Shown here piece by piece: positions 1-64,000 of a stretch of 64,000 nucleotides of DNA. The notes beneath the pieces are model-generated. The model had not been told where the DNA came from, did no database searches, and was given only the letters and a program-made list of their open reading frames with translations. The stretch is taken from the NCBI RefSeq assembly GCF_000153345.1, contig NZ_CH724126.1, forward strand, positions 79,854 through 143,853. Reading direction: 5' to 3'. Position 1 is the stretch's first letter. The number at the start of each line of letters is the position of its first letter. The translations under genes and the position numbers were made by a program. Source of the stretch: Neptuniibacter caesariensis. GTDB lineage: Bacteria; Pseudomonadota; Gammaproteobacteria; Pseudomonadales; Balneatricaceae.

Positions 1-6
1 GGCAGT

Positions 7-405
7 ATGACTCTATTAAAAATAGGCCAGGTGGCCAAACAATCCGACATCAGTGTCGAAACCGTTCGCTACTACGAAAAGCGTGGCCTCATTCCTGCAC
101 CGCAACGATTAGACTCTGGATATAGGGTCTACCCCCAATCAATACTGCAACGCCTGCACTTCATTCAACGCTGCAAAGACCTGGGTTTCTCCCTACAGGA
201 GATCGGTGAGCTATTGAATCTGCAAACAGATCCCGCAACAAGCTCCGCCCTTGTAAAAGAACAAGTAGAGAATAAAATTCAGTTGGTTAAACAGAAGATC
301 GGGGAATTGCAGAAAATAGAACATTCCCTTGAGCAGCTGTCTGACCTCTGCTGTGGTGACGGACCTGTGTCAGATTGCCCAATTATCGACTTCTTAAAGC
401 AGTAA
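7..405 (+). CDS. MerR-family metal regulator, CueR-like
   Basis: Dimeric DNA-bending activator of the MerR family, 132 residues. The N-terminal winged helix-turn-helix (about residues 3-70) carries the family pattern of VETVRYYEKRGL followed by a GYR wing. A long dimer helix follows (about 80-112), then a metal loop with Cys115, Cys116 and Cys124. The loop CGDGPVSDCPII aligns well with the copper sensor CueR, and Ser80 sits where CueR has Ser77. Divalent-metal sensors (ZntR, PbrR, MerR) usually have Cys there, so a monovalent ion (Cu+ or Ag+) is the likelier ligand by inference. The usual target, a copper efflux ATPase, is not in view and could lie left of the window. The ATG is only six bases from the edge, so its ribosome site cannot be judged. 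Confidence 0.85.
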   Translation: MTLLKIGQVAKQSDISVETVRYYEKRGLIPAPQRLDSGYRVYPQSILQRLHFIQRCKDLGFSLQEIGELLNLQTDPATSSALVKEQVENKIQLVKQKIGELQKIEHSLEQLSDLCCGDGPVSDCPIIDFLKQ

Positions 406-573
406 GCGAAAGCACTGGACATACAAAAACCTGCATAACCAGATGGCGCCTGAAAACACTCAAAAACATATAACTGAGTATAAAATAGGGTAGCCTACGG
501 GTGGGCATCGAGGTCAAACCCTGAACTTTTCAAACTGAGAAGCTTTATCGATGCTCGCAGAAACTAAAACTCA

Positions 574-1104
574 TTAAACTTGTTCATGACAGGGCTTCCG
601 AAGCAACAACCATTCCCCTTCAACACTGACATCCTGACTAAGCCCCCTCTCTTCAAATCCCAAGACTTCACTCAGCTGTTTGCATCGCTGACGACGAGAT
701 TCTATCCAAACCTCTTTAAGGTGAAACCGACAAGCGATGGCGATTCGTTGTCTGGTTAATTCAGTGCTATATCCCAATCCTTGTTTATCTTTTCGTACAA
801 CCATCCGACTCAGAATAGCCAGGGGGAACGACATCGCTTCGAGCATGAATTGGTAACTTTCAGCATCAGGAATCTGAACTGTAGCTTCGCACACAGTAAG
901 ACGGGCAGTAGCCAGCATCTCATCACCCTCAAGCAATGCTACATGATGGCTATGGTCATCAAAGCCATCATCATAAAAACGTTGCTGGGCTACTTGGTCG
1001 CCAACAATGGGTTTCCAGACATCAAATCGCAGCTGCCTGACCTGGGAGATCCTCTCAAAGAACACCTCGTCAGCCTTCGAAAAATGGATGAGCCGCACTT
1101 TCAT
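574..1104 (-). CDS. GNAT-family N-acetyltransferase
   Basis: Predicted acyl-CoA-dependent N-acyltransferase of the GNAT fold, 176 residues, cytoplasmic. The acetyl-CoA binding motif A is visible as SRMVVRKDKQGLG (residues 99-111) followed by a long helix. The N-terminal half, with LRFDVW and later ATARL, faintly recalls the LuxI/FeeM branch of the fold, but the similarity is too weak to name an autoinducer synthase. The start codon overlaps the stop of the upstream oxygenase gene by four bases (ATGA), so the two are almost certainly co-translated. The substrate is unknown; the partner suggests modification of an amino acid or a small metabolite. Confidence 0.8.
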   Translation of the reverse strand: MKVRLIHFSKADEVFFERISQVRQLRFDVWKPIVGDQVAQQRFYDDGFDDHSHHVALLEGDEMLATARLTVCEATVQIPDAESYQFMLEAMSFPLAILSRMVVRKDKQGLGYSTELTRQRIAIACRFHLKEVWIESRRQRCKQLSEVLGFEERGLSQDVSVEGEWLLLRKPCHEQV

Positions 1105-1853
1105 GAGAATAATCTCATTCGACCATCTCCGAAGACGCTGATAAAAGAGCCGAAGGCCAGGCGGTTTTCTGCTTCATTCACGGCATGAAAGTTTCGGGAA
1201 TTAATCAGAAATACACTACCTACCTCAACCGGAACCATAAGAGGATCAATTCCAGCGACGACTTCGGCTTCGTAGTAATAGTTATCATCTACCTGATAAA
1301 TATCATCTTCGGGCGACCAGCACTTATCCCAGAGCATCAATTCACCAGCCTTCGATCCGGGATCAAGATAGAGATTCCAGGCCAGTTGAGCAGAAGCAGC
1401 GCCTATTTCCCAGCCATCCGAATCCTGAGGCGCGTAATCAACGTGAATAGGGCTAAATCCATTCCTTACTTTTCCGCATCCAGCAAAATATTGCTGGCCT
1501 TCTTCCGCCATAATATCCAGATCTACACCTTGCTCGTTAAAGAGCTGGATTAAGCGATTCAGCGGATCAAAACTGGCGGCAAAAATTACCTTCTGCACTT
1601 CTCGCGACTGGATAGCTAACTTCAGATAATCCTGCTTACTTTTTAAAACACCATGCTGGTACTGACTAATCCCGAGCCGCGTTACCTCAGGCACACTATT
1701 GCCGCGCACCGACTCAGTTAATAAAGCATTTTTTAAGTTACGCAGTTCTGCTTGGGAAGCGAACAGGGGAATTTTTATCGCGGGGATTAGGTTTTGAACA
1801 AGCAGTTCAAGGTGCCCATGGGAAAAATCTCTTATCTCTCGATCAATCCACAT
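1101..1853 (-). CDS. Predicted Fe(II)/2-oxoglutarate dioxygenase
   Basis: 250-residue cytoplasmic protein with the hallmarks of a non-haem iron 2-oxoglutarate oxygenase. An HxD iron motif (His137, Asp139, in IHVDYAP), a second histidine (His223, in NSRNFHAVN) and a downstream arginine (Arg231) that could hold 2-oxoglutarate all sit in a jelly-roll-like C-terminal half. The N-terminal 120 residues match no domain I recognise. A GAGGGG ribosome site six bases before the ATG supports this start. It is the first gene of a tight two-gene operon with the GNAT enzyme. Hydroxylation of an amino acid or peptide side chain is plausible but not shown. No biosynthetic genes surround it. Confidence 0.7.
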   Translation of the reverse strand: MWIDREIRDFSHGHLELLVQNLIPAIKIPLFASQAELRNLKNALLTESVRGNSVPEVTRLGISQYQHGVLKSKQDYLKLAIQSREVQKVIFAASFDPLNRLIQLFNEQGVDLDIMAEEGQQYFAGCGKVRNGFSPIHVDYAPQDSDGWEIGAASAQLAWNLYLDPGSKAGELMLWDKCWSPEDDIYQVDDNYYYEAEVVAGIDPLMVPVEVGSVFLINSRNFHAVNEAENRLAFGSFISVFGDGRMRLFS

Positions 1854-1877
1854 AGGGCACCCCTCAATGATACGGCC

Positions 1878-2549
1878 TTAAAGCTTTATCGTCTCAACGC
1901 CAGACTCAGTTCCCATAAGGACTACATCCGCTCCACGGTTTGCAAACAGACCATTGGTCACTACACCGACGATATTATTAAGCTGTTTTTCCAGCTCCTT
2001 CGGACGCATGATTTCAAGGTCATGAACATCAAGAATCAGATTACCATTATCTGTTACAAAACCCTGTCGCCACTCAGGCATACCATCCAGTTTGACTAGC
2101 TCACGCGCCACTTGCGAACGTGCCATTGGAATCACCTCAACAGGCAATGGGAACTCCCCTAGAACGTCCACTTTTTTACTGCTATCCACAATGCAGACAA
2201 ACTCTTTAGCTACAGCCGCAACAATCTTTTCACGGGTTAATGCGCCACCGCCACCTTTTACAAGGTTCAGGCCTGAATCAAATTCGTCAGCACCATCTAC
2301 ATAAACTTCCATCTCTGATACTGAGTTCATATCGAACACCTCAATACCATGACCTTTCAAACGTTCTGCAGTCGCTTCTGAACTGGCAACTGCTCCCTCA
2401 AACATATGCTTGATCTCTGCGAGGGCATCGATAAAGAAATTAGCCGTTGAGCCGGTACCAACCCCGACAATGCTATCTTCTGTAAGTTTAGGTTTGATGT
2501 ACTCCACAGCAGCTTCAGCAACTGCTTTTTTCATCTCGTCCTGGGTCAT
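1878..2549 (-). CDS. rpiA: Ribose-5-phosphate isomerase A
   Basis: Interconverts ribose 5-phosphate and ribulose 5-phosphate in the non-oxidative pentose phosphate pathway. 223 residues, close to the E. coli protein (219). Family signatures are all present: [12 protein letters not shown] near residue 30, the VDGADEFD acid motif near 85, and [12 protein letters not shown]. It ends 24 bases from the start of the oxygenase operon, which runs in the same direction, so some read-through is possible. It is divergent from ilvA, with 168 bases between the two starts, an arrangement also found in other Gammaproteobacteria. Confidence 0.97.
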
Positions 2550-2717
2550 GATAGGTACCTGTGCTCTTTAGCGCGGAAAACCTCACGGTTTTCTCTGATA
2601 ATAATAAGAATTGGGGCAAATTATACGCAGCTTTACCCTTCTATTGTAGACGCTATAGGGGGTTTACCTTTACCATTTCCGGCTCTCTTTAATTAATAGT
2701 TATTCAGGCGAACAACC

Positions 2718-4235
2718 ATGCCAGATCGTTATATCAAGAAAATCCTCTCGGCCCGCGTCTACGACGTTGCGGTAGAGACACCACTGGATGAAGCAAAAGG
2801 TCTATCTGAGCGTCTGAATAACCGAATTATGCTGAAACGAGAAGATGAGCAACCCGTTTTCTCGTTTAAACTTCGCGGTGCCTACAACAAGCTATCGCAA
2901 CTCTCCGAAGAAGAGCGTGCCTGCGGGGTCGTAGCAGCATCTGCTGGCAACCATGCCCAGGGGTTGGCGATGTCCGCTAAGAAGCTGGGTGTGAAAGCGA
3001 CGATTGTCATGCCCAAGACCACACCCGATGTAAAAGTTAACAACGTTAAACGCCTAGGCGGTAAAGTCGTACTGCATGGCGATGCTTATGATGATGCCGC
3101 AGCCCATGCGCAAAAACTGGTTGCAGAAAAAGGCATGACGTTTGTCCACCCTTTTGATGATCCTGATGTCATTGCCGGTCAGGGCACTGTAGCGATGGAG
3201 ATCCTACGGCAGGAGTCAGGTCCTATTGAGGCGATCTTTGTCCCTGTGGGTGGCGGCGGATTAGTTGCAGGTATAGCAACTTACGTAAAATACCTACGTA
3301 AAGATACAAAAATTATTGGCGTAGAATCAGAGGACTCAGCTTGCCTTAAGGCAGCGATGGATGCAGGCAAACGTGTCACCCTTGAGCAAGTCGGCATATT
3401 TGCTGACGGTGTTGCTGTTGCGACCATCGGCGAGAATACCTTTGAGCTGGCACAACGCTACGTCGATGATGTGATTACCGTCTCCACCGATGAAATTTGT
3501 GCGGCCATTAAAGACATCTACGATGATACCCGCTCAATCTGTGAACCTGCCGGTGCCCTGGGTGTTGCGGGTATGAAGAAATATGTGGAACGTGAAGCCT
3601 GTTCGGATAAAACCTTAATTGCGATCGACTCCGGTGCTAATGTTAATTTCGACCGCTTACGCCATATCGCTGAGCGCTCTGAACTTGGCGAAAAACGCGA
3701 AGCAATTATCGCTGCACGTATTCCCGAAAAGCCGGGTAGCTTTAAACGATTCTGCTCAGCCCTGGGTAGCCGAAATATTACCGAGTTCAATTATCGTTAT
3801 AGCGATGAGAGCAATGCGATTGTATTTGCCGGAGTACAGCTCAAAGCTGGCGGAGGTGGTCGCGAAGAGCTGGTCAATGAACTTCGTAGTAGTGATTATG
3901 AGGTAGAAGACCTCAGCGATAACGAAATTGCAAAAATCCATGTGCGCTATATGGTAGGGGGTCACGCCCCTGCAAATCTCGAAAACGAAGTTATCTACCG
4001 TTTTGAGTTCCCCGAACGTCCCGGTGCACTGATGAAATTCCTCAGCAAGCTGGGCAGCAAATGGAATATATCGATGTTTCATTACCGCAACCACGGTGCC
4101 GCTTATGGGCGCGTTTTAGTCGGCATGCAAATTCCGCAAGCTGAACGAGCGCAAGTTGAAGGTTTCCTGGAAGAGATTGGATATAACTTCTGGGAAGAAA
4201 CTGACAACAAGGCCTATCAACTGTTCTTAGGCTAA
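2718..4235 (+). CDS. ilvA: Threonine ammonia-lyase, biosynthetic
   Basis: PLP enzyme that deaminates threonine to 2-oxobutanoate, the committed step to isoleucine. 505 residues against 514 in E. coli. The PLP lysine is Lys51 in the motif FSFKLRGAYNK, and the phosphate-binding glycine loop is VPVGGGGLVAG. Two ACT-like regulatory domains occupy about residues 325-505 (IPEKPGSFKRF and FPERPGALMKF), so feedback control by isoleucine and valine is expected. The long form with both regulatory domains separates it from catabolic TdcB. The next gene is unrelated and a hairpin follows the stop. Confidence 0.97.
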   Translation: MPDRYIKKILSARVYDVAVETPLDEAKGLSERLNNRIMLKREDEQPVFSFKLRGAYNKLSQLSEEERACGVVAASAGNHAQGLAMSAKKLGVKATIVMPKTTPDVKVNNVKRLGGKVVLHGDAYDDAAAHAQKLVAEKGMTFVHPFDDPDVIAGQGTVAMEILRQESGPIEAIFVPVGGGGLVAGIATYVKYLRKDTKIIGVESEDSACLKAAMDAGKRVTLEQVGIFADGVAVATIGENTFELAQRYVDDVITVSTDEICAAIKDIYDDTRSICEPAGALGVAGMKKYVEREACSDKTLIAIDSGANVNFDRLRHIAERSELGEKREAIIAARIPEKPGSFKRFCSALGSRNITEFNYRYSDESNAIVFAGVQLKAGGGGREELVNELRSSDYEVEDLSDNEIAKIHVRYMVGGHAPANLENEVIYRFEFPERPGALMKFLSKLGSKWNISMFHYRNHGAAYGRVLVGMQIPQAERAQVEGFLEEIGYNFWEETDNKAYQLFLG

Positions 4236-4241
4236 TCTTCC

Positions 4242-4263
4242 GGGCTGCCTTTTCAGGCAGCCC
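4242..4263 (+). terminator. Hairpin after ilvA
   Basis: Eight-base perfect stem (GGGCTGCC / GGCAGCCC) with a six-base loop, starting six bases after the ilvA stop. Only a weak T-rich tail follows, so termination may be partial. Confidence 0.6.
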
Positions 4264-4521
4264 TTATCACCGCAAATCTTTGCCTGTTCCTCCCACTGCC
4301 CCGCAAATTAACTTCTATAATAAACGCAGGCTCTATTTAAAAGTTGCCTGGGCTTCATTTGCGTCTATTTTCCACCCGTTTCTTAGAGACCGAACGACCG
4401 TTTTTGTACCTAATTAACAAAATACAACAACAACCGATCATAATGCTAATTAATTGATTATAAAAATATAAATATAAAACAAATCACCAACAGAACATTT
4501 TTGCCACAACAAACAAAAATA

Positions 4522-4550
4522 TTAGCCAGACCTAATTAAGCATCTATACT
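4522..4550 (+). promoter_or_regulatory. Possible sigma-70 promoter of the chemoreceptor gene
   Basis: TTAGCC and TATACT are separated by 17 bases, 52 bases before the chemoreceptor start. The -10 is good (5/6) and the -35 poor (3/6). The surrounding stretch from 4264 to 4601 is very AT-rich and otherwise holds nothing I can name. I saw no clear flagellar sigma-28 site. Confidence 0.35.
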
Positions 4551-4601
4551 GTAATATATAAGGAATAACTAAACGGACTTCCTAATGGAGTATTGCCAGG
4601 T

Positions 4602-6293
4602 ATGAGCAGGCTAACCCTTAAGAGAAAAATTCTATTACTCAGCATTACCCCGATTATCTTAATCGTGGTGCTAGTCATGGCTTTCGTTTATTCAAATCTG
4701 ACTATATTGGGTGAACATGAGGTTGAAGACATTCGAGCAACGATGTACGAAGAGAAGAAGAGCACGCTGCAAAACTATGTAGAAATTGCCTTGACCTCCA
4801 TCCAGCCTGTTATAAAAGCCATTCCACAGCTTGGTGAAGATACCGCAAGGGAACAAGCGGCAAATATTTTGCGCTCAATTACCTTTGAGAAAAGTAAAGA
4901 TGGTTATGTTTTCGTTTATGACTTCGCGGGTAATGCGGTAGCTATGCGGCCAAAAACATCCCTGGAAGGTAAAAACATGATGAGCCTGAAAGACCCCAAC
5001 GGGGTTGAGATCATCAAGGATCTGATCGATGAAGGGCGCAAAGGCGGTGGATTCGTCTCCTACATGTGGAACAAACCCTCTAAAGGCAGCGATGCTCCCA
5101 AGCTCAGCTTTGCATCTATTGTCCCGGAATTTGGCTGGATGCTTGGAACGGGCTTTTATATTGACGATATAGATGACGCTGTAGCCGCAGCCGAAGCTAA
5201 GATAAAAGGCCAGATATGGCAAACCATGCTCGTCATTGCCGGCCTTGGAATTGTACTTACCGTGCTGGCGATTGTTATCAGCACCTGGATCGCCAGCAGA
5301 GTAACAAAACCTTTAAAAGATACCGCCGAAGCTTTGCTGGATATTAGCAAAGGAGAAGGAGATCTGACCAAGCGCCTGGCCGTCCAAACTAATGACGAGG
5401 TCGGTATGGTTTCGCAGGGGTTTAATGAATTCGCTGACAAAATACAGGCATTAGTTTCTGATATTCGTGACGGCGTAGTCGACCTAAGCAGCTCAATCAA
5501 AAAAATGAACCATGTCGTCGATGAAACCCATTCGAATGTTGGTCAGCAACGACATGAAACCGCTCAAGCAGCTGCGGCGGTTCACCAAATGGCAGCGGCA
5601 GCTCAAGAAGTTGCCACCAACGCAGCAGGCGCGGCTAATGCGGCGAGTAGCGCTGATGGAGAGGCCAATAGTGGTAAAGGCACTGTGGATGAGACCATCA
5701 CAGCAATTAACTCGTTATCCAGTGAAATTAACAGCGCATCAGACGTGATAACCTCCTTGCAAAGTGATGCCGACAAGATTGGCGAAGTCGTTAATGTCAT
5801 CAATGACATTGCCGATCAAACTAACCTTCTGGCACTTAATGCAGCCATAGAAGCCGCACGCGCAGGAGAACAGGGGCGCGGATTCTCCGTGGTTGCGGAT
5901 GAAGTAAGAACGCTGGCAAACAGGACTCAACAAAGTACCGATGAGATACGCAAGATGATCGAAAGCCTGCAGTCGGGCTCGCGCCAGGCGGTGTCTGTGA
6001 TGGACAGTAGCCGCAGCCAAAGCTCATTCACAGTTGACCGAGCCGCAGATGCAAGTAATTCACTCAATACGATTACCCAGTCCGTAGGCACCATAACTGA
6101 GATGAACACTCAGATCGCCAGTGCCGCAGAGGAACAAACCTCAGTAGCAGAGGAGATCAGTCGAAATGTACAACAAGTCGCTGACATCGCTGAGTATTCA
6201 GCTACCAGCGCTGAAGAACTGTCACAAACCTCTCAGGAACTTGCCCAACTAGAAACACGTCTTTCAGGCATTGTTGGCCAGTTTAAAATCTAA
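4602..6293 (+). CDS. Methyl-accepting chemotaxis protein with a Cache sensor domain
   Basis: Transmembrane chemoreceptor signalling to CheA/CheW. Order: a transmembrane helix (about residues 10-32), a periplasmic single-Cache domain (about 40-195; the KDGYVFVYD and [12 protein letters not shown] stretches are typical), a second helix (about 205-228), HAMP (about 230-283) and a cytoplasmic signalling domain. The last contains the conserved hairpin tip [20 protein letters not shown]. Such Cache domains often bind small organic acids, but the ligand cannot be read here. I chose ATG at 4602, which has GGAG 11 bases upstream, over TTG at 4593, whose spacing of two bases is too short. It is monocistronic between two hairpins. 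Confidence 0.93.
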
Positions 6294-6298
6294 TTAAT

Positions 6299-6327
6299 AC
6301 AGCTGGCAGCCGCAGGCTGCCAGCTGT
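6299..6327. terminator. Long hairpin between convergent genes
   Basis: Perfect 13-base stem (ACAGCTGGCAGCC and its complement) with a three-base loop, between the chemoreceptor and the convergent pseudouridine synthase. There is no T tract on either side. It could serve both genes as a strong RNA end structure. Confidence 0.6.
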
Positions 6328-6337
6328 AATGAACTCA

Positions 6338-7279
6338 TCATCGGGGGTTCATCTCATGGAACCGAGCCGCCCCAATCTCAACAATAACTGTTTTATCTTC
6401 TAATGCGATTTCCAGTAGGCTAGCCGACAACATGTGATATGGTGCCCCCAATGCCTCAAAATCCTTCGAAGTTAAGACTTGATCCAACCGCTTTAGATAA
6501 TATGCACCATCATGTGAATAGATCTTGTCACCTATGATTGGATGGCCTAAATGGGCTAACTGAGCTCTGATTTGGTGTTTCCTTCCCGTGAACAGTTCAC
6601 ACTGGATCAGGCTCTTGCTTCCTGCCCTTTGTAATACAAGAAACTCTGTTTTACTTGGTCGCGGTTTTAAATATTGGCTATCAGATTGAGGCTCAACAAC
6701 ATAAACCTGACTACGGATGTCACTGCCTGCTTTCTCGGACAACTCGCATTCCATCAGTAAATGGTCCCAGTTTGGTGACCCATGTACCCATGCTTGGTAG
6801 ACCTTGCGCCGAATCAGCTTAGCCAACTGCGGCTTCCATTTACGATCAGCCTCCCGATTCTTAGCCAATAGAATCAGTCCCGAGGTTTCCGTATCTAAAC
6901 GATGCAATAGCTGAGCATCAGGATAAGGGGTTTGTCTGCGTACCAAAGAGATCAATGTCATATACAGATTACGGGTTGTTCGACTCACCGGTAACAGAGG
7001 AGGTTTGTTAATGGCCATCAGCTCGTCGCTTTCCCAAACCAGTTGCCAGTTATCATCAACCTGTGCCTCTTGATGGTCAGGAATATCCAATTCCAGTCTA
7101 TCTCCCTTCCCGCACACACAATCCTCTATAATCGGCTGACCATTGAGGCGAACCATTCCTGCTGCCAACCAACGATCAACCTGTTCAGCATGCACAGAAA
7201 CCAGGCGCTGCTTTAAAAATTGACTGCATAGGACAATGGGTTTGATAGATGAAAATTTAAGCGTGAATAAGGATTGCAT
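6338..7279 (-). CDS. RluA-family pseudouridine synthase
   Basis: Isomerises uridine to pseudouridine in rRNA or tRNA. An N-terminal S4 RNA-binding domain (VDRWLAAGMVRLNG, GDRLEL) is followed by the catalytic domain with HRLDTETSGLIL, where the aspartate (Asp129 in this numbering) is the catalytic residue. The KPPLLPV and GRKHQIRAQLAHLGHPI motifs are family standard. The frame opens earlier, to 7342. That start would lie 12 bases from the divergent gene and has no ribosome site, whereas the Met used here has AAGGAG 15 bases upstream. The target uridine cannot be assigned to RluA, RluC or RluD class by eye; the S4 domain excludes the RluA/TruC short type. Confidence 0.88.
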   Translation of the reverse strand: MQSLFTLKFSSIKPIVLCSQFLKQRLVSVHAEQVDRWLAAGMVRLNGQPIIEDCVCGKGDRLELDIPDHQEAQVDDNWQLVWESDELMAINKPPLLPVSRTTRNLYMTLISLVRRQTPYPDAQLLHRLDTETSGLILLAKNREADRKWKPQLAKLIRRKVYQAWVHGSPNWDHLLMECELSEKAGSDIRSQVYVVEPQSDSQYLKPRPSKTEFLVLQRAGSKSLIQCELFTGRKHQIRAQLAHLGHPIIGDKIYSHDGAYYLKRLDQVLTSKDFEALGAPYHMLSASLLEIALEDKTVIVEIGAARFHEMNPR

Positions 7280-7354
7280 TGCTTGCGATCTAAACTCCTT
7301 GCTCTTTGTGAAATAGGCTAAACTCTGTAGTAAGCAAGCCATAATGAGTAAACG

Positions 7355-8158
7355 ATGAGTCTAGCGAAGATTATCCCCTGTTGCCGCAGTTTATGCTTGC
7401 TGCTAGCAGCCATACTTCTACTCCCCCTACAGGCGTACTCGTCCGATGATGAGGTGATGATCTATTCTGAGCATTACCCACCCTTCAATTTTTATAGCAA
7501 TCAATCCCCGCAAGGCATCTCTGTAGAGCTTTTGCAGTTGATGCTCGAACAAATGGATGCCCCCTTCGGCGTTGAAACAATCCATTTTGTTCCCTGGCCA
7601 CGTGGCTATCAGCGAACCCTGAATGTCAAAAACAGCATGCTATTTTCAACCTACCGCACACCTGCCAGAGAGGAACTATTCAAATGGGTGGGACCTATCG
7701 CTTCATCTCAAAACGGTTTAATTATTCGATCCGATCTTAATAGAGACTTCAGCAACTTTGCTGATCTTGAAGATTTAAGGGTTGGAATTATCAAAAATGA
7801 CATTGGCGGCATACTACTCAAAGAGTTAAATATTCCAAACATTCACCTCATTCCGCTCTCCAATCCAGACAAAGCAGCGAAGATGCTCGAACATGGTCGT
7901 CTTGATGCCTGGGCCTATGATGTCAATGTCGCTACCGACATTCAAAGACGTTTAGGGCTGCCTTCGCTAGATTACAAAGTGGGACTCTACCTTGGGCAAC
8001 CGGGCTGGCTTTATTTTGCGTTTAACCCGGAAACAGACGACAGCATCATTCAAAACTTTCAACGTCCTTTGGACCAAGCTAAGAAAGCCACCAATGCAGA
8101 AAATGAGAACCTGTTTGAAAATATCCTCAGGCGCTTCAATTACAGGCTAGTGGAATAA
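7355..8158 (+). CDS. Orphan periplasmic substrate-binding protein (SBP family 3)
   Basis: 267 residues with a Sec signal peptide (hydrophobic core about residues 12-27, likely cleaved after AYS). The rest is a periplasmic binding-protein fold of the polar amino-acid type: the early YSEHYPPFNFY, a GISVELL stretch and FVPWPRGYQRTL are typical. No permease or ATPase lies beside it, so it is either a stand-alone scavenger or a ligand sensor for a receptor, as many such marine orphans seem to be. Its stop codon directly abuts the stop of the convergent gene. Confidence 0.78.
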   Translation: MSLAKIIPCCRSLCLLLAAILLLPLQAYSSDDEVMIYSEHYPPFNFYSNQSPQGISVELLQLMLEQMDAPFGVETIHFVPWPRGYQRTLNVKNSMLFSTYRTPAREELFKWVGPIASSQNGLIIRSDLNRDFSNFADLEDLRVGIIKNDIGGILLKELNIPNIHLIPLSNPDKAAKMLEHGRLDAWAYDVNVATDIQRRLGLPSLDYKVGLYLGQPGWLYFAFNPETDDSIIQNFQRPLDQAKKATNAENENLFENILRRFNYRLVE

Positions 8159-8659
8159 TCAGGGCATCTCTGGGGAATGCTGAAAAGATCGACCAAAAAA
8201 CGCCTGAACCGTAAATAGCAGCAACGAAGCCAAGCCCCAGGCAAGCCCCGTCACAACCCCAAGATCAACGATGCCTCGCCACGGTTGATCCAGCTGATGA
8301 ACCAACATGACCATCGTGACGATCCCTAGCGTCAGGCAGTAGGTGACAATCATGCGTTTACGGACTATCGAGAAAAAACCCATGCAGAAGAGAGGCGCCA
8401 GAATGACTCGAAGTGCAGAGGCGTTTTGCGACAGGTAAAGGATTCTGGCGGCAACACGCGGTGACCATGCTTGCTGAAACCCCCGATAGCCCTCAAAGAA
8501 GCCCATGAATACAACGCTGAACAACAATGCGGCCCAATGGTACCAGGACAGGTCGTAGCTAAAGGTCTGCAAGCCGATTGCACTCAGGCGATAAATAGCA
8601 CTACCCAATAGCATACAGATACCCGTAATTCCCCATAATGCAGCAATGTAACCCAACAC
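8159..8659 (-). CDS. Small integral membrane protein of unknown function
   Basis: 166 residues. About four to five hydrophobic helices can be seen (near residues 5-25, 40-57, 85-100, 105-122 and 135-155) and there is no soluble domain. I do not recognise the family. Conserved-looking features are GFFEGYRGFQQAWSP in the loop after the second helix and a basic RKRM stretch before the fourth. It stands alone, ends at the base after the stop of the binding-protein gene, and has about 180 bases upstream that also hold the dctM terminator. Confidence 0.7.
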   Translation of the reverse strand: MLGYIAALWGITGICMLLGSAIYRLSAIGLQTFSYDLSWYHWAALLFSVVFMGFFEGYRGFQQAWSPRVAARILYLSQNASALRVILAPLFCMGFFSIVRKRMIVTYCLTLGIVTMVMLVHQLDQPWRGIVDLGVVTGLAWGLASLLLFTVQAFFGRSFQHSPEMP

Positions 8660-8738
8660 TTGGCGGTACCCCTTCGTAAAGCGCTATCTAAAAGCGGCGA
8701 TTATACCTTCACAGCGGGCATTCACCCAAATTTCAGAC

Positions 8739-8764
8739 AAAAAAAACCACCGCAAGCGGTGGTT
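8739..8764 (-). terminator. Intrinsic terminator of dctPQM
   Basis: Read leftwards: a nine-base stem AACCACCGC / GCGGTGGTT, a two-base gap, then a run of six or more T. It lies about 75 bases after the dctM stop. Confidence 0.85.
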
Positions 8765-8839
8765 AAAGCACTAATCAACAGATTAAGGCAAGAGGGCCCA
8801 GAGGAGCCCTCCGACTTTCGGGTTGAAAAAGAAGGTTAA

Positions 8840-10237
8840 TCAATACCCATTCAGGTGATCGATATATTCCGGCAAGAACAGGGAGATCTGCGGAACATAG
8901 GTAATCAGTATCAGGAAGCCTAACAACAGACAGAGCCATGGCAGACAAGCTTTGATAACCCAAACCATGTTCTGCCCGGTTATTCCGGCGGTTACAAAGA
9001 GGTTGAGCCCGACCGGTGGGGTGAGCATCCCGATCTCCATGTTTACAACCATAATGATACCCAGGTGAATCGGATCGATACCCAGCTGAGTCGCGATAGG
9101 GAACAGGATAGGCGCCATGATCAACAGAATCGCTGAAGGCTCCATGAAGTTACCCGCAATCAACAGCAGGATGTTCATTACGATCAGGAAGCCCCATGCA
9201 GGCAGGCCCCAAGCGATAATAGTTTCAGCAATAGTGTGTGGGATTCGCTCAGTCGTCAGAACATGAGCAAACAGCATCGCATTAGCAATGATAAACAGCA
9301 GCATCATAGATACTTTAGAAGCATCCAGAATCACTTTACGTACTTCAGGATCGGTGATTGATTTCGGGAACGCCCACAACATCTGAACCGCATTACGCAG
9401 AGCTGCTGTCACAAAGTTCTCACCCTCTTTACACCAAGGTACGCCTTTCATCGGGCCAATATCACGGTAACCCATCACCGCAATAAAATAACCGTAAACC
9501 GCAGCCACAGCCGCCGCTTCTGTAGGAGAGGCGATACCACCATAGATAGAGCCCAGTACAATGATGATCAGCATCAGGCCACCCAGCGCAATCAAGCCAG
9601 ATTTAGCCAGCGCTTTGAAACCTGGGAACGGCTGTGATGGCAATCCTTTGATGCGCGCCACAATATAAATCGCGATCATCAGGATCAGGCCCATCATCAA
9701 ACCTGGAATGAAGCCCGCCATAAACATACGCGAAGCGGATACTTCAGTCGCTGCAGCGTATACAAGCATTACGATGGACGGTGGAATCAGAATACCCAGC
9801 GTGCCCGCATTCGCAATCACACCCGCAGCGAAAGACTGCGGATATCCAGAGCGCACCATACCGGCAATAACAATGGTACCGATAGCCGCCACGGTTGCTG
9901 GCGAAGAACCGGACACAGCGGCAAACAGCATACAAGCCATAACCGATGCCATTGCCAGACCACCTTTAATGTGTCCAACCGTATCAACTGCAAAGTTGAT
10001 CAAACGTTTAGCCACACCACCCGTAGAAAGGAAGGCGGAAGACAAGATAAAGAAAGGAATCGCCAGCAGCGTGTAGTGCTCTGACGTAGCCTCAAACAGT
10101 TTCAGCGCAATCGATGCAAGTGAATCATTTGAGAACAATAGAATCGTGGTTACAGAGGACAGACCCAGCGCAATGGCGATAGGCATACCAATCAGCATGC
10201 AACCAAACAGAGTGATAAACAGTACCGCGATAGTCAT
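8840..10237 (-). CDS. dctM: TRAP transporter large permease
   Basis: Large membrane subunit of a tripartite ATP-independent (TRAP) transporter, 465 residues with 12 or more hydrophobic helices. It couples sodium flow to uptake of a substrate delivered by DctP. Typical DctM stretches include FGCMLIGMPIAIALGLSS at the start, AAVSGSSPATVAAIGTIVI and GNFMEPSAILLIMAPIL. The start codon shares one base with the dctQ stop (TAATG), so it is translationally coupled. A C4-dicarboxylate substrate is inferred from the sigma-54 promoter upstream and the nearby dctBD genes. An insertion near residues 265-290 makes it longer than many DctM proteins (about 425). Confidence 0.93.
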   Translation of the reverse strand: MTIAVLFITLFGCMLIGMPIAIALGLSSVTTILLFSNDSLASIALKLFEATSEHYTLLAIPFFILSSAFLSTGGVAKRLINFAVDTVGHIKGGLAMASVMACMLFAAVSGSSPATVAAIGTIVIAGMVRSGYPQSFAAGVIANAGTLGILIPPSIVMLVYAAATEVSASRMFMAGFIPGLMMGLILMIAIYIVARIKGLPSQPFPGFKALAKSGLIALGGLMLIIIVLGSIYGGIASPTEAAAVAAVYGYFIAVMGYRDIGPMKGVPWCKEGENFVTAALRNAVQMLWAFPKSITDPEVRKVILDASKVSMMLLFIIANAMLFAHVLTTERIPHTIAETIIAWGLPAWGFLIVMNILLLIAGNFMEPSAILLIMAPILFPIATQLGIDPIHLGIIMVVNMEIGMLTPPVGLNLFVTAGITGQNMVWVIKACLPWLCLLLGFLILITYVPQISLFLPEYIDHLNGY

Positions 10238-10827
10238 TATTTATCCCCCTCTTTCTTAACTTGATTCGCACCCTCTTTTGGCTCAGTGGCCAACGCGGTT
10301 TCTTCCAGCTCTTTTGCCAATTCCATTGACTCTTCAGCTTCATCAGCAAAGTGGAAACCGTCAGCCTGATCCGTAACAACTTTCCAGCCCAATTGCAGGA
10401 ATCGGACAATCAGCAATACAAAACCGATCACCAAAATGCTCATTGGGATCCATTTCGGTACCGGCAAGTCCTCTAACTCGATTCCGATCATTTTCATCTT
10501 GCTCAGGTAGATCCAGGAACCGTAAAGGAACAGACCGCAGTAAACCAAACAAAGGCCTACGGCAACTAGGGTAATAAAACGATGGGTGTTGTGTGGCATC
10601 AGTTTTACAAATACATCCACACCAATGTGAGCACCCACTTTCACGCCATATGAAGCGCCAAAGAGAACAAACCAGGCAGCAAGCAGCAGAGTCACTTCCT
10701 GCGCCCAGTGAATACCAGCGTTAAAACCAAAGCGCGCTACCACTTCAGCAAACACCAACAATGTCATCGAAACCAGAAGTAAGGACAGAAATGCCTCTTC
10801 CAGCTTGGTTACGAGATTACGTACCAT
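10237..10827 (-). CDS. dctQ: TRAP transporter small permease
   Basis: Four-helix membrane subunit that pairs with DctM, 196 residues. Helices are seen near residues 12-32, 45-65, 88-108 and 130-150, and the family pattern RFGFNAGIHWAQEVTLLLAAWFV is present. The C-terminal 45 residues are a hydrophilic, acid-and-lysine-rich tail (EEAEESMELAKELEE and onward) not usual in short DctQ proteins. Second in the operon, overlapping dctM by one base. Confidence 0.92.
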   Translation of the reverse strand: MVRNLVTKLEEAFLSLLLVSMTLLVFAEVVARFGFNAGIHWAQEVTLLLAAWFVLFGASYGVKVGAHIGVDVFVKLMPHNTHRFITLVAVGLCLVYCGLFLYGSWIYLSKMKMIGIELEDLPVPKWIPMSILVIGFVLLIVRFLQLGWKVVTDQADGFHFADEAEESMELAKELEETALATEPKEGANQVKKEGDK

Positions 10828-10943
10828 AACGGCCCCCGCAACGACTCACGTCGTTATGTTTTATTATTGCTATGAAGAAATTCCACAGGACAGCTCCAGG
10901 CGTTCAGACATCCCGTCTGAAGCTCTCCTCTGAATAGTCAGAG

Positions 10944-10982
10944 GTAAAAAACCGGGCAGGAGGAGCGAACGCCCACCCGGTT
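10944..10982 (-). terminator. Intra-operon terminator between dctP and dctQ
   Basis: On the leftward transcript, AACCGGG and CCCGGTT form a seven-base stem around a 19-base loop and are followed by a T run. It lies about 30 bases after the dctP stop and about 120 bases before dctQ. Partial termination here would give more binding protein than permease. Confidence 0.7.
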
Positions 10983-11011
10983 GATTGCCTTTACAACAAA
11001 CTCAAATGAGA

Positions 11012-12046
<1,035 letters not shown>

Positions 12047-12100
12047 TCAGTAAAGCCTGTTTAGCAGCGACAGCACTTTCTGAATATCTGCATACTATTG

Positions 12101-12117
12101 AGCAAGAAGGGGGCCAA
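12101..12117 (-). promoter_or_regulatory. Sigma-54 promoter of dctPQM
   Basis: On the minus strand the sequence TGGCCC-CCTTC-TTGCT matches the -24/-12 consensus (TGGCAC-N5-TTGC) with a single change. The start of transcription would be near 12090, giving a leader of about 95 bases before dctP. DctD, encoded at 18.4-19.8 kb, is the obvious activator. Confidence 0.75.
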
Positions 12118-12216
12118 CTGTTGAGAAGGCAGAACTTATTCGCCTGCAGCGCCTATATAACGTGGGATTAATTTTTTTTCCGTCTGCTAAAGACTGATTT
12201 CAACACCGTCAAAATT

Positions 12217-12264
12217 GGCGGTTTTCCACACAAACAACTTCTTCCAGCGTGTGCGATTCCACCC
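12217..12264. promoter_or_regulatory. Candidate DctD enhancer sites
   Basis: Two similar imperfect dyads 100-150 bases upstream of the sigma-54 promoter. One reads TTGTGTGGAAAACCGCC on the minus strand (12233-12217). The other reads GTGTGCGATTCCACCC on the plus strand (12249-12264). A third copy of the half-site, TGTGTGCGGA, is at 12401-12410 just before the next chemoreceptor gene. Position and pairing fit enhancer sites. The assignment to DctD is inference. The rest of 11996-12426 is AT-rich with no gene. Confidence 0.35.
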
Positions 12265-12426
12265 ATTTACATTTATACATAACGCTCACACAGACCAACC
12301 AGCCGTTTTATTGATCTAAATCTCTAGTAACTTTTTATCAGGGGTATACGCGGGGAAAACTTCACCTTATTATTGATCGACTACAATCATAACTATTACA
12401 TGTGTGCGGATTTCGGGAGCTAAGCA

Positions 12427-14037
12427 GTGAAACTGGAAGGCCTATCGATACAAACCAAAGTCAACGCGTCTTTATTGCTGGTGTTTTTGATCATCCTGGT
12501 CAGCTCACTGACAGCAATCTATAAAAGCGAATCAGACTTAGTCTCCGAGGTTGTTAAAAAGAACACAACCGATACAGCGGACTCTTACTTCGACAGTATC
12601 AATATACTTATGCTGAGCGGTGCAATGGGTAACAGACAGGCATTGCAACAGAAAATATTAGCCAATCCTGATGTCACTGAAGCACGTATTATCCGAGGGG
12701 ATCTGGTATCCAGTGTTTACGGAGCTGGCACTGCAGATTCAAAAGTAGTTGATGAGTTAGATCGCCGCGCAATGAATGGCGAGCACGTTGTAGAAGAGTT
12801 CAATGACGAGCAAGGCCATCGCCTTACTGTTGTTACACCGATGAAATCCCTCCCGGATTACAAAGGCACTAACTGCATGTTATGCCACCAGACCGAAGAA
12901 GGCGCTGTTCTTGGCGCTGTTCGCGTTACCTACTCCTTCGAAAATCTGGATAACACCATTCAAAAGAACCTAATCAGTGTAGCCGTTACAGAGATCATCC
13001 TGTTTATTGCAGGCTTAGTACTGGTTAGCTTCATGCTGCGCCACCTTGTGGTTCGCCCAATTAAAAAGATGGGCAAGACCATCAATACGATCCACGAAAA
13101 TTCAGACCTTAAATTACGTATCGATGTAAATTCAAAAGATGAAATCGGTATGATGTCTACCTCTCTGAATACTATGCTGGAAGATTTCCACACCAGCCTG
13201 AGCAAGGTAAGCGCAACCGTTCACCAATTGAGCACTTCTAGTTCATCGATTAATAGTATTGCTGACATGGCGAATAGCGCCGTCAATAACCAGCAGATGC
13301 AAACCAGCGCGGTTGCTTCAGCGATGGAGCAGATGGAAGCCGCTACGCGCAGTGTAGAAGGCAGCGCTGAAAATACCGTGTCTGCATCTGACCTAGCCCT
13401 ACAACAGAGCCAGGACGGTACTGTAATCACTGACCAGGCAATCAATGCTATCGAGGCTTTGAAACAGAATATCGATAAAGCACTTAGCGTTATTAACAAG
13501 CTTGATGAGCAAAGCCAGAGCGTAGGCACGGTTCTGGAGGTCATTCAGAAAATTGCTGAACAAACCAACCTGCTGGCACTTAACGCTGCGATTGAAGCCG
13601 CACGAGCTGGGGAACAAGGTAGAGGCTTTGCGGTAGTGGCTGACGAAGTCCGTACACTGGCGAGCAAAACCCGTAACTCCACCGAAGAGATCAACGCAAT
13701 CATCGAAGAGCTGCAACAGGATGCCCGTGATGCAGTTGCAGTGATGGATGAAGCACATCAAAGTGCTGAAGCCGGTGTTGATAAAGTTCAGGAAACATCC
13801 GACGCACTGACAAAAATCGCTGAAGAAGTTCGTATGATCAACGACATGAATCATATGGTTTCATCCTCAGTTAAAGAGCAAACAGAGATGGCAAGCAGTG
13901 TAGAGGCCAGCGTCCATGAGATTGCTCAAACCGCAGAGCATACCTCTGAACGCGCAGGCAAGTTGAACCAGGTAGCTCACGAGCTCAATACTCTGGCAGG
14001 CCAACTGGAACATATGGTGCAGAAGTTTAAACTCTAA
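12427..14037 (+). CDS. Methyl-accepting chemotaxis protein with periplasmic haem c motif
   Basis: Chemoreceptor of 536 residues: transmembrane helix (about 14-32), periplasmic domain (about 35-178), second helix (about 182-204), HAMP (about 205-258) and signalling domain with tip [20 protein letters not shown]. The periplasmic part contains CMLCH (Cys150, Cys153, His154), a c-type haem attachment motif, followed by the stretch [13 protein letters not shown]. This type of sensor is known from PAS-like haem c receptors in Geobacter and relatives, so it may respond to redox state, oxygen or nitric oxide. The GTG start is set by GGAG seven bases upstream. Monocistronic, ended by a strong terminator. 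Confidence 0.92.
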
Positions 14038-14052
14038 CAGCTCACATATATG

Positions 14053-14082
14053 AAAAAGCCCCGCCATGAGCGGGGCTTTTTT
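14053..14082 (+). terminator. Intrinsic terminator of the haem chemoreceptor gene
   Basis: GCCCCGC / GCGGGGC stem with a five-base loop, flanked by five A and six T. A near-ideal rho-independent terminator 15 bases after the stop. Confidence 0.92.
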
Positions 14083-14165
14083 GTAGCAACTGATCAAAAA
14101 TAAGGAACCTATTCTCACAGAAACAGTCAGTGATACTGGAACTGACCTCAATATGGAGAATAGCT

Positions 14166-14825
14166 GTGTACAAAAGCCCGCTACTGGCCAGCCTGGCGTT
14201 ACTCATCCCCTCTTTAAGCAATGCAGCCACCTTAGATGTAACCGTTTTAAATCCCGACCAATCTGGCGTGCAGGGCATGATTCTTTATGCCGAACCTCTT
14301 GAACACTCTATTCCTGATCTACCCAGCCAAAAAATAGAGATTGCCCAAAAGGACAGGGCTTTCGCTCCTTACATCACCGTTATGCAGCGGCAGGATGAAG
14401 TTGAGTTTAGTAACCAAGACGATTTCACCCATCATATCTATTCAATATCTGGCGAAAACCGCTTTTCTTTCAAGCTCAGATCAGGCCAGTCTAAAGCCCT
14501 GGAAGGGCTCAGCAACAATGCAGGCTCTGAAACCATCGCGATGGGCTGCAATATCCATGATTGGATGAGCGGTTTCATACTCATCCTTGATACGCCTTAC
14601 TTCACAGAAACAGGTAAAAATGGCCAAGCAACTTTAAAACTGCAACAAACGGGCAAATATCGCCTAACCTTATGGCATCCCCAGTTAAAAACCACTGACA
14701 ATCGATTAACTAAAACAATCAACCTGGCTAATGACCAAAATATCACTTGGTCTTTAGCTAACCGCTTCGAAGTTGTGCCTCCTCAAGCCGACGAAGAAGA
14801 CTTTGAGTTTTTAGATAAGTACTAA
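14166..14825 (+). CDS. Periplasmic cupredoxin-like protein (methylamine utilization protein-like)
   Basis: 219-residue exported protein: signal peptide MYKSPLLASLALLIPSLSNA, then a cupredoxin-type domain. Putative type 1 copper ligands are His89 or His90 (DFTHHIYS), Cys128, His131 and Met134 (MGCNIHDWMSGF). The last third continues with a carboxypeptidase-regulatory-like beta segment (GKYRLTLWHPQL). Proteins like this are often labelled methylamine utilization proteins by similarity, without proof. GTG at 14166 is chosen because GGAG lies seven bases before it; the frame is open upstream to 14130 but has no signal there. It ends two bases before the EAL gene, so they form one operon. Confidence 0.82.
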   Translation: MYKSPLLASLALLIPSLSNAATLDVTVLNPDQSGVQGMILYAEPLEHSIPDLPSQKIEIAQKDRAFAPYITVMQRQDEVEFSNQDDFTHHIYSISGENRFSFKLRSGQSKALEGLSNNAGSETIAMGCNIHDWMSGFILILDTPYFTETGKNGQATLKLQQTGKYRLTLWHPQLKTTDNRLTKTINLANDQNITWSLANRFEVVPPQADEEDFEFLDKY

Positions 14826-14827
14826 GG

Positions 14828-17191
14828 ATGGAATTGCGGACCATGGGCAGCTTAAAAACCAAGATTTTTATCTTCTTTGTTACCTTGCTAATGGTTGTAC
14901 AAGCGACATCCCTATGGACAGTCTACAATGCCAACACCAAACAGGGAGAGGAGCAAATTCAGTCCCGGCTCAATGCCGCGAAGTCGGTGTTTGAGACCCA
15001 GTACCAGCAACGTAGTTATTATTTACAGGCTTTTGCTGAAACGGCCGCTAAGGATTTTGGCCTTAAAGAAGTATTCGGCGCCGATCAACGTAGTTTCCTT
15101 ATCGCGCTGAATAACCATCGTAAACGTATTGACGCTGATATCGCGGTTGCCGTGGATCAAAATCAGTCAATTGTCGGACAACTCATTCGCAGATCACCCA
15201 ATGAAAAGATCAGCCTTGGTCCGGACCAAGGTAATAGTTTCCCAACCCCAGATTGGTTTACAGGTGAGAAGGCGTTTACCCATCTATACCAGCAAGGCCA
15301 ACAGCTCTACCAACTCAGTTTTGCGCCGTTGAAAAGTGGCCAACAAATTGTCGGCTGGATAGGTTATGGCTACCAGATCAATGCAGTACTCGCTCAGACA
15401 TTTGCTGATATAACCGGGTTGAGTATTGAATTCATGCTTGAGCAGACGTCTGATAACTGGCGCTCTATAGCCGCTGCGATTCCCAGCAATTATCCCCTGG
15501 CCCCTAGCCAGCAGGGGCTGAATATTCTCCAGAATACTATTCCTGAAAACCTGATCGCTACCCAGATCAAGGTCGGTGTGGTCAGTGAGCAGCCTCTGCA
15601 CGTCACCATTTTTGGTTCTCGTTCAAACCTACTAGAGACCCTTCAGGATAACTGGTGGCACCTACTGGCATTGGAAGGCGGCATGGTTTCAATCGTACTG
15701 TTTGCAGCTTACCTACTTGCTGGGGGTATTACCCGCCCGGTGAGAAAGCTAGTCCGTCAGGCCCAGTTTATTGCACGCGGGAACTATGAAAGTAGCGTAG
15801 ATATAGTAGAAAAAAATGAATTGGGACAACTGGCTAACGAATTCAATCAGATGCAGAAAGCAGTATTGGTTCGCGAACAGAAAATCAGCCACCAGCTAAA
15901 ATTCAACAGCCTGACCAACCTCCCTAACCGGTACTCACTACTACAAACGCTGGACGACAAGCTGAAAGAACAAGGCTCCGCGTTCAGCCTCCTCCATCTA
16001 GATATTCGCCGCACCCGAACGGTTAACGACACGCTGGGTTATCAGATTGGTGACCTTATGATTCAGGAGGTAGGAAAAAGATTAGTCAGACTTAATGCAA
16101 ACAGTCAGACCTTTCACCTTGATGGCGATGAATTTGCCATGATTATTGAAAGCGCTAACCTAAGCGAACTTGCGAACTGGCAGACTAAAATAGAAGAGGC
16201 GATGGATGAGCCCTTATGTGGTGAGGATACTCTGCTTCACCTTCAATTGCAGATCGGATTTGCCAGAGCCCCTGACGATGCAAAAGATCCGCAGCAACTG
16301 TTACAGAAGGCAGATACTGCGCTGAGCCATGGTAAGCGAGAACAACGTAACTTCCAGCAATATCTCACAGAGATGGATGCTGATGCGAACCGCAGGCTAA
16401 GCTTGGTAAATGATCTGAAAATAGCGATTGAGCAAAATCAGCTCTGCCTTTTTTATCAGCCTAAACTCGATCTGAACTCAGGAAAAATTCATCACCTCGA
16501 AGCACTGGTTCGCTGGCAGCACCCGCTCCAGGGCATGATTCCACCCGATGCCTTCATCTCTATTGCCGAGCAAACAGGTCAGATCGATGCACTAAGTAAT
16601 TGGGTATTAAACGAAGCAGCTTGTCAGTATCGAACCTGGTCAAACCAAGGCTTAGATCTTTCCATCGCAGTAAATATTTCGGCAGATAATCTTAAAAACC
16701 AACGATTTACAGAATCACTACGAAAAATATGGAGCCAACACCAGTTACCCGCCAACGCCCTCTCTTTGGAAGTGACTGAAAGTGCCGTTGTAAGCGATCC
16801 GGAAAGTGCAATTCATATGCTCTGCGAGATCAGGGACCAAGGGATCAAGCTTTCCATTGACGACTATGGAACCGGCTATTCTTCATTAGCGCAACTCAAA
16901 CAGATGCCTGTTTCTGAGCTTAAAATTGATCGTTCATTTGTGGATAAAGTACATCTCAGCTCCGATGATCAAATTATTGTTCGCTCAACGATTCGTATGG
17001 CACACGATATGGGCCTCAGTGTTGTCGCAGAAGGCATTGAAGATAAGGACACGCTATTATGGTTACAAGAACATGATTGTGACTTAGCACAAGGGTACTT
17101 TATCAGCAGGCCACTGCCCGCAGATGAATTTAGCCAGTGGTTACTATCATCTGATTTCAATCCGACACAGCTAAGGGTATTACATGGCTAG
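14828..17191 (+). CDS. Membrane GGDEF/EAL protein, likely c-di-GMP phosphodiesterase
   Basis: 787 residues: transmembrane helix (about 12-32), a 240-residue periplasmic sensor, a second helix (about 277-297), HAMP (about 298-352), GGDEF domain (about 360-515) and EAL domain (about 535-780). The cyclase site reads DGDEF (432-436) instead of GGDEF, so synthase activity is doubtful. The EAL site is intact: EALVRW (558-563), NISADN, LEVTES, IDDYGTGYSS, LKIDRSFV and VAEGIED. Net c-di-GMP breakdown is therefore expected. It is flanked within two bases by the cupredoxin gene and overlaps the next gene by eight bases. Start at 14828 has AAGG immediately before it; an ATG at 14843 is an alternative. 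Confidence 0.92.
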   Translation: MELRTMGSLKTKIFIFFVTLLMVVQATSLWTVYNANTKQGEEQIQSRLNAAKSVFETQYQQRSYYLQAFAETAAKDFGLKEVFGADQRSFLIALNNHRKRIDADIAVAVDQNQSIVGQLIRRSPNEKISLGPDQGNSFPTPDWFTGEKAFTHLYQQGQQLYQLSFAPLKSGQQIVGWIGYGYQINAVLAQTFADITGLSIEFMLEQTSDNWRSIAAAIPSNYPLAPSQQGLNILQNTIPENLIATQIKVGVVSEQPLHVTIFGSRSNLLETLQDNWWHLLALEGGMVSIVLFAAYLLAGGITRPVRKLVRQAQFIARGNYESSVDIVEKNELGQLANEFNQMQKAVLVREQKISHQLKFNSLTNLPNRYSLLQTLDDKLKEQGSAFSLLHLDIRRTRTVNDTLGYQIGDLMIQEVGKRLVRLNANSQTFHLDGDEFAMIIESANLSELANWQTKIEEAMDEPLCGEDTLLHLQLQIGFARAPDDAKDPQQLLQKADTALSHGKREQRNFQQYLTEMDADANRRLSLVNDLKIAIEQNQLCLFYQPKLDLNSGKIHHLEALVRWQHPLQGMIPPDAFISIAEQTGQIDALSNWVLNEAACQYRTWSNQGLDLSIAVNISADNLKNQRFTESLRKIWSQHQLPANALSLEVTESAVVSDPESAIHMLCEIRDQGIKLSIDDYGTGYSSLAQLKQMPVSELKIDRSFVDKVHLSSDDQIIVRSTIRMAHDMGLSVVAEGIEDKDTLLWLQEHDCDLAQGYFISRPLPADEFSQWLLSSDFNPTQLRVLHG

Positions 17192-18410
17192 TCGATGGCT
17201 ATTGCTTCTCTCTCTGACATGCCTTCCTGCCAATGCAATGGATATTGAGTGGAAGGGGGTTGCTGATATGCGTATCAGCCACTCATCCGGAATCCAAAGC
17301 TATGTCAGCGGTCAAACCGGAAAGCTGCAGAACTCCCCTGGCGGTGATCTCTCTTTAGGGCAACTTGGAGTAGCGTTAAATCTGGGCATTAATGACCAAA
17401 GTAGCATCGCGGTTGTAGGGAACAGTTTTATCGACGATGAAAAAAACTCAACAGGACTGACAGAGCTTTTCTACCAGCGCTCAGGCCTACCGAATGAAAA
17501 CGGCCTTCGGCATGGAATGCGTCTAGGTATGTTTTATCCACCTATCTCCCTGGAGAATCGAGCAACCGCCTGGTCACCCGCTAACTCCCTCACCCCTTCG
17601 ACTATGAATAGCTGGATTGGTGAAGAGATTCGCACCACAGGCTTTGAATACACAGCGGAATGGTTGGGAAAATTCAGGCAAGCCGATTATGACCTTAAAT
17701 TAAGCACAGGCCTATTTACGATGAACGATACTGCGGGAGCGATGCTTTCGTGGCATGGCTGGGGACTTAGCTCCCGACAATCCGTTTATGGTGAAGGGTT
17801 ACCGATTCCGCAGACACCGGCGCAAACAGGCATTCTCTCTGTTCAAGCAAAAGAGTCAGATCCTTTTCACGAGGGGGATGACAGGCTCGGATATTATCTC
17901 AATGCGGAGTATCTACTGAAAAGGAAGCTACTCTTACAGGCGGGGTATTACGACAATAATGCGACGCCTTATGTTGAAACCGATGGCCAGTATGGTTGGA
18001 ATACACAATTCACTTATGCTGGTTTTCGTTGGCGGTTGAACAAGCAATGGAGTCTGATGGGCCAATTAATGCAAGGTTCTACCCTGATGCAGTCTCCACA
18101 GCGGGTTAATGTCGTCGATAATGATTATCGAAGCGGCTATCTGACACTAAGCTGGCATAATAAACCGCACAGCATAAATGCACGTTTAGAAGAGTTCTCT
18201 GTAACCGATCTTGATCAGACACCCGGAGATAATAACGATGAGTATGGCAAAGCATTCACGCTTAGCTACCGTTACCGACTGGATAAACAGTGGTTTTTAC
18301 TCAGTGAATTAAACTGGATTGATAGTAATCGAGCGGCCAGAGCCTACAGCAACGAAAATACCAGAAAGATAGAGCAGCAACTTCAGATGGCACTCCGATA
18401 CTATTTTTAG
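17184..18410 (+). CDS. Predicted outer-membrane beta-barrel protein
   Basis: 408 residues with a short signal peptide (SRWLLLLSLTCLPANA) and no lipobox. The rest alternates polar and hydrophobic residues in strand-like blocks, and the protein ends in RYYF, the terminal aromatic typical of outer-membrane barrels. I do not recognise a named family. It overlaps the EAL gene by eight bases, and AAGGG six bases before the ATG supports the start. It closes the cupredoxin/EAL/barrel operon. Its stop lies five bases from the stop of convergent dctD with no terminator between, so converging transcripts would overlap. Confidence 0.75.
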   Translation: MASRWLLLLSLTCLPANAMDIEWKGVADMRISHSSGIQSYVSGQTGKLQNSPGGDLSLGQLGVALNLGINDQSSIAVVGNSFIDDEKNSTGLTELFYQRSGLPNENGLRHGMRLGMFYPPISLENRATAWSPANSLTPSTMNSWIGEEIRTTGFEYTAEWLGKFRQADYDLKLSTGLFTMNDTAGAMLSWHGWGLSSRQSVYGEGLPIPQTPAQTGILSVQAKESDPFHEGDDRLGYYLNAEYLLKRKLLLQAGYYDNNATPYVETDGQYGWNTQFTYAGFRWRLNKQWSLMGQLMQGSTLMQSPQRVNVVDNDYRSGYLTLSWHNKPHSINARLEEFSVTDLDQTPGDNNDEYGKAFTLSYRYRLDKQWFLLSELNWIDSNRAARAYSNENTRKIEQQLQMALRYYF

Positions 18411-18415
18411 CCGAT

Positions 18416-19780
18416 TTACTTAAAGTCCTTTTTATCCAAACCGTACTTCTTCATTTTATCGTATAACGTCTTACGCGGCAGGCCCAGGGAGGTCAGGGTT
18501 TCTTTAATGGAACCGGCACAACGAGACAGCTCAGCCTGGATCAGCATGCTTTCGAACTGATCTACCTTTTCAGGCAAGGTCATATCCGTTTTACCGTTCA
18601 TCTCAGTAATCGGCTTATTTTCAAAATCGAAAGTGCACCCCTCTCCCAACAAAACATAACGTTCGGCCAGATTCCGTAACTCTCGCACATTTCCTGGCCA
18701 ATCGTGAGTCATCAGGCTGTGTAAACGTTCAGCAGAAAGAAGCGGCACCTCGCGACCGTACTGGGAAGAAGCGATCAGCGCAAAATGTTGGAAGAGAAGA
18801 CTGATATCTTCTCTGCGTTCACGTAATGCAGGGATATCCAAACGGACAACATTCAGGCGGTAATAGAGGTCTTCACGAAATTCGCCCTTTTCCGCAGCGT
18901 CTCGTAAATCCACTTTAGTGGCTGCGATGATTCGAATATCCAGTGGGATTATCTCATTGGCACCCAGCCGCTCGATTGCACGTTCTTCGAGGACCCTGAG
19001 CAATTTAATCTGCAGTGTCATCGGCATGCTTTCGATCTCATCAAGGAACAAGGTTCCGCCATTGGCATGCTCAAACTTGCCAATACGACGGGCCTTAGCG
19101 TCAGTAAACGCCCCCTTTTCATGACCAAACAACTCAGACTCGATCAGATTCTCGGGCACCGCCCCACAGTTAATCGCAACAAAATTCTGATCCCGGCGTT
19201 TGCTATGTTCATGTATGTAGCGCGCCATCAGGTCTTTACCTGTGCCCGTCTCACCCAATATCAGAACATCTGCAGGCGTATCCGCAATGGCATAAACCAA
19301 ACTTCGCACCTGGGCAATGGCCGCAGTATTGCCGATCAAACGAGGCCCCGGCGCACTTTGTGCTTCAAGCTCTTGTTTCAGGCGCCGGTTTTCAATAACC
19401 AGATTGCGCTTTTCCACTGCACGCCTTACAACATCGAGCATCAGCTCGGAAGAGAAGGGCTTTTCAATAAAGTCGTACGCACCATCTCGCATAGCCCCTA
19501 CCGCCATCGAGATATCACCATGACCTGTAATAAGAATCACCGGTAAGGTTGAGTCATGGGCAACTACCCATTTCATCAACTCAAGTCCGTCCATACCTGG
19601 CAGGTTGATATCAGTGACCAATATACCTGGCCAACCACCATTGATAAGGTCGACAGCCTTTTCAGCAGTATCTACTGACGTGACTTCATAGCCAGCTAAT
19701 TCCAGCGCCTGACTGGCTGCCAGTCGTATATGTTCTTCATCATCTACCAGCAAAATGGGTAGCGAACTCTTATCACTCAT
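18416..19780 (-). CDS. dctD: Sigma-54-dependent response regulator DctD
   Basis: Activator of C4-dicarboxylate transport genes, 454 residues: receiver domain (about 7-125; phosphoacceptor Asp in LVTDINLPGMDG), AAA+ domain (about 150-375) with Walker A GETGTGKD, and a Fis-type helix-turn-helix at the C-terminus (GSIKETLTSLGLPRKTLYDKMKKYG). The sigma-54 contact loop reads GAFTDA (223-228) rather than GAFTGA. DctB lies 20 bases upstream in the same operon. The sigma-54 promoter of dctPQM at 12.1 kb is the natural target. Confidence 0.92.
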   Translation of the reverse strand: MSDKSSLPILLVDDEEHIRLAASQALELAGYEVTSVDTAEKAVDLINGGWPGILVTDINLPGMDGLELMKWVVAHDSTLPVILITGHGDISMAVGAMRDGAYDFIEKPFSSELMLDVVRRAVEKRNLVIENRRLKQELEAQSAPGPRLIGNTAAIAQVRSLVYAIADTPADVLILGETGTGKDLMARYIHEHSKRRDQNFVAINCGAVPENLIESELFGHEKGAFTDAKARRIGKFEHANGGTLFLDEIESMPMTLQIKLLRVLEERAIERLGANEIIPLDIRIIAATKVDLRDAAEKGEFREDLYYRLNVVRLDIPALRERREDISLLFQHFALIASSQYGREVPLLSAERLHSLMTHDWPGNVRELRNLAERYVLLGEGCTFDFENKPITEMNGKTDMTLPEKVDQFESMLIQAELSRCAGSIKETLTSLGLPRKTLYDKMKKYGLDKKDFK

Positions 19781-19800
19781 CTAAATTCAGAATTCCACGG

Positions 19801-22077
19801 TTATCCAATGGTGTTTACAGACACATTAGCAGGAGGCTCAGCCCGAGGTAAACAGATCCTAAACTGTGCGCCACCATCAGGATGGTTAAGCACAGACAGT
19901 GCACCGCCCATACTCTCAATAATTCGATGAGAGATAGAGAGACCTAAACCCAAACCCTGGCCTGCTTTTTTGGTGGTATAAAAAGGTTCGAATACCCGGC
20001 CCAGATCCTCCTCAGGAATGCCTGAACCATAATCCCTGACCTGTAGACATATCAAGGTTTTGCCCTGTTCCAGAGTTACATCCACTGCGGGAGCTGGATG
20101 CCCCTCCATCGCCTGCAGTGCATTACTGATAAGGTTTACCAACACCTGCTCCAGTCGTACGGTATCTCCCATCACATAAACATTCTCAAGACTGTCCGGC
20201 CAGTTAACATCCGCATGCACTTTACTCAACCGGCCATACATAATTGACATGGCGCCATCGCGGACATTTTTCAAACATACCGATTCAGGTGTTCCAGATG
20301 TCTTACGAGAGAATTCTTTCAAAGGATGGATGATCTTAGCCATACGCTCTGTGAGCTTACTGATCTCGAGCAGGTTATTCTCAGCCGTCTCGCTTTTGCC
20401 AATCTCCATAAATGCTTTGGCATTATCAGCATAGGTACGAATAGCCGTCAGGGGCTGATTCAGCTCATGGTTAATCCCTGCCGACATCTGCCCAAGTACC
20501 GCCAGCTTAGCCGTCTGAATCAATTCATTTTGTGTATTCTTATGTTTCTCTACTTCATCTTTTAACTTGCTATTGGCATCCGTTAGATCAGCGGTTCGCT
20601 CTTCAACACGATGCTCTAACAACTCTCTCGCATGCTGCAGCTCCTCTTCATACTGTTTACGCTGGGTAATATCGTGGATCGTCACCAAAAAACGCTGCAC
20701 AGGACCATGCGGCATATAGCCAATAATCAATTCGATTGGGAACGAAGAACCATCCTGACGAAGCCCTTTCGCTTCGGTAAACAGTTCATCCTGACGGTCT
20801 TTCTCTTCTGCAGTCAGGTGTTGCCAGCAGAGGGCACGGTCCGCTTGCGATAGCAGTTTGCTGAAGTACTGGAACTTTATCGCTTCCTCTTTATAGCCGA
20901 AAAGCTTTTCAGCCATCAGGTTCATACTTTCAACTCTGCCTTGATCATCCAGTGTGATCAAACCAGCCTGCGTATTATCAATAATCGCTCTGATGCGTTG
21001 CTCACTCTCTTCCAACGCCTGCGTTTCAAGGCGTTTAAAACGAGCCCGCTCGCGTTTAATTCGCTGCCGGGTCGAAAGGAACAAGACCAGCAACACCAGT
21101 GCAATAAAAATGAATCCGGTCGTTAAACCGGTATAGAACATCCGAGCTTGTACAGATTTTGTGCTCGCCAGTACCACCACCGTCAATCCACTATCCTCTA
21201 GCTCTCGACTAAGCTGGAGAAATTCGCGGGTTTTAATGCCGTCCAATGCTTCATTTTTGATTTTCGTCCCATCAACCAGGGTGATAAGAGAGCCACCCGC
21301 GTCATAGGGTTCTTTTTCGACAATATCCAACGCAGATAACTGATGATCACCATAGCGAAGGCTTTCTGCGATACGCTGAATATCATCTTGTGAAAGGGGC
21401 TTCAGCGTTCTGAACTTCCAATCACCGCGGGTTGAGATAAAGATCACCCCATCCTCATCCGTTACAAGGATATCCAGATCGGGATCAGTCCAATCAGACT
21501 CAATTTCATTAAGGTCAATCTTAACGACGACAACCCCAATAATCTGGCTGCGTTGATAGACCGGGTAGGAGAAATAGTAACCGCGTTTCTTAGACACGGT
21601 CCCTAGCGCAAAATAGCGTCCGGAGCGCCCTTTAAGGGCGTCTTGAAAATAGGGCCTAAATGCATAGTTTTTACCGACAAAAGACCGTGCCTCAGCCCAA
21701 TTACTCGCAGCAATGGCTGTGCCTTCGGTATTCATCAGGTAAACGTCCGCAGCATTAATCGAGTTATTAACCTGCTCAAGGTAAACACTAGCCTGCCCCT
21801 TGAGAAACTCATCTTGCTGCGTTGTCAAAGCTTCAATCAAAATTGAGTGTGAAGAAAGCAATGCGGGAAGATCTTTATATCGATCAAGCTTCTGCTGCAA
21901 ACTCAGAATATAGCGATTTAAATCTGCACTAGAGCGCTGCTGAAGCTCAGTATACCCCTGAGAACGGCTCACCAGTGACGTTTGCCCTACCACCAGCACA
22001 AATGCCAGGCTGAGAACGATAAAAAACATCAGGCGATATCTGCGCCAGCGTGATCGAGGGTCAGTGGACATACTCAA
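19801..22077 (-). CDS. dctB: C4-dicarboxylate sensor histidine kinase DctB, with an extra PAS domain
   Basis: Sensor partner of DctD, 758 residues. Transmembrane helix (about 15-35), periplasmic double-Cache region (about 45-310) with YFALGTVSKKRGYYFSYPVY, second helix (about 318-338), a cytoplasmic PAS domain (about 360-475), a coiled coil, a HisKA domain with phosphorylated histidine in SAGINHELNQPLTAIRTYA, and an HATPase domain (NLISNALQAM, DYGSGIP, GLGLSIS). Classical DctB proteins of about 600 residues lack the PAS domain, so a second, intracellular input is possible here. Confidence 0.92.
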   Translation of the reverse strand: MSMSTDPRSRWRRYRLMFFIVLSLAFVLVVGQTSLVSRSQGYTELQQRSSADLNRYILSLQQKLDRYKDLPALLSSHSILIEALTTQQDEFLKGQASVYLEQVNNSINAADVYLMNTEGTAIAASNWAEARSFVGKNYAFRPYFQDALKGRSGRYFALGTVSKKRGYYFSYPVYQRSQIIGVVVVKIDLNEIESDWTDPDLDILVTDEDGVIFISTRGDWKFRTLKPLSQDDIQRIAESLRYGDHQLSALDIVEKEPYDAGGSLITLVDGTKIKNEALDGIKTREFLQLSRELEDSGLTVVVLASTKSVQARMFYTGLTTGFIFIALVLLVLFLSTRQRIKRERARFKRLETQALEESEQRIRAIIDNTQAGLITLDDQGRVESMNLMAEKLFGYKEEAIKFQYFSKLLSQADRALCWQHLTAEEKDRQDELFTEAKGLRQDGSSFPIELIIGYMPHGPVQRFLVTIHDITQRKQYEEELQHARELLEHRVEERTADLTDANSKLKDEVEKHKNTQNELIQTAKLAVLGQMSAGINHELNQPLTAIRTYADNAKAFMEIGKSETAENNLLEISKLTERMAKIIHPLKEFSRKTSGTPESVCLKNVRDGAMSIMYGRLSKVHADVNWPDSLENVYVMGDTVRLEQVLVNLISNALQAMEGHPAPAVDVTLEQGKTLICLQVRDYGSGIPEEDLGRVFEPFYTTKKAGQGLGLGLSISHRIIESMGGALSVLNHPDGGAQFRICLPRAEPPANVSVNTIG

Positions 22078-22213
22078 AGGCCGTATTGGCTCCGTAACAC
22101 TATGTTAAGAAAATCTTTTTCGGATCAACTCAGTAAAAACTTATAATCGTAACCTGAGTCGCTCTATACTAAGGTACTATCGAGTAATCTCAAATACGGG
22201 GCAAGTTTTTCTC

Positions 22214-23650
22214 ATGCTGAAGCGAACCAAAATAGTTGCAACCCTGGGCCCATCAACAGATCAGCCGGGTGTTCTTGAAGATATTCTACGTAATGGCGTG
22301 AATACCGTTCGGTTGAATTTCTCTCATGGTAGCGCGGATGATCATAAGCGCAGAGCCGAAGAAGTCAGGCAAGCGTCGCGAAAGCTTGGCCTGTCTATAG
22401 CTGTATTAGGTGATCTTCAGGGGCCTAAAATCCGTATCGCTCGCTTCAAAGAGGATCGTATCCAACTTGCCGTTGGTGATAGATTTGCTCTGGATGCCGA
22501 TCTCGGGAATAACGATGGCGATCAAAGCCAGGTAGGGATCGATTACAAAGCCCTTCCGGCAGACTCTTCCCCCGGTGACATCCTCTTACTGGATGATGGT
22601 CGCGTTCAGTTAAAAGTTGTTGAAGTGCAAGGTAACCGCATCGATACCGAAGTGATCATCGGCGGCCCTCTATCCAACAATAAAGGCATTAACCGCCAGG
22701 GCGGCGGATTATCGGCTGCGGCTCTAACGGAGAAAGATCGCAGAGACATTAAAGTCGCCGCTGAAATCGATATGGATTATATCGCTGTATCTTTCCCGCG
22801 CTGCGCAGCTGACCTGTTAGAGGCCCGTGAACTGCTCAATGCTGCAGGCTCTCGCGCTGAAATTGTCGCTAAAGTTGAACGCGCTGAAACGGTCGCTAGC
22901 ACCGAAGCCCTTGATGAGATCATTCTGGCTTGCGACGGCATCATGGTGGCGCGAGGCGATCTGGGTGTAGAGATCGGCGATGCAGAATTAATCGGTGTAC
23001 AGAAACACCTTATTCAGCGTTCTCGTGAACTGAACCGCTTTGTCATTACGGCAACCCAGATGATGGAGACAATGATCGAGAATCCGATGCCCACCCGTGC
23101 TGAGGTATTTGACGTCGCTAATGCCATTCTTGATGGTACGGATGCAGTCATGCTTTCGGCAGAGACTGCGGCGGGTAAACATCCGGTTGAAGTTGTTAAA
23201 TCCATGACATCGATTTGCCAGGGCGCTGAAAAGCACCAGCTTTCCCGCCCTGCGCCAACCAATATTTCGCAGAAACTTGAACGCTTTGATGAAACCATTG
23301 CCCGCTCTGCAATGTATACAGCAAATAATCTGGCGGGAGTTAAAGCAATTATCTGTTTAACTGAATCAGGCTCTACGCCTTTATGGATGTCACGAATTCG
23401 TTCCGGGCTACCGATCTATGCCTTAACCCGCAACGAACGCACAATGCGCCGTACCGCACTATATCGCGGCGTGGAACCTATCTTCTTTGACTCGACCCGC
23501 ATTGATAAAGACAAGTTAAATGAAGAGGTTCTGGCCGGACTCAAAGCACGTAATTTATTGCAGACCGGTGATCTGGTGATTCTGACTCGCGGCGCATCAC
23601 TGGGTGAAGATGGCGGTACGAACTCCATGCAGGTTCTCGCAGTACAATAA
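22214..23650 (+). CDS. pykA: Pyruvate kinase
   Basis: Converts phosphoenolpyruvate and ADP to pyruvate and ATP. 478 residues, the length of the bacterial type II (PykA) enzyme. Visible signatures: [10 protein letters not shown] at the start, [18 protein letters not shown], the active-site block [22 protein letters not shown] and [20 protein letters not shown]. Monocistronic, with its own upstream region of 136 bases from divergent dctB and a hairpin after the stop. Confidence 0.96.
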
Positions 23651-23658
23651 AATTTCTC

Positions 23659-23680
23659 TGGCAGAGGGTGACCTCTGCCA
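23659..23680 (+). terminator. Hairpin after the pyruvate kinase gene
   Basis: Nine-base perfect stem TGGCAGAGG / CCTCTGCCA with a four-base loop, eight bases after the stop. The following TCTTAT is only weakly T-rich. Confidence 0.7.
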
Positions 23681-23760
23681 TCTTATGGAATTTATTGAAC
23701 CACTTGAGGTCAAAATCGCGAACGCTCTGTTTCCATGCAGATATTTCATTAGAGCTCAAT

Positions 23761-23766
23761 TATAAT
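23761..23766 (+). promoter_or_regulatory. Candidate -10 element of gshA
   Basis: A perfect TATAAT 35 bases before the gshA start. No good -35 hexamer is seen at 16-18 bases upstream, so the promoter may need an activator. Confidence 0.4.
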
Positions 23767-23801
23767 GAGCGCCCTCCAATGAGTGATTAAAGGACTTTCT
23801 T

Positions 23802-25367
23802 TTGTCTTCAACCCTAGAACAAAAGCTAAGCTGGCTAAAAAACGAAGGTCACGCTGAACTGCTAACCCGACTGAAACACGGTATAGAAAAAGAAGGCCTG
23901 CGTGTTGACCCGCAGAGAAACCTCGCGCAGACCCCGCACCCCAAGTCTCTGGGTTCAGCACTCACTCACGGAAATATCACAACCGATTATTCTGAAGCAT
24001 TGCTGGAATTTATCACGCCCGTTTTCGAGAAATCTTCCGAAGCACTCGACTTCCTCGCCGACCTCCATCGCTACACTTATCAAAACCTTGATAATGAACA
24101 GGTCTGGCCGGCCAGCATGCCCTGCGTTCTCCCAGAAGAAGATCAGATTCCTATTGCTCGTTATGGGAGCTCAAACATCGGTCAGATGAAATATTTCTAT
24201 CGGGTCGGTCTGGAACACCGTTACGGTAAAATCATGCAGACCATCGCGGGCATCCATTACAACTTCTCTATGCCTGATGAATTCTGGCCACTGTACCAGG
24301 CTTATCAGCAGAAAGAGGGATCTCTGCAGGAGTTTCGATCTGCAGGTTACTTCAGTCTGATCCGTAATTTCCGCCGTTATTCCTGGTTGTTAATGTATCT
24401 GTTTGGCGCATCACCAGCGCTGTGCAGCTCATTCCTCAAAGGAAAAGATCATCAGTTAGAAGAGCTCTCACCTGGTACGCTATATCTGCCATACGCAACG
24501 TCATTGCGTATGAGCGACCTGGGCTACTCCAATAAAGCTCAGGCATCACTGAACATCTGCTTTAACCATTTGAACACCTATGCAAGCTCGCTGGACAGGG
24601 CGATCCGTACCCCTTATGAGCCATACGAAAAAATCGGTGTTAAAGTCGAGGGTCAGTACCGTCAGTTAAATACCAATATTCTTCAGATCGAGAATGAGTA
24701 TTACAGTGACATCCGTCCTAAGCGTGTAACCCAGTCCGGCGAAAAACCTATTCATGCATTGATGGCCCGGGGGGTCGAGTATATCGAGGTCCGTAATACG
24801 GATATCAATCCTTTCCTGCCATTAGGTATCGATCAGATCCAATCAGATTTCCTCGACCTATTCCTCATTACCTGCCTGTTGATGGAAGAGAAAGAGATCA
24901 GTGTAGAAGAGTGTGACCAGATCAATGAGAACCACCAACGTGTAGTTACACGTGGTCGCGAACCAGGACTTACCCTGATCCACAATGATGAAGAGCAGCT
25001 GCTTGCCGAGTGGGGCTTCGAGTTACTTGCAGAGATTGGTAAGACAGCAAGCCTACTGGATGGTTACCTATCCGGAACCCGTTACACTGAAGCTGTGGCA
25101 GTCCAGGCAGAAAAACTTGGCAATCCAGAGCTTACCCCTTCTGCGCAAATTCTGGCAGTTATGCGCGAACAGAATCTAAATCACGGCGAGTTTGTCATGC
25201 AACAAGCAGAAGCGCACAAACAAACCCTGCTTTCAGAGCCTGTATCAACCGTTATGGCTGAAACGCTTGCTAAACTCAGCAAAAGTTCGCTGGAGGAACA
25301 GGCCGAGATAGAAGCGGCGGATCAAGATGATTTTGATACTTTCCTCGCCAACTATATGGCCAGTTGA
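23802..25367 (+). CDS. gshA: Glutamate-cysteine ligase
   Basis: First enzyme of glutathione synthesis, ATP-dependent ligation of glutamate and cysteine; cytoplasmic. 521 residues, close to the E. coli enzyme (518). Family stretches: GIEKEGLRV near residue 28, TTDYSEALLEFITP, GIHYNFSMP, LRMSDLGYSN and GVEYIEVRNTDINPF. The start is TTG at 23802 with AAGGAC about six bases upstream; the next in-frame Met is far inside the conserved region. Ended by a strong bidirectional terminator. Confidence 0.95.
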   Translation: MSSTLEQKLSWLKNEGHAELLTRLKHGIEKEGLRVDPQRNLAQTPHPKSLGSALTHGNITTDYSEALLEFITPVFEKSSEALDFLADLHRYTYQNLDNEQVWPASMPCVLPEEDQIPIARYGSSNIGQMKYFYRVGLEHRYGKIMQTIAGIHYNFSMPDEFWPLYQAYQQKEGSLQEFRSAGYFSLIRNFRRYSWLLMYLFGASPALCSSFLKGKDHQLEELSPGTLYLPYATSLRMSDLGYSNKAQASLNICFNHLNTYASSLDRAIRTPYEPYEKIGVKVEGQYRQLNTNILQIENEYYSDIRPKRVTQSGEKPIHALMARGVEYIEVRNTDINPFLPLGIDQIQSDFLDLFLITCLLMEEKEISVEECDQINENHQRVVTRGREPGLTLIHNDEEQLLAEWGFELLAEIGKTASLLDGYLSGTRYTEAVAVQAEKLGNPELTPSAQILAVMREQNLNHGEFVMQQAEAHKQTLLSEPVSTVMAETLAKLSKSSLEEQAEIEAADQDDFDTFLANYMAS

Positions 25368-25386
25368 ATAAGCGCGTTTAGCACAT

Positions 25387-25417
25387 AAAAAAAGCAGGCC
25401 CAGGCCTGCTTTTTTTA
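25387..25417. terminator. Bidirectional terminator between gshA and the FliL-like gene
   Basis: AAAGCAGGCC / GGCCTGCTTT stem with a two-base loop, with A and T runs on both sides. Serves both convergent genes. Confidence 0.92.
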
Positions 25418-25439
25418 TGTTTCTAGTTTTATTCAGCGC

Positions 25440-25844
25440 TTATTGAACAACGAAGCTGGTAAAGAAGAGATCAGAAACCATGGCTTCGCCCTGTTCTTCA
25501 ACCAAAATATTCTGCACTTTCTTTAGCGCTTTCTTCGCCAAAGCTTGCTGCATCTCTACCGTGCCTACTGTGTCATCCGTCTGAGCGGATAGCAAAAAGA
25601 CAATATCGTTACGTAGATGCGGCATATGCTGGTTCACAGCATGGTGCGCAGCCTCACTGGATACCTGAATCGTGATCTCGCACTTCAAAAAACGGGTTTT
25701 ACCAACACCACCAAAGTTAGTCACAAATGGCTTAAGTTCAATGTAGTTAACGTAATCATCTGCGGCTGCATTTTCCTCACCTTCTGCCCAGGCAAGTTGT
25801 ACAGAAAACGTCATAAAAAACAATAAAACCAGTCGCTTAAGCAT
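25440..25844 (-). CDS. FliL-like exported protein (orphan)
   Basis: 134 residues. The C-terminal 100 residues match the FliL type: YIELKPFVTNFGG near residue 34, KCEITIQV, HMPHLRNDIVFLLS and the ending VSDLFFTSFVVQ. Unlike flagellar FliL, which has an uncleaved N-terminal anchor, this protein begins with a segment that looks cleavable (LFFMTFSVQLAWA). It may therefore be free in the periplasm. No flagellar genes are nearby. Similar orphans occur in Pseudomonas and relatives; their role is not known to me. Confidence 0.82.
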   Translation of the reverse strand: MLKRLVLLFFMTFSVQLAWAEGEENAAADDYVNYIELKPFVTNFGGVGKTRFLKCEITIQVSSEAAHHAVNQHMPHLRNDIVFLLSAQTDDTVGTVEMQQALAKKALKKVQNILVEEQGEAMVSDLFFTSFVVQ

Positions 25845-26027
25845 GTTTGAGCCTCAGTTTCGTTCCTTTAATCTTCAGAGTATAACTCGCTATTTGGTAA
25901 CCCGACAGAGCACTGTCAGAAAAAAACTTATCTAATCCTAAGGCAGGATCAGATACACACCCGCGCAGGTTAAAATACGCTTTTTTCAGATAGATGTAGT
26001 TGCACCCTTAAACAGCTTAGGAATATT

Positions 26028-26051
26028 ATGAAGCTAACAACACTAAGTTAG
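26028..26051 (+). CDS. Possible seven-codon leader peptide upstream of rsd
   Basis: ATG at 26028 starts the reading MKLTTLS and ends with TAG at 26049-26051. A TAGGA ribosome-site-like motif lies five bases upstream. Codons 2-8 overlap a small stem (CTAAC 26034-26038 with GTTAG 26047-26051), so translation would melt it. Such short frames arise by chance easily. It is listed because of its ribosome site and its place in a structured leader. Confidence 0.3.
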   Translation: MKLTTLS

Positions 26052-26064
26052 TCCGAAACGACGC

Positions 26065-26124
26065 CGGTCTCTCCTAATAGTGAAAGCGAGAGACCGAATT
26101 CCAAACGACTACCTGATCAGGTAG
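26065..26124 (+). promoter_or_regulatory. Structured leader of rsd: hairpin plus palindrome
   Basis: A nine-base stem CGGTCTCTC (26065-26073) / GAGAGACCG (26088-26096) with a 14-base loop is followed by a perfect 16-base palindrome CTACCTGATCAGGTAG (26109-26124), two bases before the rsd ribosome site AAGGAG. No T run follows the hairpin, so it is not a simple terminator. Translation control, an RNA processing site or an operator are all possible. The stretch 25862-26027 holds nothing else I can name. Confidence 0.45.
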
Positions 26125-26138
26125 CTAAGGAGCATGTG

Positions 26139-26609
26139 ATGCTTGAGAAATGTAAAAATGCCAAAGAACGCTGGGGTGGTGTCAGTGAAATTATCGACTC
26201 CTGGTTAGAGGAACGGCAAGCATTGATCAGCCAGTTTGTTCATTTGCCCGAACACCATATCAATGACGAACTGAACACTAAGGTACAAAGCTTTTGTCAG
26301 GTACTGATGGATTATCTATCTTCCGGTCATTTCGAAGTCTATGAACAGCTGCTACGTGAAGGTAGTGACTTTGATGACGGAAGCCTGGAAGAGGGTCAAT
26401 CGATCCTGCCAAAAATCCAGATCAGTACCGATGTGGCTCTGGATTTCAATGATGACTTTTCCAATCTACTCGACCCAACTGTCCAACAGATCAGAGAGTT
26501 CTCTGAACGCTTATCCAAGCTGGGTGAAGCACTGGAAGAGCGATTTGAACTGGAAGATCAGATGATCGCGGTACTGCATACTTCTCACAAAGAGTTAGTT
26601 GAAGGATAA
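26139..26609 (+). CDS. rsd: Rsd/AlgQ family anti-sigma-70 protein
   Basis: 157 residues (one fewer codon than the open frame, since ATG at 26139 follows AAGGAG by six bases). All-alpha Rsd/AlgQ pattern: WGGVSEIIDSWLEERQALISQF near the start, then FCQVLMDYLSSGHFEVYEQLL, which matches the E. coli Rsd core. Rsd binds region 4 of sigma-70 and helps stationary-phase sigma factors compete; in Pseudomonas AlgQ also affects alginate and virulence. The WD40 lipoprotein starts four bases after its stop, so they are co-transcribed. Confidence 0.9.
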   Translation: MLEKCKNAKERWGGVSEIIDSWLEERQALISQFVHLPEHHINDELNTKVQSFCQVLMDYLSSGHFEVYEQLLREGSDFDDGSLEEGQSILPKIQISTDVALDFNDDFSNLLDPTVQQIREFSERLSKLGEALEERFELEDQMIAVLHTSHKELVEG

Positions 26610-26613
26610 ACCG

Positions 26614-27591
26614 ATGGGTAAAGGGCTTAGAAAGCTACTGCTAGTCAGCGGCTTAATCGGCCTTGCAGGCTGTAGCGATGGCGATGCGCCTGCCTTATGG
26701 AAAGAGTACGCTCTTGCTGGGGCCTACTCTGCTTCTATTTCGGAAAAAGCAGACTACGCCACCATCGGTTCGTATAACCATGGCGGCAGTTTATGGCGCA
26801 CGCAGGGGCATGAGCGCCTGTTCAACTGGAACCATAAACAGGGCGACTTCTCGATTATTGCAGCAACGGCCATCTCTCCTGAAGCTAACTATGCTGCCAC
26901 AGCGAATCAGCAGGACTTGGTACTCTGGGACGTTCGCACCGGCAAACCTGAGTGGTTCTGGGCATCCCCTGCTGAAATTATGCAGATGGATCTCTCCCCC
27001 AATGGAGACTTTGCCCTGCTAGGTTTGGCAGATCATACGGCTGTGCTGTTTGATGTGAAGAACGGCGGTGTACAACGCACTTTCCGCCACGACGCTCGTG
27101 TTCGAAGTGTCGATTTAAGTCAGGATGGAAGCCTTGCTCTGACCGGTTCCGATGCCTATAAAGCCAAACTCTGGAGCGTTCAGACCGGTGAATTGCTGAA
27201 GGAAATGAGTTTCCGTAATGTGGTCGATACTGTTGCCATATCACCCAATGCGCAGCTTGCTTTCAGTTCAGGCAGTCTGGATAAAGCCGTTATCTGGGAT
27301 CTGAATTCAGGTCAGGAAATTCATGTCCTGAGCGATCTGCGCAGCATGACACAAAAACGTGTCAGCTATCTGAGTGCACGTTTCTCTGCCGATAATTCCC
27401 AACTTCTCACCGGCACGGCCGCCGGTTTAGTGCAACTATGGGACGTTAATAGCGGTAAGGAACTACGTAACTGGCGTATTCATAAGCGTGATCCTTACGG
27501 CCCGGTTCACGCAGGGGTCTATGCTGTCGCCTTTGGGCAAGGTAAGTATTATGCCATTGGATCAAACGGCATTATGAATGAACTTAATTGA
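26614..27591 (+). CDS. WD40 beta-propeller lipoprotein
   Basis: 325 residues. Lipoprotein signal with lipobox LAGC (lipidated Cys20). After it come about six WD40-type repeats recognisable by their ends: LWDVRTG, LFDVKNG, LWSVQTG, IWDLNSG and LWDVNSG. It is probably a periplasmic scaffold attached to the outer membrane; the partner is unknown. ATG at 26614 has AAGGA seven bases upstream; a TTG at 26599 inside rsd is less likely. Sits directly behind rsd. Confidence 0.85.
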   Translation: MGKGLRKLLLVSGLIGLAGCSDGDAPALWKEYALAGAYSASISEKADYATIGSYNHGGSLWRTQGHERLFNWNHKQGDFSIIAATAISPEANYAATANQQDLVLWDVRTGKPEWFWASPAEIMQMDLSPNGDFALLGLADHTAVLFDVKNGGVQRTFRHDARVRSVDLSQDGSLALTGSDAYKAKLWSVQTGELLKEMSFRNVVDTVAISPNAQLAFSSGSLDKAVIWDLNSGQEIHVLSDLRSMTQKRVSYLSARFSADNSQLLTGTAAGLVQLWDVNSGKELRNWRIHKRDPYGPVHAGVYAVAFGQGKYYAIGSNGIMNELN

Positions 27592-27604
27592 TTCAATCAG
27601 ATAC

Positions 27605-27634
27605 AAAAAAGGCCGGTATTACCGGCCTTTTTTT
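27605..27634. terminator. Bidirectional terminator between the WD40 and FKBP genes
   Basis: GGCCGGT / ACCGGCC stem with a three-base loop, six A before and seven T after. Serves both convergent genes. Confidence 0.92.
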
Positions 27635-27646
27635 AATGTTCTAAAC

Positions 27647-28351
27647 TTACTTCGCAGCTTCTTCAGCACCTGGATTCACTTCCAGAAGCTCAATTTCAAA
27701 AACCAGCGTTTCGTTTGGTCCAATCGCATTACCCATACCACCTGGGCCATAAGCAAGGTCAGCTGGAATCACCAGGCGCGCTTTACCGCCTTCCTTGATC
27801 ATCTGTACACCTTCAGTCCAACCAGGAATCACACCTTTCAGAGAGAATGAAACAGGTTCCTGACGCGCGTAAGAGCTATCAAACTCTGTACCGTCGATCA
27901 GCGTGCCGCGATAATGTACTTTAACGGTATCGTCTGCTGTTGGCTTCTTGCCTTTGCCTGCTTCCAGTTCTTCAAACTGCAAGCCAGACTCAGTGGTTGT
28001 CACACCGTCTTTCTTACCGTTTTCAGCCATATACTCTTTACCTTTTTCAAGGTTATCTGAGCTAAGCTTTTCGAATGCCTGACGCTGTTTTTCCTGCATT
28101 TTCTGCTGCAGGCCCATCAGAGCCTTGTTCACCTCTTCAGGTGTCATTTCAGGCTCTTCCTGGTTATAAGTTGCCTTCAGGCCTTCTGTCAGAATTTTAA
28201 AATCGATGTTATCAACCTGTTGCAATTGCAAGCCCAGCTGTAAACCAATCGCGTAGCTCTCTTTCTGCTCGTCAGTTTTCAGCTCTACCGCGGTAGCTGT
28301 AGAAGATACCAGTGCGGCACCCAGTGCAACCGCCAGTAACGTTTGTTTCAT
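27647..28351 (-). CDS. FKBP-type peptidyl-prolyl isomerase, exported (FkpA/Mip type)
   Basis: Periplasmic folding catalyst, 234 residues. A signal peptide ends near ALVSSTATA, an alpha-helical dimerisation domain follows (about 25-125, with EEVNKALMGLQQKMQEK), and then the FKBP domain (about 130-228). That carries VKVHYRGTLIDGTEFDSSYAR, PGWTEGVQMIKEGGKARLVIPADLAYG and ETLVFEIELLEV. Length and order match FkpA/Mip. Monocistronic. Confidence 0.93.
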   Translation of the reverse strand: MKQTLLAVALGAALVSSTATAVELKTDEQKESYAIGLQLGLQLQQVDNIDFKILTEGLKATYNQEEPEMTPEEVNKALMGLQQKMQEKQRQAFEKLSSDNLEKGKEYMAENGKKDGVTTTESGLQFEELEAGKGKKPTADDTVKVHYRGTLIDGTEFDSSYARQEPVSFSLKGVIPGWTEGVQMIKEGGKARLVIPADLAYGPGGMGNAIGPNETLVFEIELLEVNPGAEEAAK

Positions 28352-28504
28352 GCTAATAATCCTTGTCAGTTTTTCTTCAGGGATAACCTGCCAGTTACAA
28401 CAGATACGTTGGGATTCTTTGTAACCTATATCTGAACAAAGCCAGAACCCCTAATCAGTGTTAGTCCTCGATTAAACAGCAAAGTTCAGTGTTAAACCAC
28501 CTTC

Positions 28505-29005
28505 TTAGCGCATATTTGTTCCTAAGTAGGTTTTTGCTGCCCGAACTAAAGTCTGGATATCCGCCTCTAATAAGTTATCTATAGGCTGTTTACAAAAATT
28601 CAAATACTGATAGAGGTTTTTTTCTACAGTCGCTTCCAGGATTTCAGATTCAGGGATCCCCTCTACCACTTCATAAAGCAGCGCCAGTTCAACTTGCTCA
28701 CAGGCCAGTTCCGCTTTTCTAAGTGCAGCATAACAGGCTTCCAGTTCAGGTGTGTCCGCCTTGGCCTGGCGAACTTTATACCTAACTTCTCGCAACGGCT
28801 GAGTTATCTGGTTTTTCCACTGCTCTGCCGAGGATTCAAATACGGCTTCATTCAACTCTTTTCCTTTCAAACCTGCCCAGCAAGCCATAATCAGTCGGTT
28901 AATACTAAGTCCGTACTGGTCCTGCAGCTTGAGACAGAGGGATTCTATACCCGGATGCTGATAAAAAAGCAGTGCAAAGTCCCAGAGGTCATTTTTCAAT
29001 TTCAT
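28505..29005 (-). CDS. TIGR02444 / DUF2390 family protein
   Basis: 166 residues of unknown function, all-alpha by appearance. The family start LWDFALLFYQHPGIESLCLKLQD and LIMACWAGLKG are well kept. I chose the Met at 29005 because the family usually begins a few residues before LWDFA. The frame is open to a Met at 29029, whose codon would overlap the divergent yheS start. Either way the two genes share almost no intergenic space. The pairing with an ABC-F gene is, as I recall, common in Gammaproteobacteria. Confidence 0.85.
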   Translation of the reverse strand: MKLKNDLWDFALLFYQHPGIESLCLKLQDQYGLSINRLIMACWAGLKGKELNEAVFESSAEQWKNQITQPLREVRYKVRQAKADTPELEACYAALRKAELACEQVELALLYEVVEGIPESEILEATVEKNLYQYLNFCKQPIDNLLEADIQTLVRAAKTYLGTNMR

Positions 29006-29027
29006 CGGTGTGGTAAAATCCGCGGCC

Positions 29028-30950
29028 ATGATTCAATTTCAGCAAGTTAGCTTACAACGCGGCCACAACCTATTGCTAGAGCAGGCAGACTTAACCCTGC
29101 ACTCTGGTTGGAAAATTGGTTTGGTCGGCGCAAATGGTGCAGGTAAGTCATCCGTATTTAAATTAATTATGGGTGAACTTCACTGTGATAATGGTGATCT
29201 CGATCTGCCAGGTGGGCTGCGTATCTCGCATATGGCCCAGGAAGTCCCGACATCCGAGCGTACGGCTCTGGACTATGTATTAGACGGTGATCATCAACTC
29301 AGACAGATTCAACAGCAGATCAGTGATGCAGAAGCCGCACACGACATGCATCGTTTGGGGGAGCTCCATGCAGAGCTTGATAGCCATAACGGCTACAGCG
29401 CTGAATCCAGAGCGGCTCAACTACTAGCTGGTCTGGGCTTTAGTCACCAGGATATCAGCCGTTCGGTTAAGGAATTTTCCGGCGGTTGGCGGATTCGCCT
29501 GAACCTGGCTCAGGCGCTGATGTGCCCTTCTGACCTGCTGCTGCTTGACGAGCCCACCAACCACTTGGATCTGGACGCTACGATCTGGCTGGAGCAGTGG
29601 TTACGCCAATATCCAGGGATGCTTATTCTGATCTCTCACGACCGCGATTTCCTGGATAACGTGGTTAGCCATATAACCCATGTTGAGCATAAGAAGCTGA
29701 ACCTCTATAAGGGCGGATACTCTGCCTTTGAATTGCAGCGTGCTGACAGGCTCGCACAGCAACAAGCAGCCTTCGAAAAACAGCAGCAACGTATTGGTGA
29801 GATTGAGGACTTTGTTCGGCGCTTCAGAGCGAAGGCAACCAAGGCTAAGCAAGCCCAGAGTCGTATCAAAGAGCTGGAGCGCATGGAGAAGATCGCGCCG
29901 GCTCACGTGGACAGCCCTTTCAGCTTCCACTTCCGCGCTTCAGATAAGATGTCATCGCCGCTTTTAACACTTTATCAGGCGGACTGTGGCTATACAGATA
30001 AGGCGATTCTTAATAAAACCTCTCTGACACTGGTTCCAGGGATGCGCATCGGCTTGTTAGGCCCTAATGGTGCCGGTAAATCTACCTTGGTAAAAACCCT
30101 GGTCGGTGATCTGGGTCTGTGCTCAGGGGACCGTCACGAAAGTGAAAACCTACAGATCGGTTACTTTGCTCAGCACCAGTTAGAAGCGCTGGACATGGCA
30201 GCGTCCCCGCTACTGCATATTAAACGCATCAGCCCTAAAGCCTCAGAGCAGGAGATTCGGGACTTCCTGGGCTCCTTTGGTTTCTTTGGTGATCGCGCGC
30301 TGGAACCTGTGGAAAACTTTTCCGGGGGCGAAAAAGCCCGTGTGGCTCTATCCATGATCGCCTGGCAGAAGCCAAACCTCCTGCTGATGGACGAACCTAC
30401 CAACCACCTTGATCTGGAAGTTCGCCACGCGCTGACGCTGGCGCTGCAAACCTTCGAGGGCGTGCTGATTCTGGTCTCCCATGACCGTCACCTACTACGA
30501 AATACCGTAGATGAGTTTTTACTGGTCGCTAATGGCGAAGTCAGCGAGTTCAAGGGGGACCTTGATGATTACCAGAACTGGCTCCTCGAACAGAAACGCG
30601 AAGCACAACGCGCCGAAGCCGAAGCATTTGCCAAACCAACCGAAGATAAAAAGTCACTCTCTGCAGCAGAGCGTAAAGAGCAGAAGCGACTTGCAGCGGA
30701 GCGCAGAAACCAACTACGTCCACTGAAGAAAAAGCTGGAAAAACTAGAAGCCGCCATGGAAACGTTCCATGAAAAGCTCAGCGAGGTTGAAGAAACCCTC
30801 TCTGATGCAAGCATCTACGAAGAAGCTAATAAAGAACAGCTAAAGGCAGTGTTGCAACAGCAGGCTGAGCTGAAACAACAAGCGGAGCAAACCGAAGAGG
30901 AATGGATGGAGCAACAGGAAGCTCTTGAAGCGCTGGAAGCGGAGCTATAG
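29028..30950 (+). CDS. yheS: ABC-F ATPase, YheS type
   Basis: Soluble twin-ABC protein that acts on ribosomes rather than in transport; 640 residues against 637 for E. coli YheS. Walker A motifs GANGAGKSS and GPNGAGKST, signatures FSGGWRIRLNLA and FSGGEKARVALS, and Walker B plus LLLDEPTNHLDLD and LLMDEPTNHLDLE. Between the ABC domains lies the P-site linker with FVRRFRAKATKAKQAQSRIK. The C-terminal 110 residues are a charged coiled coil. The start at 29028 (MIQFQQVSLQRG) matches the family; an upstream Met at 29010 does not. Confidence 0.93.
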   Translation: MIQFQQVSLQRGHNLLLEQADLTLHSGWKIGLVGANGAGKSSVFKLIMGELHCDNGDLDLPGGLRISHMAQEVPTSERTALDYVLDGDHQLRQIQQQISDAEAAHDMHRLGELHAELDSHNGYSAESRAAQLLAGLGFSHQDISRSVKEFSGGWRIRLNLAQALMCPSDLLLLDEPTNHLDLDATIWLEQWLRQYPGMLILISHDRDFLDNVVSHITHVEHKKLNLYKGGYSAFELQRADRLAQQQAAFEKQQQRIGEIEDFVRRFRAKATKAKQAQSRIKELERMEKIAPAHVDSPFSFHFRASDKMSSPLLTLYQADCGYTDKAILNKTSLTLVPGMRIGLLGPNGAGKSTLVKTLVGDLGLCSGDRHESENLQIGYFAQHQLEALDMAASPLLHIKRISPKASEQEIRDFLGSFGFFGDRALEPVENFSGGEKARVALSMIAWQKPNLLLMDEPTNHLDLEVRHALTLALQTFEGVLILVSHDRHLLRNTVDEFLLVANGEVSEFKGDLDDYQNWLLEQKREAQRAEAEAFAKPTEDKKSLSAAERKEQKRLAAERRNQLRPLKKKLEKLEAAMETFHEKLSEVEETLSDASIYEEANKEQLKAVLQQQAELKQQAEQTEEEWMEQQEALEALEAEL

Positions 30951-30960
30951 AGCTTATAGC

Positions 30961-30982
30961 AGGGGCTAGCGTACTAGCCCCT
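30961..30982. terminator. Hairpin between yheS and the HDOD gene
   Basis: Perfect nine-base stem AGGGGCTAG / CTAGCCCCT with a four-base loop. The T content after it is low on both strands, but the position between convergent genes fits termination. Confidence 0.65.
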
Positions 30983-30988
30983 CAGTTA

Positions 30989-32353
30989 TTAATCGCCAAG
31001 TAGAGCTGTCAGCTCTTTAATATCATCATCATTACGCATCAGACGTCGAAGCATTTTCGCGACGTCAGGCTCTTTAAGACCTAATTCTGCGTACATCTCT
31101 TCAGGTACCTCCTCTAAAGGCCCATCACTTAGGCCCTGCTGACGAAGCAAACGGTTCGCCATAAAGAGGATTTTCACATACTGGCTATGCTCACCCTGGT
31201 AATCCGCCTCATTCTGATGACGAATCGCAGTCGTGACTGTTTTCGGTAGGCTCCAGCTATCCAATAACCAGCTACCAATCTGCTCACGCGTAACACCCAG
31301 CACCTGTTTTTCAACGGTATCAAAAGCAAAATGAGGATTCGCTTCAAAGTACCGGGACAGCATGATGAAATGAGGAGGGAACAGATGCGCCAGTACCAGA
31401 TACCCAAAGTTATGTAGCAGTGATGCCAGATAAACCAGCCCTGGACGAGGAGAATCTTCCGTCTCGGGCATTGCACGGCAAAGCTGTTCAGCAAAGCTGG
31501 CATTGTATACTGCCTGCAGCCAGTATGGCGTCGCGCCTCGCGGGCCATCTTCCGGCACTTTAAGCATCTCGCCCATCGCCGTACCCAACGCCATGTTGAT
31601 GACCAAATCAAAACCGAGAACACGAATAACCGCATCATCAATCGAACTGACATCGCCTGGCGCAGCATAATAAGGGGACGCTGCCCAGCTCATAACCTGT
31701 GCAGATAAACTTGGATCCAGACGCACAACCGGTACCAGATCACTCACACCCGCCTCTGGGTCCGAGCGAAGTTCAATTATCTTCTGCATGGTTGCGGACA
31801 GCGAGGGTAAGCCCAGCGTGTCTTCAAGGCGCTGTTTTACCCGTAAAGCGGTAAAGCGCTCAACTGCACGCGTAATCTGTGCAACATCATCACCTGCTGG
31901 CTGTTGAGCAACAATCTCTTCAGCGGTGCGGCTGAAATTGCATACCGTACCTTCACGCAGCTGTTCAGCAACAATAGAGAATGACAAACCAGAATGAGGT
32001 TCGATCAACTCCATCTGCTCGAAGTTAGCACATTCAGGAGCGACCAATAGCTTCAAAGATAAGAGTTTCGCCTGCCCTTCAGGGTATTTAAGCGCCTCCT
32101 GACTGAAGTAACGCAACGCATCATCACCCCGAACAGGTTGCAGCTGGCGCCCAGTTTCCTTCCAGATAGACACCAGATTAAGCAACGAAGTAGCAGGCAG
32201 TAATGCAATTACCTTTCCTTCAGAATCGTGCAGAAGCACCAGCCTGAACTGAGGCAGTTCACCACTGGCTTCCAATACTCTTACGCCGACAGACAAATCT
32301 ATATCTCCAAATCTAGCCTTGGCTTTATGATAAGAGTAGATTATTAGCAACAA
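30989..32353 (-). CDS. HDOD-domain protein with an N-terminal YbaK-like region
   Basis: 454 residues. The C-terminal half is an HDOD domain (about 195-400): LPSLSATMQKIIELRSDPEAGVSDLVPVVRLDPSLSAQVMSWA, then LLHNFGYLVLAHLFPPHF. HDOD proteins lack most metal ligands of HD hydrolases and usually act in signalling. Residues about 25-130 resemble the YbaK/ProRS-associated tRNA-editing fold (VLLHDSEGKVIALLPATSLL), as in the widespread deacylase-HDOD fusions. The N-terminus appears some 30 residues shorter than those, so editing activity is doubtful. It is divergent from ggt, with only 18 bases between starts. Confidence 0.82.
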   Translation of the reverse strand: MLLIIYSYHKAKARFGDIDLSVGVRVLEASGELPQFRLVLLHDSEGKVIALLPATSLLNLVSIWKETGRQLQPVRGDDALRYFSQEALKYPEGQAKLLSLKLLVAPECANFEQMELIEPHSGLSFSIVAEQLREGTVCNFSRTAEEIVAQQPAGDDVAQITRAVERFTALRVKQRLEDTLGLPSLSATMQKIIELRSDPEAGVSDLVPVVRLDPSLSAQVMSWAASPYYAAPGDVSSIDDAVIRVLGFDLVINMALGTAMGEMLKVPEDGPRGATPYWLQAVYNASFAEQLCRAMPETEDSPRPGLVYLASLLHNFGYLVLAHLFPPHFIMLSRYFEANPHFAFDTVEKQVLGVTREQIGSWLLDSWSLPKTVTTAIRHQNEADYQGEHSQYVKILFMANRLLRQQGLSDGPLEEVPEEMYAELGLKEPDVAKMLRRLMRNDDDIKELTALLGD

Positions 32354-32371
32354 ATAGGGAAAGCAAAGCTC

Positions 32372-34165
32372 TTGATCAAATATTCACGATTAAAACCGAC
32401 TTTTTCTTCAAAAAAACGTTTGTTTAAACCGTTTTTTGCCGCATTGGTGGTTTCTGCACTAGGAAGCAGCCCTGTTTTTGCGGTTGAAGAAGACCTCGCT
32501 CCGGAAAGCGCAACCGGGATTTCGAAGAATGCCTCTGTTATTAGCGAAGGGGCATTGGTTGTGACTGCCCACCCCCTAGCGACTGCAGCAGGACAACAGA
32601 TCCTACGCAATGGCGGCACAGCCGCTGATGCGGCTGTTGCAATTCAAGCAATGCTGACACTGGTTGAACCCCAGTCATCAGGGATTGGCGGTGGAGCATT
32701 TATGCTCTATTGGGACCAGCAACATAAACAGTTGCACGCCTATGATGGACGCGAAACAGCCCCGGCACTAGCCGGTGAAAAGCTCTTTTACCGCGACGGT
32801 AAACCGATGAAATGGCATGATGCCATGGTCGGCGGCCGTTCCGTAGGCACGCCCGGGGTACTGAAGATGCTTGAGCTATCCCACAGTCGACATGGCAATC
32901 AATCCTGGAAATCACTGTTTAGTTCAGCGATCCAGCAATCCAAAGAAGGATTCACGGTTGGGCCGCGCCTACATCAGCTAATCGCCAGCAATATTAATCC
33001 GGGGCTAAAACGTTACCCAGAAGCTCTGAACTATTTCTTCACGGGTGAAGAGGAGCCTTTACCCATTGGCTTCAATCGGACTAACCCTGAGCTTGCCCAA
33101 TCTCTGACATTAATTGCTGAAAAAGGCGCTTCAGCCTTTTATCAGGGTCCGCTGGCTCGCAAGATTACCGAGAAAGTGCAGCAGATCTCCGATAATCCGG
33201 GCCTGCTCAGCATGAACGACATGGCGGCTTATGCAGCAAAAGAGCGCAGCCCGATTTGTCTGCCCTATTTATCCTATAAGGTTTGCGGATTCCCGCCTCC
33301 AACCTCAGGTGGTGTTACTGTTCTTCAAATCCTCAAGCTACTAGAGAACCAACCACTAGCGGATATGCCTCCAAGCTCCCTGGAGTTTAATCATGTGTTC
33401 ACTCAGGCCTCACGCCTGGCCTTTGCCGATCGTGGCCGTTATCTAGCCGATGCGGATTTCGTTGACGTACCGGTTAATGCACTACTAAGCCAACCTTATC
33501 TGGATCAACGTGCGCAATTGATCTCAGCAGAACAAGATATGGGGAAGGCAGCGGCCGGAGAACCTGAAAAAATCAACCTTAGCCGTGCTGATGACCAATC
33601 TCCGGAACGGCCATCCACCAGTCACTTTGTGGTGAGAGACCAATGGGGTAATGCCGTTTCGATGACGACTAGCATCGAGATGGCCTTTGGCTCAACGGTC
33701 ATGGCCGGTGGTTTCCTGCTCAATAACCAGCTCACTGACTTCTCTTTTGTCGCAGAAAAAGACGGCCAACTGGTTGCGAACAGAGTTCAGCCGGGTAAGC
33801 GCCCACGCAGCTCGATGTCGCCCTTTATGGTGTTCGATAAGAACGGCGAGCTCTATGCAGCTATAGGCTCCCCTGGAGGGAGCCGAATCATTAATTATGT
33901 AGCTCAAAGTCTGTTAGTTATGCTCAACACCGACATCCCGCTACAGGAGGTAGTTAACCTACCCCATGTCAGCAACCGAAACAGCCTGACAGAACTGGAA
34001 CAAGGCACCCCTGCAGAGCAGTTACAGGAACAGATGGAAAAGCTGGGCCATAAAATCAAAGTCAGAGATCTGAACAGTGGCCTACATGGCTTCAGACGCT
34101 TGAACGATGGGCGTTGGGAAAGCGGCGTTGATAACCGCCGTGAAGGAGAAGCACTCAGCCAATAG
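32372..34165 (+). CDS. ggt: Gamma-glutamyltransferase
   Basis: Periplasmic Ntn-hydrolase that cleaves gamma-glutamyl bonds, mainly of glutathione. 597 residues with a signal peptide ending near SSPVFA. The precursor splits before the threonine of PSTSHFVV to give large and small subunits; that threonine becomes the nucleophile. Other family blocks: SGIGGGAFMLY, DGRETAP, GRSVGTPG, PPTSGGVTVLQIL, RPRSSMSPFMV and GSPGGSRI. TTG start at 32372, with AGGGA 11 bases upstream; the signal peptide lies directly after it. Confidence 0.93.
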   Translation: MIKYSRLKPTFSSKKRLFKPFFAALVVSALGSSPVFAVEEDLAPESATGISKNASVISEGALVVTAHPLATAAGQQILRNGGTAADAAVAIQAMLTLVEPQSSGIGGGAFMLYWDQQHKQLHAYDGRETAPALAGEKLFYRDGKPMKWHDAMVGGRSVGTPGVLKMLELSHSRHGNQSWKSLFSSAIQQSKEGFTVGPRLHQLIASNINPGLKRYPEALNYFFTGEEEPLPIGFNRTNPELAQSLTLIAEKGASAFYQGPLARKITEKVQQISDNPGLLSMNDMAAYAAKERSPICLPYLSYKVCGFPPPTSGGVTVLQILKLLENQPLADMPPSSLEFNHVFTQASRLAFADRGRYLADADFVDVPVNALLSQPYLDQRAQLISAEQDMGKAAAGEPEKINLSRADDQSPERPSTSHFVVRDQWGNAVSMTTSIEMAFGSTVMAGGFLLNNQLTDFSFVAEKDGQLVANRVQPGKRPRSSMSPFMVFDKNGELYAAIGSPGGSRIINYVAQSLLVMLNTDIPLQEVVNLPHVSNRNSLTELEQGTPAEQLQEQMEKLGHKIKVRDLNSGLHGFRRLNDGRWESGVDNRREGEALSQ

Positions 34166-34181
34166 CATGAATGCTTGATTA

Positions 34182-34203
34182 GGGGGCGCAATTGAAAGCC
34201 CCC
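34182..34203. terminator. GC hairpin between ggt and spoT
   Basis: Six-base stem GGGGGC / GCCCCC with a ten-base loop between the convergent stops. There is no T run, so termination strength is uncertain. Confidence 0.5.
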
Positions 34204-34215
34204 GTAAGATTTCAG

Positions 34216-36357
34216 TTAATCCCGGCTAATTCGGTTAACGCTCTTCAGGCGGCGCAGTTTTTTCATAACCCGTGCCAAATGAATTCGGTCGGTCACCGTC
34301 ACTTCCATATGCACGCTGGCCAGTTGGCCTTCATGTTCGCTGATGTCGATCGCAAGGACATCCGCCCCGACACTAGATGCAGTTGTTGCCAATTCAGCAA
34401 TAATACCGCGATGGGATTCTACTTCCGTGCTCAGATTAACACTGAACTCTTCATCCAGATTATCTGACCATTCCAGATAGATACACTTTTCCGGGTCATC
34501 ACGCAGGTAGCCGATATTACGGCAATCGGTCTGGTGAATAACTAAGCCGCGCCCAGTGCTAATATGGCCGATGATTTTGTCGCCAGGTATCGGTAGGCAG
34601 CATTTCGCATACTGCAAGACCATACCCTCGGTACCTTTAATCGACATAGGTTTCTGACGGCGACCTCTATCTGATGAATCATCGCCTGAAGGCAGGCTCT
34701 CCTCATCAGGGCGCAGTCTCCTTGCCACCACATAAGCCATGCGGTTACCCAAGCCAATATCTTCGAGCAGGTCTTCGAGGGTTTCAAGCTCCGCTTCCTG
34801 CAGCAGGTCACGTAGTTTGAACGGATCAATATCGTTCAGTGTCGCACCATAATTAGCCAGGAACTGATTCAACAAACGCTGCCCCAGTTCCACCGATTCA
34901 TGTCGCTGCTGATTCTTCAGGAAGTGTCGAATCGCACTACGTGCCTTACCCGTCACCACAAAATTCAGCCAGGCCATATTCGGCTGAGCACTCGGCGTGG
35001 TGATGATTTCGACTGTCTGACCGTTTTCCAGAGGTTGTGACAAAGGCGCCAGACGACGATTGATACGGCAGGAGACACAGGAGTTACCGACATCGGTATG
35101 CACCGCATAGGCAAAGTCGACAGCCGTCGCACCACTCGGCAGCTCCATGATCTTACCTAATGGCGTGAATACATAGACCTCATCCGGGAACAGATCGGTC
35201 TTAACGCTATCGATAAACTCCATCGAGTTACCCGCGCGCTGATGCATTTCGAGCAGACCCTGCACCCACTTTCTGGCACGTTTGTAGTTTCCTAACGCGC
35301 TTTCAGAAGCATCAATATCATCTTCATCGTGTTTGTAATGGCTATGCTCAGCAATACCCTGACTCGCCACCGCATCCATCTCATGGGTACGAATCTGTAC
35401 CTCAATGGTAATATCCCGGGCACCGAACAGATCGGTATGCAGCGACTGATAACCGTTGGCTTTAGGGATCGCAATGTAATCTTTGAAGCGACCATGTACA
35501 GGTTTGTAGAGGTTATGAACGGCGCCCAGTGTTCGGTAGCAGTCATCAACGGAATCCGTAACGATACGGAAAGCAAACACGTCCATGATTTCAGAGAAGG
35601 ATTTGCGCTGAGCCCGCATCTTCGAATAGATGCTGTAAAGGTGCTTTTCTCGACCGGTTACCTGACCACTGAGCCCCTCTTTCTGCAGGCGTTTCTCAAT
35701 GGTTTCCTGAATCGTGCTGATAACATCTTTTCGTTGCCCTCTGGCCTGTACCACCGCACGACGAATATGCTTCGATCGCATCGGGTAGTGAGCCTGAAAA
35801 GCCAGATCTTCAAGCTCAACCTGCACATCACGCATCCCCAAGCGCGCTGCAATCGGCGCGTAGATATCCAGAGTTTCACGGGCGATACGGCGTTGTTTAT
35901 GCGGCGGCATGGCACCTAAGGTGCGCATGTTATGCAGACGATCGGCAAGCTTAACCAGAATAACGCGGATATCTTCCGCCATGGCCAGCACCATCTTCTG
36001 GAAATTGTTGGCCTGGGCTTCGGCTTTGGTCTCGAATTCAAGGTGAGTCAGTTTAGATACACCATCTACGATATCGGCAACCACTTTACCAAACTGGGAT
36101 TCGATCCCTTCGTAGGTCACTTCGGTATCTTCGATCACATCGTGAAGCATGGCCGCCATCAAACTTTGATGGTCCATCCTTAGCTCGGCAAGAATGTTTG
36201 CCGCTGCGAGCGGATGAGTAACGTAGGGTTCCCCACTTTTTCGCTTCTGGCCATCATGGGCCTGCTCCGCGTAAAAATAGGAACGACGCACCTGCCGGAT
36301 CTGCTGAGGATCCAGGTAATCACTTAGTCGTTGTGAAAGCGCGTCAATGGTAGGCAT
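34216..36357 (-). CDS. spoT: Bifunctional (p)ppGpp synthase/hydrolase SpoT
   Basis: Makes and degrades the stringent-response alarmone; 713 residues (E. coli 702). HD hydrolase domain (about 20-180) with THPLAAANIL, MLHDVIEDTEVT and VKLADRLHNMRTLGAM, all intact. Synthase domain (about 230-345) with RIVTDSVDDCYRTLGAVHNLYKP and KPKANGYQSLHT-type sequence, then TGS (about 390-450; VYVFTPLGKIMELPSGATAVDFAYAVH), a helical and zinc-finger region, and a C-terminal ACT domain. An intact HD domain identifies SpoT rather than RelA. It lies downstream of gmk-rpoZ in the usual order; a terminator after rpoZ separates them partly. Confidence 0.95.
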   Translation of the reverse strand: MPTIDALSQRLSDYLDPQQIRQVRRSYFYAEQAHDGQKRKSGEPYVTHPLAAANILAELRMDHQSLMAAMLHDVIEDTEVTYEGIESQFGKVVADIVDGVSKLTHLEFETKAEAQANNFQKMVLAMAEDIRVILVKLADRLHNMRTLGAMPPHKQRRIARETLDIYAPIAARLGMRDVQVELEDLAFQAHYPMRSKHIRRAVVQARGQRKDVISTIQETIEKRLQKEGLSGQVTGREKHLYSIYSKMRAQRKSFSEIMDVFAFRIVTDSVDDCYRTLGAVHNLYKPVHGRFKDYIAIPKANGYQSLHTDLFGARDITIEVQIRTHEMDAVASQGIAEHSHYKHDEDDIDASESALGNYKRARKWVQGLLEMHQRAGNSMEFIDSVKTDLFPDEVYVFTPLGKIMELPSGATAVDFAYAVHTDVGNSCVSCRINRRLAPLSQPLENGQTVEIITTPSAQPNMAWLNFVVTGKARSAIRHFLKNQQRHESVELGQRLLNQFLANYGATLNDIDPFKLRDLLQEAELETLEDLLEDIGLGNRMAYVVARRLRPDEESLPSGDDSSDRGRRQKPMSIKGTEGMVLQYAKCCLPIPGDKIIGHISTGRGLVIHQTDCRNIGYLRDDPEKCIYLEWSDNLDEEFSVNLSTEVESHRGIIAELATTASSVGADVLAIDISEHEGQLASVHMEVTVTDRIHLARVMKKLRRLKSVNRISRD

Positions 36358-36466
36358 TGCCCCTCCGGTACTACAATATTACAAACCGCATATACCCCTG
36401 ATAATGCCGTAATCATGCGGGTAGGAAAAGATCTAGGCGGGAATAATTTACAAACCACTTAAAGTA

Positions 36467-36498
36467 AAACGCCCCGCTGAATTAGCGAGGCGTTTTAA
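36467..36498 (-). terminator. Terminator after rpoZ
   Basis: Stem AAAACGCC-CCGC / GCG-A-GGCGTTTT with a small bulge and a seven-base loop, T-rich at the end on the leftward strand, 20 bases after the rpoZ stop. Confidence 0.75.
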
Positions 36499-36518
36499 CT
36501 TGAATAGATATTGAACAA

Positions 36519-36731
36519 TTAGTCTTGTTCGATCTCATCCAGAACAGTACGGTCAGTATGACCTTCAGCGATCTCACGAAGAGCAACAACAGTAGGCTTA
36601 TCGTTTTCCCACTCTACTTTTGGCTCTTTACCGCCTGTTGCCAGCTGACGTGCGCGCTTAGCTGCAACCATAACCAGCTGGAAACGGTTATCTACGTTTT
36701 CCAGGCAATCTTCAACTGTAACTCGTGCCAT
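36519..36731 (-). CDS. rpoZ: RNA polymerase omega subunit
   Basis: Small polymerase subunit that helps fold beta-prime and forms part of a ppGpp site. 70 residues. Family start [20 protein letters not shown] and the core [12 protein letters not shown] are clear. Lies 59 bases after gmk, in the conserved gmk-rpoZ-spoT order. Confidence 0.97.
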
Positions 36732-36790
36732 GGGCTAACCTCAGAAATTGGGTGTAATAAAAGACCGCGCAGTGTACCGTCTAAGCGGGC

Positions 36791-37414
<624 letters not shown>

Positions 37415-37598
37415 CTATATCCTGACTCAATTGGATTGACTTAGGCGCACATTATAGAATGTTTTACTGGTTTTCAGCATCATTAGACTAAATTCTGCGG
37501 GCAAACTGCCGCTAAACTCAGTGAATACGAGTGTTTCAGGCAAAATTGATATATGATGGTCGGAATTTGTTTATAACTCAGTACGACGGTTTACATTG

Positions 37599-38981
37599 AT
37601 GCGCTGGATTTCAGCCTCAACAACATTTGTTTCAGCCCTGCCTAAACTGCATCAGCAGGCACTGGCAGCCTTAGCGGCTCTTTTACTAGTGGCAGCTTTT
37701 CTGCCCTCCAATGAAAACTCAGTTTCCAGCACTCCACTTTCTCTGGATCACCTGATCGATACCGAAGCGCCCATTTTTGATGCGCCCGAACTGAGCTTAC
37801 GACAGCTACGCGCCCCATGGGCTTTTGACAAAGTCCCTGACAGCGAAACCCTTTTGGTTCCTGCGCCCAGCATCGGGCCGAACAGTTACTCCTATATCGT
37901 CCGTAGCGGCGATACCTTAGGCAAGATATTCGAACGTCTCCACCTTCCGCAGAAAACCATGTACCAACTGCTGGAAACAGACGTTAACGTTCTGGCGCTG
38001 GACAATCTGATGCCCGGGCACACACTGGTTTTCGAAAAACAGAACCAGGCTCTGCAACGCCTCGAACTTCAGTTTAGCCTGGATCATAAAGTTGTATATC
38101 AACGTAAAGGCGATGGTTTCGAGTTCAGTGAAGTCCGTATTGAAGGCGACTGGAAAGAAAACCTGATTCGAGGTGATATCCTCTACTCATTTACAGGGTC
38201 TGCAAAAAAAGCGGGCCTGTCCCAGGCTGAAGCGTCGGCGATCACCCAGGTGTTAAAACAACGGGTCGATTTCCGCCGTGACATCCAGCGCGGTGATAAA
38301 TTTGAGGTTCTGGTTTCACGCCAGTTTGTCGATGGTGAAGCCACCGGCAACAGCAAAGTTCAGGCAATACGTATCCGCAACCGCCACAACATCAGCGCGT
38401 TCCTGTTTGAAGACAACTATTACGACGAAAAAGGGCGTAATCTGGAGAAAGCCTTCCAGCGCTATCCATTTAACGGTAAATATCGGCTGTCGTCGCACTT
38501 CAACCCGCGACGCCGTCACCCGGTTACCGGCCTGATTCGTCCGCACAACGGCACAGATTTCGCTATGCGTATCGGCTCACCTGTTGTCACTACCGGCGAT
38601 GGGGTTGTCACACGCGTTGTTCGTCACAAATATGCAGGTCTCTATATCGAGATCAAACACGGGCAGAGCTATAAAACCCGTTATCTGCACCTAAAGAAAT
38701 CTTACGTTATCAAAGGCCAGCGAGTTAAACGCGGTCAGAAGATTGCCCTCTCTGGAAATTCAGGGCGCTCAACGGGGCCACATTTGCACTTTGAACTGCA
38801 TAAAAATGGTCGCCCGGTTAATGCGATGAAAGCGAAGATCCCTATCGCGGTATCGCTTACAGGAAAGAAAAAGTCGGCGTTCCAACGTCAGCTGAAGAGT
38901 TACCTGGCTAAGATTGATAAACCCTCTAATAGCCAGTTAGCGCTGAATCAGAGCGATAAAGCCAAACAGTCGACCCTTTAG
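37599..38981 (+). CDS. mepM: M23 peptidoglycan endopeptidase, MepM/YebA-like
   Basis: Periplasmic murein DD-endopeptidase that opens cross-links for cell growth. About 460 residues: N-terminal membrane anchor (about 22-40), a LysM/OapA-like segment with YIVRSGDTLGKIFERLHL, a second beta domain, and a C-terminal M23 domain (about 310-420). The zinc ligands are in HNGTDFAM (His, Asp) and HLHFEL. ATG at 37599 is chosen; a TTG directly before it adds one residue. Divergent from gmk by 193 bases. Length and layout match E. coli MepM (440). Confidence 0.92.
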   Translation: MRWISASTTFVSALPKLHQQALAALAALLLVAAFLPSNENSVSSTPLSLDHLIDTEAPIFDAPELSLRQLRAPWAFDKVPDSETLLVPAPSIGPNSYSYIVRSGDTLGKIFERLHLPQKTMYQLLETDVNVLALDNLMPGHTLVFEKQNQALQRLELQFSLDHKVVYQRKGDGFEFSEVRIEGDWKENLIRGDILYSFTGSAKKAGLSQAEASAITQVLKQRVDFRRDIQRGDKFEVLVSRQFVDGEATGNSKVQAIRIRNRHNISAFLFEDNYYDEKGRNLEKAFQRYPFNGKYRLSSHFNPRRRHPVTGLIRPHNGTDFAMRIGSPVVTTGDGVVTRVVRHKYAGLYIEIKHGQSYKTRYLHLKKSYVIKGQRVKRGQKIALSGNSGRSTGPHLHFELHKNGRPVNAMKAKIPIAVSLTGKKKSAFQRQLKSYLAKIDKPSNSQLALNQSDKAKQSTL

Positions 38982-39034
38982 TGGTAGGCCGAAAACTTCA
39001 AGTTTGGCGTTCTCTCACCGTTTTCCGCCCATAA

Positions 39035-39066
39035 AAAAGCTCGAATTATCCCTAATTCGAGCTTTT
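39035..39066. terminator. Bidirectional terminator between mepM and the symporter gene
   Basis: Perfect 14-base stem AAAAGCTCGAATTA / TAATTCGAGCTTTT with a four-base loop, carrying its own A and T runs. Confidence 0.92.
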
Positions 39067-39095
39067 ATCGTCATTAAGTTAAGCCGCGCCCTGAA

Positions 39096-40613
39096 TTAAG
39101 CCAGCTCTTTCTCAGCCTGCTTATCGTCGGCTTTTACACCGCTACGCTTTTCCCAGAAGGTCGCATTTTTAATACCCAGTTCTGCTGGGTTAAATTCATA
39201 CTTGGCGACACCCGCTTTACGCTGCTTTTCATAATCCTTGAGCGCTTTAATCGCTGGCTTAGACATGAAGAAGATGACCAGAATACCGACGATATTCAAC
39301 CATGCCATCAGCCCTACACCAACATCACCCATCGCCCATGCAAGGTTAGCTGTTTTAATCGCACCATAGAATGTCATTGCCATGATGGTAATTTTTAACA
39401 GCAGGTTCAACGCAGGCACTTTGATAGTACGCTGAATGTAAGCGACATTGGTTTCAGCGATATAGTAGTAAGCCAGAATAGTCGTAAAGGAGAAGAAGAA
39501 CAGCGCGAAGGCGATAAATGGTTTACCGATACCCGGCATCACGCTCTCAATCGCCATTTGCGTGAAAACAGGGCCATTGGCAGCGATATCCGAGGCAACA
39601 TTCTGCACCAGGAAGCTATCACCAACACCATGTACGTTATAAGCGCCCGTAATCAGGATCATAAACGCCGTTGCGGAACATACGAACAATGTATCGATAT
39701 AAACCGAGAATGCCTGCACCAGACCCTGCTGGGCTGGATGCTCAACCTCTGCTGCAGCCGCTGCGTGAGGACCTGTGCCCTGACCCGCTTCATTGGAGTA
39801 AACACCTCGTTTCACACCCCAGCCAATCGCTGCACCCAGGCCTGCCATTGGAGTGAAGGCATCTTCGAGGATCATCGCGATAATGCCTGGCAGCATATCA
39901 ATATTAAGCAGTACGATCGTTGCCGCAATAATGATGTAAGCCAGCGCCATGAATGGCACAACAATCTGGGTGAAGTTAGCAATACGCTTCACACCACCAA
40001 AGATGATAAAGCCAAGCACCATCAACACCGCAAGACCGGTTAGAATTTTAGCCGAGCTCAGCGTACCAAAAGAGGTTTCGATCATGCTGCCCGTACCAAA
40101 TGCAGCTTCTACTGCATTACCGATACTGTTTGCCTGAACGCCTGGCAGGAAAACACCACAAGCAAAAATCGTCGCAATGGCAAATAGCCATGCAAACCAC
40201 TTCTGACCTAACGCTTTTTCAAAATAGAAAGCCGGACCACCACGATACTGGCCTTCATGTTCTTCTTTATAGATCTGTGCCAGCGTCGATTCAGCATAAG
40301 CGGTTGCGGCACCAAAGAAGGCAACTACCCACATCCAGAACACCGCTCCAGGACCACCGAAACCGATCGCCGCAGCAACACCTGCGATGTTACCTGTGCC
40401 TACACGCCCTGAAAGGGAAACCGCCAATGCCTGGAAAGAAGAGATACCGTGTTCAGAGCTTTTGCCCGCCAGCAGCAGGTTCCACATTTCGCGGAACATT
40501 CGCACCTGAACGAATCGGGTAATAATTGAATAGAACAAACCCGCACCCAGGCAAAGATAAATCAAAGCCGGGCTCCAGATAATTCCATTCATGAAATCTA
40601 CAAATTGTTGCAT
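39096..40613 (-). CDS. Alanine/glycine:cation symporter (AgcS family)
   Basis: Sodium- or proton-coupled uptake of alanine or glycine across the inner membrane; 505 residues with about 11 helices. AgcS patterns: GNIAGVAAAIGFGGPGAVFWMW, GGPAFYFEKALG, the conserved SNEAGQGTGPHAAAAAE and SYYIAETN-like AYYYIAETNVAY. ATG at 40613 has GGAG nine bases upstream; a TTG at 40628 is the alternative opening. The hydrophilic C-terminal tail (about 470-505) is charged. Confidence 0.93.
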   Translation of the reverse strand: MQQFVDFMNGIIWSPALIYLCLGAGLFYSIITRFVQVRMFREMWNLLLAGKSSEHGISSFQALAVSLSGRVGTGNIAGVAAAIGFGGPGAVFWMWVVAFFGAATAYAESTLAQIYKEEHEGQYRGGPAFYFEKALGQKWFAWLFAIATIFACGVFLPGVQANSIGNAVEAAFGTGSMIETSFGTLSSAKILTGLAVLMVLGFIIFGGVKRIANFTQIVVPFMALAYIIIAATIVLLNIDMLPGIIAMILEDAFTPMAGLGAAIGWGVKRGVYSNEAGQGTGPHAAAAAEVEHPAQQGLVQAFSVYIDTLFVCSATAFMILITGAYNVHGVGDSFLVQNVASDIAANGPVFTQMAIESVMPGIGKPFIAFALFFFSFTTILAYYYIAETNVAYIQRTIKVPALNLLLKITIMAMTFYGAIKTANLAWAMGDVGVGLMAWLNIVGILVIFFMSKPAIKALKDYEKQRKAGVAKYEFNPAELGIKNATFWEKRSGVKADDKQAEKELA

Positions 40614-40834
40614 ATTGATGCACTCCAATTAGCAACGCGTTATTCACGCGAGATTTAGAATTATTGTTTGCTATTAAGTGCTGATAACCGGCCGGCTAAC
40701 ATTCGTGGGGCGAACGGAAACCAACGATGACCGCTTTACAAGAAATAAGCATCGGGAATATGGGACATGAATCGTACTTCCTGTAGCGACTCATCAAATG
40801 AGAACTTAGAAAGCAAAGCGATCTCTGCTCCGGT

Positions 40835-40891
40835 TTTGAGGCTCTTCTGGAAAGGCTGAGCAAAACCATATTTCCAGAAGAGCGTTCAAAA
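40835..40891. repeat. Long inverted repeat in the 452-base gap upstream of the symporter gene
   Basis: Perfect 13-base arms GCTCTTCTGGAAA (40841-40853) and TTTCCAGAAGAGC (40871-40883) surround a 17-base loop. After a one- or two-base interruption the pairing continues with TTTTGA / TCAAAA. A second, weaker inverted set (GAGAATT 40974-40980 with AATTCTC 41027-41033, enclosing CTGAG-ACG-CTCAG) lies 90 bases on. The 40614-41065 gap holds no gene. No T run follows on either strand. It could act in the symporter leader, as a processing site after the regulator gene, or as a protein target. Confidence 0.6.
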
Positions 40892-41065
40892 ATCAGCGGG
40901 AGCCATTATTACGGGCATTAGACTAAAGTAAACATCCTGACGCGCCTATGTCACATCGGATCGCGCCAAACAGGAGAATTCTTACAGAAGAGCAGGCTCT
41001 GAGACGCTCAGGATACAAACAGCTGTAATTCTCAACTTACAAAAATGGTAACTATTGAGGATAGT

Positions 41066-43021
41066 TTATCCATCTCCTTGCAATTGCTTTAACTTGCGAT
41101 AGAGCGTTGCACGGCTAATTCCTAAAGCGTTGGCCGCTGCAGATATATTACCTCCACACTGATCAACCGCTTTTTGTACAGCGACCAGCTCAGAACTTTT
41201 CAGTGCTCCGATCGCATCCGCCTGGATACAATCGGGTAACTCAGCAACCGATGTCTGATTGAGCTCCTCGAGGAAATCATCACTGATATGGCTCATATCG
41301 ATGATCGCCTCATCAGGTTCCATAAAGGCAATAGCCACCCGAAGGGTCGTTTCCAATTGTCTGATATTACCTGGCCACTGGTAATCGAGCAGATCCTCAA
41401 GCAAAACCGGATCGATCTCTATACGACGACCATCCGGGGTTAGCTGCTGAAGAAAACCATTGATGAATTCACGCTTATCCGTGCGATCCCGAAAGGCCGG
41501 GATACGCAGGCATACACCATTAAGACGGTAATAGAGGTCTTCCCTGAAAGCACCTTCGGCGACCAGTGATTTAAGATCCCGGTGCGATGCACAGATAACC
41601 GCTATATCTAAAGCCACCTCGTCTCCGCCGCCCAGTGGCGCAATTGTCCGCTCCTGAAGCACTCTCAATAATCGGGCTTGCAGAGCAAGCGGCATATCGC
41701 CAATTTCATCAAGAAATAGCGTCCCGCCATGAGCTTGTTCAAGTCGCCCGGTCATCCCCCCTTTACGGGAACCGGTAAACGCACCTTCACGATAGCCAAA
41801 AAGCTCAGATTCAATCAGCCCTTCAGGTATTGCTGCACAGTTCACTGCAACAAAGGGTCCGTCGCTGCGACGACTGTCCAGATGCAGGGATTTGGCCATG
41901 ACTTCCTTGCCCGTGCCGGTTTCTCCCTGAATCAGTACAGGGAGCTCATGGGCCAGCGCCCGACTCCCCATACGTACGCCTTTTTTCAGTCGTGGGTCCT
42001 GTCCAGCAAGTTCGCTCAGTTCAGGTGCAGACAGAGGTATTTGAGAAGGTTTGGCCTTTGCTGGCTTCGCCGGTGTTTTGGCGATTGAAGCCGGAAAGCT
42101 ATTGGGAAAATGCAGGAGTTCACAAACAAAATCGCCACCACGGGTACGCAACTGACCGCGTTGTTTACGGTGCAGGTCCGTTAGCAGCACCTCCGGCCGT
42201 ATACCAAACAACTCCTCCAGATTTTTACCGACCAGTTGCTCACGCTTTCGCCCGAGCAGTTGGCAGATCTGTTCATTAACCGCTTGTATATGACCGTCTA
42301 GTTCCATAGCCAGCATCCCTTGCCAGGAAGAACGCAGGTATTCCGGGCGGCTATGCACACTTAAAACAACTTGCTGCTGGAACTGACCGGAGAACATCCG
42401 GTTTTCAATGGAGCGAACCGCTTGCTGAACAAGGCTTAAGTTCGGGGGAAGCTCACGATTATCTGTAGGTGAAGTCAGATCCAGCACCCCGATCAACTCA
42501 CCCTTCGAATCCGTAATAGGCGCAGAACAACAGGAGAGATAGCCAACCTTATCCAGGAAATGTTCATGGCCCTTAATCATCACCGGGCTACGCTCTACCA
42601 CCGCGGTACCCACCGCATTTGTGCCGCGCAGTTGCTCGTCCCAGTTAGCACCGGTCTCTAATGCCTGACGTGTTGCACTGTCCAGGTGGCGCTTATCTCC
42701 TTTAACCCCCAGGATCGTGGCTTCGCAATCAGCCAGCATCACCAAACCACCATCCGCAGCAAAGTAATCAACCAGTTGCTTAACTTCTGGGTGTGCGGCT
42801 TCGATCAGGTGACGGTTTTTATCTTTGAGATCAGCAACACCGCCCCGGGAAAGCGATTCCATGTCTAACGGGGATTCGCACTTAACCCCCGCCTCAAGGC
42901 TGCGAATCCAGGAATCTTCTATCTCACTACGAACGATGCCACTAGGCACCTCACCCTGCTGTAAGAACTGTTTACGGGCGTCCTCTACAGTCAGCGCGGA
43001 ACTGTGCTGCTGATTGCTCAT
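41066..43021 (-). CDS. Sigma-54-dependent activator, AcoR type
   Basis: Enhancer-binding protein of 651 residues: an N-terminal GAF-type sensor (about 60-205), a PAS-like segment (about 225-290; GMLAMELDGHIQAVNEQICQLLG), AAA+ domain (about 325-550) and a Fis-type helix-turn-helix (GGNISAAANALGISRATLYRKLKQL). Walker A is GETGTGKE and the sigma-54 loop is GAFTGS, common in the AcoR branch. There is no receiver domain, so it probably senses a small ligand directly. By position it is the likely activator of the amine dehydrogenase operon and the aldehyde dehydrogenase, both of which have sigma-54 promoters. The start at 43021 begins MSNQQHSS; an earlier Met at 43096 has no family-like sequence. 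Confidence 0.88.
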   Translation of the reverse strand: MSNQQHSSALTVEDARKQFLQQGEVPSGIVRSEIEDSWIRSLEAGVKCESPLDMESLSRGGVADLKDKNRHLIEAAHPEVKQLVDYFAADGGLVMLADCEATILGVKGDKRHLDSATRQALETGANWDEQLRGTNAVGTAVVERSPVMIKGHEHFLDKVGYLSCCSAPITDSKGELIGVLDLTSPTDNRELPPNLSLVQQAVRSIENRMFSGQFQQQVVLSVHSRPEYLRSSWQGMLAMELDGHIQAVNEQICQLLGRKREQLVGKNLEELFGIRPEVLLTDLHRKQRGQLRTRGGDFVCELLHFPNSFPASIAKTPAKPAKAKPSQIPLSAPELSELAGQDPRLKKGVRMGSRALAHELPVLIQGETGTGKEVMAKSLHLDSRRSDGPFVAVNCAAIPEGLIESELFGYREGAFTGSRKGGMTGRLEQAHGGTLFLDEIGDMPLALQARLLRVLQERTIAPLGGGDEVALDIAVICASHRDLKSLVAEGAFREDLYYRLNGVCLRIPAFRDRTDKREFINGFLQQLTPDGRRIEIDPVLLEDLLDYQWPGNIRQLETTLRVAIAFMEPDEAIIDMSHISDDFLEELNQTSVAELPDCIQADAIGALKSSELVAVQKAVDQCGGNISAAANALGISRATLYRKLKQLQGDG

Positions 43022-43162
43022 ATCGCCGGGCCTCTTGTTATTGTTCTGGTGCTTGTTATTCGCACCTGCCTTAGCGGAAAAAATAAGTGAATACACTTAT
43101 GTACCTTATACCTGTTCAATATTCAATCAATGTTTGTTCATTTAGACATGCCAGCTTCAACG

Positions 43163-43195
43163 AAAAAAACACGGCACTGCGAAGCAGATACCGTG
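43163..43195 (-). terminator. Terminator of the qhp-porin operon
   Basis: Read leftwards: CACGG ... CCGTG with an inner CTG-CTTCG-CAG and then seven T. It lies about 180 bases after the porin stop and 140 bases before the regulator start. The rest of 43022-43377 has no gene; a GC-rich patch at 43223-43259 can fold (GGGGCAACCCGCCCC on the leftward strand). Confidence 0.75.
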
Positions 43196-43377
43196 CAAAG
43201 GTAACGGGAAGAACATTGCATTCCCCCCATCACCACAGCGAAGGGGGCGGGTTGCCCCACCAAGAGAACGTTGAAGAAACAATAAGAAACCACGAACAAA
43301 CCGCATACTCACCATAGAGCTTCGCCGAAGGGGTTAGCAAAGCTGGTAGTAGGTTTTGTCGCAGATTCCTAAACAAC

Positions 43378-44706
43378 TCAATAGAAGTACATCAGTACCC
43401 CTTGCAGATATAAGTTGGTGTTGTCATTACCCTGGTTGGCGATCACATTGGAACCATCCGGGTTATAAACACCCACCATTGGGCTGAATACCCAATTATC
43501 ATTAATCGACCACAGAGCAAACAGATCTACCTCGGTACCGGACAAGTCAGAAGCATCCGCATCTTTACCAAAGTCCCAGTATTGCAAACCCACAGTCAGA
43601 TCTTCACGGGGCTGCACCATCAATTCAATGCGATCAACCGTATTGCCGGTATTCGCTGGGCCCGCATAGTTCGAAGCCACCTCACCTTGGAACCAGGTAC
43701 CAAAGCCGCGGGTAAAGCCGAAGAACAATGGGTCAAATGCCTCATTGGTATTTGCCGTGGCATTGCTGTCCCCGGAGAACTCTGCATGACGGTAGTTGAG
43801 GGTCGGTGACCAAGGCAGATCTGCAAAGGTCCAGCCTGCTTCTACATACCAGGCATTTGCATCGATTTTAGTCGCTGTATCACCACCGCTTTCATCCACA
43901 TATTCGAATGAGAGGAACAAGTTATCCACACCCAGATTGCCCTGGCCGCGCAGACTAACCACATCCATACCGTCACGCTGATTCCAGGCACTTAAACCGG
44001 TATTCTGCTCTACATCCAGAACGGTCATATAACTCAGACCCAATGTGCCTTTTTCCTCATCCACCAGCTCCAGATTAATACCCGCTAACTCAGTATCCTG
44101 ATGGTAGGGGTTGTCAGACTGCAGCCAGAAAAGATCGCTTCGGAATGCACCTTCCGGGTCAATTTTCAGGATTGCCGTGTTCTCGAAGCTCTTCTGCCCT
44201 GCCAAATAGTATGCACCGCCACGATCAACATCGACCCCGGATATATTACCCAGGCTTATTGCATCACCTGCAATCAGGAAGCCATCTCCCAATGTGAACT
44301 GCTGGCGGCCAAAGGAGAAATCGAGCAATCCATCACTGCTCTGCCAACCGACAAAAGCATTTTCAATTTTCAGTTCACGCTCTTCGCCATCGGTATAGCC
44401 TGCAGCATCACCGTCACCCCATGTTCCAAGACCGATAACCCCTAAGCCACCGTATAAGGAACTACCATTGGCAATCGTTGATCGACCAACCAAATCACCT
44501 TTCAGGTATGCTTCCTGCCAATCTTCGCCTCCTGAGGTTCCCTTATAGTTTTCATCTGTGGAGAAGATACCGGCCATACCTTCGACATTAAATTCCAGCG
44601 TTTTACCATCCTGGTTGTATATCTCTGCAGCGCCTGCCTGCATCGAGCCTGCCAGCAGTATTGCCCCTGCCAGTGAGTTCAGTTGAAACATTCTTTTTTT
44701 ATTCAT
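43378..44706 (-). CDS. Outer-membrane porin-like protein of the amine operon
   Basis: 442 residues with a signal peptide (AGAILLAGSMQAGAA) and a mature part of alternating strands ending in LMYFY, an outer-membrane barrel signature. GRQQFTLGDGFLIAGD and repeated strand-turn blocks resemble alginate-export or DUF1302-like porins, but I cannot fix a family. Placement as the last gene of the amine dehydrogenase operon suggests a channel for amine substrates; that is inference. An attenuator-like hairpin precedes it. Confidence 0.78.
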   Translation of the reverse strand: MNKKRMFQLNSLAGAILLAGSMQAGAAEIYNQDGKTLEFNVEGMAGIFSTDENYKGTSGGEDWQEAYLKGDLVGRSTIANGSSLYGGLGVIGLGTWGDGDAAGYTDGEERELKIENAFVGWQSSDGLLDFSFGRQQFTLGDGFLIAGDAISLGNISGVDVDRGGAYYLAGQKSFENTAILKIDPEGAFRSDLFWLQSDNPYHQDTELAGINLELVDEEKGTLGLSYMTVLDVEQNTGLSAWNQRDGMDVVSLRGQGNLGVDNLFLSFEYVDESGGDTATKIDANAWYVEAGWTFADLPWSPTLNYRHAEFSGDSNATANTNEAFDPLFFGFTRGFGTWFQGEVASNYAGPANTGNTVDRIELMVQPREDLTVGLQYWDFGKDADASDLSGTEVDLFALWSINDNWVFSPMVGVYNPDGSNVIANQGNDNTNLYLQGVLMYFY

Positions 44707-44758
44707 TTTTTATGGTCCACTCGTGTGCTTTTTATTCTGTCTTTTGCGTTTCTCCAGG

Positions 44759-44801
44759 CAAAAAGGTCCCCTAAGCAGCACCAGGAGGTACTGCCTTGGG
44801 G
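44759..44801 (-). terminator. Attenuator-like hairpin between qhpB and the porin gene
   Basis: Read leftwards: CCCCAAGGCAG and CTGCTTAGGGG form an 11-base stem with two mismatches, followed by ACCTTTTTG. It lies 24 bases after the qhpB stop and 60 bases before the porin gene. Confidence 0.55.
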
Positions 44802-44824
44802 TAGTGCTTGGAGTGAAGAACGTC

Positions 44825-45967
44825 TTAGCGGATAAAGACTTGCGCAGTGGTCGTCGACATATCTCCCCCTGGCAGGGTGATCGTGTTCAGACGTTCCAGT
44901 GAATCCGCATCAAATACCGCTACATGGTTATGAGTGCCGGCAAGATAGATCTTACTGCCATCATTGCTCACCGTGATGCAGTAATACGAGTGATCCAGCT
45001 CAGCAGCTTTCAGCAAGGTCTGCTTCTCAATGTCATACTTAGCCAACCGGTTAAGTACGCCATACATGATGTTGGAGTCTTTAGGTGAACGGGTCCCGGT
45101 AAAGTAGATCTCTGTGATCGGGCCAAAGTCTTTGGTTTCCGTCGCACCGGTCTCAAGATTGATATTGAAGTAACCGTACAGCCAGTCAGCGGTATTCAGG
45201 TCTTCAGAGCCTTCCTGAAAACGCGCGGTGGTATAGAGGATGGTGAAATCCTTAGTCGGCGTTTGTACTGCCCAGACGTTAAGCACATCCGGTTGCACAT
45301 AACGCTCACGCTGCCAGTTACGACTCGCGACAGCCACTTCATATTTACCGGTATTTACATCCATCTTGTAAATATCAGCACCGGCCATATACAGACCACC
45401 ATCTTTACCGACCTGCATCGCCGTCACCAGGCGAGGGGATGGGAACATACGGATCGGTTTCGCATCCAGACCGCTGTCGGTGCTGTATACCGCGAGCCGG
45501 GTTGGCTGAACCCGATAGTGGTCTCGCTCAAGCATCGTTGGGTTCTGAACGGTATATAGCTCTTTACCGTCGTAGCTTAGCGCGAAAGCATAAATGCTTT
45601 TGGTACGCTCATTGCGCTTCTGTGACATACGCGCATGGAATGTCACCTCACAGGTATCCAACTCCACACCGTAAATATCTTCGTAACCGTTATTCAGAAT
45701 AAAGGCGGTTTTCTTATCGGGAGCCACCTGTAGTGCACCAGGGCCAAAACGGTCCGGCATATCACAGGTTTTGTAGATTGAGTCTGTTTTCAGATCCAGT
45801 ACATGTAGCTGATTAGGGTAATTAGCCACAATCATATACTCGTCACCGGATTTCAGTGCCGGCCCCTGCGCCGCCATCAGACTGCTCGGAGCCAATGCCG
45901 CTAACCCTAGTGTGGCGGTTGCCAGCAGAGTCGTTAGGGAGCGACGAATGTTTTTGTTGTTTTTCAT
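44825..45967 (-). CDS. qhpB: Quinohemoprotein amine dehydrogenase, beta subunit
   Basis: Seven-bladed propeller subunit that covers the CTQ-bearing gamma subunit of the periplasmic amine dehydrogenase. 380 residues with a signal peptide (LATATLGLAALAPSSLMA). Blade-like repeats are visible: YMIVANYPNQLHVLDLKTD, GGLYMAGADIYKMDVNTGKY, ITVSNDGSKIYLAGTHNHVAVFDADSLE. The start is the Met at 45967, with AGGA eight bases upstream; the frame runs open to 46048 inside the gamma gene. Follows qhpC by 16 bases. Confidence 0.93.
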   Translation of the reverse strand: MKNNKNIRRSLTTLLATATLGLAALAPSSLMAAQGPALKSGDEYMIVANYPNQLHVLDLKTDSIYKTCDMPDRFGPGALQVAPDKKTAFILNNGYEDIYGVELDTCEVTFHARMSQKRNERTKSIYAFALSYDGKELYTVQNPTMLERDHYRVQPTRLAVYSTDSGLDAKPIRMFPSPRLVTAMQVGKDGGLYMAGADIYKMDVNTGKYEVAVASRNWQRERYVQPDVLNVWAVQTPTKDFTILYTTARFQEGSEDLNTADWLYGYFNINLETGATETKDFGPITEIYFTGTRSPKDSNIMYGVLNRLAKYDIEKQTLLKAAELDHSYYCITVSNDGSKIYLAGTHNHVAVFDADSLERLNTITLPGGDMSTTTAQVFIR

Positions 45968-45983
45968 CGTATGCATCCTGTTC

Positions 45984-46310
45984 TTAGTCTTTATCCGACG
46001 GGAAAACCGTACCCAGATTGCGCCAGTCCTGACCGGACTGATGCGCATCTTTGTTCCAGTCCGGGTAGGTATTCATCATGTCTGGCACTTGTGCTGGCCA
46101 CCAGCAAGGGTCAGCACAGCCATAAAGATCAGATTCCATGGGCTGACACAGAGAAGTCACCGAGCCGAAGGCATCGATCTCCCAACCTGGGTCTGTGGTC
46201 GCGGTACAGCCAGCCAAAGATGACATAGCCACCACTTCTTCTACCTGGTCATCGCCAACCGCTTTGTCCAGAATGCGTGCTTTATTGTTTAGAGGCTTAA
46301 GATGTTTCAT
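45984..46310 (-). CDS. qhpC: Quinohemoprotein amine dehydrogenase, gamma subunit (CTQ cofactor)
   Basis: 108-residue precursor of the catalytic subunit. All cross-link residues known from the Pseudomonas and Paracoccus enzymes are present with exact spacing. These are Cys65-Trp71 for the cysteine tryptophylquinone cofactor and thioether pairs Cys35-Glu44, Cys55-Asp61 and Cys69-Asp77, all within [19 protein letters not shown] and [14 protein letters not shown]. The first 28 or so residues look like a non-Sec leader, which in Paracoccus is removed by the protease QhpE. Starts one base after the qhpD stop. Confidence 0.96.
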
Positions 46311-46311
46311 A

Positions 46312-47742
46312 TCAGTGAGCCCTCCGAGGAGTAATGTAACTGTCGATAAAGGCCGGATTTTCGGCCAGGATGCGGCTGTAAACTTCGATTCCGAAATCTA
46401 CCCAGTCGCGCATCAGATCGCAGTAGTGATAAACGGGATGAGTTGGGTCTTCATAACGGGCATAGCTTTCGTGATAGCAACCACCAGAACAGAGGTTGCG
46501 AATACGGCAACTGGCACAACCGGTGTTGGTACGATCCAGACGCTGTTCCAGAAAATCTCCCAGACGCGCTTTATCCATACCCTGCTGAACCGAACCAAAA
46601 GTATCCAAGTCCGAACCGGTAAAGCGGTGACAAAGGTTTAAGCCACCTTCATGGTCCACTGCGAGCATCGCCACACCGGCACCGCAAGGCAGGGCTTTCT
46701 TATTCCCTTCGTGCAGATCGGTGATGAGTTGATGCATATTGGAAAAACCAATATTGCGATGATCCAGCGCGGCTTCCAGATACTCCTGGCCCAGTGCTTT
46801 CATATTGCTAAACACCGCTGCCAACTCCTCATCACTGAGGTTGTAGTAGCTGATATCACCGGAGGTTACCGGGGCAAAGCCCACTTCAGCAAAACCAAGT
46901 TCATTGAACAGATGATCCCAGATGCGGCGAATATCCGTGATCCCCTTAGTCAGGGTGACACGTGCGCCGACCGGGCGGGATTGGTAACGTTCCAGCAACA
47001 TCCGCGCTTTGCGGCTCACCACATCATAAGTGCCCTGACCACCCACGGTGATACGGTTCTTATCATGGATCGCTTTTGGCCCGTCCATACTGATAGAGAT
47101 GCCGAAGCGATGCTCATTGAGCCAATCAACGATCTCTTCAGTCAGCAAGGTAGCGTTAGTGGTCATGGTAAAGTCCACCGGCTTACCCAGTTCGGCAAAA
47201 CGCCGCTCTGAGTAATCCACTACCTCACGGATCAGCGCCAGGTTTGACAGTGGTTCCCCACCAAAGAACACGACGTTGTAGCGTTCCTCTTGTGGCGATT
47301 CCGCTATCAACATCTCAATCGACTGGATCGCTGTTTCCAGTCCCATTTTTTTCCCTGCAGAGGGTTTATCCAAATCCTCTTTGTAGCAATAGCTACAACT
47401 CAGATTACAGCCAGTATTTACGTTCAAAACTACGGTATTCAGCGGAAACTCGGTTACCTTCTTCAGCCCGATTTCGGGCGTCAGCGGGGAACCATCGCTG
47501 ACCAGCTCCAACGCGATCAGCTCTTTCAATGTTTCGCTGATCTGGTCGGCTGGATATTGCTGCTGTAACTCTGCCACCAGCTGCTCAGCGGTTTGTTCCT
47601 GCGCACGCAGCGTCTCGATCATCTGCAACGTTAGGTTATCCAACTGAAACAAGCTGCTGGACGGGATATGGAACAACAGTTGGTTGCTGTCCACTTCCAC
47701 CAGATGCAGGTTCTGTTCAACTAAATTTAATTGGGCGCCCAT
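46312..47742 (-). CDS. qhpD: Radical SAM maturase forming the gamma-subunit thioethers
   Basis: 476-residue peptide-modifying radical SAM enzyme. The cluster motif is Cys112-x3-Cys116-x2-Cys119 ([14 protein letters not shown]). FFGGEPL is present, and a C-terminal SPASM region carries [19 protein letters not shown] and a late Cys in VYHYCDLM for auxiliary clusters. In Paracoccus QhpD installs the Cys-to-Asp/Glu thioethers of QhpC. The start is the Met at 47742, six bases after GAGGAGG. Residues 1-90 resemble the peptide-binding (PqqD-like) region of such enzymes. Confidence 0.95.
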
Positions 47743-47815
47743 AACGACCCTCCTCACTATTCTTATTCTCTGGCTAACGCCTAAAGCGTTGCCGTTATGC
47801 TTCAGTCAGGAAGAG

Positions 47816-49417
47816 TTATGGCAGCGGTGGATTATTCCAGCGCTGTACGGTGACGATCATCTGGCCATCAGCTGTCAGCTTTTTGCCTTGATCATCCACA
47901 GTCGCAACCACTTTCAGGTTACCCGCGTTGTTGGTCGACATGCGGCGTTTCGGGTTAGGGCCAGCAGCGGCTGTGGTGAATACGCCGGTTTTAGCATCCA
48001 TCGAGCCGGTAAACTCAACATCGTTGTCCGCTTCAGCCTGAGCATCAAACGGCTCTACATGCCAGGACGCTGGTACAAATCCAATACGCATATCATCATC
48101 GGTACCCGCTTTACCATCCGCGCCATTCATCCACGCTTCGGCCTGGAAGTAGCCGTTATATTTCGGCGTAGAGCCACCATTACCACCGACACGTGCCACG
48201 GAAAAGTCCGGTACCACTTTCACGCTGCCAATCTGGTCATAAACATTGATCGATGCGCCATTCGCTTTACCCGCTTTAACCATACGGTTACCTGGTTTTG
48301 CAGAGCTATCCGCTTTCACCTGCGCAACTACTTTGTTCTTATCACGGTAAAGGACTTCAACCACTTTCAGGCCATCACCCAGAGAGATCTTCTCACCCAG
48401 CCCGGTACCGACCAGCGTTAACACCTGAGTGCTACCAGCGCGGATAAATTCAGGCTGAACCGCAAGCAGCTTCGCCTTAGATCCCGCTTTCACCGCGGAA
48501 AAATCCATACCCTTTTCATCATGGATAGTTTCGAACATACGCCCAGTCAGCTCAGTGCCATCTTTTGACGCTGCGAAAACCTGACGCATAGAAACGCCAT
48601 CAATGGTGAGATTGGCACGCCATTCGTAGCCGGTATAAACAATCGCGCTACCTTTGCCTTTGAAGGCAGAACCATCGGCGTATTCACCGTCTACTTTGAC
48701 GGTATAAAGGTCTTTCTTGCCGCCCTGAATGCTCATCACACCCCGCAGCACACCTTTACCCGGCATATTGGCAGTGAAGCTCCACTGCCCGTTCAGCGGC
48801 ATTTTTTTTGCTTTCTGCCACTGATTCCAGCTATCCGATTGCAGCGGATAATCTTTTGCTAATGCAGGAACCATCTTATCCAGGGCCAGATCCAACCAGT
48901 CACGGTCACGTGCTAACGCCTGGTATTCCAGCGTTGGCCATTGGCCCAGATGGAAATGAATCAGATGTTCCCATTCCTCTTGCGGGCGGCGCTGCAACTC
49001 AACACGAGCCCCCGAGTGACAACGGGCACACATCTCGGTGAATTCAGCAGATTCAAAAGATTCCATGGTGTTTAGACGACGCTCCATCGCATAGCGGGCA
49101 CCTTCGGTTTCTTCAGGGGCCAGGCCCTGTTTATCCGAGAAGTACTTCACCAGCGTACGGCGCTCTTCATCTGTGATCTTAAGACCGTGCATCAGCTGCA
49201 TGCGGGCAATTGTCATCAGCCAACCCTCAGGGGTTTTTCGCTGATGACTCATACGACTGAACTGAGCAGGTTTAGCTTGCTCCTCACTATGACAGGCAAG
49301 GCAGTTTTTCTTGATGATGGACTCGGCATCGGCTGCCTGAACAGCCGTTGTGGGCAGCATCGCTCCTGCCAACAAAACACCTCCCATCAAACGGGAAAGT
49401 TTAAGGTTCTTGTTCAA
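47816..49417 (-). CDS. qhpA: Quinohemoprotein amine dehydrogenase, alpha subunit (dihaem)
   Basis: Largest subunit of the periplasmic enzyme, 533 residues. Signal peptide to about AVQA, then two c-type haem motifs, CLACH (Cys39-His43) and CARCH (Cys130-His134), which pass electrons from CTQ to a carrier. The rest is a set of beta domains (for example SIQGGKKDLYTVKVDGEYADGS). The start is TTG at 49417 with AAGGAG seven bases upstream. The longer frame to 49513 runs through the sigma-54 promoter and cannot be translated from that transcript. First gene of the operon. Confidence 0.94.
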   Translation of the reverse strand: MNKNLKLSRLMGGVLLAGAMLPTTAVQAADAESIIKKNCLACHSEEQAKPAQFSRMSHQRKTPEGWLMTIARMQLMHGLKITDEERRTLVKYFSDKQGLAPEETEGARYAMERRLNTMESFESAEFTEMCARCHSGARVELQRRPQEEWEHLIHFHLGQWPTLEYQALARDRDWLDLALDKMVPALAKDYPLQSDSWNQWQKAKKMPLNGQWSFTANMPGKGVLRGVMSIQGGKKDLYTVKVDGEYADGSAFKGKGSAIVYTGYEWRANLTIDGVSMRQVFAASKDGTELTGRMFETIHDEKGMDFSAVKAGSKAKLLAVQPEFIRAGSTQVLTLVGTGLGEKISLGDGLKVVEVLYRDKNKVVAQVKADSSAKPGNRMVKAGKANGASINVYDQIGSVKVVPDFSVARVGGNGGSTPKYNGYFQAEAWMNGADGKAGTDDDMRIGFVPASWHVEPFDAQAEADNDVEFTGSMDAKTGVFTTAAAGPNPKRRMSTNNAGNLKVVATVDDQGKKLTADGQMIVTVQRWNNPPLP

Positions 49418-49488
49418 GGCCAGACTCCTTTTTATGTTTATTCTGGGGGCGAAAACAATCGCTTTAGTTCTAAGCCTGCCAGGTATAG

Positions 49489-49504
49489 AGCACAGCCCGT
49501 GCCA
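49489..49504 (-). promoter_or_regulatory. Sigma-54 promoter of the qhp operon
   Basis: On the minus strand TGGCAC-GGGCT-GTGC: a perfect -24 box and one change in the -12 box. Transcription would start near 49477, about 60 bases before the TTG start of qhpA. Confidence 0.75.
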
Positions 49505-49647
49505 AAAGAACAAAACCTTTATATTTCAATCAGATAACAAAAATAAGGGGTTTTACCTAAGGGTTAATCACTGTTTTATTCCGCGACATCCCTGTTCAAA
49601 AATGCGACACCGACGAGACAATTCCGTGATTTCTCACCGGTTGAGGA

Positions 49648-49688
49648 CTGTCTCAGGCACTGACTTATTTTTTGACACCCTGTCTCAG
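49648..49688. promoter_or_regulatory. Candidate enhancer sites: paired CTGTCTCAG repeats
   Basis: CTGTCTCAG occurs at 49648-49656 and again at 49680-49688, 32 bases apart (about three helical turns). An inverted GAGACA is at 49615-49620. The pair lies about 145 bases upstream of the qhp sigma-54 promoter and about 100 bases upstream of the aldehyde dehydrogenase one. The neighbouring AcoR-type protein is the natural binder by inference. The region 49418-49887 has no gene. Confidence 0.5.
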
Positions 49689-49786
49689 AGTGATACACCT
49701 CCAAATCAGCTTCAGTCCCTCTCCTCCAAGGCCACGCATCCAATATCCTCTTAAGAATCAGTCAGTTAAATCCAATAAAGCCACTC

Positions 49787-49801
49787 TGGCACAAGCTTTG
49801 C
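49787..49801 (+). promoter_or_regulatory. Sigma-54 promoter of the aldehyde dehydrogenase gene
   Basis: TGGCAC-AAGCT-TTGC, a full match to the -24/-12 consensus, 86 bases before the start codon. Transcription would begin near 49813. Confidence 0.85.
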
Positions 49802-49887
49802 GATCAGCTTAACAACACGTAAGAAGATAGTGGTCCGAGGTGAAAGCCCCCGGAGATAAAAAACAAATATAAGAAAAGGTCCAATTT

Positions 49888-51387
49888 ATGAGTACAGCTA
49901 CATTTTCACCTTCCGAAGCGGCGCAGGCATTTCTGCAGCGCCAGCACAAAATCCTGATCGGTGCCGAATGGCAAGCAGCCCAGGACGGTCGCACACTGGA
50001 CGTGGTTAACCCTGCCGATGGTGAAAAGATCGCAACCGTTCCCAGCGGAGGAGCAGAGGATATCGACAGAGCGGTAAGCGCCGCAAAACAGGCGTTTGAA
50101 GATTCAGAATGGAGCCGGATCAAACCGGTTGACCGTCAGAAACTACTCTGGGACTTCGCTGATCTCATCGAGAAGAATGCGCCACTCCTTGCCGAGCTTG
50201 AGGCACTGGATAATGGTAAGAGCGTGGTTATTGCTGAGCATGTAGATATCCGCCTGGCGGTTGATTTCCTTCGCTATATGGCCGGCTTCGCCACCAAAAT
50301 TGAGGGACGTAGTGTTGATGTATCAGTACCCTTTATGCCCGATGCACAATTCCACGGTTACACCCGTCGTGAAGCGGTTGGGGTTGTCGGCGCTATCGTT
50401 GCCTGGAACTTCCCGCTGCTACTCGCTTGCTGGAAATTAGGCCCGGCACTGGCGACCGGCTGTACCGTGGTGCTAAAGCCGGCTGAAGATACCCCGCTGA
50501 CGGCACTGAAATTGGCAGAACTGGCCCTCGAAGCCGGTTATCCACCGGGCGTATTTAATGTAGTCACGGGTCTGGGTCATGAAGCGGGCGCAGCCCTTTC
50601 CAGCCATCCGGATGTGGATAAGTTAACCTTCACCGGCTCTACCGAAGTGGGCAAACTGATCGGTAAAGCCGCAATGGACAGCATGACCCGGGTGACGCTT
50701 GAGCTGGGTGGTAAATCACCGACGATCGTGCTTCAGGACGCGGATCTGCAAAACGCGGCTGCCGGTGCAGCAAACGCCATCTTCTTCAACCAGGGCCAAG
50801 TATGCTGCGCTGGTTCTCGCCTCTATGTGCATAAAAAGCATTTCGACAATGTAGTCGCGGATATCTCCGATATCGCTAATGGTATGACGCTGGGCGCAGG
50901 CCTGGACCCGAACGCGCAGATGGGCCCACTGGTGTCGGCAAAACAGCAGCAGCGTGTTTGTGGTTATATCGATCAGGGGATCACCAGCGGCGCTAAAGTT
51001 GTCGCAGGCGGTAGTGCAGCAGACGGCCCTGGCTTCTTCGTTAAACCAACGGTAATGGTCGATGTAGATCACAATGCATCGGTAGTAAAAGAGGAGATCT
51101 TTGGTCCGGTACTGGTCGCTATGCCATTTGATGATATCGATGAAGCTGTGCGCATCGCCAACGACAGCCAATATGGCCTGGGAGCAAGCATCTGGTCGAA
51201 CAACCTATCGGAAGTCCACCGCATGATCCCACGGATTAAATCCGGTTCCGTATGGGTGAACTGCCACACGGCGCTCGACCCGGCTCTTCCATTCGGTGGT
51301 TACAAGCAGTCTGGCCTCGGACGCGAGATGGGTAGCGATGTCATTGAACACTACACCGAAGTTAAATCGGTACTGATGAGCATCTAA
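49888..51387 (+). CDS. NAD-dependent aldehyde dehydrogenase, phenylacetaldehyde dehydrogenase-like
   Basis: 499-residue cytoplasmic enzyme of the ALDH superfamily. It oxidises an aldehyde to its acid. Active-site residues are visible: the general base Glu in LELGGKSP, the nucleophilic Cys in NQGQVCCAGSR, and the cofactor motif FTGSTEVG. EIFGPVL and a C-terminal FGGYKQSGLGREMG complete the pattern. The sequence recalls FeaB/PadA phenylacetaldehyde dehydrogenases, and in Pseudomonas putida such a gene accompanies the amine dehydrogenase. Here it is divergent from qhpA and would use the aldehyde product. The A-rich AAAAACAA near 49859 fits a Crc/Hfq target. Confidence 0.92.
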   Translation: MSTATFSPSEAAQAFLQRQHKILIGAEWQAAQDGRTLDVVNPADGEKIATVPSGGAEDIDRAVSAAKQAFEDSEWSRIKPVDRQKLLWDFADLIEKNAPLLAELEALDNGKSVVIAEHVDIRLAVDFLRYMAGFATKIEGRSVDVSVPFMPDAQFHGYTRREAVGVVGAIVAWNFPLLLACWKLGPALATGCTVVLKPAEDTPLTALKLAELALEAGYPPGVFNVVTGLGHEAGAALSSHPDVDKLTFTGSTEVGKLIGKAAMDSMTRVTLELGGKSPTIVLQDADLQNAAAGAANAIFFNQGQVCCAGSRLYVHKKHFDNVVADISDIANGMTLGAGLDPNAQMGPLVSAKQQQRVCGYIDQGITSGAKVVAGGSAADGPGFFVKPTVMVDVDHNASVVKEEIFGPVLVAMPFDDIDEAVRIANDSQYGLGASIWSNNLSEVHRMIPRIKSGSVWVNCHTALDPALPFGGYKQSGLGREMGSDVIEHYTEVKSVLMSI

Positions 51388-51406
51388 CCCGATTATTCGC
51401 AGACAT

Positions 51407-51434
51407 AAAAAAGGAGGCTATAGCCTCCTTTTTT
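51407..51434. terminator. Bidirectional terminator between the aldehyde dehydrogenase and nhaD genes
   Basis: Perfect palindrome AAAAAAGGAGGCTA / TAGCCTCCTTTTTT, serving both convergent genes. Confidence 0.92.
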
Positions 51435-51452
51435 ATCACTTAATGCCCCTTA

Positions 51453-52694
51453 TCACATCGCAATACTGGCAATACCCAACACTGCACAATAGCCCACCGT
51501 GTAGGCCACTAGCAGCCAATGCATAAAGCGCAGATAGGTAATGAAGCTGAGCTCTTCCAGCTTACTCAAGGCGATCACCCCCGCCGCAGAGCCGATGATC
51601 AGGATCGAACCACCCACACCTACAGCATAAGTCAGACCCAGCCATTGAGCCGTATCCATCTCGATACCAGATTTCAGAATCGCCGCAGTTAGCGGTACGT
51701 TATCCACCAGCGCTGAGAGTATCCCGACAATGTAGTTAGCCATATAGATTGGCATCATCTGGTAAAGCTGAGGCAACAGATCCAGTACCGAAAGCTCTTT
51801 GAGCATCCCTACCAGCAGCAGTACACCCAGGAAGAACAGCAGCGTATCAAACTCGATATCGCGCACATACTCTAATACGTTGGGCTTGCTCTCACTTTTA
51901 TAGATAGCCCGATGCACCAGGAACATCACCGATAAACCAAACAGGAAGGTCAGTACCGGTGGCACAGCAAACGCCACACTCATAAACAGGGTGCCGATGA
52001 TTGTCATCAGGAACAGTGCGGCGATCAGTTTATCGGCAAAAGCGATCGGTCGTTTGAACTTCGGCAGCGTGATCGCCTGATTGTTCCCCCACATCAGACA
52101 CAACGAGAGCGCCACCACTCCTAGTACCGCAGGTAGCACTAGCAGGAACAGGTTGGTAATCGTGACTTTATCTGCCAGGAAGATCATCAGGGTCGTTACA
52201 TCGCCGGTGATCAATGACACGCCGCCGGAGTTCACCGCAAAGACAATCAAGGTCGCAAATTTGAGCGTGGTCTTCTTATCCAGATTCAGCGACGAAAGCA
52301 GCGACAACATAATCAGCGAGGCGGTGATGTTATCCGCCAAAGACGAGAACAGTAGCGCCAGCAAGGCCATTAAAATCATCAGCTTACGCAGGGTCAGTTC
52401 AGTGGGCAGTAAGCGGTAAACGATCTGCGTAATCAAGCCCTTCTGGTTGAGATAGGCTACAAAGGTCATCGCGGCCATCAGGAACAGCCAGAGGGTAGAG
52501 ATTTCGAGAAGTTGTTCGTTTAAGCCCTCTTTAATATGTTCGATTGAACTATGAGGGAAGATAAAGGCCAGTATCCAGACAAGAGACCCAATAAACAGTG
52601 TCGATTTAGCCTTATTTAGATGTATTACATCCTCAAGCACAATCAACACGAAAGCGAGAGCTATCAGCCCAATTATGATTATGTCCATGTTCAC
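51453..52694 (-). CDS. nhaD: NhaD-type Na+/H+ antiporter
   Basis: Inner-membrane antiporter of the NhaD/ArsB superfamily, 413 residues with about 12 helices. The NhaD-like blocks VLEDVIHLNKAKSTL near the start, LADNITASLIMLSLL, VNSGGVSLITGDVTTLMIFLADKV and ALVDNVPLTAAIL are clear; the aspartates in these belong to the ion path. Length is slightly below the Vibrio proteins. Useful for sodium and pH balance of a marine cell. Monocistronic. Confidence 0.9.
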   Translation of the reverse strand: MNMDIIIIGLIALAFVLIVLEDVIHLNKAKSTLFIGSLVWILAFIFPHSSIEHIKEGLNEQLLEISTLWLFLMAAMTFVAYLNQKGLITQIVYRLLPTELTLRKLMILMALLALLFSSLADNITASLIMLSLLSSLNLDKKTTLKFATLIVFAVNSGGVSLITGDVTTLMIFLADKVTITNLFLLVLPAVLGVVALSLCLMWGNNQAITLPKFKRPIAFADKLIAALFLMTIIGTLFMSVAFAVPPVLTFLFGLSVMFLVHRAIYKSESKPNVLEYVRDIEFDTLLFFLGVLLLVGMLKELSVLDLLPQLYQMMPIYMANYIVGILSALVDNVPLTAAILKSGIEMDTAQWLGLTYAVGVGGSILIIGSAAGVIALSKLEELSFITYLRFMHWLLVAYTVGYCAVLGIASIAM

Positions 52695-52795
52695 AGCTAT
52701 GTAGTAATTATTTTAGTGGGCACATTCTCCTCTTTTGCATGGCACAAATAAATACCAACTAGGAGCTAGACAGAAAGGTCTAGAAAATCAGCAAC

Positions 52796-52822
52796 AAAAA
52801 AGGGCCATAAAGGCCCTTTTTA
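52796..52822. terminator. Terminator after yicC
   Basis: AGGGCC / GGCCCT stem with a five-base loop, A run on the left and T run on the right; works for the leftward yicC transcript. Confidence 0.88.
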
Positions 52823-52836
52823 GCGATTGATATGAT

Positions 52837-53700
52837 TTATTCGATGTTCTGGATCTGCTCACGCATCTGTTCGATCAGCACTTTCAGCTCTACGGCACAC
52901 TGGGTGGTGCTGGCGACGATCGATTTCGAAGATAGCGTATTGGCTTCGCGGTTTAGTTCCTGCATCAGGAAGTCGAGACGGCGGCCAATCGGGCCTTTCT
53001 GTTTCAGCACACGGCGTACTTCCTGTACATGGGTGTCTAGGCGATCCATCTCTTCATCGACATCGGCTTTCTGGGCGATCAGGGCGATCTCCTGCTCGAT
53101 GCGTGCTTCGTCCAGTTCAGCTTTCAGCTCTTCCAGGCGTTGGTTCAGGTTGTCACGCTGGTTTTGCAGAATCTGTGGCATCTTCTCGCGTACTTCCGCG
53201 ACAATCTCACTGATCGAATCGAGACGCTGGTTGATCAGGTTTGCCAGTTCCACACCTTCACGGCCACGGCCTTCCAGCAGGTCATCCAGGGCTTTATCAA
53301 ACAGGGATTTAGCTGAATTCTTAACCAGATCCATATCCAACTTCACATCCTGCATTACACCGGGCCAGCGTAGCAGCTCCAGCGCATCAAGTGGCTGATG
53401 TTCTTTCATCATCCCCTGCAGGGATTCCGCCGCCTGAATTACCTCTTTAGCGTAATCCTGATTCACCACCAGCTGTTGAACCTGTGCTTCCGGGTGGAAA
53501 CGCAGGGTGCATTCCACCTTGCCTCGGCTCAGGGTCTTACGCAGTTTTTCACGCAGAAAACCTTCCAGCTCTTTGAGGTTTTCCGGCAGACGCAGATGGG
53601 GTTCAAGGTAACGATGGTTAACGGAACGGATCTCCCAACTCAGTGATCCCCACTCGTGCTCGGCTTCCTGTCGAGCAAATGCTGTCATGCTACGTGTCAT
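52837..53700 (-). CDS. yicC: YicC family endoribonuclease
   Basis: 287 residues from the Met at 53700, exactly the E. coli length; the frame opens three codons earlier. Start MTRSMTAFARQE, SWEIRSVNHRYLE, RGKVECTLR, LRWPGVM and the ending LIEQMREQIQNIE are almost identical to E. coli YicC, which has been described as an RNase that acts on small RNAs. Divergent from rph by about 100 bases; the yicC/rph pairing is conserved in Pseudomonas. Confidence 0.95.
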   Translation of the reverse strand: MTRSMTAFARQEAEHEWGSLSWEIRSVNHRYLEPHLRLPENLKELEGFLREKLRKTLSRGKVECTLRFHPEAQVQQLVVNQDYAKEVIQAAESLQGMMKEHQPLDALELLRWPGVMQDVKLDMDLVKNSAKSLFDKALDDLLEGRGREGVELANLINQRLDSISEIVAEVREKMPQILQNQRDNLNQRLEELKAELDEARIEQEIALIAQKADVDEEMDRLDTHVQEVRRVLKQKGPIGRRLDFLMQELNREANTLSSKSIVASTTQCAVELKVLIEQMREQIQNIE

Positions 53701-53801
53701 ATGCTTCATTCTCGATTAAAATGCATCATTAATTCGCATTGTAACAGCCTGGCTTGCTAGTGCCACGCCAAGGCTGACCAGAATATTGATAAAGGACAGG
53801 C

Positions 53802-54572
53802 ATGAGCTCATCTATTTCAGAACAGCTGCAGACCCTCGGTATTAAAAAGCATCGTCCAAGCGGTCGTGATAACGATCAGATGCGTGAGGTAAAGATCACT
53901 CGTAACTTCACTAAACATGCAGAAGGTTCTGTATTGGTTGAGTTTGGTGAAACCAAAGTACTTTGTACTGCTACTGTAGAGCGCGGTGTTCCCCGCTTCC
54001 TGCGTGGTTCTGGGCAGGGTTGGGTAACCGCTGAATATGGCATGCTGCCACGTTCTACAACCACCCGTAATGCTCGTGAAGCAGCGAAAGGCAAACAAGG
54101 TGGCCGTACGGTTGAGATTCAGCGTCTGATCGGCCGCTCTCTGCGTGCAGCGCTGGACCTGAACAAGCTGGGTGAAAACACCATCACTTTGGACTGCGAC
54201 GTGCTTCAGGCTGACGGTGGTACCCGTACTGCGTCTATCACTGGCGCTTTTGTTGCCCTTCAGGATGCGATCAATGTTCTGAAGCAGGACAAAAACGGTG
54301 CCATGAAAGGCGACCCTATTAAACAGGCGATTGCGGCGGTATCGGTGGGTATCTTCGAAGGTGAAGCGGTGCTGGATCTGGATTACGCGGAAGACAGCAA
54401 AGCTGAAACCGATATGAACGTGATCATGACCAGCAAGGGCGGCTTTATCGAAGTACAGGGCACTGCGGAAGGCGCGCCTTATACTCAGGAAGAACTAAAC
54501 GCGATGCTGGACCTGGCACGTAAAGGCATCTCTGAGATTGTCGAACTACAGCAGGAAGCACTAGCTGAATAA
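53802..54572 (+). CDS. rph: Ribonuclease PH
   Basis: Phosphate-dependent 3' exonuclease for tRNA end trimming. 256 residues; the core from [19 protein letters not shown] onward matches E. coli RNase PH (238 residues). Conserved [42 protein letters not shown] and [19 protein letters not shown] are intact. An 18-residue N-terminal extension precedes the usual start. AAGGA five bases before the ATG at 53802 supports it as real. Confidence 0.95.
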
Positions 54573-54586
54573 TCTCTCTAAGCACT

Positions 54587-54614
54587 AAAAAAGGAGCCGA
54601 ATGGCTCCTTTTTT
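54587..54614. terminator. Bidirectional terminator between rph and crc
   Basis: AAAAAAGGAGCC / GGCTCCTTTTTT with a four-base loop between the convergent genes. Confidence 0.92.
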
Positions 54615-54637
54615 TATAGCGATTCACTGATCGATGA

Positions 54638-55405
54638 TCAGATTTCGTAATCTATGATCAGAGGTGCGTGTTCGCTGAACATCTCATCGCGATAAACTTG
54701 CGCATTCTTAACATTCTTACGCAGGTTGGCAGTGGTAATCTGGTAATCCAGACGCGCACCTTCATTCAGTTTACGGGCGCGGTTGTAGTCCGGCCACCAG
54801 GAGAATTGACGCTCGGCTTTGTTGATCTGACGGAAGGCATCAACATAACCCATCTCATCAAAGATCTCTGCCATCCACTCACGTTCCTGCGGCAGGAAGC
54901 CGGAAACAGTCTGGTTGGCATACCAGTTACTCAGATCCACCGGTTTGTGCGCGATATGGGTCGTACCACAGAAGATAAACTCGCGACGTTTACGCAGCGT
55001 TTTATTAAGGTGACCCATAAAGTCAGTCATGAACTGCTCTTTTTCTGCCTGAGCCTCTTCACTTTTCAGACCGGAAGGCACACAAAAAGAGGAGACGCTG
55101 ACATGCTCGAAGTCCGCCTGAATAAAACGGCCATGCTGGTCACATAGTTCAAAACCCAAACCGGTCATGATCGCTTTAGGGATATCGCGGGAATAGATTG
55201 CTACACCGCTGTAACCGTCTTCCCAGGCATCAAAGAAGTAGGGGTAATAACCTTCCGGATGGTAGCGCTCGTCATCCAACTGGTACTCTTTGGCTCGCAG
55301 ATCCTGAATGCAGACAACATCCGCATCCTGCTGGACCATCCAGTCAAAAAAGCCATTATCGGTGGCTTGCTCAATACCCTGTGCATTGAATGTGATAACG
55401 CGCAT
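54638..55405 (-). CDS. crc: Catabolite repression control protein Crc
   Basis: 255 residues with the exonuclease III fold but without its catalytic set. The metal Glu is replaced by Asp35 (CIQDLR), the Asp-x-Asn pair by Thr-x-His type sequence (CGTTHIA), and the final Asp-His by SEHAP. This is the pattern of Pseudomonas Crc, with which it also shares KRREFIFCGT, FLPQEREWMAEI, GYVDAFR and FSWWPDYN. Crc works with Hfq to block translation of catabolic mRNAs at A-rich sites. Its place between rph and pyrE is as in Pseudomonas. The Met at 55405 (MRVITFNAQGIE) is the family start. Confidence 0.92.
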   Translation of the reverse strand: MRVITFNAQGIEQATDNGFFDWMVQQDADVVCIQDLRAKEYQLDDERYHPEGYYPYFFDAWEDGYSGVAIYSRDIPKAIMTGLGFELCDQHGRFIQADFEHVSVSSFCVPSGLKSEEAQAEKEQFMTDFMGHLNKTLRKRREFIFCGTTHIAHKPVDLSNWYANQTVSGFLPQEREWMAEIFDEMGYVDAFRQINKAERQFSWWPDYNRARKLNEGARLDYQITTANLRKNVKNAQVYRDEMFSEHAPLIIDYEI

Positions 55406-55586
55406 AGAAGGTGTTCCTGTCTGAAAGCAGACCAATACTTAATAATATTATTTTTAGCGAAGGTCGAATTGTATAGGGAAGTGAAGCAAATTGAAATTTT
55501 TTGAGTATCTTCTGAACAATGGAGCCTGGGCGCTTCCGCTGGTAGAATAGCCGCATCTTTTTTACCCCTTTCCAGCGGAGACTACC

Positions 55587-56234
55587 ATGCAGGATTACCA
55601 GCGCGAGTTTATCGAATTTGCTATCGAGCAGAATGTTTTACGTTTCGGTGAATTCACTCTTAAATCAGGCCGTACCAGCCCTTACTTCTTCAATGCGGGT
55701 CTGTTCAATACCGGTACTGCGCTGGCAAAACTGGGTCGCTGCTATGCCCAGGCGATCAAGAACTCCGGCGTTGAGTTTGATGTTCTGCTTGGCCCTGCAT
55801 ACAAAGGTATCCCGCTCGCAGCTACAACGGCGGTAGCCCTGTCTGATCAGCACGGTGAAGACGTACCTTACGTATTTAACCGTAAAGAAGCCAAAGATCA
55901 CGGTGAAGGCGGTAATCTGGTTGGCGCGCCTCTGGAAGGCGGCGTAATGATCATCGACGATGTGATCACCGCGGGTACTGCGATCCGTGAAGTAATGGAG
56001 ATCATCGATCAGGCGGGTGCAAAACCTGCTGGCGTAGTTATCGCGCTGAACCGTCAGGAAAAAGGAAAGGGTGAGCTGTCAGCTATTCAGGAAGTCGAAC
56101 GCGACTACGGCATGCCAGTTGTTAGCATTGTCAGCCTGTCTGACCTGATCGAATACCTAAGCGAAAAAGGCGATATGGAAGCCGAGCTGGCGGCTATTCG
56201 TAAGTACCGTGATGAATACGGTATCGAAGGCTAA
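55587..56234 (+). CDS. pyrE: Orotate phosphoribosyltransferase
   Basis: Transfers phosphoribosyl from PRPP to orotate in pyrimidine synthesis. 215 residues (E. coli 213). [19 protein letters not shown] near residue 22, [10 protein letters not shown], the flexible loop [13 protein letters not shown] and the PRPP motif [15 protein letters not shown] are all intact. Divergent from crc by about 180 bases. Confidence 0.97.
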
Positions 56235-56248
56235 GTAGGCGCTCGTCT

Positions 56249-56274
56249 CAGAGCAGTGCTATTGTGCTGCTCTG
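56249..56274. terminator. Hairpin overlapping the mshP 3' end
   Basis: CAGAGCAG / CTGCTCTG stem with a ten-base loop, covering the last codons of mshP and the pyrE 3' flank. No T run; end function for the convergent pair is inferred from position. Confidence 0.5.
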
Positions 56275-56723
56275 ATCACGATATTACGCGAAGCTCCGTT
56301 TAGCCCGCTATCCCCGCAATACCCGGTACTATCCACCGTCCAGAAATTTCCCTCTGAAGAGCTTACCGTTCGATAGAACACTTCCGCCCTGCAGCCTCGC
56401 AGACCAGGCATACTGAATGTTGCCGTTGAAGAACCATTTGGCCAATAATCTTTAACAGTGGGCTCCGGGCTGCCAACCGCTGCCGATGCACTACAAAGAC
56501 TCAGGCTATTTTCCAGGCAAGCCAGCTCCAGCTCGATACCGGTTTGCGCCGCGGCGATGGCCCTTGCCCCGAGAAATTCCTGCCCGGTAGTTTCCTGAGA
56601 CACGGCAAAGAAACGAGACATCCCGGCAATAATCACAGCTAGAACAGTAATCACAAAGATCGCCGAGATAAGGCCCAGGCCCTGTTGCTGTTTGCGCGTC
56701 TGCACTTTATGTCTATGGGACAT
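56259..56723 (-). CDS. mshP: MSHA biogenesis protein MshP-like
   Basis: 154 residues, last gene of the pilus operon. N-terminal hydrophobic helix GLGLISAIFVITVLAVIIAGMSR with the following TTGQEFLGARAIAAAQTGIELEL matches MshP (PilX-like minor component) rather than a class III prepilin with GFTLIE. Four cysteines in the C-terminal part could pair in the periplasm. Overlaps the mshO end by 11 bases. Confidence 0.82.
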   Translation of the reverse strand: MSHRHKVQTRKQQQGLGLISAIFVITVLAVIIAGMSRFFAVSQETTGQEFLGARAIAAAQTGIELELACLENSLSLCSASAAVGSPEPTVKDYWPNGSSTATFSMPGLRGCRAEVFYRTVSSSEGNFWTVDSTGYCGDSGLNGASRNIVIRAAQ

Positions 56724-57612
56724 TTTTCACCTGTACCTCGAACTGAACCCGGATCCCTTCCTGTGTTGTGTCCGCTACCGACAGATCCTGATCCTGGATA
56801 AACAGATCAAACAGAACAATCCCGTTACGTTGCAGAGTCGCATCCTCATAACGGAACGGTTGGCTACCCACTGGAGAGACGACATCACTGGCTAACAGCG
56901 CCTCCTGAGGCTCAGAGAGATTAGCAAAAAGGGCCGCACCATCCGACTGATTCTGGGCAAAGCTGTAGGCCGATCCGTTCTCTCCCTGGAAGCGATACAG
57001 ATCACTCCCCACTAGGCAAAAACTCACTGGCTCATCGACAATGAAATAACGTTGGGCAGGTGAATCCGCCGGGAATCGATGGGTACTTGCGCCATTAAAA
57101 TCAACAGTCACTGTCCCACTTCCCGATTCCAGCGCACCGCTGGTGATAAGCGGCGAGATAATAGACCAGCTATCCAGATCATAGATCGGGTTTTGAGTGC
57201 TGGTACGGGAGGAATCATCGGCACCAGAGGCGGTCTCATCAATACGGTTAGTATCGATCGGATACACCGCGATACGCCCTTGTGGTGGTTCAACCGCGAA
57301 AGGTACCGAGCTGAAGCCCCCAGAGGCAACCGCTAAGGGAACAGCCACATAACGCGAAGCTGCCAATGCCGGAATAAACTCCATACAGCTGCCATCTGCA
57401 TTTACACGAATACTATTCGGCAGGGCATTGCGCACTTCGCGGGCCATACGCTCAACGGCAACGCGAACCGCCGATGAAAGCTGGTCTCGACGTGTCAGAT
57501 CTGCATAACCTTGCATCGACGAGGTAATAAAGCCGACAGTCACCAACGAAATAATACCCATCATCGTGATGACAATGATCAGCTCGATCAGGGTAAAACC
57601 GCGCTGGCGCAT
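56713..57612 (-). CDS. mshO: Prepilin-like protein MshO
   Basis: Minor pilin-like protein, 299 residues, with the type IV prepilin site RGFTLIELIIVITMMGIISLV at the very N-terminus; the G-F cut leaves a methylated Phe. The size and the following SAVRVAVERMAREVRNALPNSIRV block fit MshO. Start shares one base with the mshD stop. Confidence 0.88.
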   Translation of the reverse strand: MRQRGFTLIELIIVITMMGIISLVTVGFITSSMQGYADLTRRDQLSSAVRVAVERMAREVRNALPNSIRVNADGSCMEFIPALAASRYVAVPLAVASGGFSSVPFAVEPPQGRIAVYPIDTNRIDETASGADDSSRTSTQNPIYDLDSWSIISPLITSGALESGSGTVTVDFNGASTHRFPADSPAQRYFIVDEPVSFCLVGSDLYRFQGENGSAYSFAQNQSDGAALFANLSEPQEALLASDVVSPVGSQPFRYEDATLQRNGIVLFDLFIQDQDLSVADTTQEGIRVQFEVQVKNVP

Positions 57613-58142
57613 CAGTAGTTACCCCGCAATGCGGAAAAGTTTACCGGCGACTGACCGGTATTTTGTGGCGGTGTCACCGTCACTGTAACCTGTTTCACTA
57701 ACTCATTGGTAATACCCACCTGGCTACCAGCATAGGTGACACTGACATCCACCTGATAACCGCGGTAGGAAGCAATACCACCCGAGGTCACAAGCTCATT
57801 AAATAAGCCCACCGCGCTTTCAGACAATCCATGATAATCATCCACATCATCAAAGGTACTGCGCACCTCGCCTCCATCAGGACCAAAACTTCCCTGCGGG
57901 GTACAAGGTGAACAAGCCGGGCTTCCACCCAGCGGGGTCAGTTCATCATAAGGTCTGGAAAGAATTTCTTCGAGATAGGCCTGCCCCAGATAGGAGATTC
58001 GGGTTTGCCACATGACATCCGAACTATGCCGGGCAATAGTGCCCCACCCAGAGATAGCCGCGGTCAGGGCGATCGCAATAATAACAATCGTTATTATGAT
58101 TTCGACCAGTGAAAAACCGCGCTCAGCGACAGGATGTTTCAT
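57612..58142 (-). CDS. mshD: Prepilin-like protein MshD
   Basis: 176 residues with prepilin site ERGFSLVEIIITIVIIAIAL. A CSPC pair (SPACSPCTPQG) and YLGQAYLEEILSRPYDELTP are typical of MshD/PilV-like minor pilins. Overlaps mshC by 20 bases and mshO by one. Confidence 0.87.
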   Translation of the reverse strand: MKHPVAERGFSLVEIIITIVIIAIALTAAISGWGTIARHSSDVMWQTRISYLGQAYLEEILSRPYDELTPLGGSPACSPCTPQGSFGPDGGEVRSTFDDVDDYHGLSESAVGLFNELVTSGGIASYRGYQVDVSVTYAGSQVGITNELVKQVTVTVTPPQNTGQSPVNFSALRGNY

Positions 58143-58710
58143 AGGTATACCCCGTCAATGAGATGCAGTAGTTGCCTCTGCCATCGGTGAATTGCACACT
58201 TCTGCTAATTTGGTCAGAAACGCTCGTCGGATCAGGATAGGTTGAAGCAACCGCGAAGTTAACATTCTCTTTCGCTGCGACCAGATCACCCAGTTGATCA
58301 AATCGAAACATCAGGTTCTCACCAACGCCTAAACTTCCTGTAATTCCAAGGCTAAAACTCAGGTTCGCATTGGCTGATATATTCGGTTGGAGTTGTACGG
58401 GGGTTTCGTCACTACTGCCCATAATCAGGCGAATTCGCCACTGATCGGACGTTACCCTTTCTAAACCCCAGTAAACAGCAGATTCATGCTGAGCGAGTGC
58501 AGCTTTTTGGGCGAGCTTTAACGAGCCGAGAAGAGTACTACGAAGGGTCGCTTCCTGATAGCTGGATATCCCACCCAACCTTGGAATGGCGATGGCCGAG
58601 AGAATGCCAAGAAGGATAATAACAACGACAATCTCGACCAGCGTGAAACCACGCTGGCGAGATTTAGGGCAGCTCCTCTTAGGGAAATAAGGAACAGAGC
58701 TGCTCATCAA
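58123..58710 (-). CDS. mshC: Prepilin-like protein MshC
   Basis: 195 residues with a long basic leader of about 20 residues before the prepilin site GFTLVEIVVVIILLGILSAI. The following SSYQEATLRSTLLGSLKLAQKAALAQ resembles MshC/GspH-type minor pilins. Lies 11 bases after mshA. Confidence 0.86.
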   Translation of the reverse strand: MMSSSVPYFPKRSCPKSRQRGFTLVEIVVVIILLGILSAIAIPRLGGISSYQEATLRSTLLGSLKLAQKAALAQHESAVYWGLERVTSDQWRIRLIMGSSDETPVQLQPNISANANLSFSLGITGSLGVGENLMFRFDQLGDLVAAKENVNFAVASTYPDPTSVSDQISRSVQFTDGRGNYCISLTGYTYETSCR

Positions 58711-58721
58711 TACAACGCTAA

Positions 58722-59234
58722 TTACTCGTCAGCACCAGTAACTGTCACATTACCAGAGTCTGCTTCGTAAGTGATCAAACGGTTAGCTCCAGAAGGCGCT
58801 GTCTGACGGTAGGTAAAGGTACATGTCTCAGTGTCAGCAGCTGCAGCAACATAATCAACACCATTAGCTGTCGCTGTAGAAGCTACTGGGCGACTACTCT
58901 GGAGTACGTTATCCCAAACTGCAATACACTCTGCTGCACTATCAATAGTTGAGCCCGCACCAGAAGCCCCCGTCGGGTAACCAAAACCATTTACCGCCAC
59001 AGAAGCCGCTCCTTCTAACTGAACACTGCCCCCTGAAGCCGTATTCTCAACTACCGCTTTCGCTTTAGTCAGCGCAATGCCCGCGGCGAAACCGCCTGCC
59101 GCACCTTTAACCGCTGCGTTATGAGCATCGTCCGTATAGTTAACAAAACGCGGTAGGGCTACCGCTGCCAGAATGCCGAGTAGAGCAATCACTACTACCA
59201 GCTCAATGATGGTAAAACCAGCTTGTTTTTTCAT
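58722..59234 (-). CDS. mshA: Major pilin MshA-like
   Basis: 170 residues: leader MKKQAG, then FTIIELVVVIALLGILAAVALPRFVNY, and a small globular domain rich in Ala, Gly, Ser and Thr, with a Cys pair (AECIAVW and ETCTFTY) likely to form the pilin disulphide loop. The composition and its place ahead of mshC and mshD identify the major subunit. The Met at 59234 is chosen; an earlier one at 59267 would give an unlikely leader. Its own promoter may lie in the 80-base gap upstream. Confidence 0.88.
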   Translation of the reverse strand: MKKQAGFTIIELVVVIALLGILAAVALPRFVNYTDDAHNAAVKGAAGGFAAGIALTKAKAVVENTASGGSVQLEGAASVAVNGFGYPTGASGAGSTIDSAAECIAVWDNVLQSSRPVASTATANGVDYVAAAADTETCTFTYRQTAPSGANRLITYEADSGNVTVTGADE

Positions 59235-59313
59235 GGAACTCTCTGCTCCTGAGAATAAAATTTGCAATTAATTGATTTTTAACAAATTACAGCCGCCTTG
59301 TATAGCAACTGAG

Positions 59314-59820
59314 TCAATCCGCTGTCCATTTGTAAGCATAGAGTGCTTGCAAATCGGCACCAACAGCTAAGCCTTGAGTTTGCTCTGCTTGTCCGAACCT
59401 TATCCGAATCTGAAAAGGGATGATGTTCTCCATTTCAAATTCATTTTCTAAATTCTCTATCCGCTTTGCTTTATATACCAACCAACTATTATCTGTCACA
59501 AAATACCAATGCTCCGGTGGAGCTTCATCTAACTCTTCTAGTTTTAACTCCCCCCTATAATTAGAGGGTCGAAGCTGAATAAGTTCAACAGGGTTAGTGC
59601 CCGTTAATTCCTCTGCAACAACGTTTTGCTGTTTTGCATACCATTCAGTAACTCTTATCGTTAATTGCGCCTGAATATTGTTTCGGGCTCCATCAAAAGA
59701 GACCCGCTCAATACCTTCAGCCATACTCTCAAGTTTTATGTAACCAAAAGTCATAAGAACGGAAATAATAAGAATTGAAACGACCAATTCCAATAGCGAA
59801 AAACCACTATTTAGTCTCAT
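59314..59820 (-). CDS. Divergent prepilin-like protein in the mshF/mshB position
   Basis: 168 residues with prepilin site SGFSLLELVVSILIISVLM but no resemblance that I can place to MshB. The globular part has VAEELTGTNPVELIQLRPSNY and HWYFVTDNSWLVYKAKR, a pattern I remember from unnamed pilin-like genes in similar clusters. It lies where mshF and mshB sit in Vibrio and Shewanella. Its codon use looks more AT-rich than the flanking msh genes. Confidence 0.7.
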   Translation of the reverse strand: MRLNSGFSLLELVVSILIISVLMTFGYIKLESMAEGIERVSFDGARNNIQAQLTIRVTEWYAKQQNVVAEELTGTNPVELIQLRPSNYRGELKLEELDEAPPEHWYFVTDNSWLVYKAKRIENLENEFEMENIIPFQIRIRFGQAEQTQGLAVGADLQALYAYKWTAD

Positions 59821-59830
59821 AGCTTAACCA

Positions 59831-61054
59831 TCAGTTAATCGTTTCATTAAGCTCCCAAAGTGGTAAGAAAACGCCCAGCGCTAAAATCAATACCATGATA
59901 CCTATAGCTACTATTAAGATAGGTTCAATTGCACTGGTCAGGTTCTTCAGATCGTATTCTACTTCCTGTTCATAAAAGCCCGCAGCTTCTTCGAGCATTT
60001 GATCTACTCGCCCTGTCTCCTCGCCCACCGCCAGCATCTGCATAACCAGCGGGCTGAACATTTCGGTCTGGTGGGCAGTCTGGGTGAATGATTCACCGCG
60101 CTCAATCCCCTGGCGCATGCTCGCCACTTTTGTCCCTATATGCTTGTTACCCACAGCATTCGCGACAATAGCCAAGCCTTGTTCAATGGGCACACCGGCC
60201 TTCAATACAATACTAAAGGTCCTTGAAAATCTAGCTAAAATAGTTCTATAGATTATCGGCCCAATGATGGGAAACTTCAGTTTCCTTCGGTCCCAGACCA
60301 TTCGGCCAGATGATGATTTCTTCCAGCGGTAGAAAGACACTAGAGCTAGCAATAATCCTCCCAATAGCAGATACCACCAATTCACCATGAAGTCAGAGAT
60401 ACTAACCAATATCTTTGTTGGTAAAGGCATCTCTCCCCCAAAACTAACAAAGATATTTTTAAACTGCGGAATTACTACTATGTTGATCAATGTGATTGCA
60501 GCTGCAATCGCAATCATCACAAACATAGGATATCGAGTAGCTTGTTTAACCTGTTTAACCGTCTGCCTCTCAAGCTCTAAATAGCTTGCCATCTGCCTGA
60601 ATGCATCATCTAACTGCCCCGTATTTTCTCCGACATGGATCATACTGACATAGAGCTCACTGAATACCTTTGGGTGTTTAGCCAGCGCTGAAGATAATTC
60701 ATGGCCTTTCTCAAGGTCGTTTGCCAGATCACTCAGGGTTTCAACTAACAGCGGGTTTTGCACGGTATTGGCCAAACCTCGCATAGCGCGTGTAATAGGT
60801 ACCCCGGCCTTAGTGAGGCTATACATCTGGCGACTGAACATAATCAGTTCATCCAGGCTGATCTTCTGGAACAGTTTTATCTGGATCTCTTTACTACCCG
60901 CAGATTCCGCCTTAGCGATAACCTCTTCAATATTGATAGGTATAACACCATCCGTAGATAGCTGGGTCGCCGCCATTGCAGCCGTTGCAGCCTCAACCTG
61001 GCCGCTAACTTCCGCCCCATCGCGATTACGTCCTTTATAGCTAAAAACCGCCAT
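59831..61054 (-). CDS. mshG: MSHA inner-membrane platform protein MshG
   Basis: 407 residues of the GspF/PilC family: two GspF domains (about 70-195 and 275-395) and three membrane helices near 170-195, 220-240 and 375-400. Motifs FSRQMYSLTKAGVPITRAMRGL and FSRTFSIVLKAGVPIEQGLAIV mark the two repeats. It anchors the MshE motor. Starts 16 bases after mshE. Confidence 0.9.
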   Translation of the reverse strand: MAVFSYKGRNRDGAEVSGQVEAATAAMAATQLSTDGVIPINIEEVIAKAESAGSKEIQIKLFQKISLDELIMFSRQMYSLTKAGVPITRAMRGLANTVQNPLLVETLSDLANDLEKGHELSSALAKHPKVFSELYVSMIHVGENTGQLDDAFRQMASYLELERQTVKQVKQATRYPMFVMIAIAAAITLINIVVIPQFKNIFVSFGGEMPLPTKILVSISDFMVNWWYLLLGGLLLALVSFYRWKKSSSGRMVWDRRKLKFPIIGPIIYRTILARFSRTFSIVLKAGVPIEQGLAIVANAVGNKHIGTKVASMRQGIERGESFTQTAHQTEMFSPLVMQMLAVGEETGRVDQMLEEAAGFYEQEVEYDLKNLTSAIEPILIVAIGIMVLILALGVFLPLWELNETIN

Positions 61055-61070
61055 CTGCTTAACCTATCGA

Positions 61071-62846
61071 CTATTCCAGTTCTAACCCACTACTTGGCGT
61101 TTCAACCTGCGCCGAAGCTTCAGGTGCATCCAGGTAGATCGATTCATCTAGCTGCTCAGTTACCCTAAACACCTCTTCCAGTGTAGTAATACCTTTCATT
61201 GCCAACTCCAATGCACTGTATACCAGCGGCTTATAGTGCGGATCGGTTTTAGCAGCAATAGTAAAAGCTGAGCTGTCATCACGGCGCAGTGCATCCGCCA
61301 TGGGCTCATTGATTTCCAACAGCTCGAAAATACCCGTACGTCCTTTATACCCGGTGTTATTACAGTAGGTACAGCCACGGCCTTTTTTCAATTCAATATC
61401 ATCGACGCCCAATTCCAGTTGGCGCTCATCCAGCCAAAGCTGCTCCTGCCCTGATGGATGGTAGTGCTGCGAGCAATTTTCACAGATCTTACGCACCAGG
61501 CGCTGCGCAAGAATGCCATTCAGCGCAGACGCGGCAAGGTAACCTTCAATACCTATATCCGTCAGACGCATGGCACTGGATACGGCATCATTGGTGTGCA
61601 GTGTTGATAGTACAAAGTGACCGGTCATTGCCGCGCGAAGCGCGATCTCAGCGGTTTCCTTATCACGGATCTCACCGACCAGAAGGATATCCGGGTCCTG
61701 ACGCAGTGTTGCCCGCAGGACAGTAGAAAAATCCAGGCCTATATTCGGCTGCACTTGTACCTGATTGATACGTGGTAAACGATACTCGACCGGGTCTTCT
61801 ACCGTGATGATCTTCTTCTCATGACTATTCAATTCATTGAGGGCGCCATACAAAGTGGTAGTTTTACCACTACCGGTCGGGCCGGTAACCAGCAGAATGC
61901 CGTGAGGTTCATTGATCATTTTCCGCAGCCGCGGCAGCATCTCTTGAGGCAAACCTACTTTTTCGAGACCAATTATTCCCCCGGACTGATCCAGCAAACG
62001 CATTACAACCGATTCACCAAACTGAATCGGTAGTGTCGAAATACGTACGTCGACACTATGCCCGGATACGCTGATATTAAAGCGACCATCTTGCGGCAGA
62101 CGCTTCTCAGAGATGTTCAGCGATGCCATGAGCTTCAAACGCAATACCAAAGCAGAAGCAATTCGCTTCTCCTTCATCACATGTTCATGCAGGACACCGT
62201 CTATACGCTGCCGGATACGCAGAACATTTTCATCGGGTTCGATATGAATATCAGATGCACCTACCTGAACGGCATCTTCAAATAAACTTTTCAGAAGCTT
62301 AACGACCGGAACATCAACTTCATCGGTTGCCGTCAGTGCCGCCAGGTCAAAGGCGTCATCTGCGATCTCTTCGTTAAGCTGGTCAGCCAGGTCTTCAATA
62401 TCGCTGGTTTTACGATAAAGCAGGTCCATGGACTGCAGAAGCTGCGATTCGGATACCACCGCCAGCTCTATAGGCTTTGGCAAAGTTCTCTGCAGTTCAT
62501 CGAAGGCAAAGATGTCCATAGGATCAGACATACCCACCAGAAAGTGGTCCGGCTCCTCTTTAAGAACCAAAGCCCTGAAACGTCGGGCCTGAGTTTCAGG
62601 CAGGCGCAGCACATCTTCCTGATTAAAGGAGTAATGAGTCAGTTCGACCAGAGGTATGTTTAACTGCTGGGACAGGAATTCCAGAAACTGCTGTTCCTGG
62701 ACATAACCCATGGTCACCAGGGCCTTACCCAGTTTCTGTCGGGTCTGCTTCTGCTTATCCAGCGCCTCCATCAACTGCTGTTCAGAAATAACCCCGTTCT
62801 GAACAAGAAGGTCACCGATTCGGATTTTCATCTTAGGTGCAGCCAT
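61071..62846 (-). CDS. mshE: MSHA pilus extension ATPase MshE
   Basis: Hexameric GspE/PilB-type motor, 591 residues. The N-terminal MshEN domain shows two tandem motifs, RIGDLLVQNGVISEQQLMEAL and KLGKALVTMGYVQEQQFLEFL, the type that binds c-di-GMP in Vibrio MshE. Core: Walker A GPTGSGKTTTLYG, Asp box, Walker B ILLVGEIRDKETAEIALRAA, and a zinc tetracysteine (CENC ... CTYC). The C-terminus after about 560 is variable. Confidence 0.94.
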   Translation of the reverse strand: MAAPKMKIRIGDLLVQNGVISEQQLMEALDKQKQTRQKLGKALVTMGYVQEQQFLEFLSQQLNIPLVELTHYSFNQEDVLRLPETQARRFRALVLKEEPDHFLVGMSDPMDIFAFDELQRTLPKPIELAVVSESQLLQSMDLLYRKTSDIEDLADQLNEEIADDAFDLAALTATDEVDVPVVKLLKSLFEDAVQVGASDIHIEPDENVLRIRQRIDGVLHEHVMKEKRIASALVLRLKLMASLNISEKRLPQDGRFNISVSGHSVDVRISTLPIQFGESVVMRLLDQSGGIIGLEKVGLPQEMLPRLRKMINEPHGILLVTGPTGSGKTTTLYGALNELNSHEKKIITVEDPVEYRLPRINQVQVQPNIGLDFSTVLRATLRQDPDILLVGEIRDKETAEIALRAAMTGHFVLSTLHTNDAVSSAMRLTDIGIEGYLAASALNGILAQRLVRKICENCSQHYHPSGQEQLWLDERQLELGVDDIELKKGRGCTYCNNTGYKGRTGIFELLEINEPMADALRRDDSSAFTIAAKTDPHYKPLVYSALELAMKGITTLEEVFRVTEQLDESIYLDAPEASAQVETPSSGLELE

Positions 62847-62860
62847 GCAGCCCCTTCCTC

Positions 62861-64000
62861 CTATCTACCGGCCAGCGCCTGAATACGCTGGCGGGCATAA
62901 TTCTTTAAGCTTGGTGCAATAGAGGGTATTTGCACACCACTCTGATAGGCATTACGTGCATCAGGGTAACGCTGCGCTTGTTCAAGGGCATACCCCATAC
63001 CAACCCACCACCTGGGCACCTGATTGTTCAACTGTAGCAACTGGTAGTAGATTCGCGCCGTCGCTTCAGGCATCGCCTGTTGCTGGTAAGCAGTTGCTAA
63101 GAGTTCATAGTACTCAGGGTCTTTACTCATCGCGGGTTTGCTCTCCTGAAGCAATTGACTCGCCTCAGCATTTCGACCTGCGTTTAACCAGATTCTAGCC
63201 TGAAGTTTCTTCAGAACACTGTCCTTGGGATGTAACTCTCTGCTTTGTAGAATCAGCCTTTGTGCTTCAGCCGTATCACCTGTAGACAATAACAATGTTG
63301 CTAATAGCCCTCTGGCCCCAACGACCTTTGAAGGCCGCTGCTGGATAGCGCTACGCAGCAGGTCTTCAGCCTTTGTTAACTCACCCTGATTAATCAAACG
63401 TTGTGCCCGGGTCACTGTTTGCTTATCAGTTAAAAGCGTTTTTGCTTTACTGACTGGCTTACTCGCTACAACCTGATTTTCTTTAGGCTCCACACTCGTA
63501 ACTTGGAGCTGTTCTCTACTCTTTATCAACGGCTGATCAAATACAGGCGTATCCGAGGATGCAGGGGCAGGTTCGTTTTCATCTGTTACCTCAGCTACCT
63601 CATCAACCGACGTGGCGCTCTCAACTTCAGATTGAGGCTCCTCTTCAGGCTGATTGATCACAACCGGCTGATCTGGGATGACCCCCAACACTAAAGTTGT
63701 TGGATTCTGCTGTACTCTGAAGGCGAACTGACTCTGCAACTGTGTTGTGAGGGTTAGTAGCGTTCGATCATCTTCTTTATTCAGATCAAGGCGTTGAATC
63801 AATGGGCTAGAGATCATAGGCAACGCCGTTTTCAGTTTAACGTTATCAAACCCAATGACGATGACATTATCACGCTGACTAACAACCTGGATATCGGCTT
63901 CGCCACTCAGCCTGACGACGAGATCTCCACCAAAATCGGCTCCCGCCCATTTGATCTGTTCAATGGCAGCAACGCTTGGCAGGGCGTCAATCGGTGTCCT
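62861..64000 (-). CDS. MshN-like AMIN/TPR protein, 5' part beyond the window
   Basis: The frame stays open to the right edge (59 more codons beyond the TTG at 63823), so the gene is partial. The part next to the edge reads IKWAGADFGGDLVVRLSG and NVIVIGFDNVKLKTALP, then LTLTTQLQSQFAFRVQQNPTTLVLGV, an AMIN-type beta domain as in PilQ and AmiC. A low-complexity acidic linker (EEEPQSEVESATSVDE and onward) leads to about five TPR repeats over 200 residues. Position before mshE fits MshN, which is usually TPR only. Confidence 0.78.
   Translation of the reverse strand, partial: RTPIDALPSVAAIEQIKWAGADFGGDLVVRLSGEADIQVVSQRDNVIVIGFDNVKLKTALPMISSPLIQRLDLNKEDDRTLLTLTTQLQSQFAFRVQQNPTTLVLGVIPDQPVVINQPEEEPQSEVESATSVDEVAEVTDENEPAPASSDTPVFDQPLIKSREQLQVTSVEPKENQVVASKPVSKAKTLLTDKQTVTRAQRLINQGELTKAEDLLRSAIQQRPSKVVGARGLLATLLLSTGDTAEAQRLILQSRELHPKDSVLKKLQARIWLNAGRNAEASQLLQESKPAMSKDPEYYELLATAYQQQAMPEATARIYYQLLQLNNQVPRWWVGMGYALEQAQRYPDARNAYQSGVQIPSIAPSLKNYARQRIQALAGR

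Follow-up and report, generated by a model that had tools for sequence, protein, structure and literature searches.

A cupredoxin gene, a receptor gene for a predicted c-di-GMP phosphodiesterase and an outer-membrane barrel gene form a conserved operon in Neptuniibacter caesariensis and its relatives

Several signalling systems of the bacterial envelope, such as NspS-MbaA, TorT-TorS and LuxP-LuxQ, have an exported partner that is encoded beside a transmembrane receptor, and in all three this partner is a solute-binding protein. YfiBNR is organised in three layers, outer-membrane, periplasmic and c-di-GMP enzyme, and its components include an OmpA-like lipoprotein and a cyclase. In PrrC/SenC (Sco) with PrrB/RegB, a copper-binding envelope protein is thought to tell a sensor kinase the redox state. 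For most GGDEF-EAL receptors, we know of no cue. For MHYT-GGDEF-EAL proteins, a passage of PMC5845226 puts copper forward as the sensor of O2, CO or NO in the control of c-di-GMP.

The operon described here lies in a window of 64,000 nucleotides of Neptuniibacter caesariensis (the whole stretch of DNA analysed), and according to the ORF calls it consists of a cupredoxin gene, a receptor gene and a barrel gene, all on the + strand within 14166-18410. It shares with NspS-MbaA, TorT-TorS and LuxP-LuxQ the exported partner beside a receptor, but the partner is a cupredoxin, accompanied by a barrel and, across its relatives, by exchangeable outputs. It is three-layered like YfiBNR, but with a porin-like barrel, an EAL enzyme with a degenerate GGDEF domain and a periplasmic cupredoxin. 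It resembles the PrrC/SenC case in pairing a predicted copper protein with a sensor, whereas copper fold, sensor and outputs all differ. MHYT, finally, is built into the enzyme as its membrane part, and Pfam gives no MHYT match in this receptor. The features are as follows:

14049..14085, + strand: terminator-like hairpin and T run, separating the operon from the chemoreceptor gene before it (RNA folding at -24.1 kcal/mol, z -6.75)
14166..14825, + strand: cupredoxin, 219 amino acids, probably exported (ORF, AlphaFold model, Foldseek)
14430..14432, + strand: codon of the predicted copper ligand H89, followed by H90 (invariant in 81/81)
14547..14567, + strand: predicted ligand loop C128-x2-H131-x2-M134 (invariant in 81/81; fixed in all groups)
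14784..14822, + strand: conserved C-terminal tail of the cupredoxin, Q207 to Y219, a possible docking peptide
14828..17191, + strand: receptor, 787 amino acids, with periplasmic dCache_3-like sensor, HAMP, degenerate GGDEF (DGDEF) and EAL
14927..15652, + strand: periplasmic sensor region, residues ~34-275, flanked by two hydrophobic segments that the sequence shows (dCache_3 match weak)
16409..17113, + strand: EAL domain, residues 528-762 (Pfam E 1.3e-74; catalytic residues invariant in 42/42 aligned relatives)
17184..18410, + strand: outer-membrane barrel, 408 amino acids, ending in RYYF (AlphaFold model, Foldseek)

The ORF coordinates place a 2-base gap between cupredoxin and receptor genes and an 8-base overlap between receptor and barrel genes, just as the earlier note had described the three genes. 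The hairpin at 14049-14085 is absent from the list of a simple terminator scan, and a simple sigma-70 scan of the + strand upstream of the operon found no site. The chemoreceptor gene directly upstream (12427-14037, + strand) carries a periplasmic CxxCH motif (CMLCH), possibly a heme site. It was rejected as a member of the operon because the strong terminator-like hairpin intervenes and because close CxxCH-bearing relatives stand upstream only at L002 and L003; in ten Shewanella loci the upstream chemoreceptor is a different one and lacks CxxCH, and L041 and L046 have yet another, with CVDCH. The downstream neighbour (18416-19780) is convergent to the operon. The region is also flanked by genes for an NtrC-type response regulator, a Cache-PAS histidine kinase and a DctP-type TRAP solute-binding protein (18416-22077 and 11012-11995, both on the - strand).

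First of all, the 219-residue protein has a cupredoxin fold in its AlphaFold model (pLDDT 88.3), whose Foldseek matches are PDB cupredoxins: a nitrite reductase domain, pseudoazurin, plastocyanin and amicyanin. From the last three, which it resembles in fold, it differs by an extra beta domain and the C-terminal tail, and the identity is at most 23% among the 50 Foldseek matches listed. Pfam gives only weak matches, in the C-terminal part and under the cut-off, and the sequence search for solved homologues returned three chance-level matches (E 1.5 or worse). The start codon is GTG, an alternative GTG 36 bp upstream would give 231 amino acids, and the reading of the N-terminus makes export probable. 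H89, H90, C128, H131 and M134 sit in the translation at the residue numbers given earlier. The predicted type 1 copper ligand set is His, Cys, His and Met, with H89 39 residues ahead of C128; this distance and the short C-x2-H-x2-M loop are what we take to be the amicyanin spacing, and the copper site predicted from H89, C128, H131 and M134 is amicyanin-like. All four ligands are invariant in an alignment of 81 proteins, whose loci were found partly with peptides that include the copper site, and they are fixed in 182/182 compared loci (at least 70 bits), in every output group.

The relatives of this cupredoxin are frequently named 'methylamine utilization protein' in RefSeq, and 9 of the 18 plasmid records bearing one use this name. 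A role in methylamine metabolism was rejected, since no methylamine dehydrogenase genes were found among the scanned window neighbours (Pfam, NCBIfam) or in the annotated plasmid neighbourhoods, which sets these loci apart from amicyanin. An anti-phage role was also rejected, PADLOC giving no match for the cupredoxin or the barrel.

The receptor has three Pfam domains above the cut-off: HAMP (296-345), GGDEF (361-508) and EAL (528-762). Its dCache_3 match at residues 42-205 reaches 22.3 bits, just under the cut-off of 25.7, which is passed in the relatives L116, L117, L119 and L128 but not in L122. In the 42-row alignment, E558, N616, E648, D678, D679, K699, E735 and Q755, the catalytic residues of the EAL domain, are invariant, whereas the exact GGDEF motif occurs in only 3 of 42 relatives. 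The DGDEF cyclase motif (residue 432) and the intact EAL site noted earlier are both present. Since the GGDEF motif is degenerate and the EAL site is intact, the receptor is probably a c-di-GMP phosphodiesterase; an active diguanylate cyclase is unlikely for the same degenerate motif.

The barrel protein does end in RYYF as claimed earlier, and its AlphaFold model is a 16-strand barrel (pLDDT 94.1). Porins and further barrels, AlgE among them, make up the 50 Foldseek matches listed, with identities of 9-14%; the best are porins, with a TM-score by query length of at most 0.58. The protein reaches the cut-off of no Pfam or NCBIfam model, and the sequence search for solved homologues gave one chance-level match (E 0.62). 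On the model, the protein would be a 16-strand porin-like barrel.

The conservation of the operon was followed in a targeted set, the best 80 of 99 cupredoxin relatives from a cupredoxin scan of species genomes, which covers Neptuniibacter, Colwellia, Shewanella, Pseudoalteromonas, Thalassotalea, Psychromonas, Vibrio and others. Within these best 80 of 99, the cupredoxin singles out a Neptuniibacter MAG as nearest named relative (73% identity). In 80/80 of these loci the cupredoxin gene is followed by the receptor gene, so that chance grouping or misreading was rejected; an ORF-based test with a 400-bp limit finds it in 79/80, the remaining one being cut by a contig end. Moreover, the genome of N. 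caesariensis has 57 EAL matches above the cut-off in 3.92 Mb, and a random neighbour would thus rarely be an EAL protein. The barrel is kept in 74/80 loci. Among the six without it, L005, L007 and L055 run into contig ends and L078, L079 and L081 are the Vibrio loci, 3/3 of which are barrel-less. The possibility that the three families are rarely adjacent elsewhere, raised in the earlier note, was checked in the targeted loci and in the surveys below, and the grouping held in both.

Such an arrangement could also be a gene order that was simply inherited, without functional interplay. Within the 80 targeted loci the order is indeed mostly inherited, and distance correlations are uninformative on this point: they give no special coevolution of cupredoxin and sensor (partial r 0.16, other parts held fixed) and were dropped as evidence. 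Yet the flanking genes are varied, with 38 families among 64 first-upstream genes and 41 families among 66 first-downstream genes. The order itself is changed in L122 (barrel, cupredoxin, kinase) and L121 (receptor, barrel, cupredoxin), and dissimilar barrel families and different outputs surround the same cupredoxin, so that mere inheritance is very improbable. The three genes very probably make up one functional module centred on the cupredoxin.

The wider surveys show how far this module extends. A cupredoxin profile search matched 45/229 genomes of the class (E at most 1e-5), and further searches matched 37/299 genomes of the phylum and 42/145 of the order (E at most 1e-12). The survey comprises 108 stretches, of which the class search supplied 35 (mostly stronger matches, most of those with E above about 1e-11 being left out) and the phylum and order searches 73; its counts leave out the N. 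caesariensis locus and two fragment rows of genome G463. A receptor lies within 400 bp of 63 of the 78 survey cupredoxins that score at least 100 bits, and the output behind it is exchangeable: EAL in 50, nucleotidyl cyclase in 11, histidine kinase in 1 and Ser/Thr kinase in 1. In L121, L123 and L125 (at least 100 bits) the receptor is nearby but beyond 400 bp or in pieces, and it is absent nearby in 12/78, of which L217 and L220 are near contig ends and L250 has receptor-like pieces. Pfam searches on six receptors found a class III cyclase in L116, L117 and L119, a histidine kinase in L122 and a Ser/Thr kinase in L128 and L140, each with a HAMP and a Cache match (both under the cut-off in L122, Cache under it in L140). 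With more distant cupredoxins receptors are few: 3/24 loci at 70-100 bits, all Ser/Thr kinases, and 3/6 below 70 bits, all EAL proteins without a sensor match. The tight link is therefore confined to the closer family.

Some distant cupredoxins have neighbours of their own. In L147, L148 and L149 (39-44 bits), the cupredoxin directly precedes a GGDEF-EAL protein of 910-921 amino acids without a sensor match, possibly a separate pairing of a cupredoxin with a c-di-GMP enzyme. In L129, L130, L131, L133, L135, L136 and L144 (74-98 bits), it adjoins a protein of 770-838 amino acids, and several of this group continue with a protein of about 700 amino acids and then apparent radical-SAM and FAD proteins. 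In addition, L220 and L277 (a Comamonas aquatica plasmid), from different hosts, both have a gene for a DUF4394 protein immediately before the cupredoxin gene.

The barrels are as exchangeable as the outputs. A barrel candidate lies within 4.5 kb, on either strand, in 63/78 survey loci of at least 100 bits, and three types are found: the window type (like 17184-18410), DUF3034 and a third family of about 300 amino acids, named bar116; L128 has a Porin_5 protein in addition. Kinship among the three families was rejected, as no mutual profile similarity is seen (hhalign probability 1-6%). An aromatic last residue, usual for outer-membrane barrels, closes 70/86 window-type, 31/39 DUF3034 and 9/11 bar116 proteins; DUF3034 and bar116 are barrel candidates from sequence, the structure model being of the window type. 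The window type occurs in 3/229 class and 9/145 order genomes, 11 distinct genomes together, and 11/11 have a cupredoxin match on the contig that bears the barrel (at most 3 kb away in ten, about 8 kb in G556). The claim that the barrel is a partner gains support from this, because the window type was found only in cupredoxin-bearing genomes. DUF3034 occurs in 26/145 order genomes, 23 of them with a cupredoxin within 7.2 kb, while G299, G534 and G619 have no cupredoxin match at 1e-12.

The tail of the cupredoxin also varies with the barrel. Members of the core group share its conserved residues (F213, F215, Y219), yet the AlphaFold model gives it low confidence. Among survey loci of at least 100 bits, minus frames running to the stretch end, a Tyr stands among the last three residues in 23/25 cupredoxins with window-type or bar116 barrels versus 3/38 with DUF3034, and in 4/15 at barrel-less loci. 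The Fisher test gives p 7e-12 with related sequences treated as independent, which makes the association a lead only. Since the C-terminal Tyr goes with the barrel type, docking of the tail to the barrel is suggested.

The DUF3034 branch has one more gene. A truncated haemoglobin gene lies near 37/38 DUF3034 loci of at least 100 bits, and none was found at the other 40 survey loci of at least 100 bits. The five globins tested are Bac_globin, and all 38 that were read (including one from a 90-bit locus) keep a G..M...H segment, which we take to hold the proximal His. A lipobox-like N-terminal motif, of the export type and unusual for the truncated haemoglobin family, is present in 26 of these 38 globins (L118, L126, L227 and 35 other loci). 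The N. caesariensis genome has one Bac_globin, on a different contig from the operon. On annotated plasmids, two of Caballeronia and one of Novosphingobium, the cupredoxin is likewise grouped with DUF3034, a group 1 truncated hemoglobin and a protein with an EAL or cache domain.

In the reverse direction, a profile built on the receptor's sensor region (E at most 1e-15) matches 18 places in 17/229 class genomes, and at 15/18 a cupredoxin lies within about 1 kb of the receptor gene; nine of the 18 places supplied rows to the profile, and of the other nine, 6 are adjacent to a cupredoxin. At the three exceptions, GGDEF-EAL proteins of G117, G171 and G037, no cupredoxin was found in the 10.5-kb stretch. 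Such places would suit an arrangement in which the cupredoxin and the barrel, joined by the globin in one branch, serve mainly as a redox or metal-handling pair of the envelope, and the receptor senses a small molecule alone and adjusts lifestyle. It would also be in line with loci where cupredoxin and barrel occur without a nearby receptor (such as L207, L210, L227, L245, L260, L261 and L265) and with the known Cache ligands, which are small molecules as a matter of general knowledge and in a part of PMC5845226. Against it, the receptor adjoins the cupredoxin even without a detected barrel in 12/78 loci, and the same sensor type is kept with the cupredoxin across four outputs. On the whole, a redox or metal-handling pair with an independent receptor is rather unlikely. 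Because the copper ligands are fixed in every output group and the outputs swap behind the same sensor, a tie between the cupredoxin and the periplasmic sensor is supported; an output enzyme that is swapped while these two outer parts stay together is what would be expected if they cooperate.

For such cooperation the following mechanism is proposed. The outer-membrane barrel would hold or feed the cupredoxin, possibly by way of its C-terminal tail, and the environment would change the state of the copper site, be it in redox state, in copper occupancy or through binding of a small molecule. The receptor's periplasmic domain, dCache_3-like and in contact with the cupredoxin, would read this state and alter the output through HAMP, here most likely c-di-GMP breakdown by the EAL domain, so that the signal would run from the copper protein inward. 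In other lineages the same front end would drive a nucleotidyl cyclase, a histidine kinase or a Ser/Thr kinase, and the cupredoxin would be the hub that stays with its copper ligands intact while outputs and barrels swap. For the specific chain in which the state of a barrel-held cupredoxin is read by the periplasmic domain, the balance for and against is even. The likely cue is copper, the redox state or a gas, for instance NO or O2; with a globin gene present in one branch, gas or redox chemistry is an appealing choice.

If copper itself were the matter, the cupredoxin could be a periplasmic copper sink or chaperone for copper homeostasis, with a receptor that responds to toxic envelope copper. 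The type 1 copper ligand set would fit this, as would the copper-linked two-component systems that are generally known. Nevertheless, no copper export or resistance gene was recognised among the operon neighbours inspected, part of which were run against Pfam, and the globin and porin partners give no hint of it, which leaves copper homeostasis an improbable account. The interpretation in the earlier note is partly supported, namely in the grouping, the tie between cupredoxin and periplasmic sensor, and the barrel as partner. The module is also wider than it was drawn there: its outputs and barrels can be exchanged, the receptor is missing at some loci that have the other two genes, and one large branch has a globin gene.

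Full-text searches of open-licence PMC papers found no description of the cupredoxin-receptor-barrel association, and an earlier description elsewhere is possible. The conserved pairing of cupredoxin and receptor despite swapped output and pore points to a mode of environmental sensing that has yet to be described. In its most general and still speculative form, it might be a sense organ of the proteobacterial envelope, in which a barrel-held type 1 copper protein, joined in one branch by an exported truncated haemoglobin, would act as first messenger and report outside redox or NO/O2 to a dCache receptor, with exchangeable c-di-GMP, cyclic-nucleotide, two-component and Ser/Thr-kinase outputs. 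For the receptor, comparative genomics names a partner, the cupredoxin, which stays next to the sensor through changes of output enzyme and barrel, and both partner and cue are therefore directly testable. A role is also suggested for the proteins that RefSeq calls 'methylamine utilization protein' and for DUF3034, and envelope copper, redox or NO chemistry could thereby be linked to the control of biofilms.
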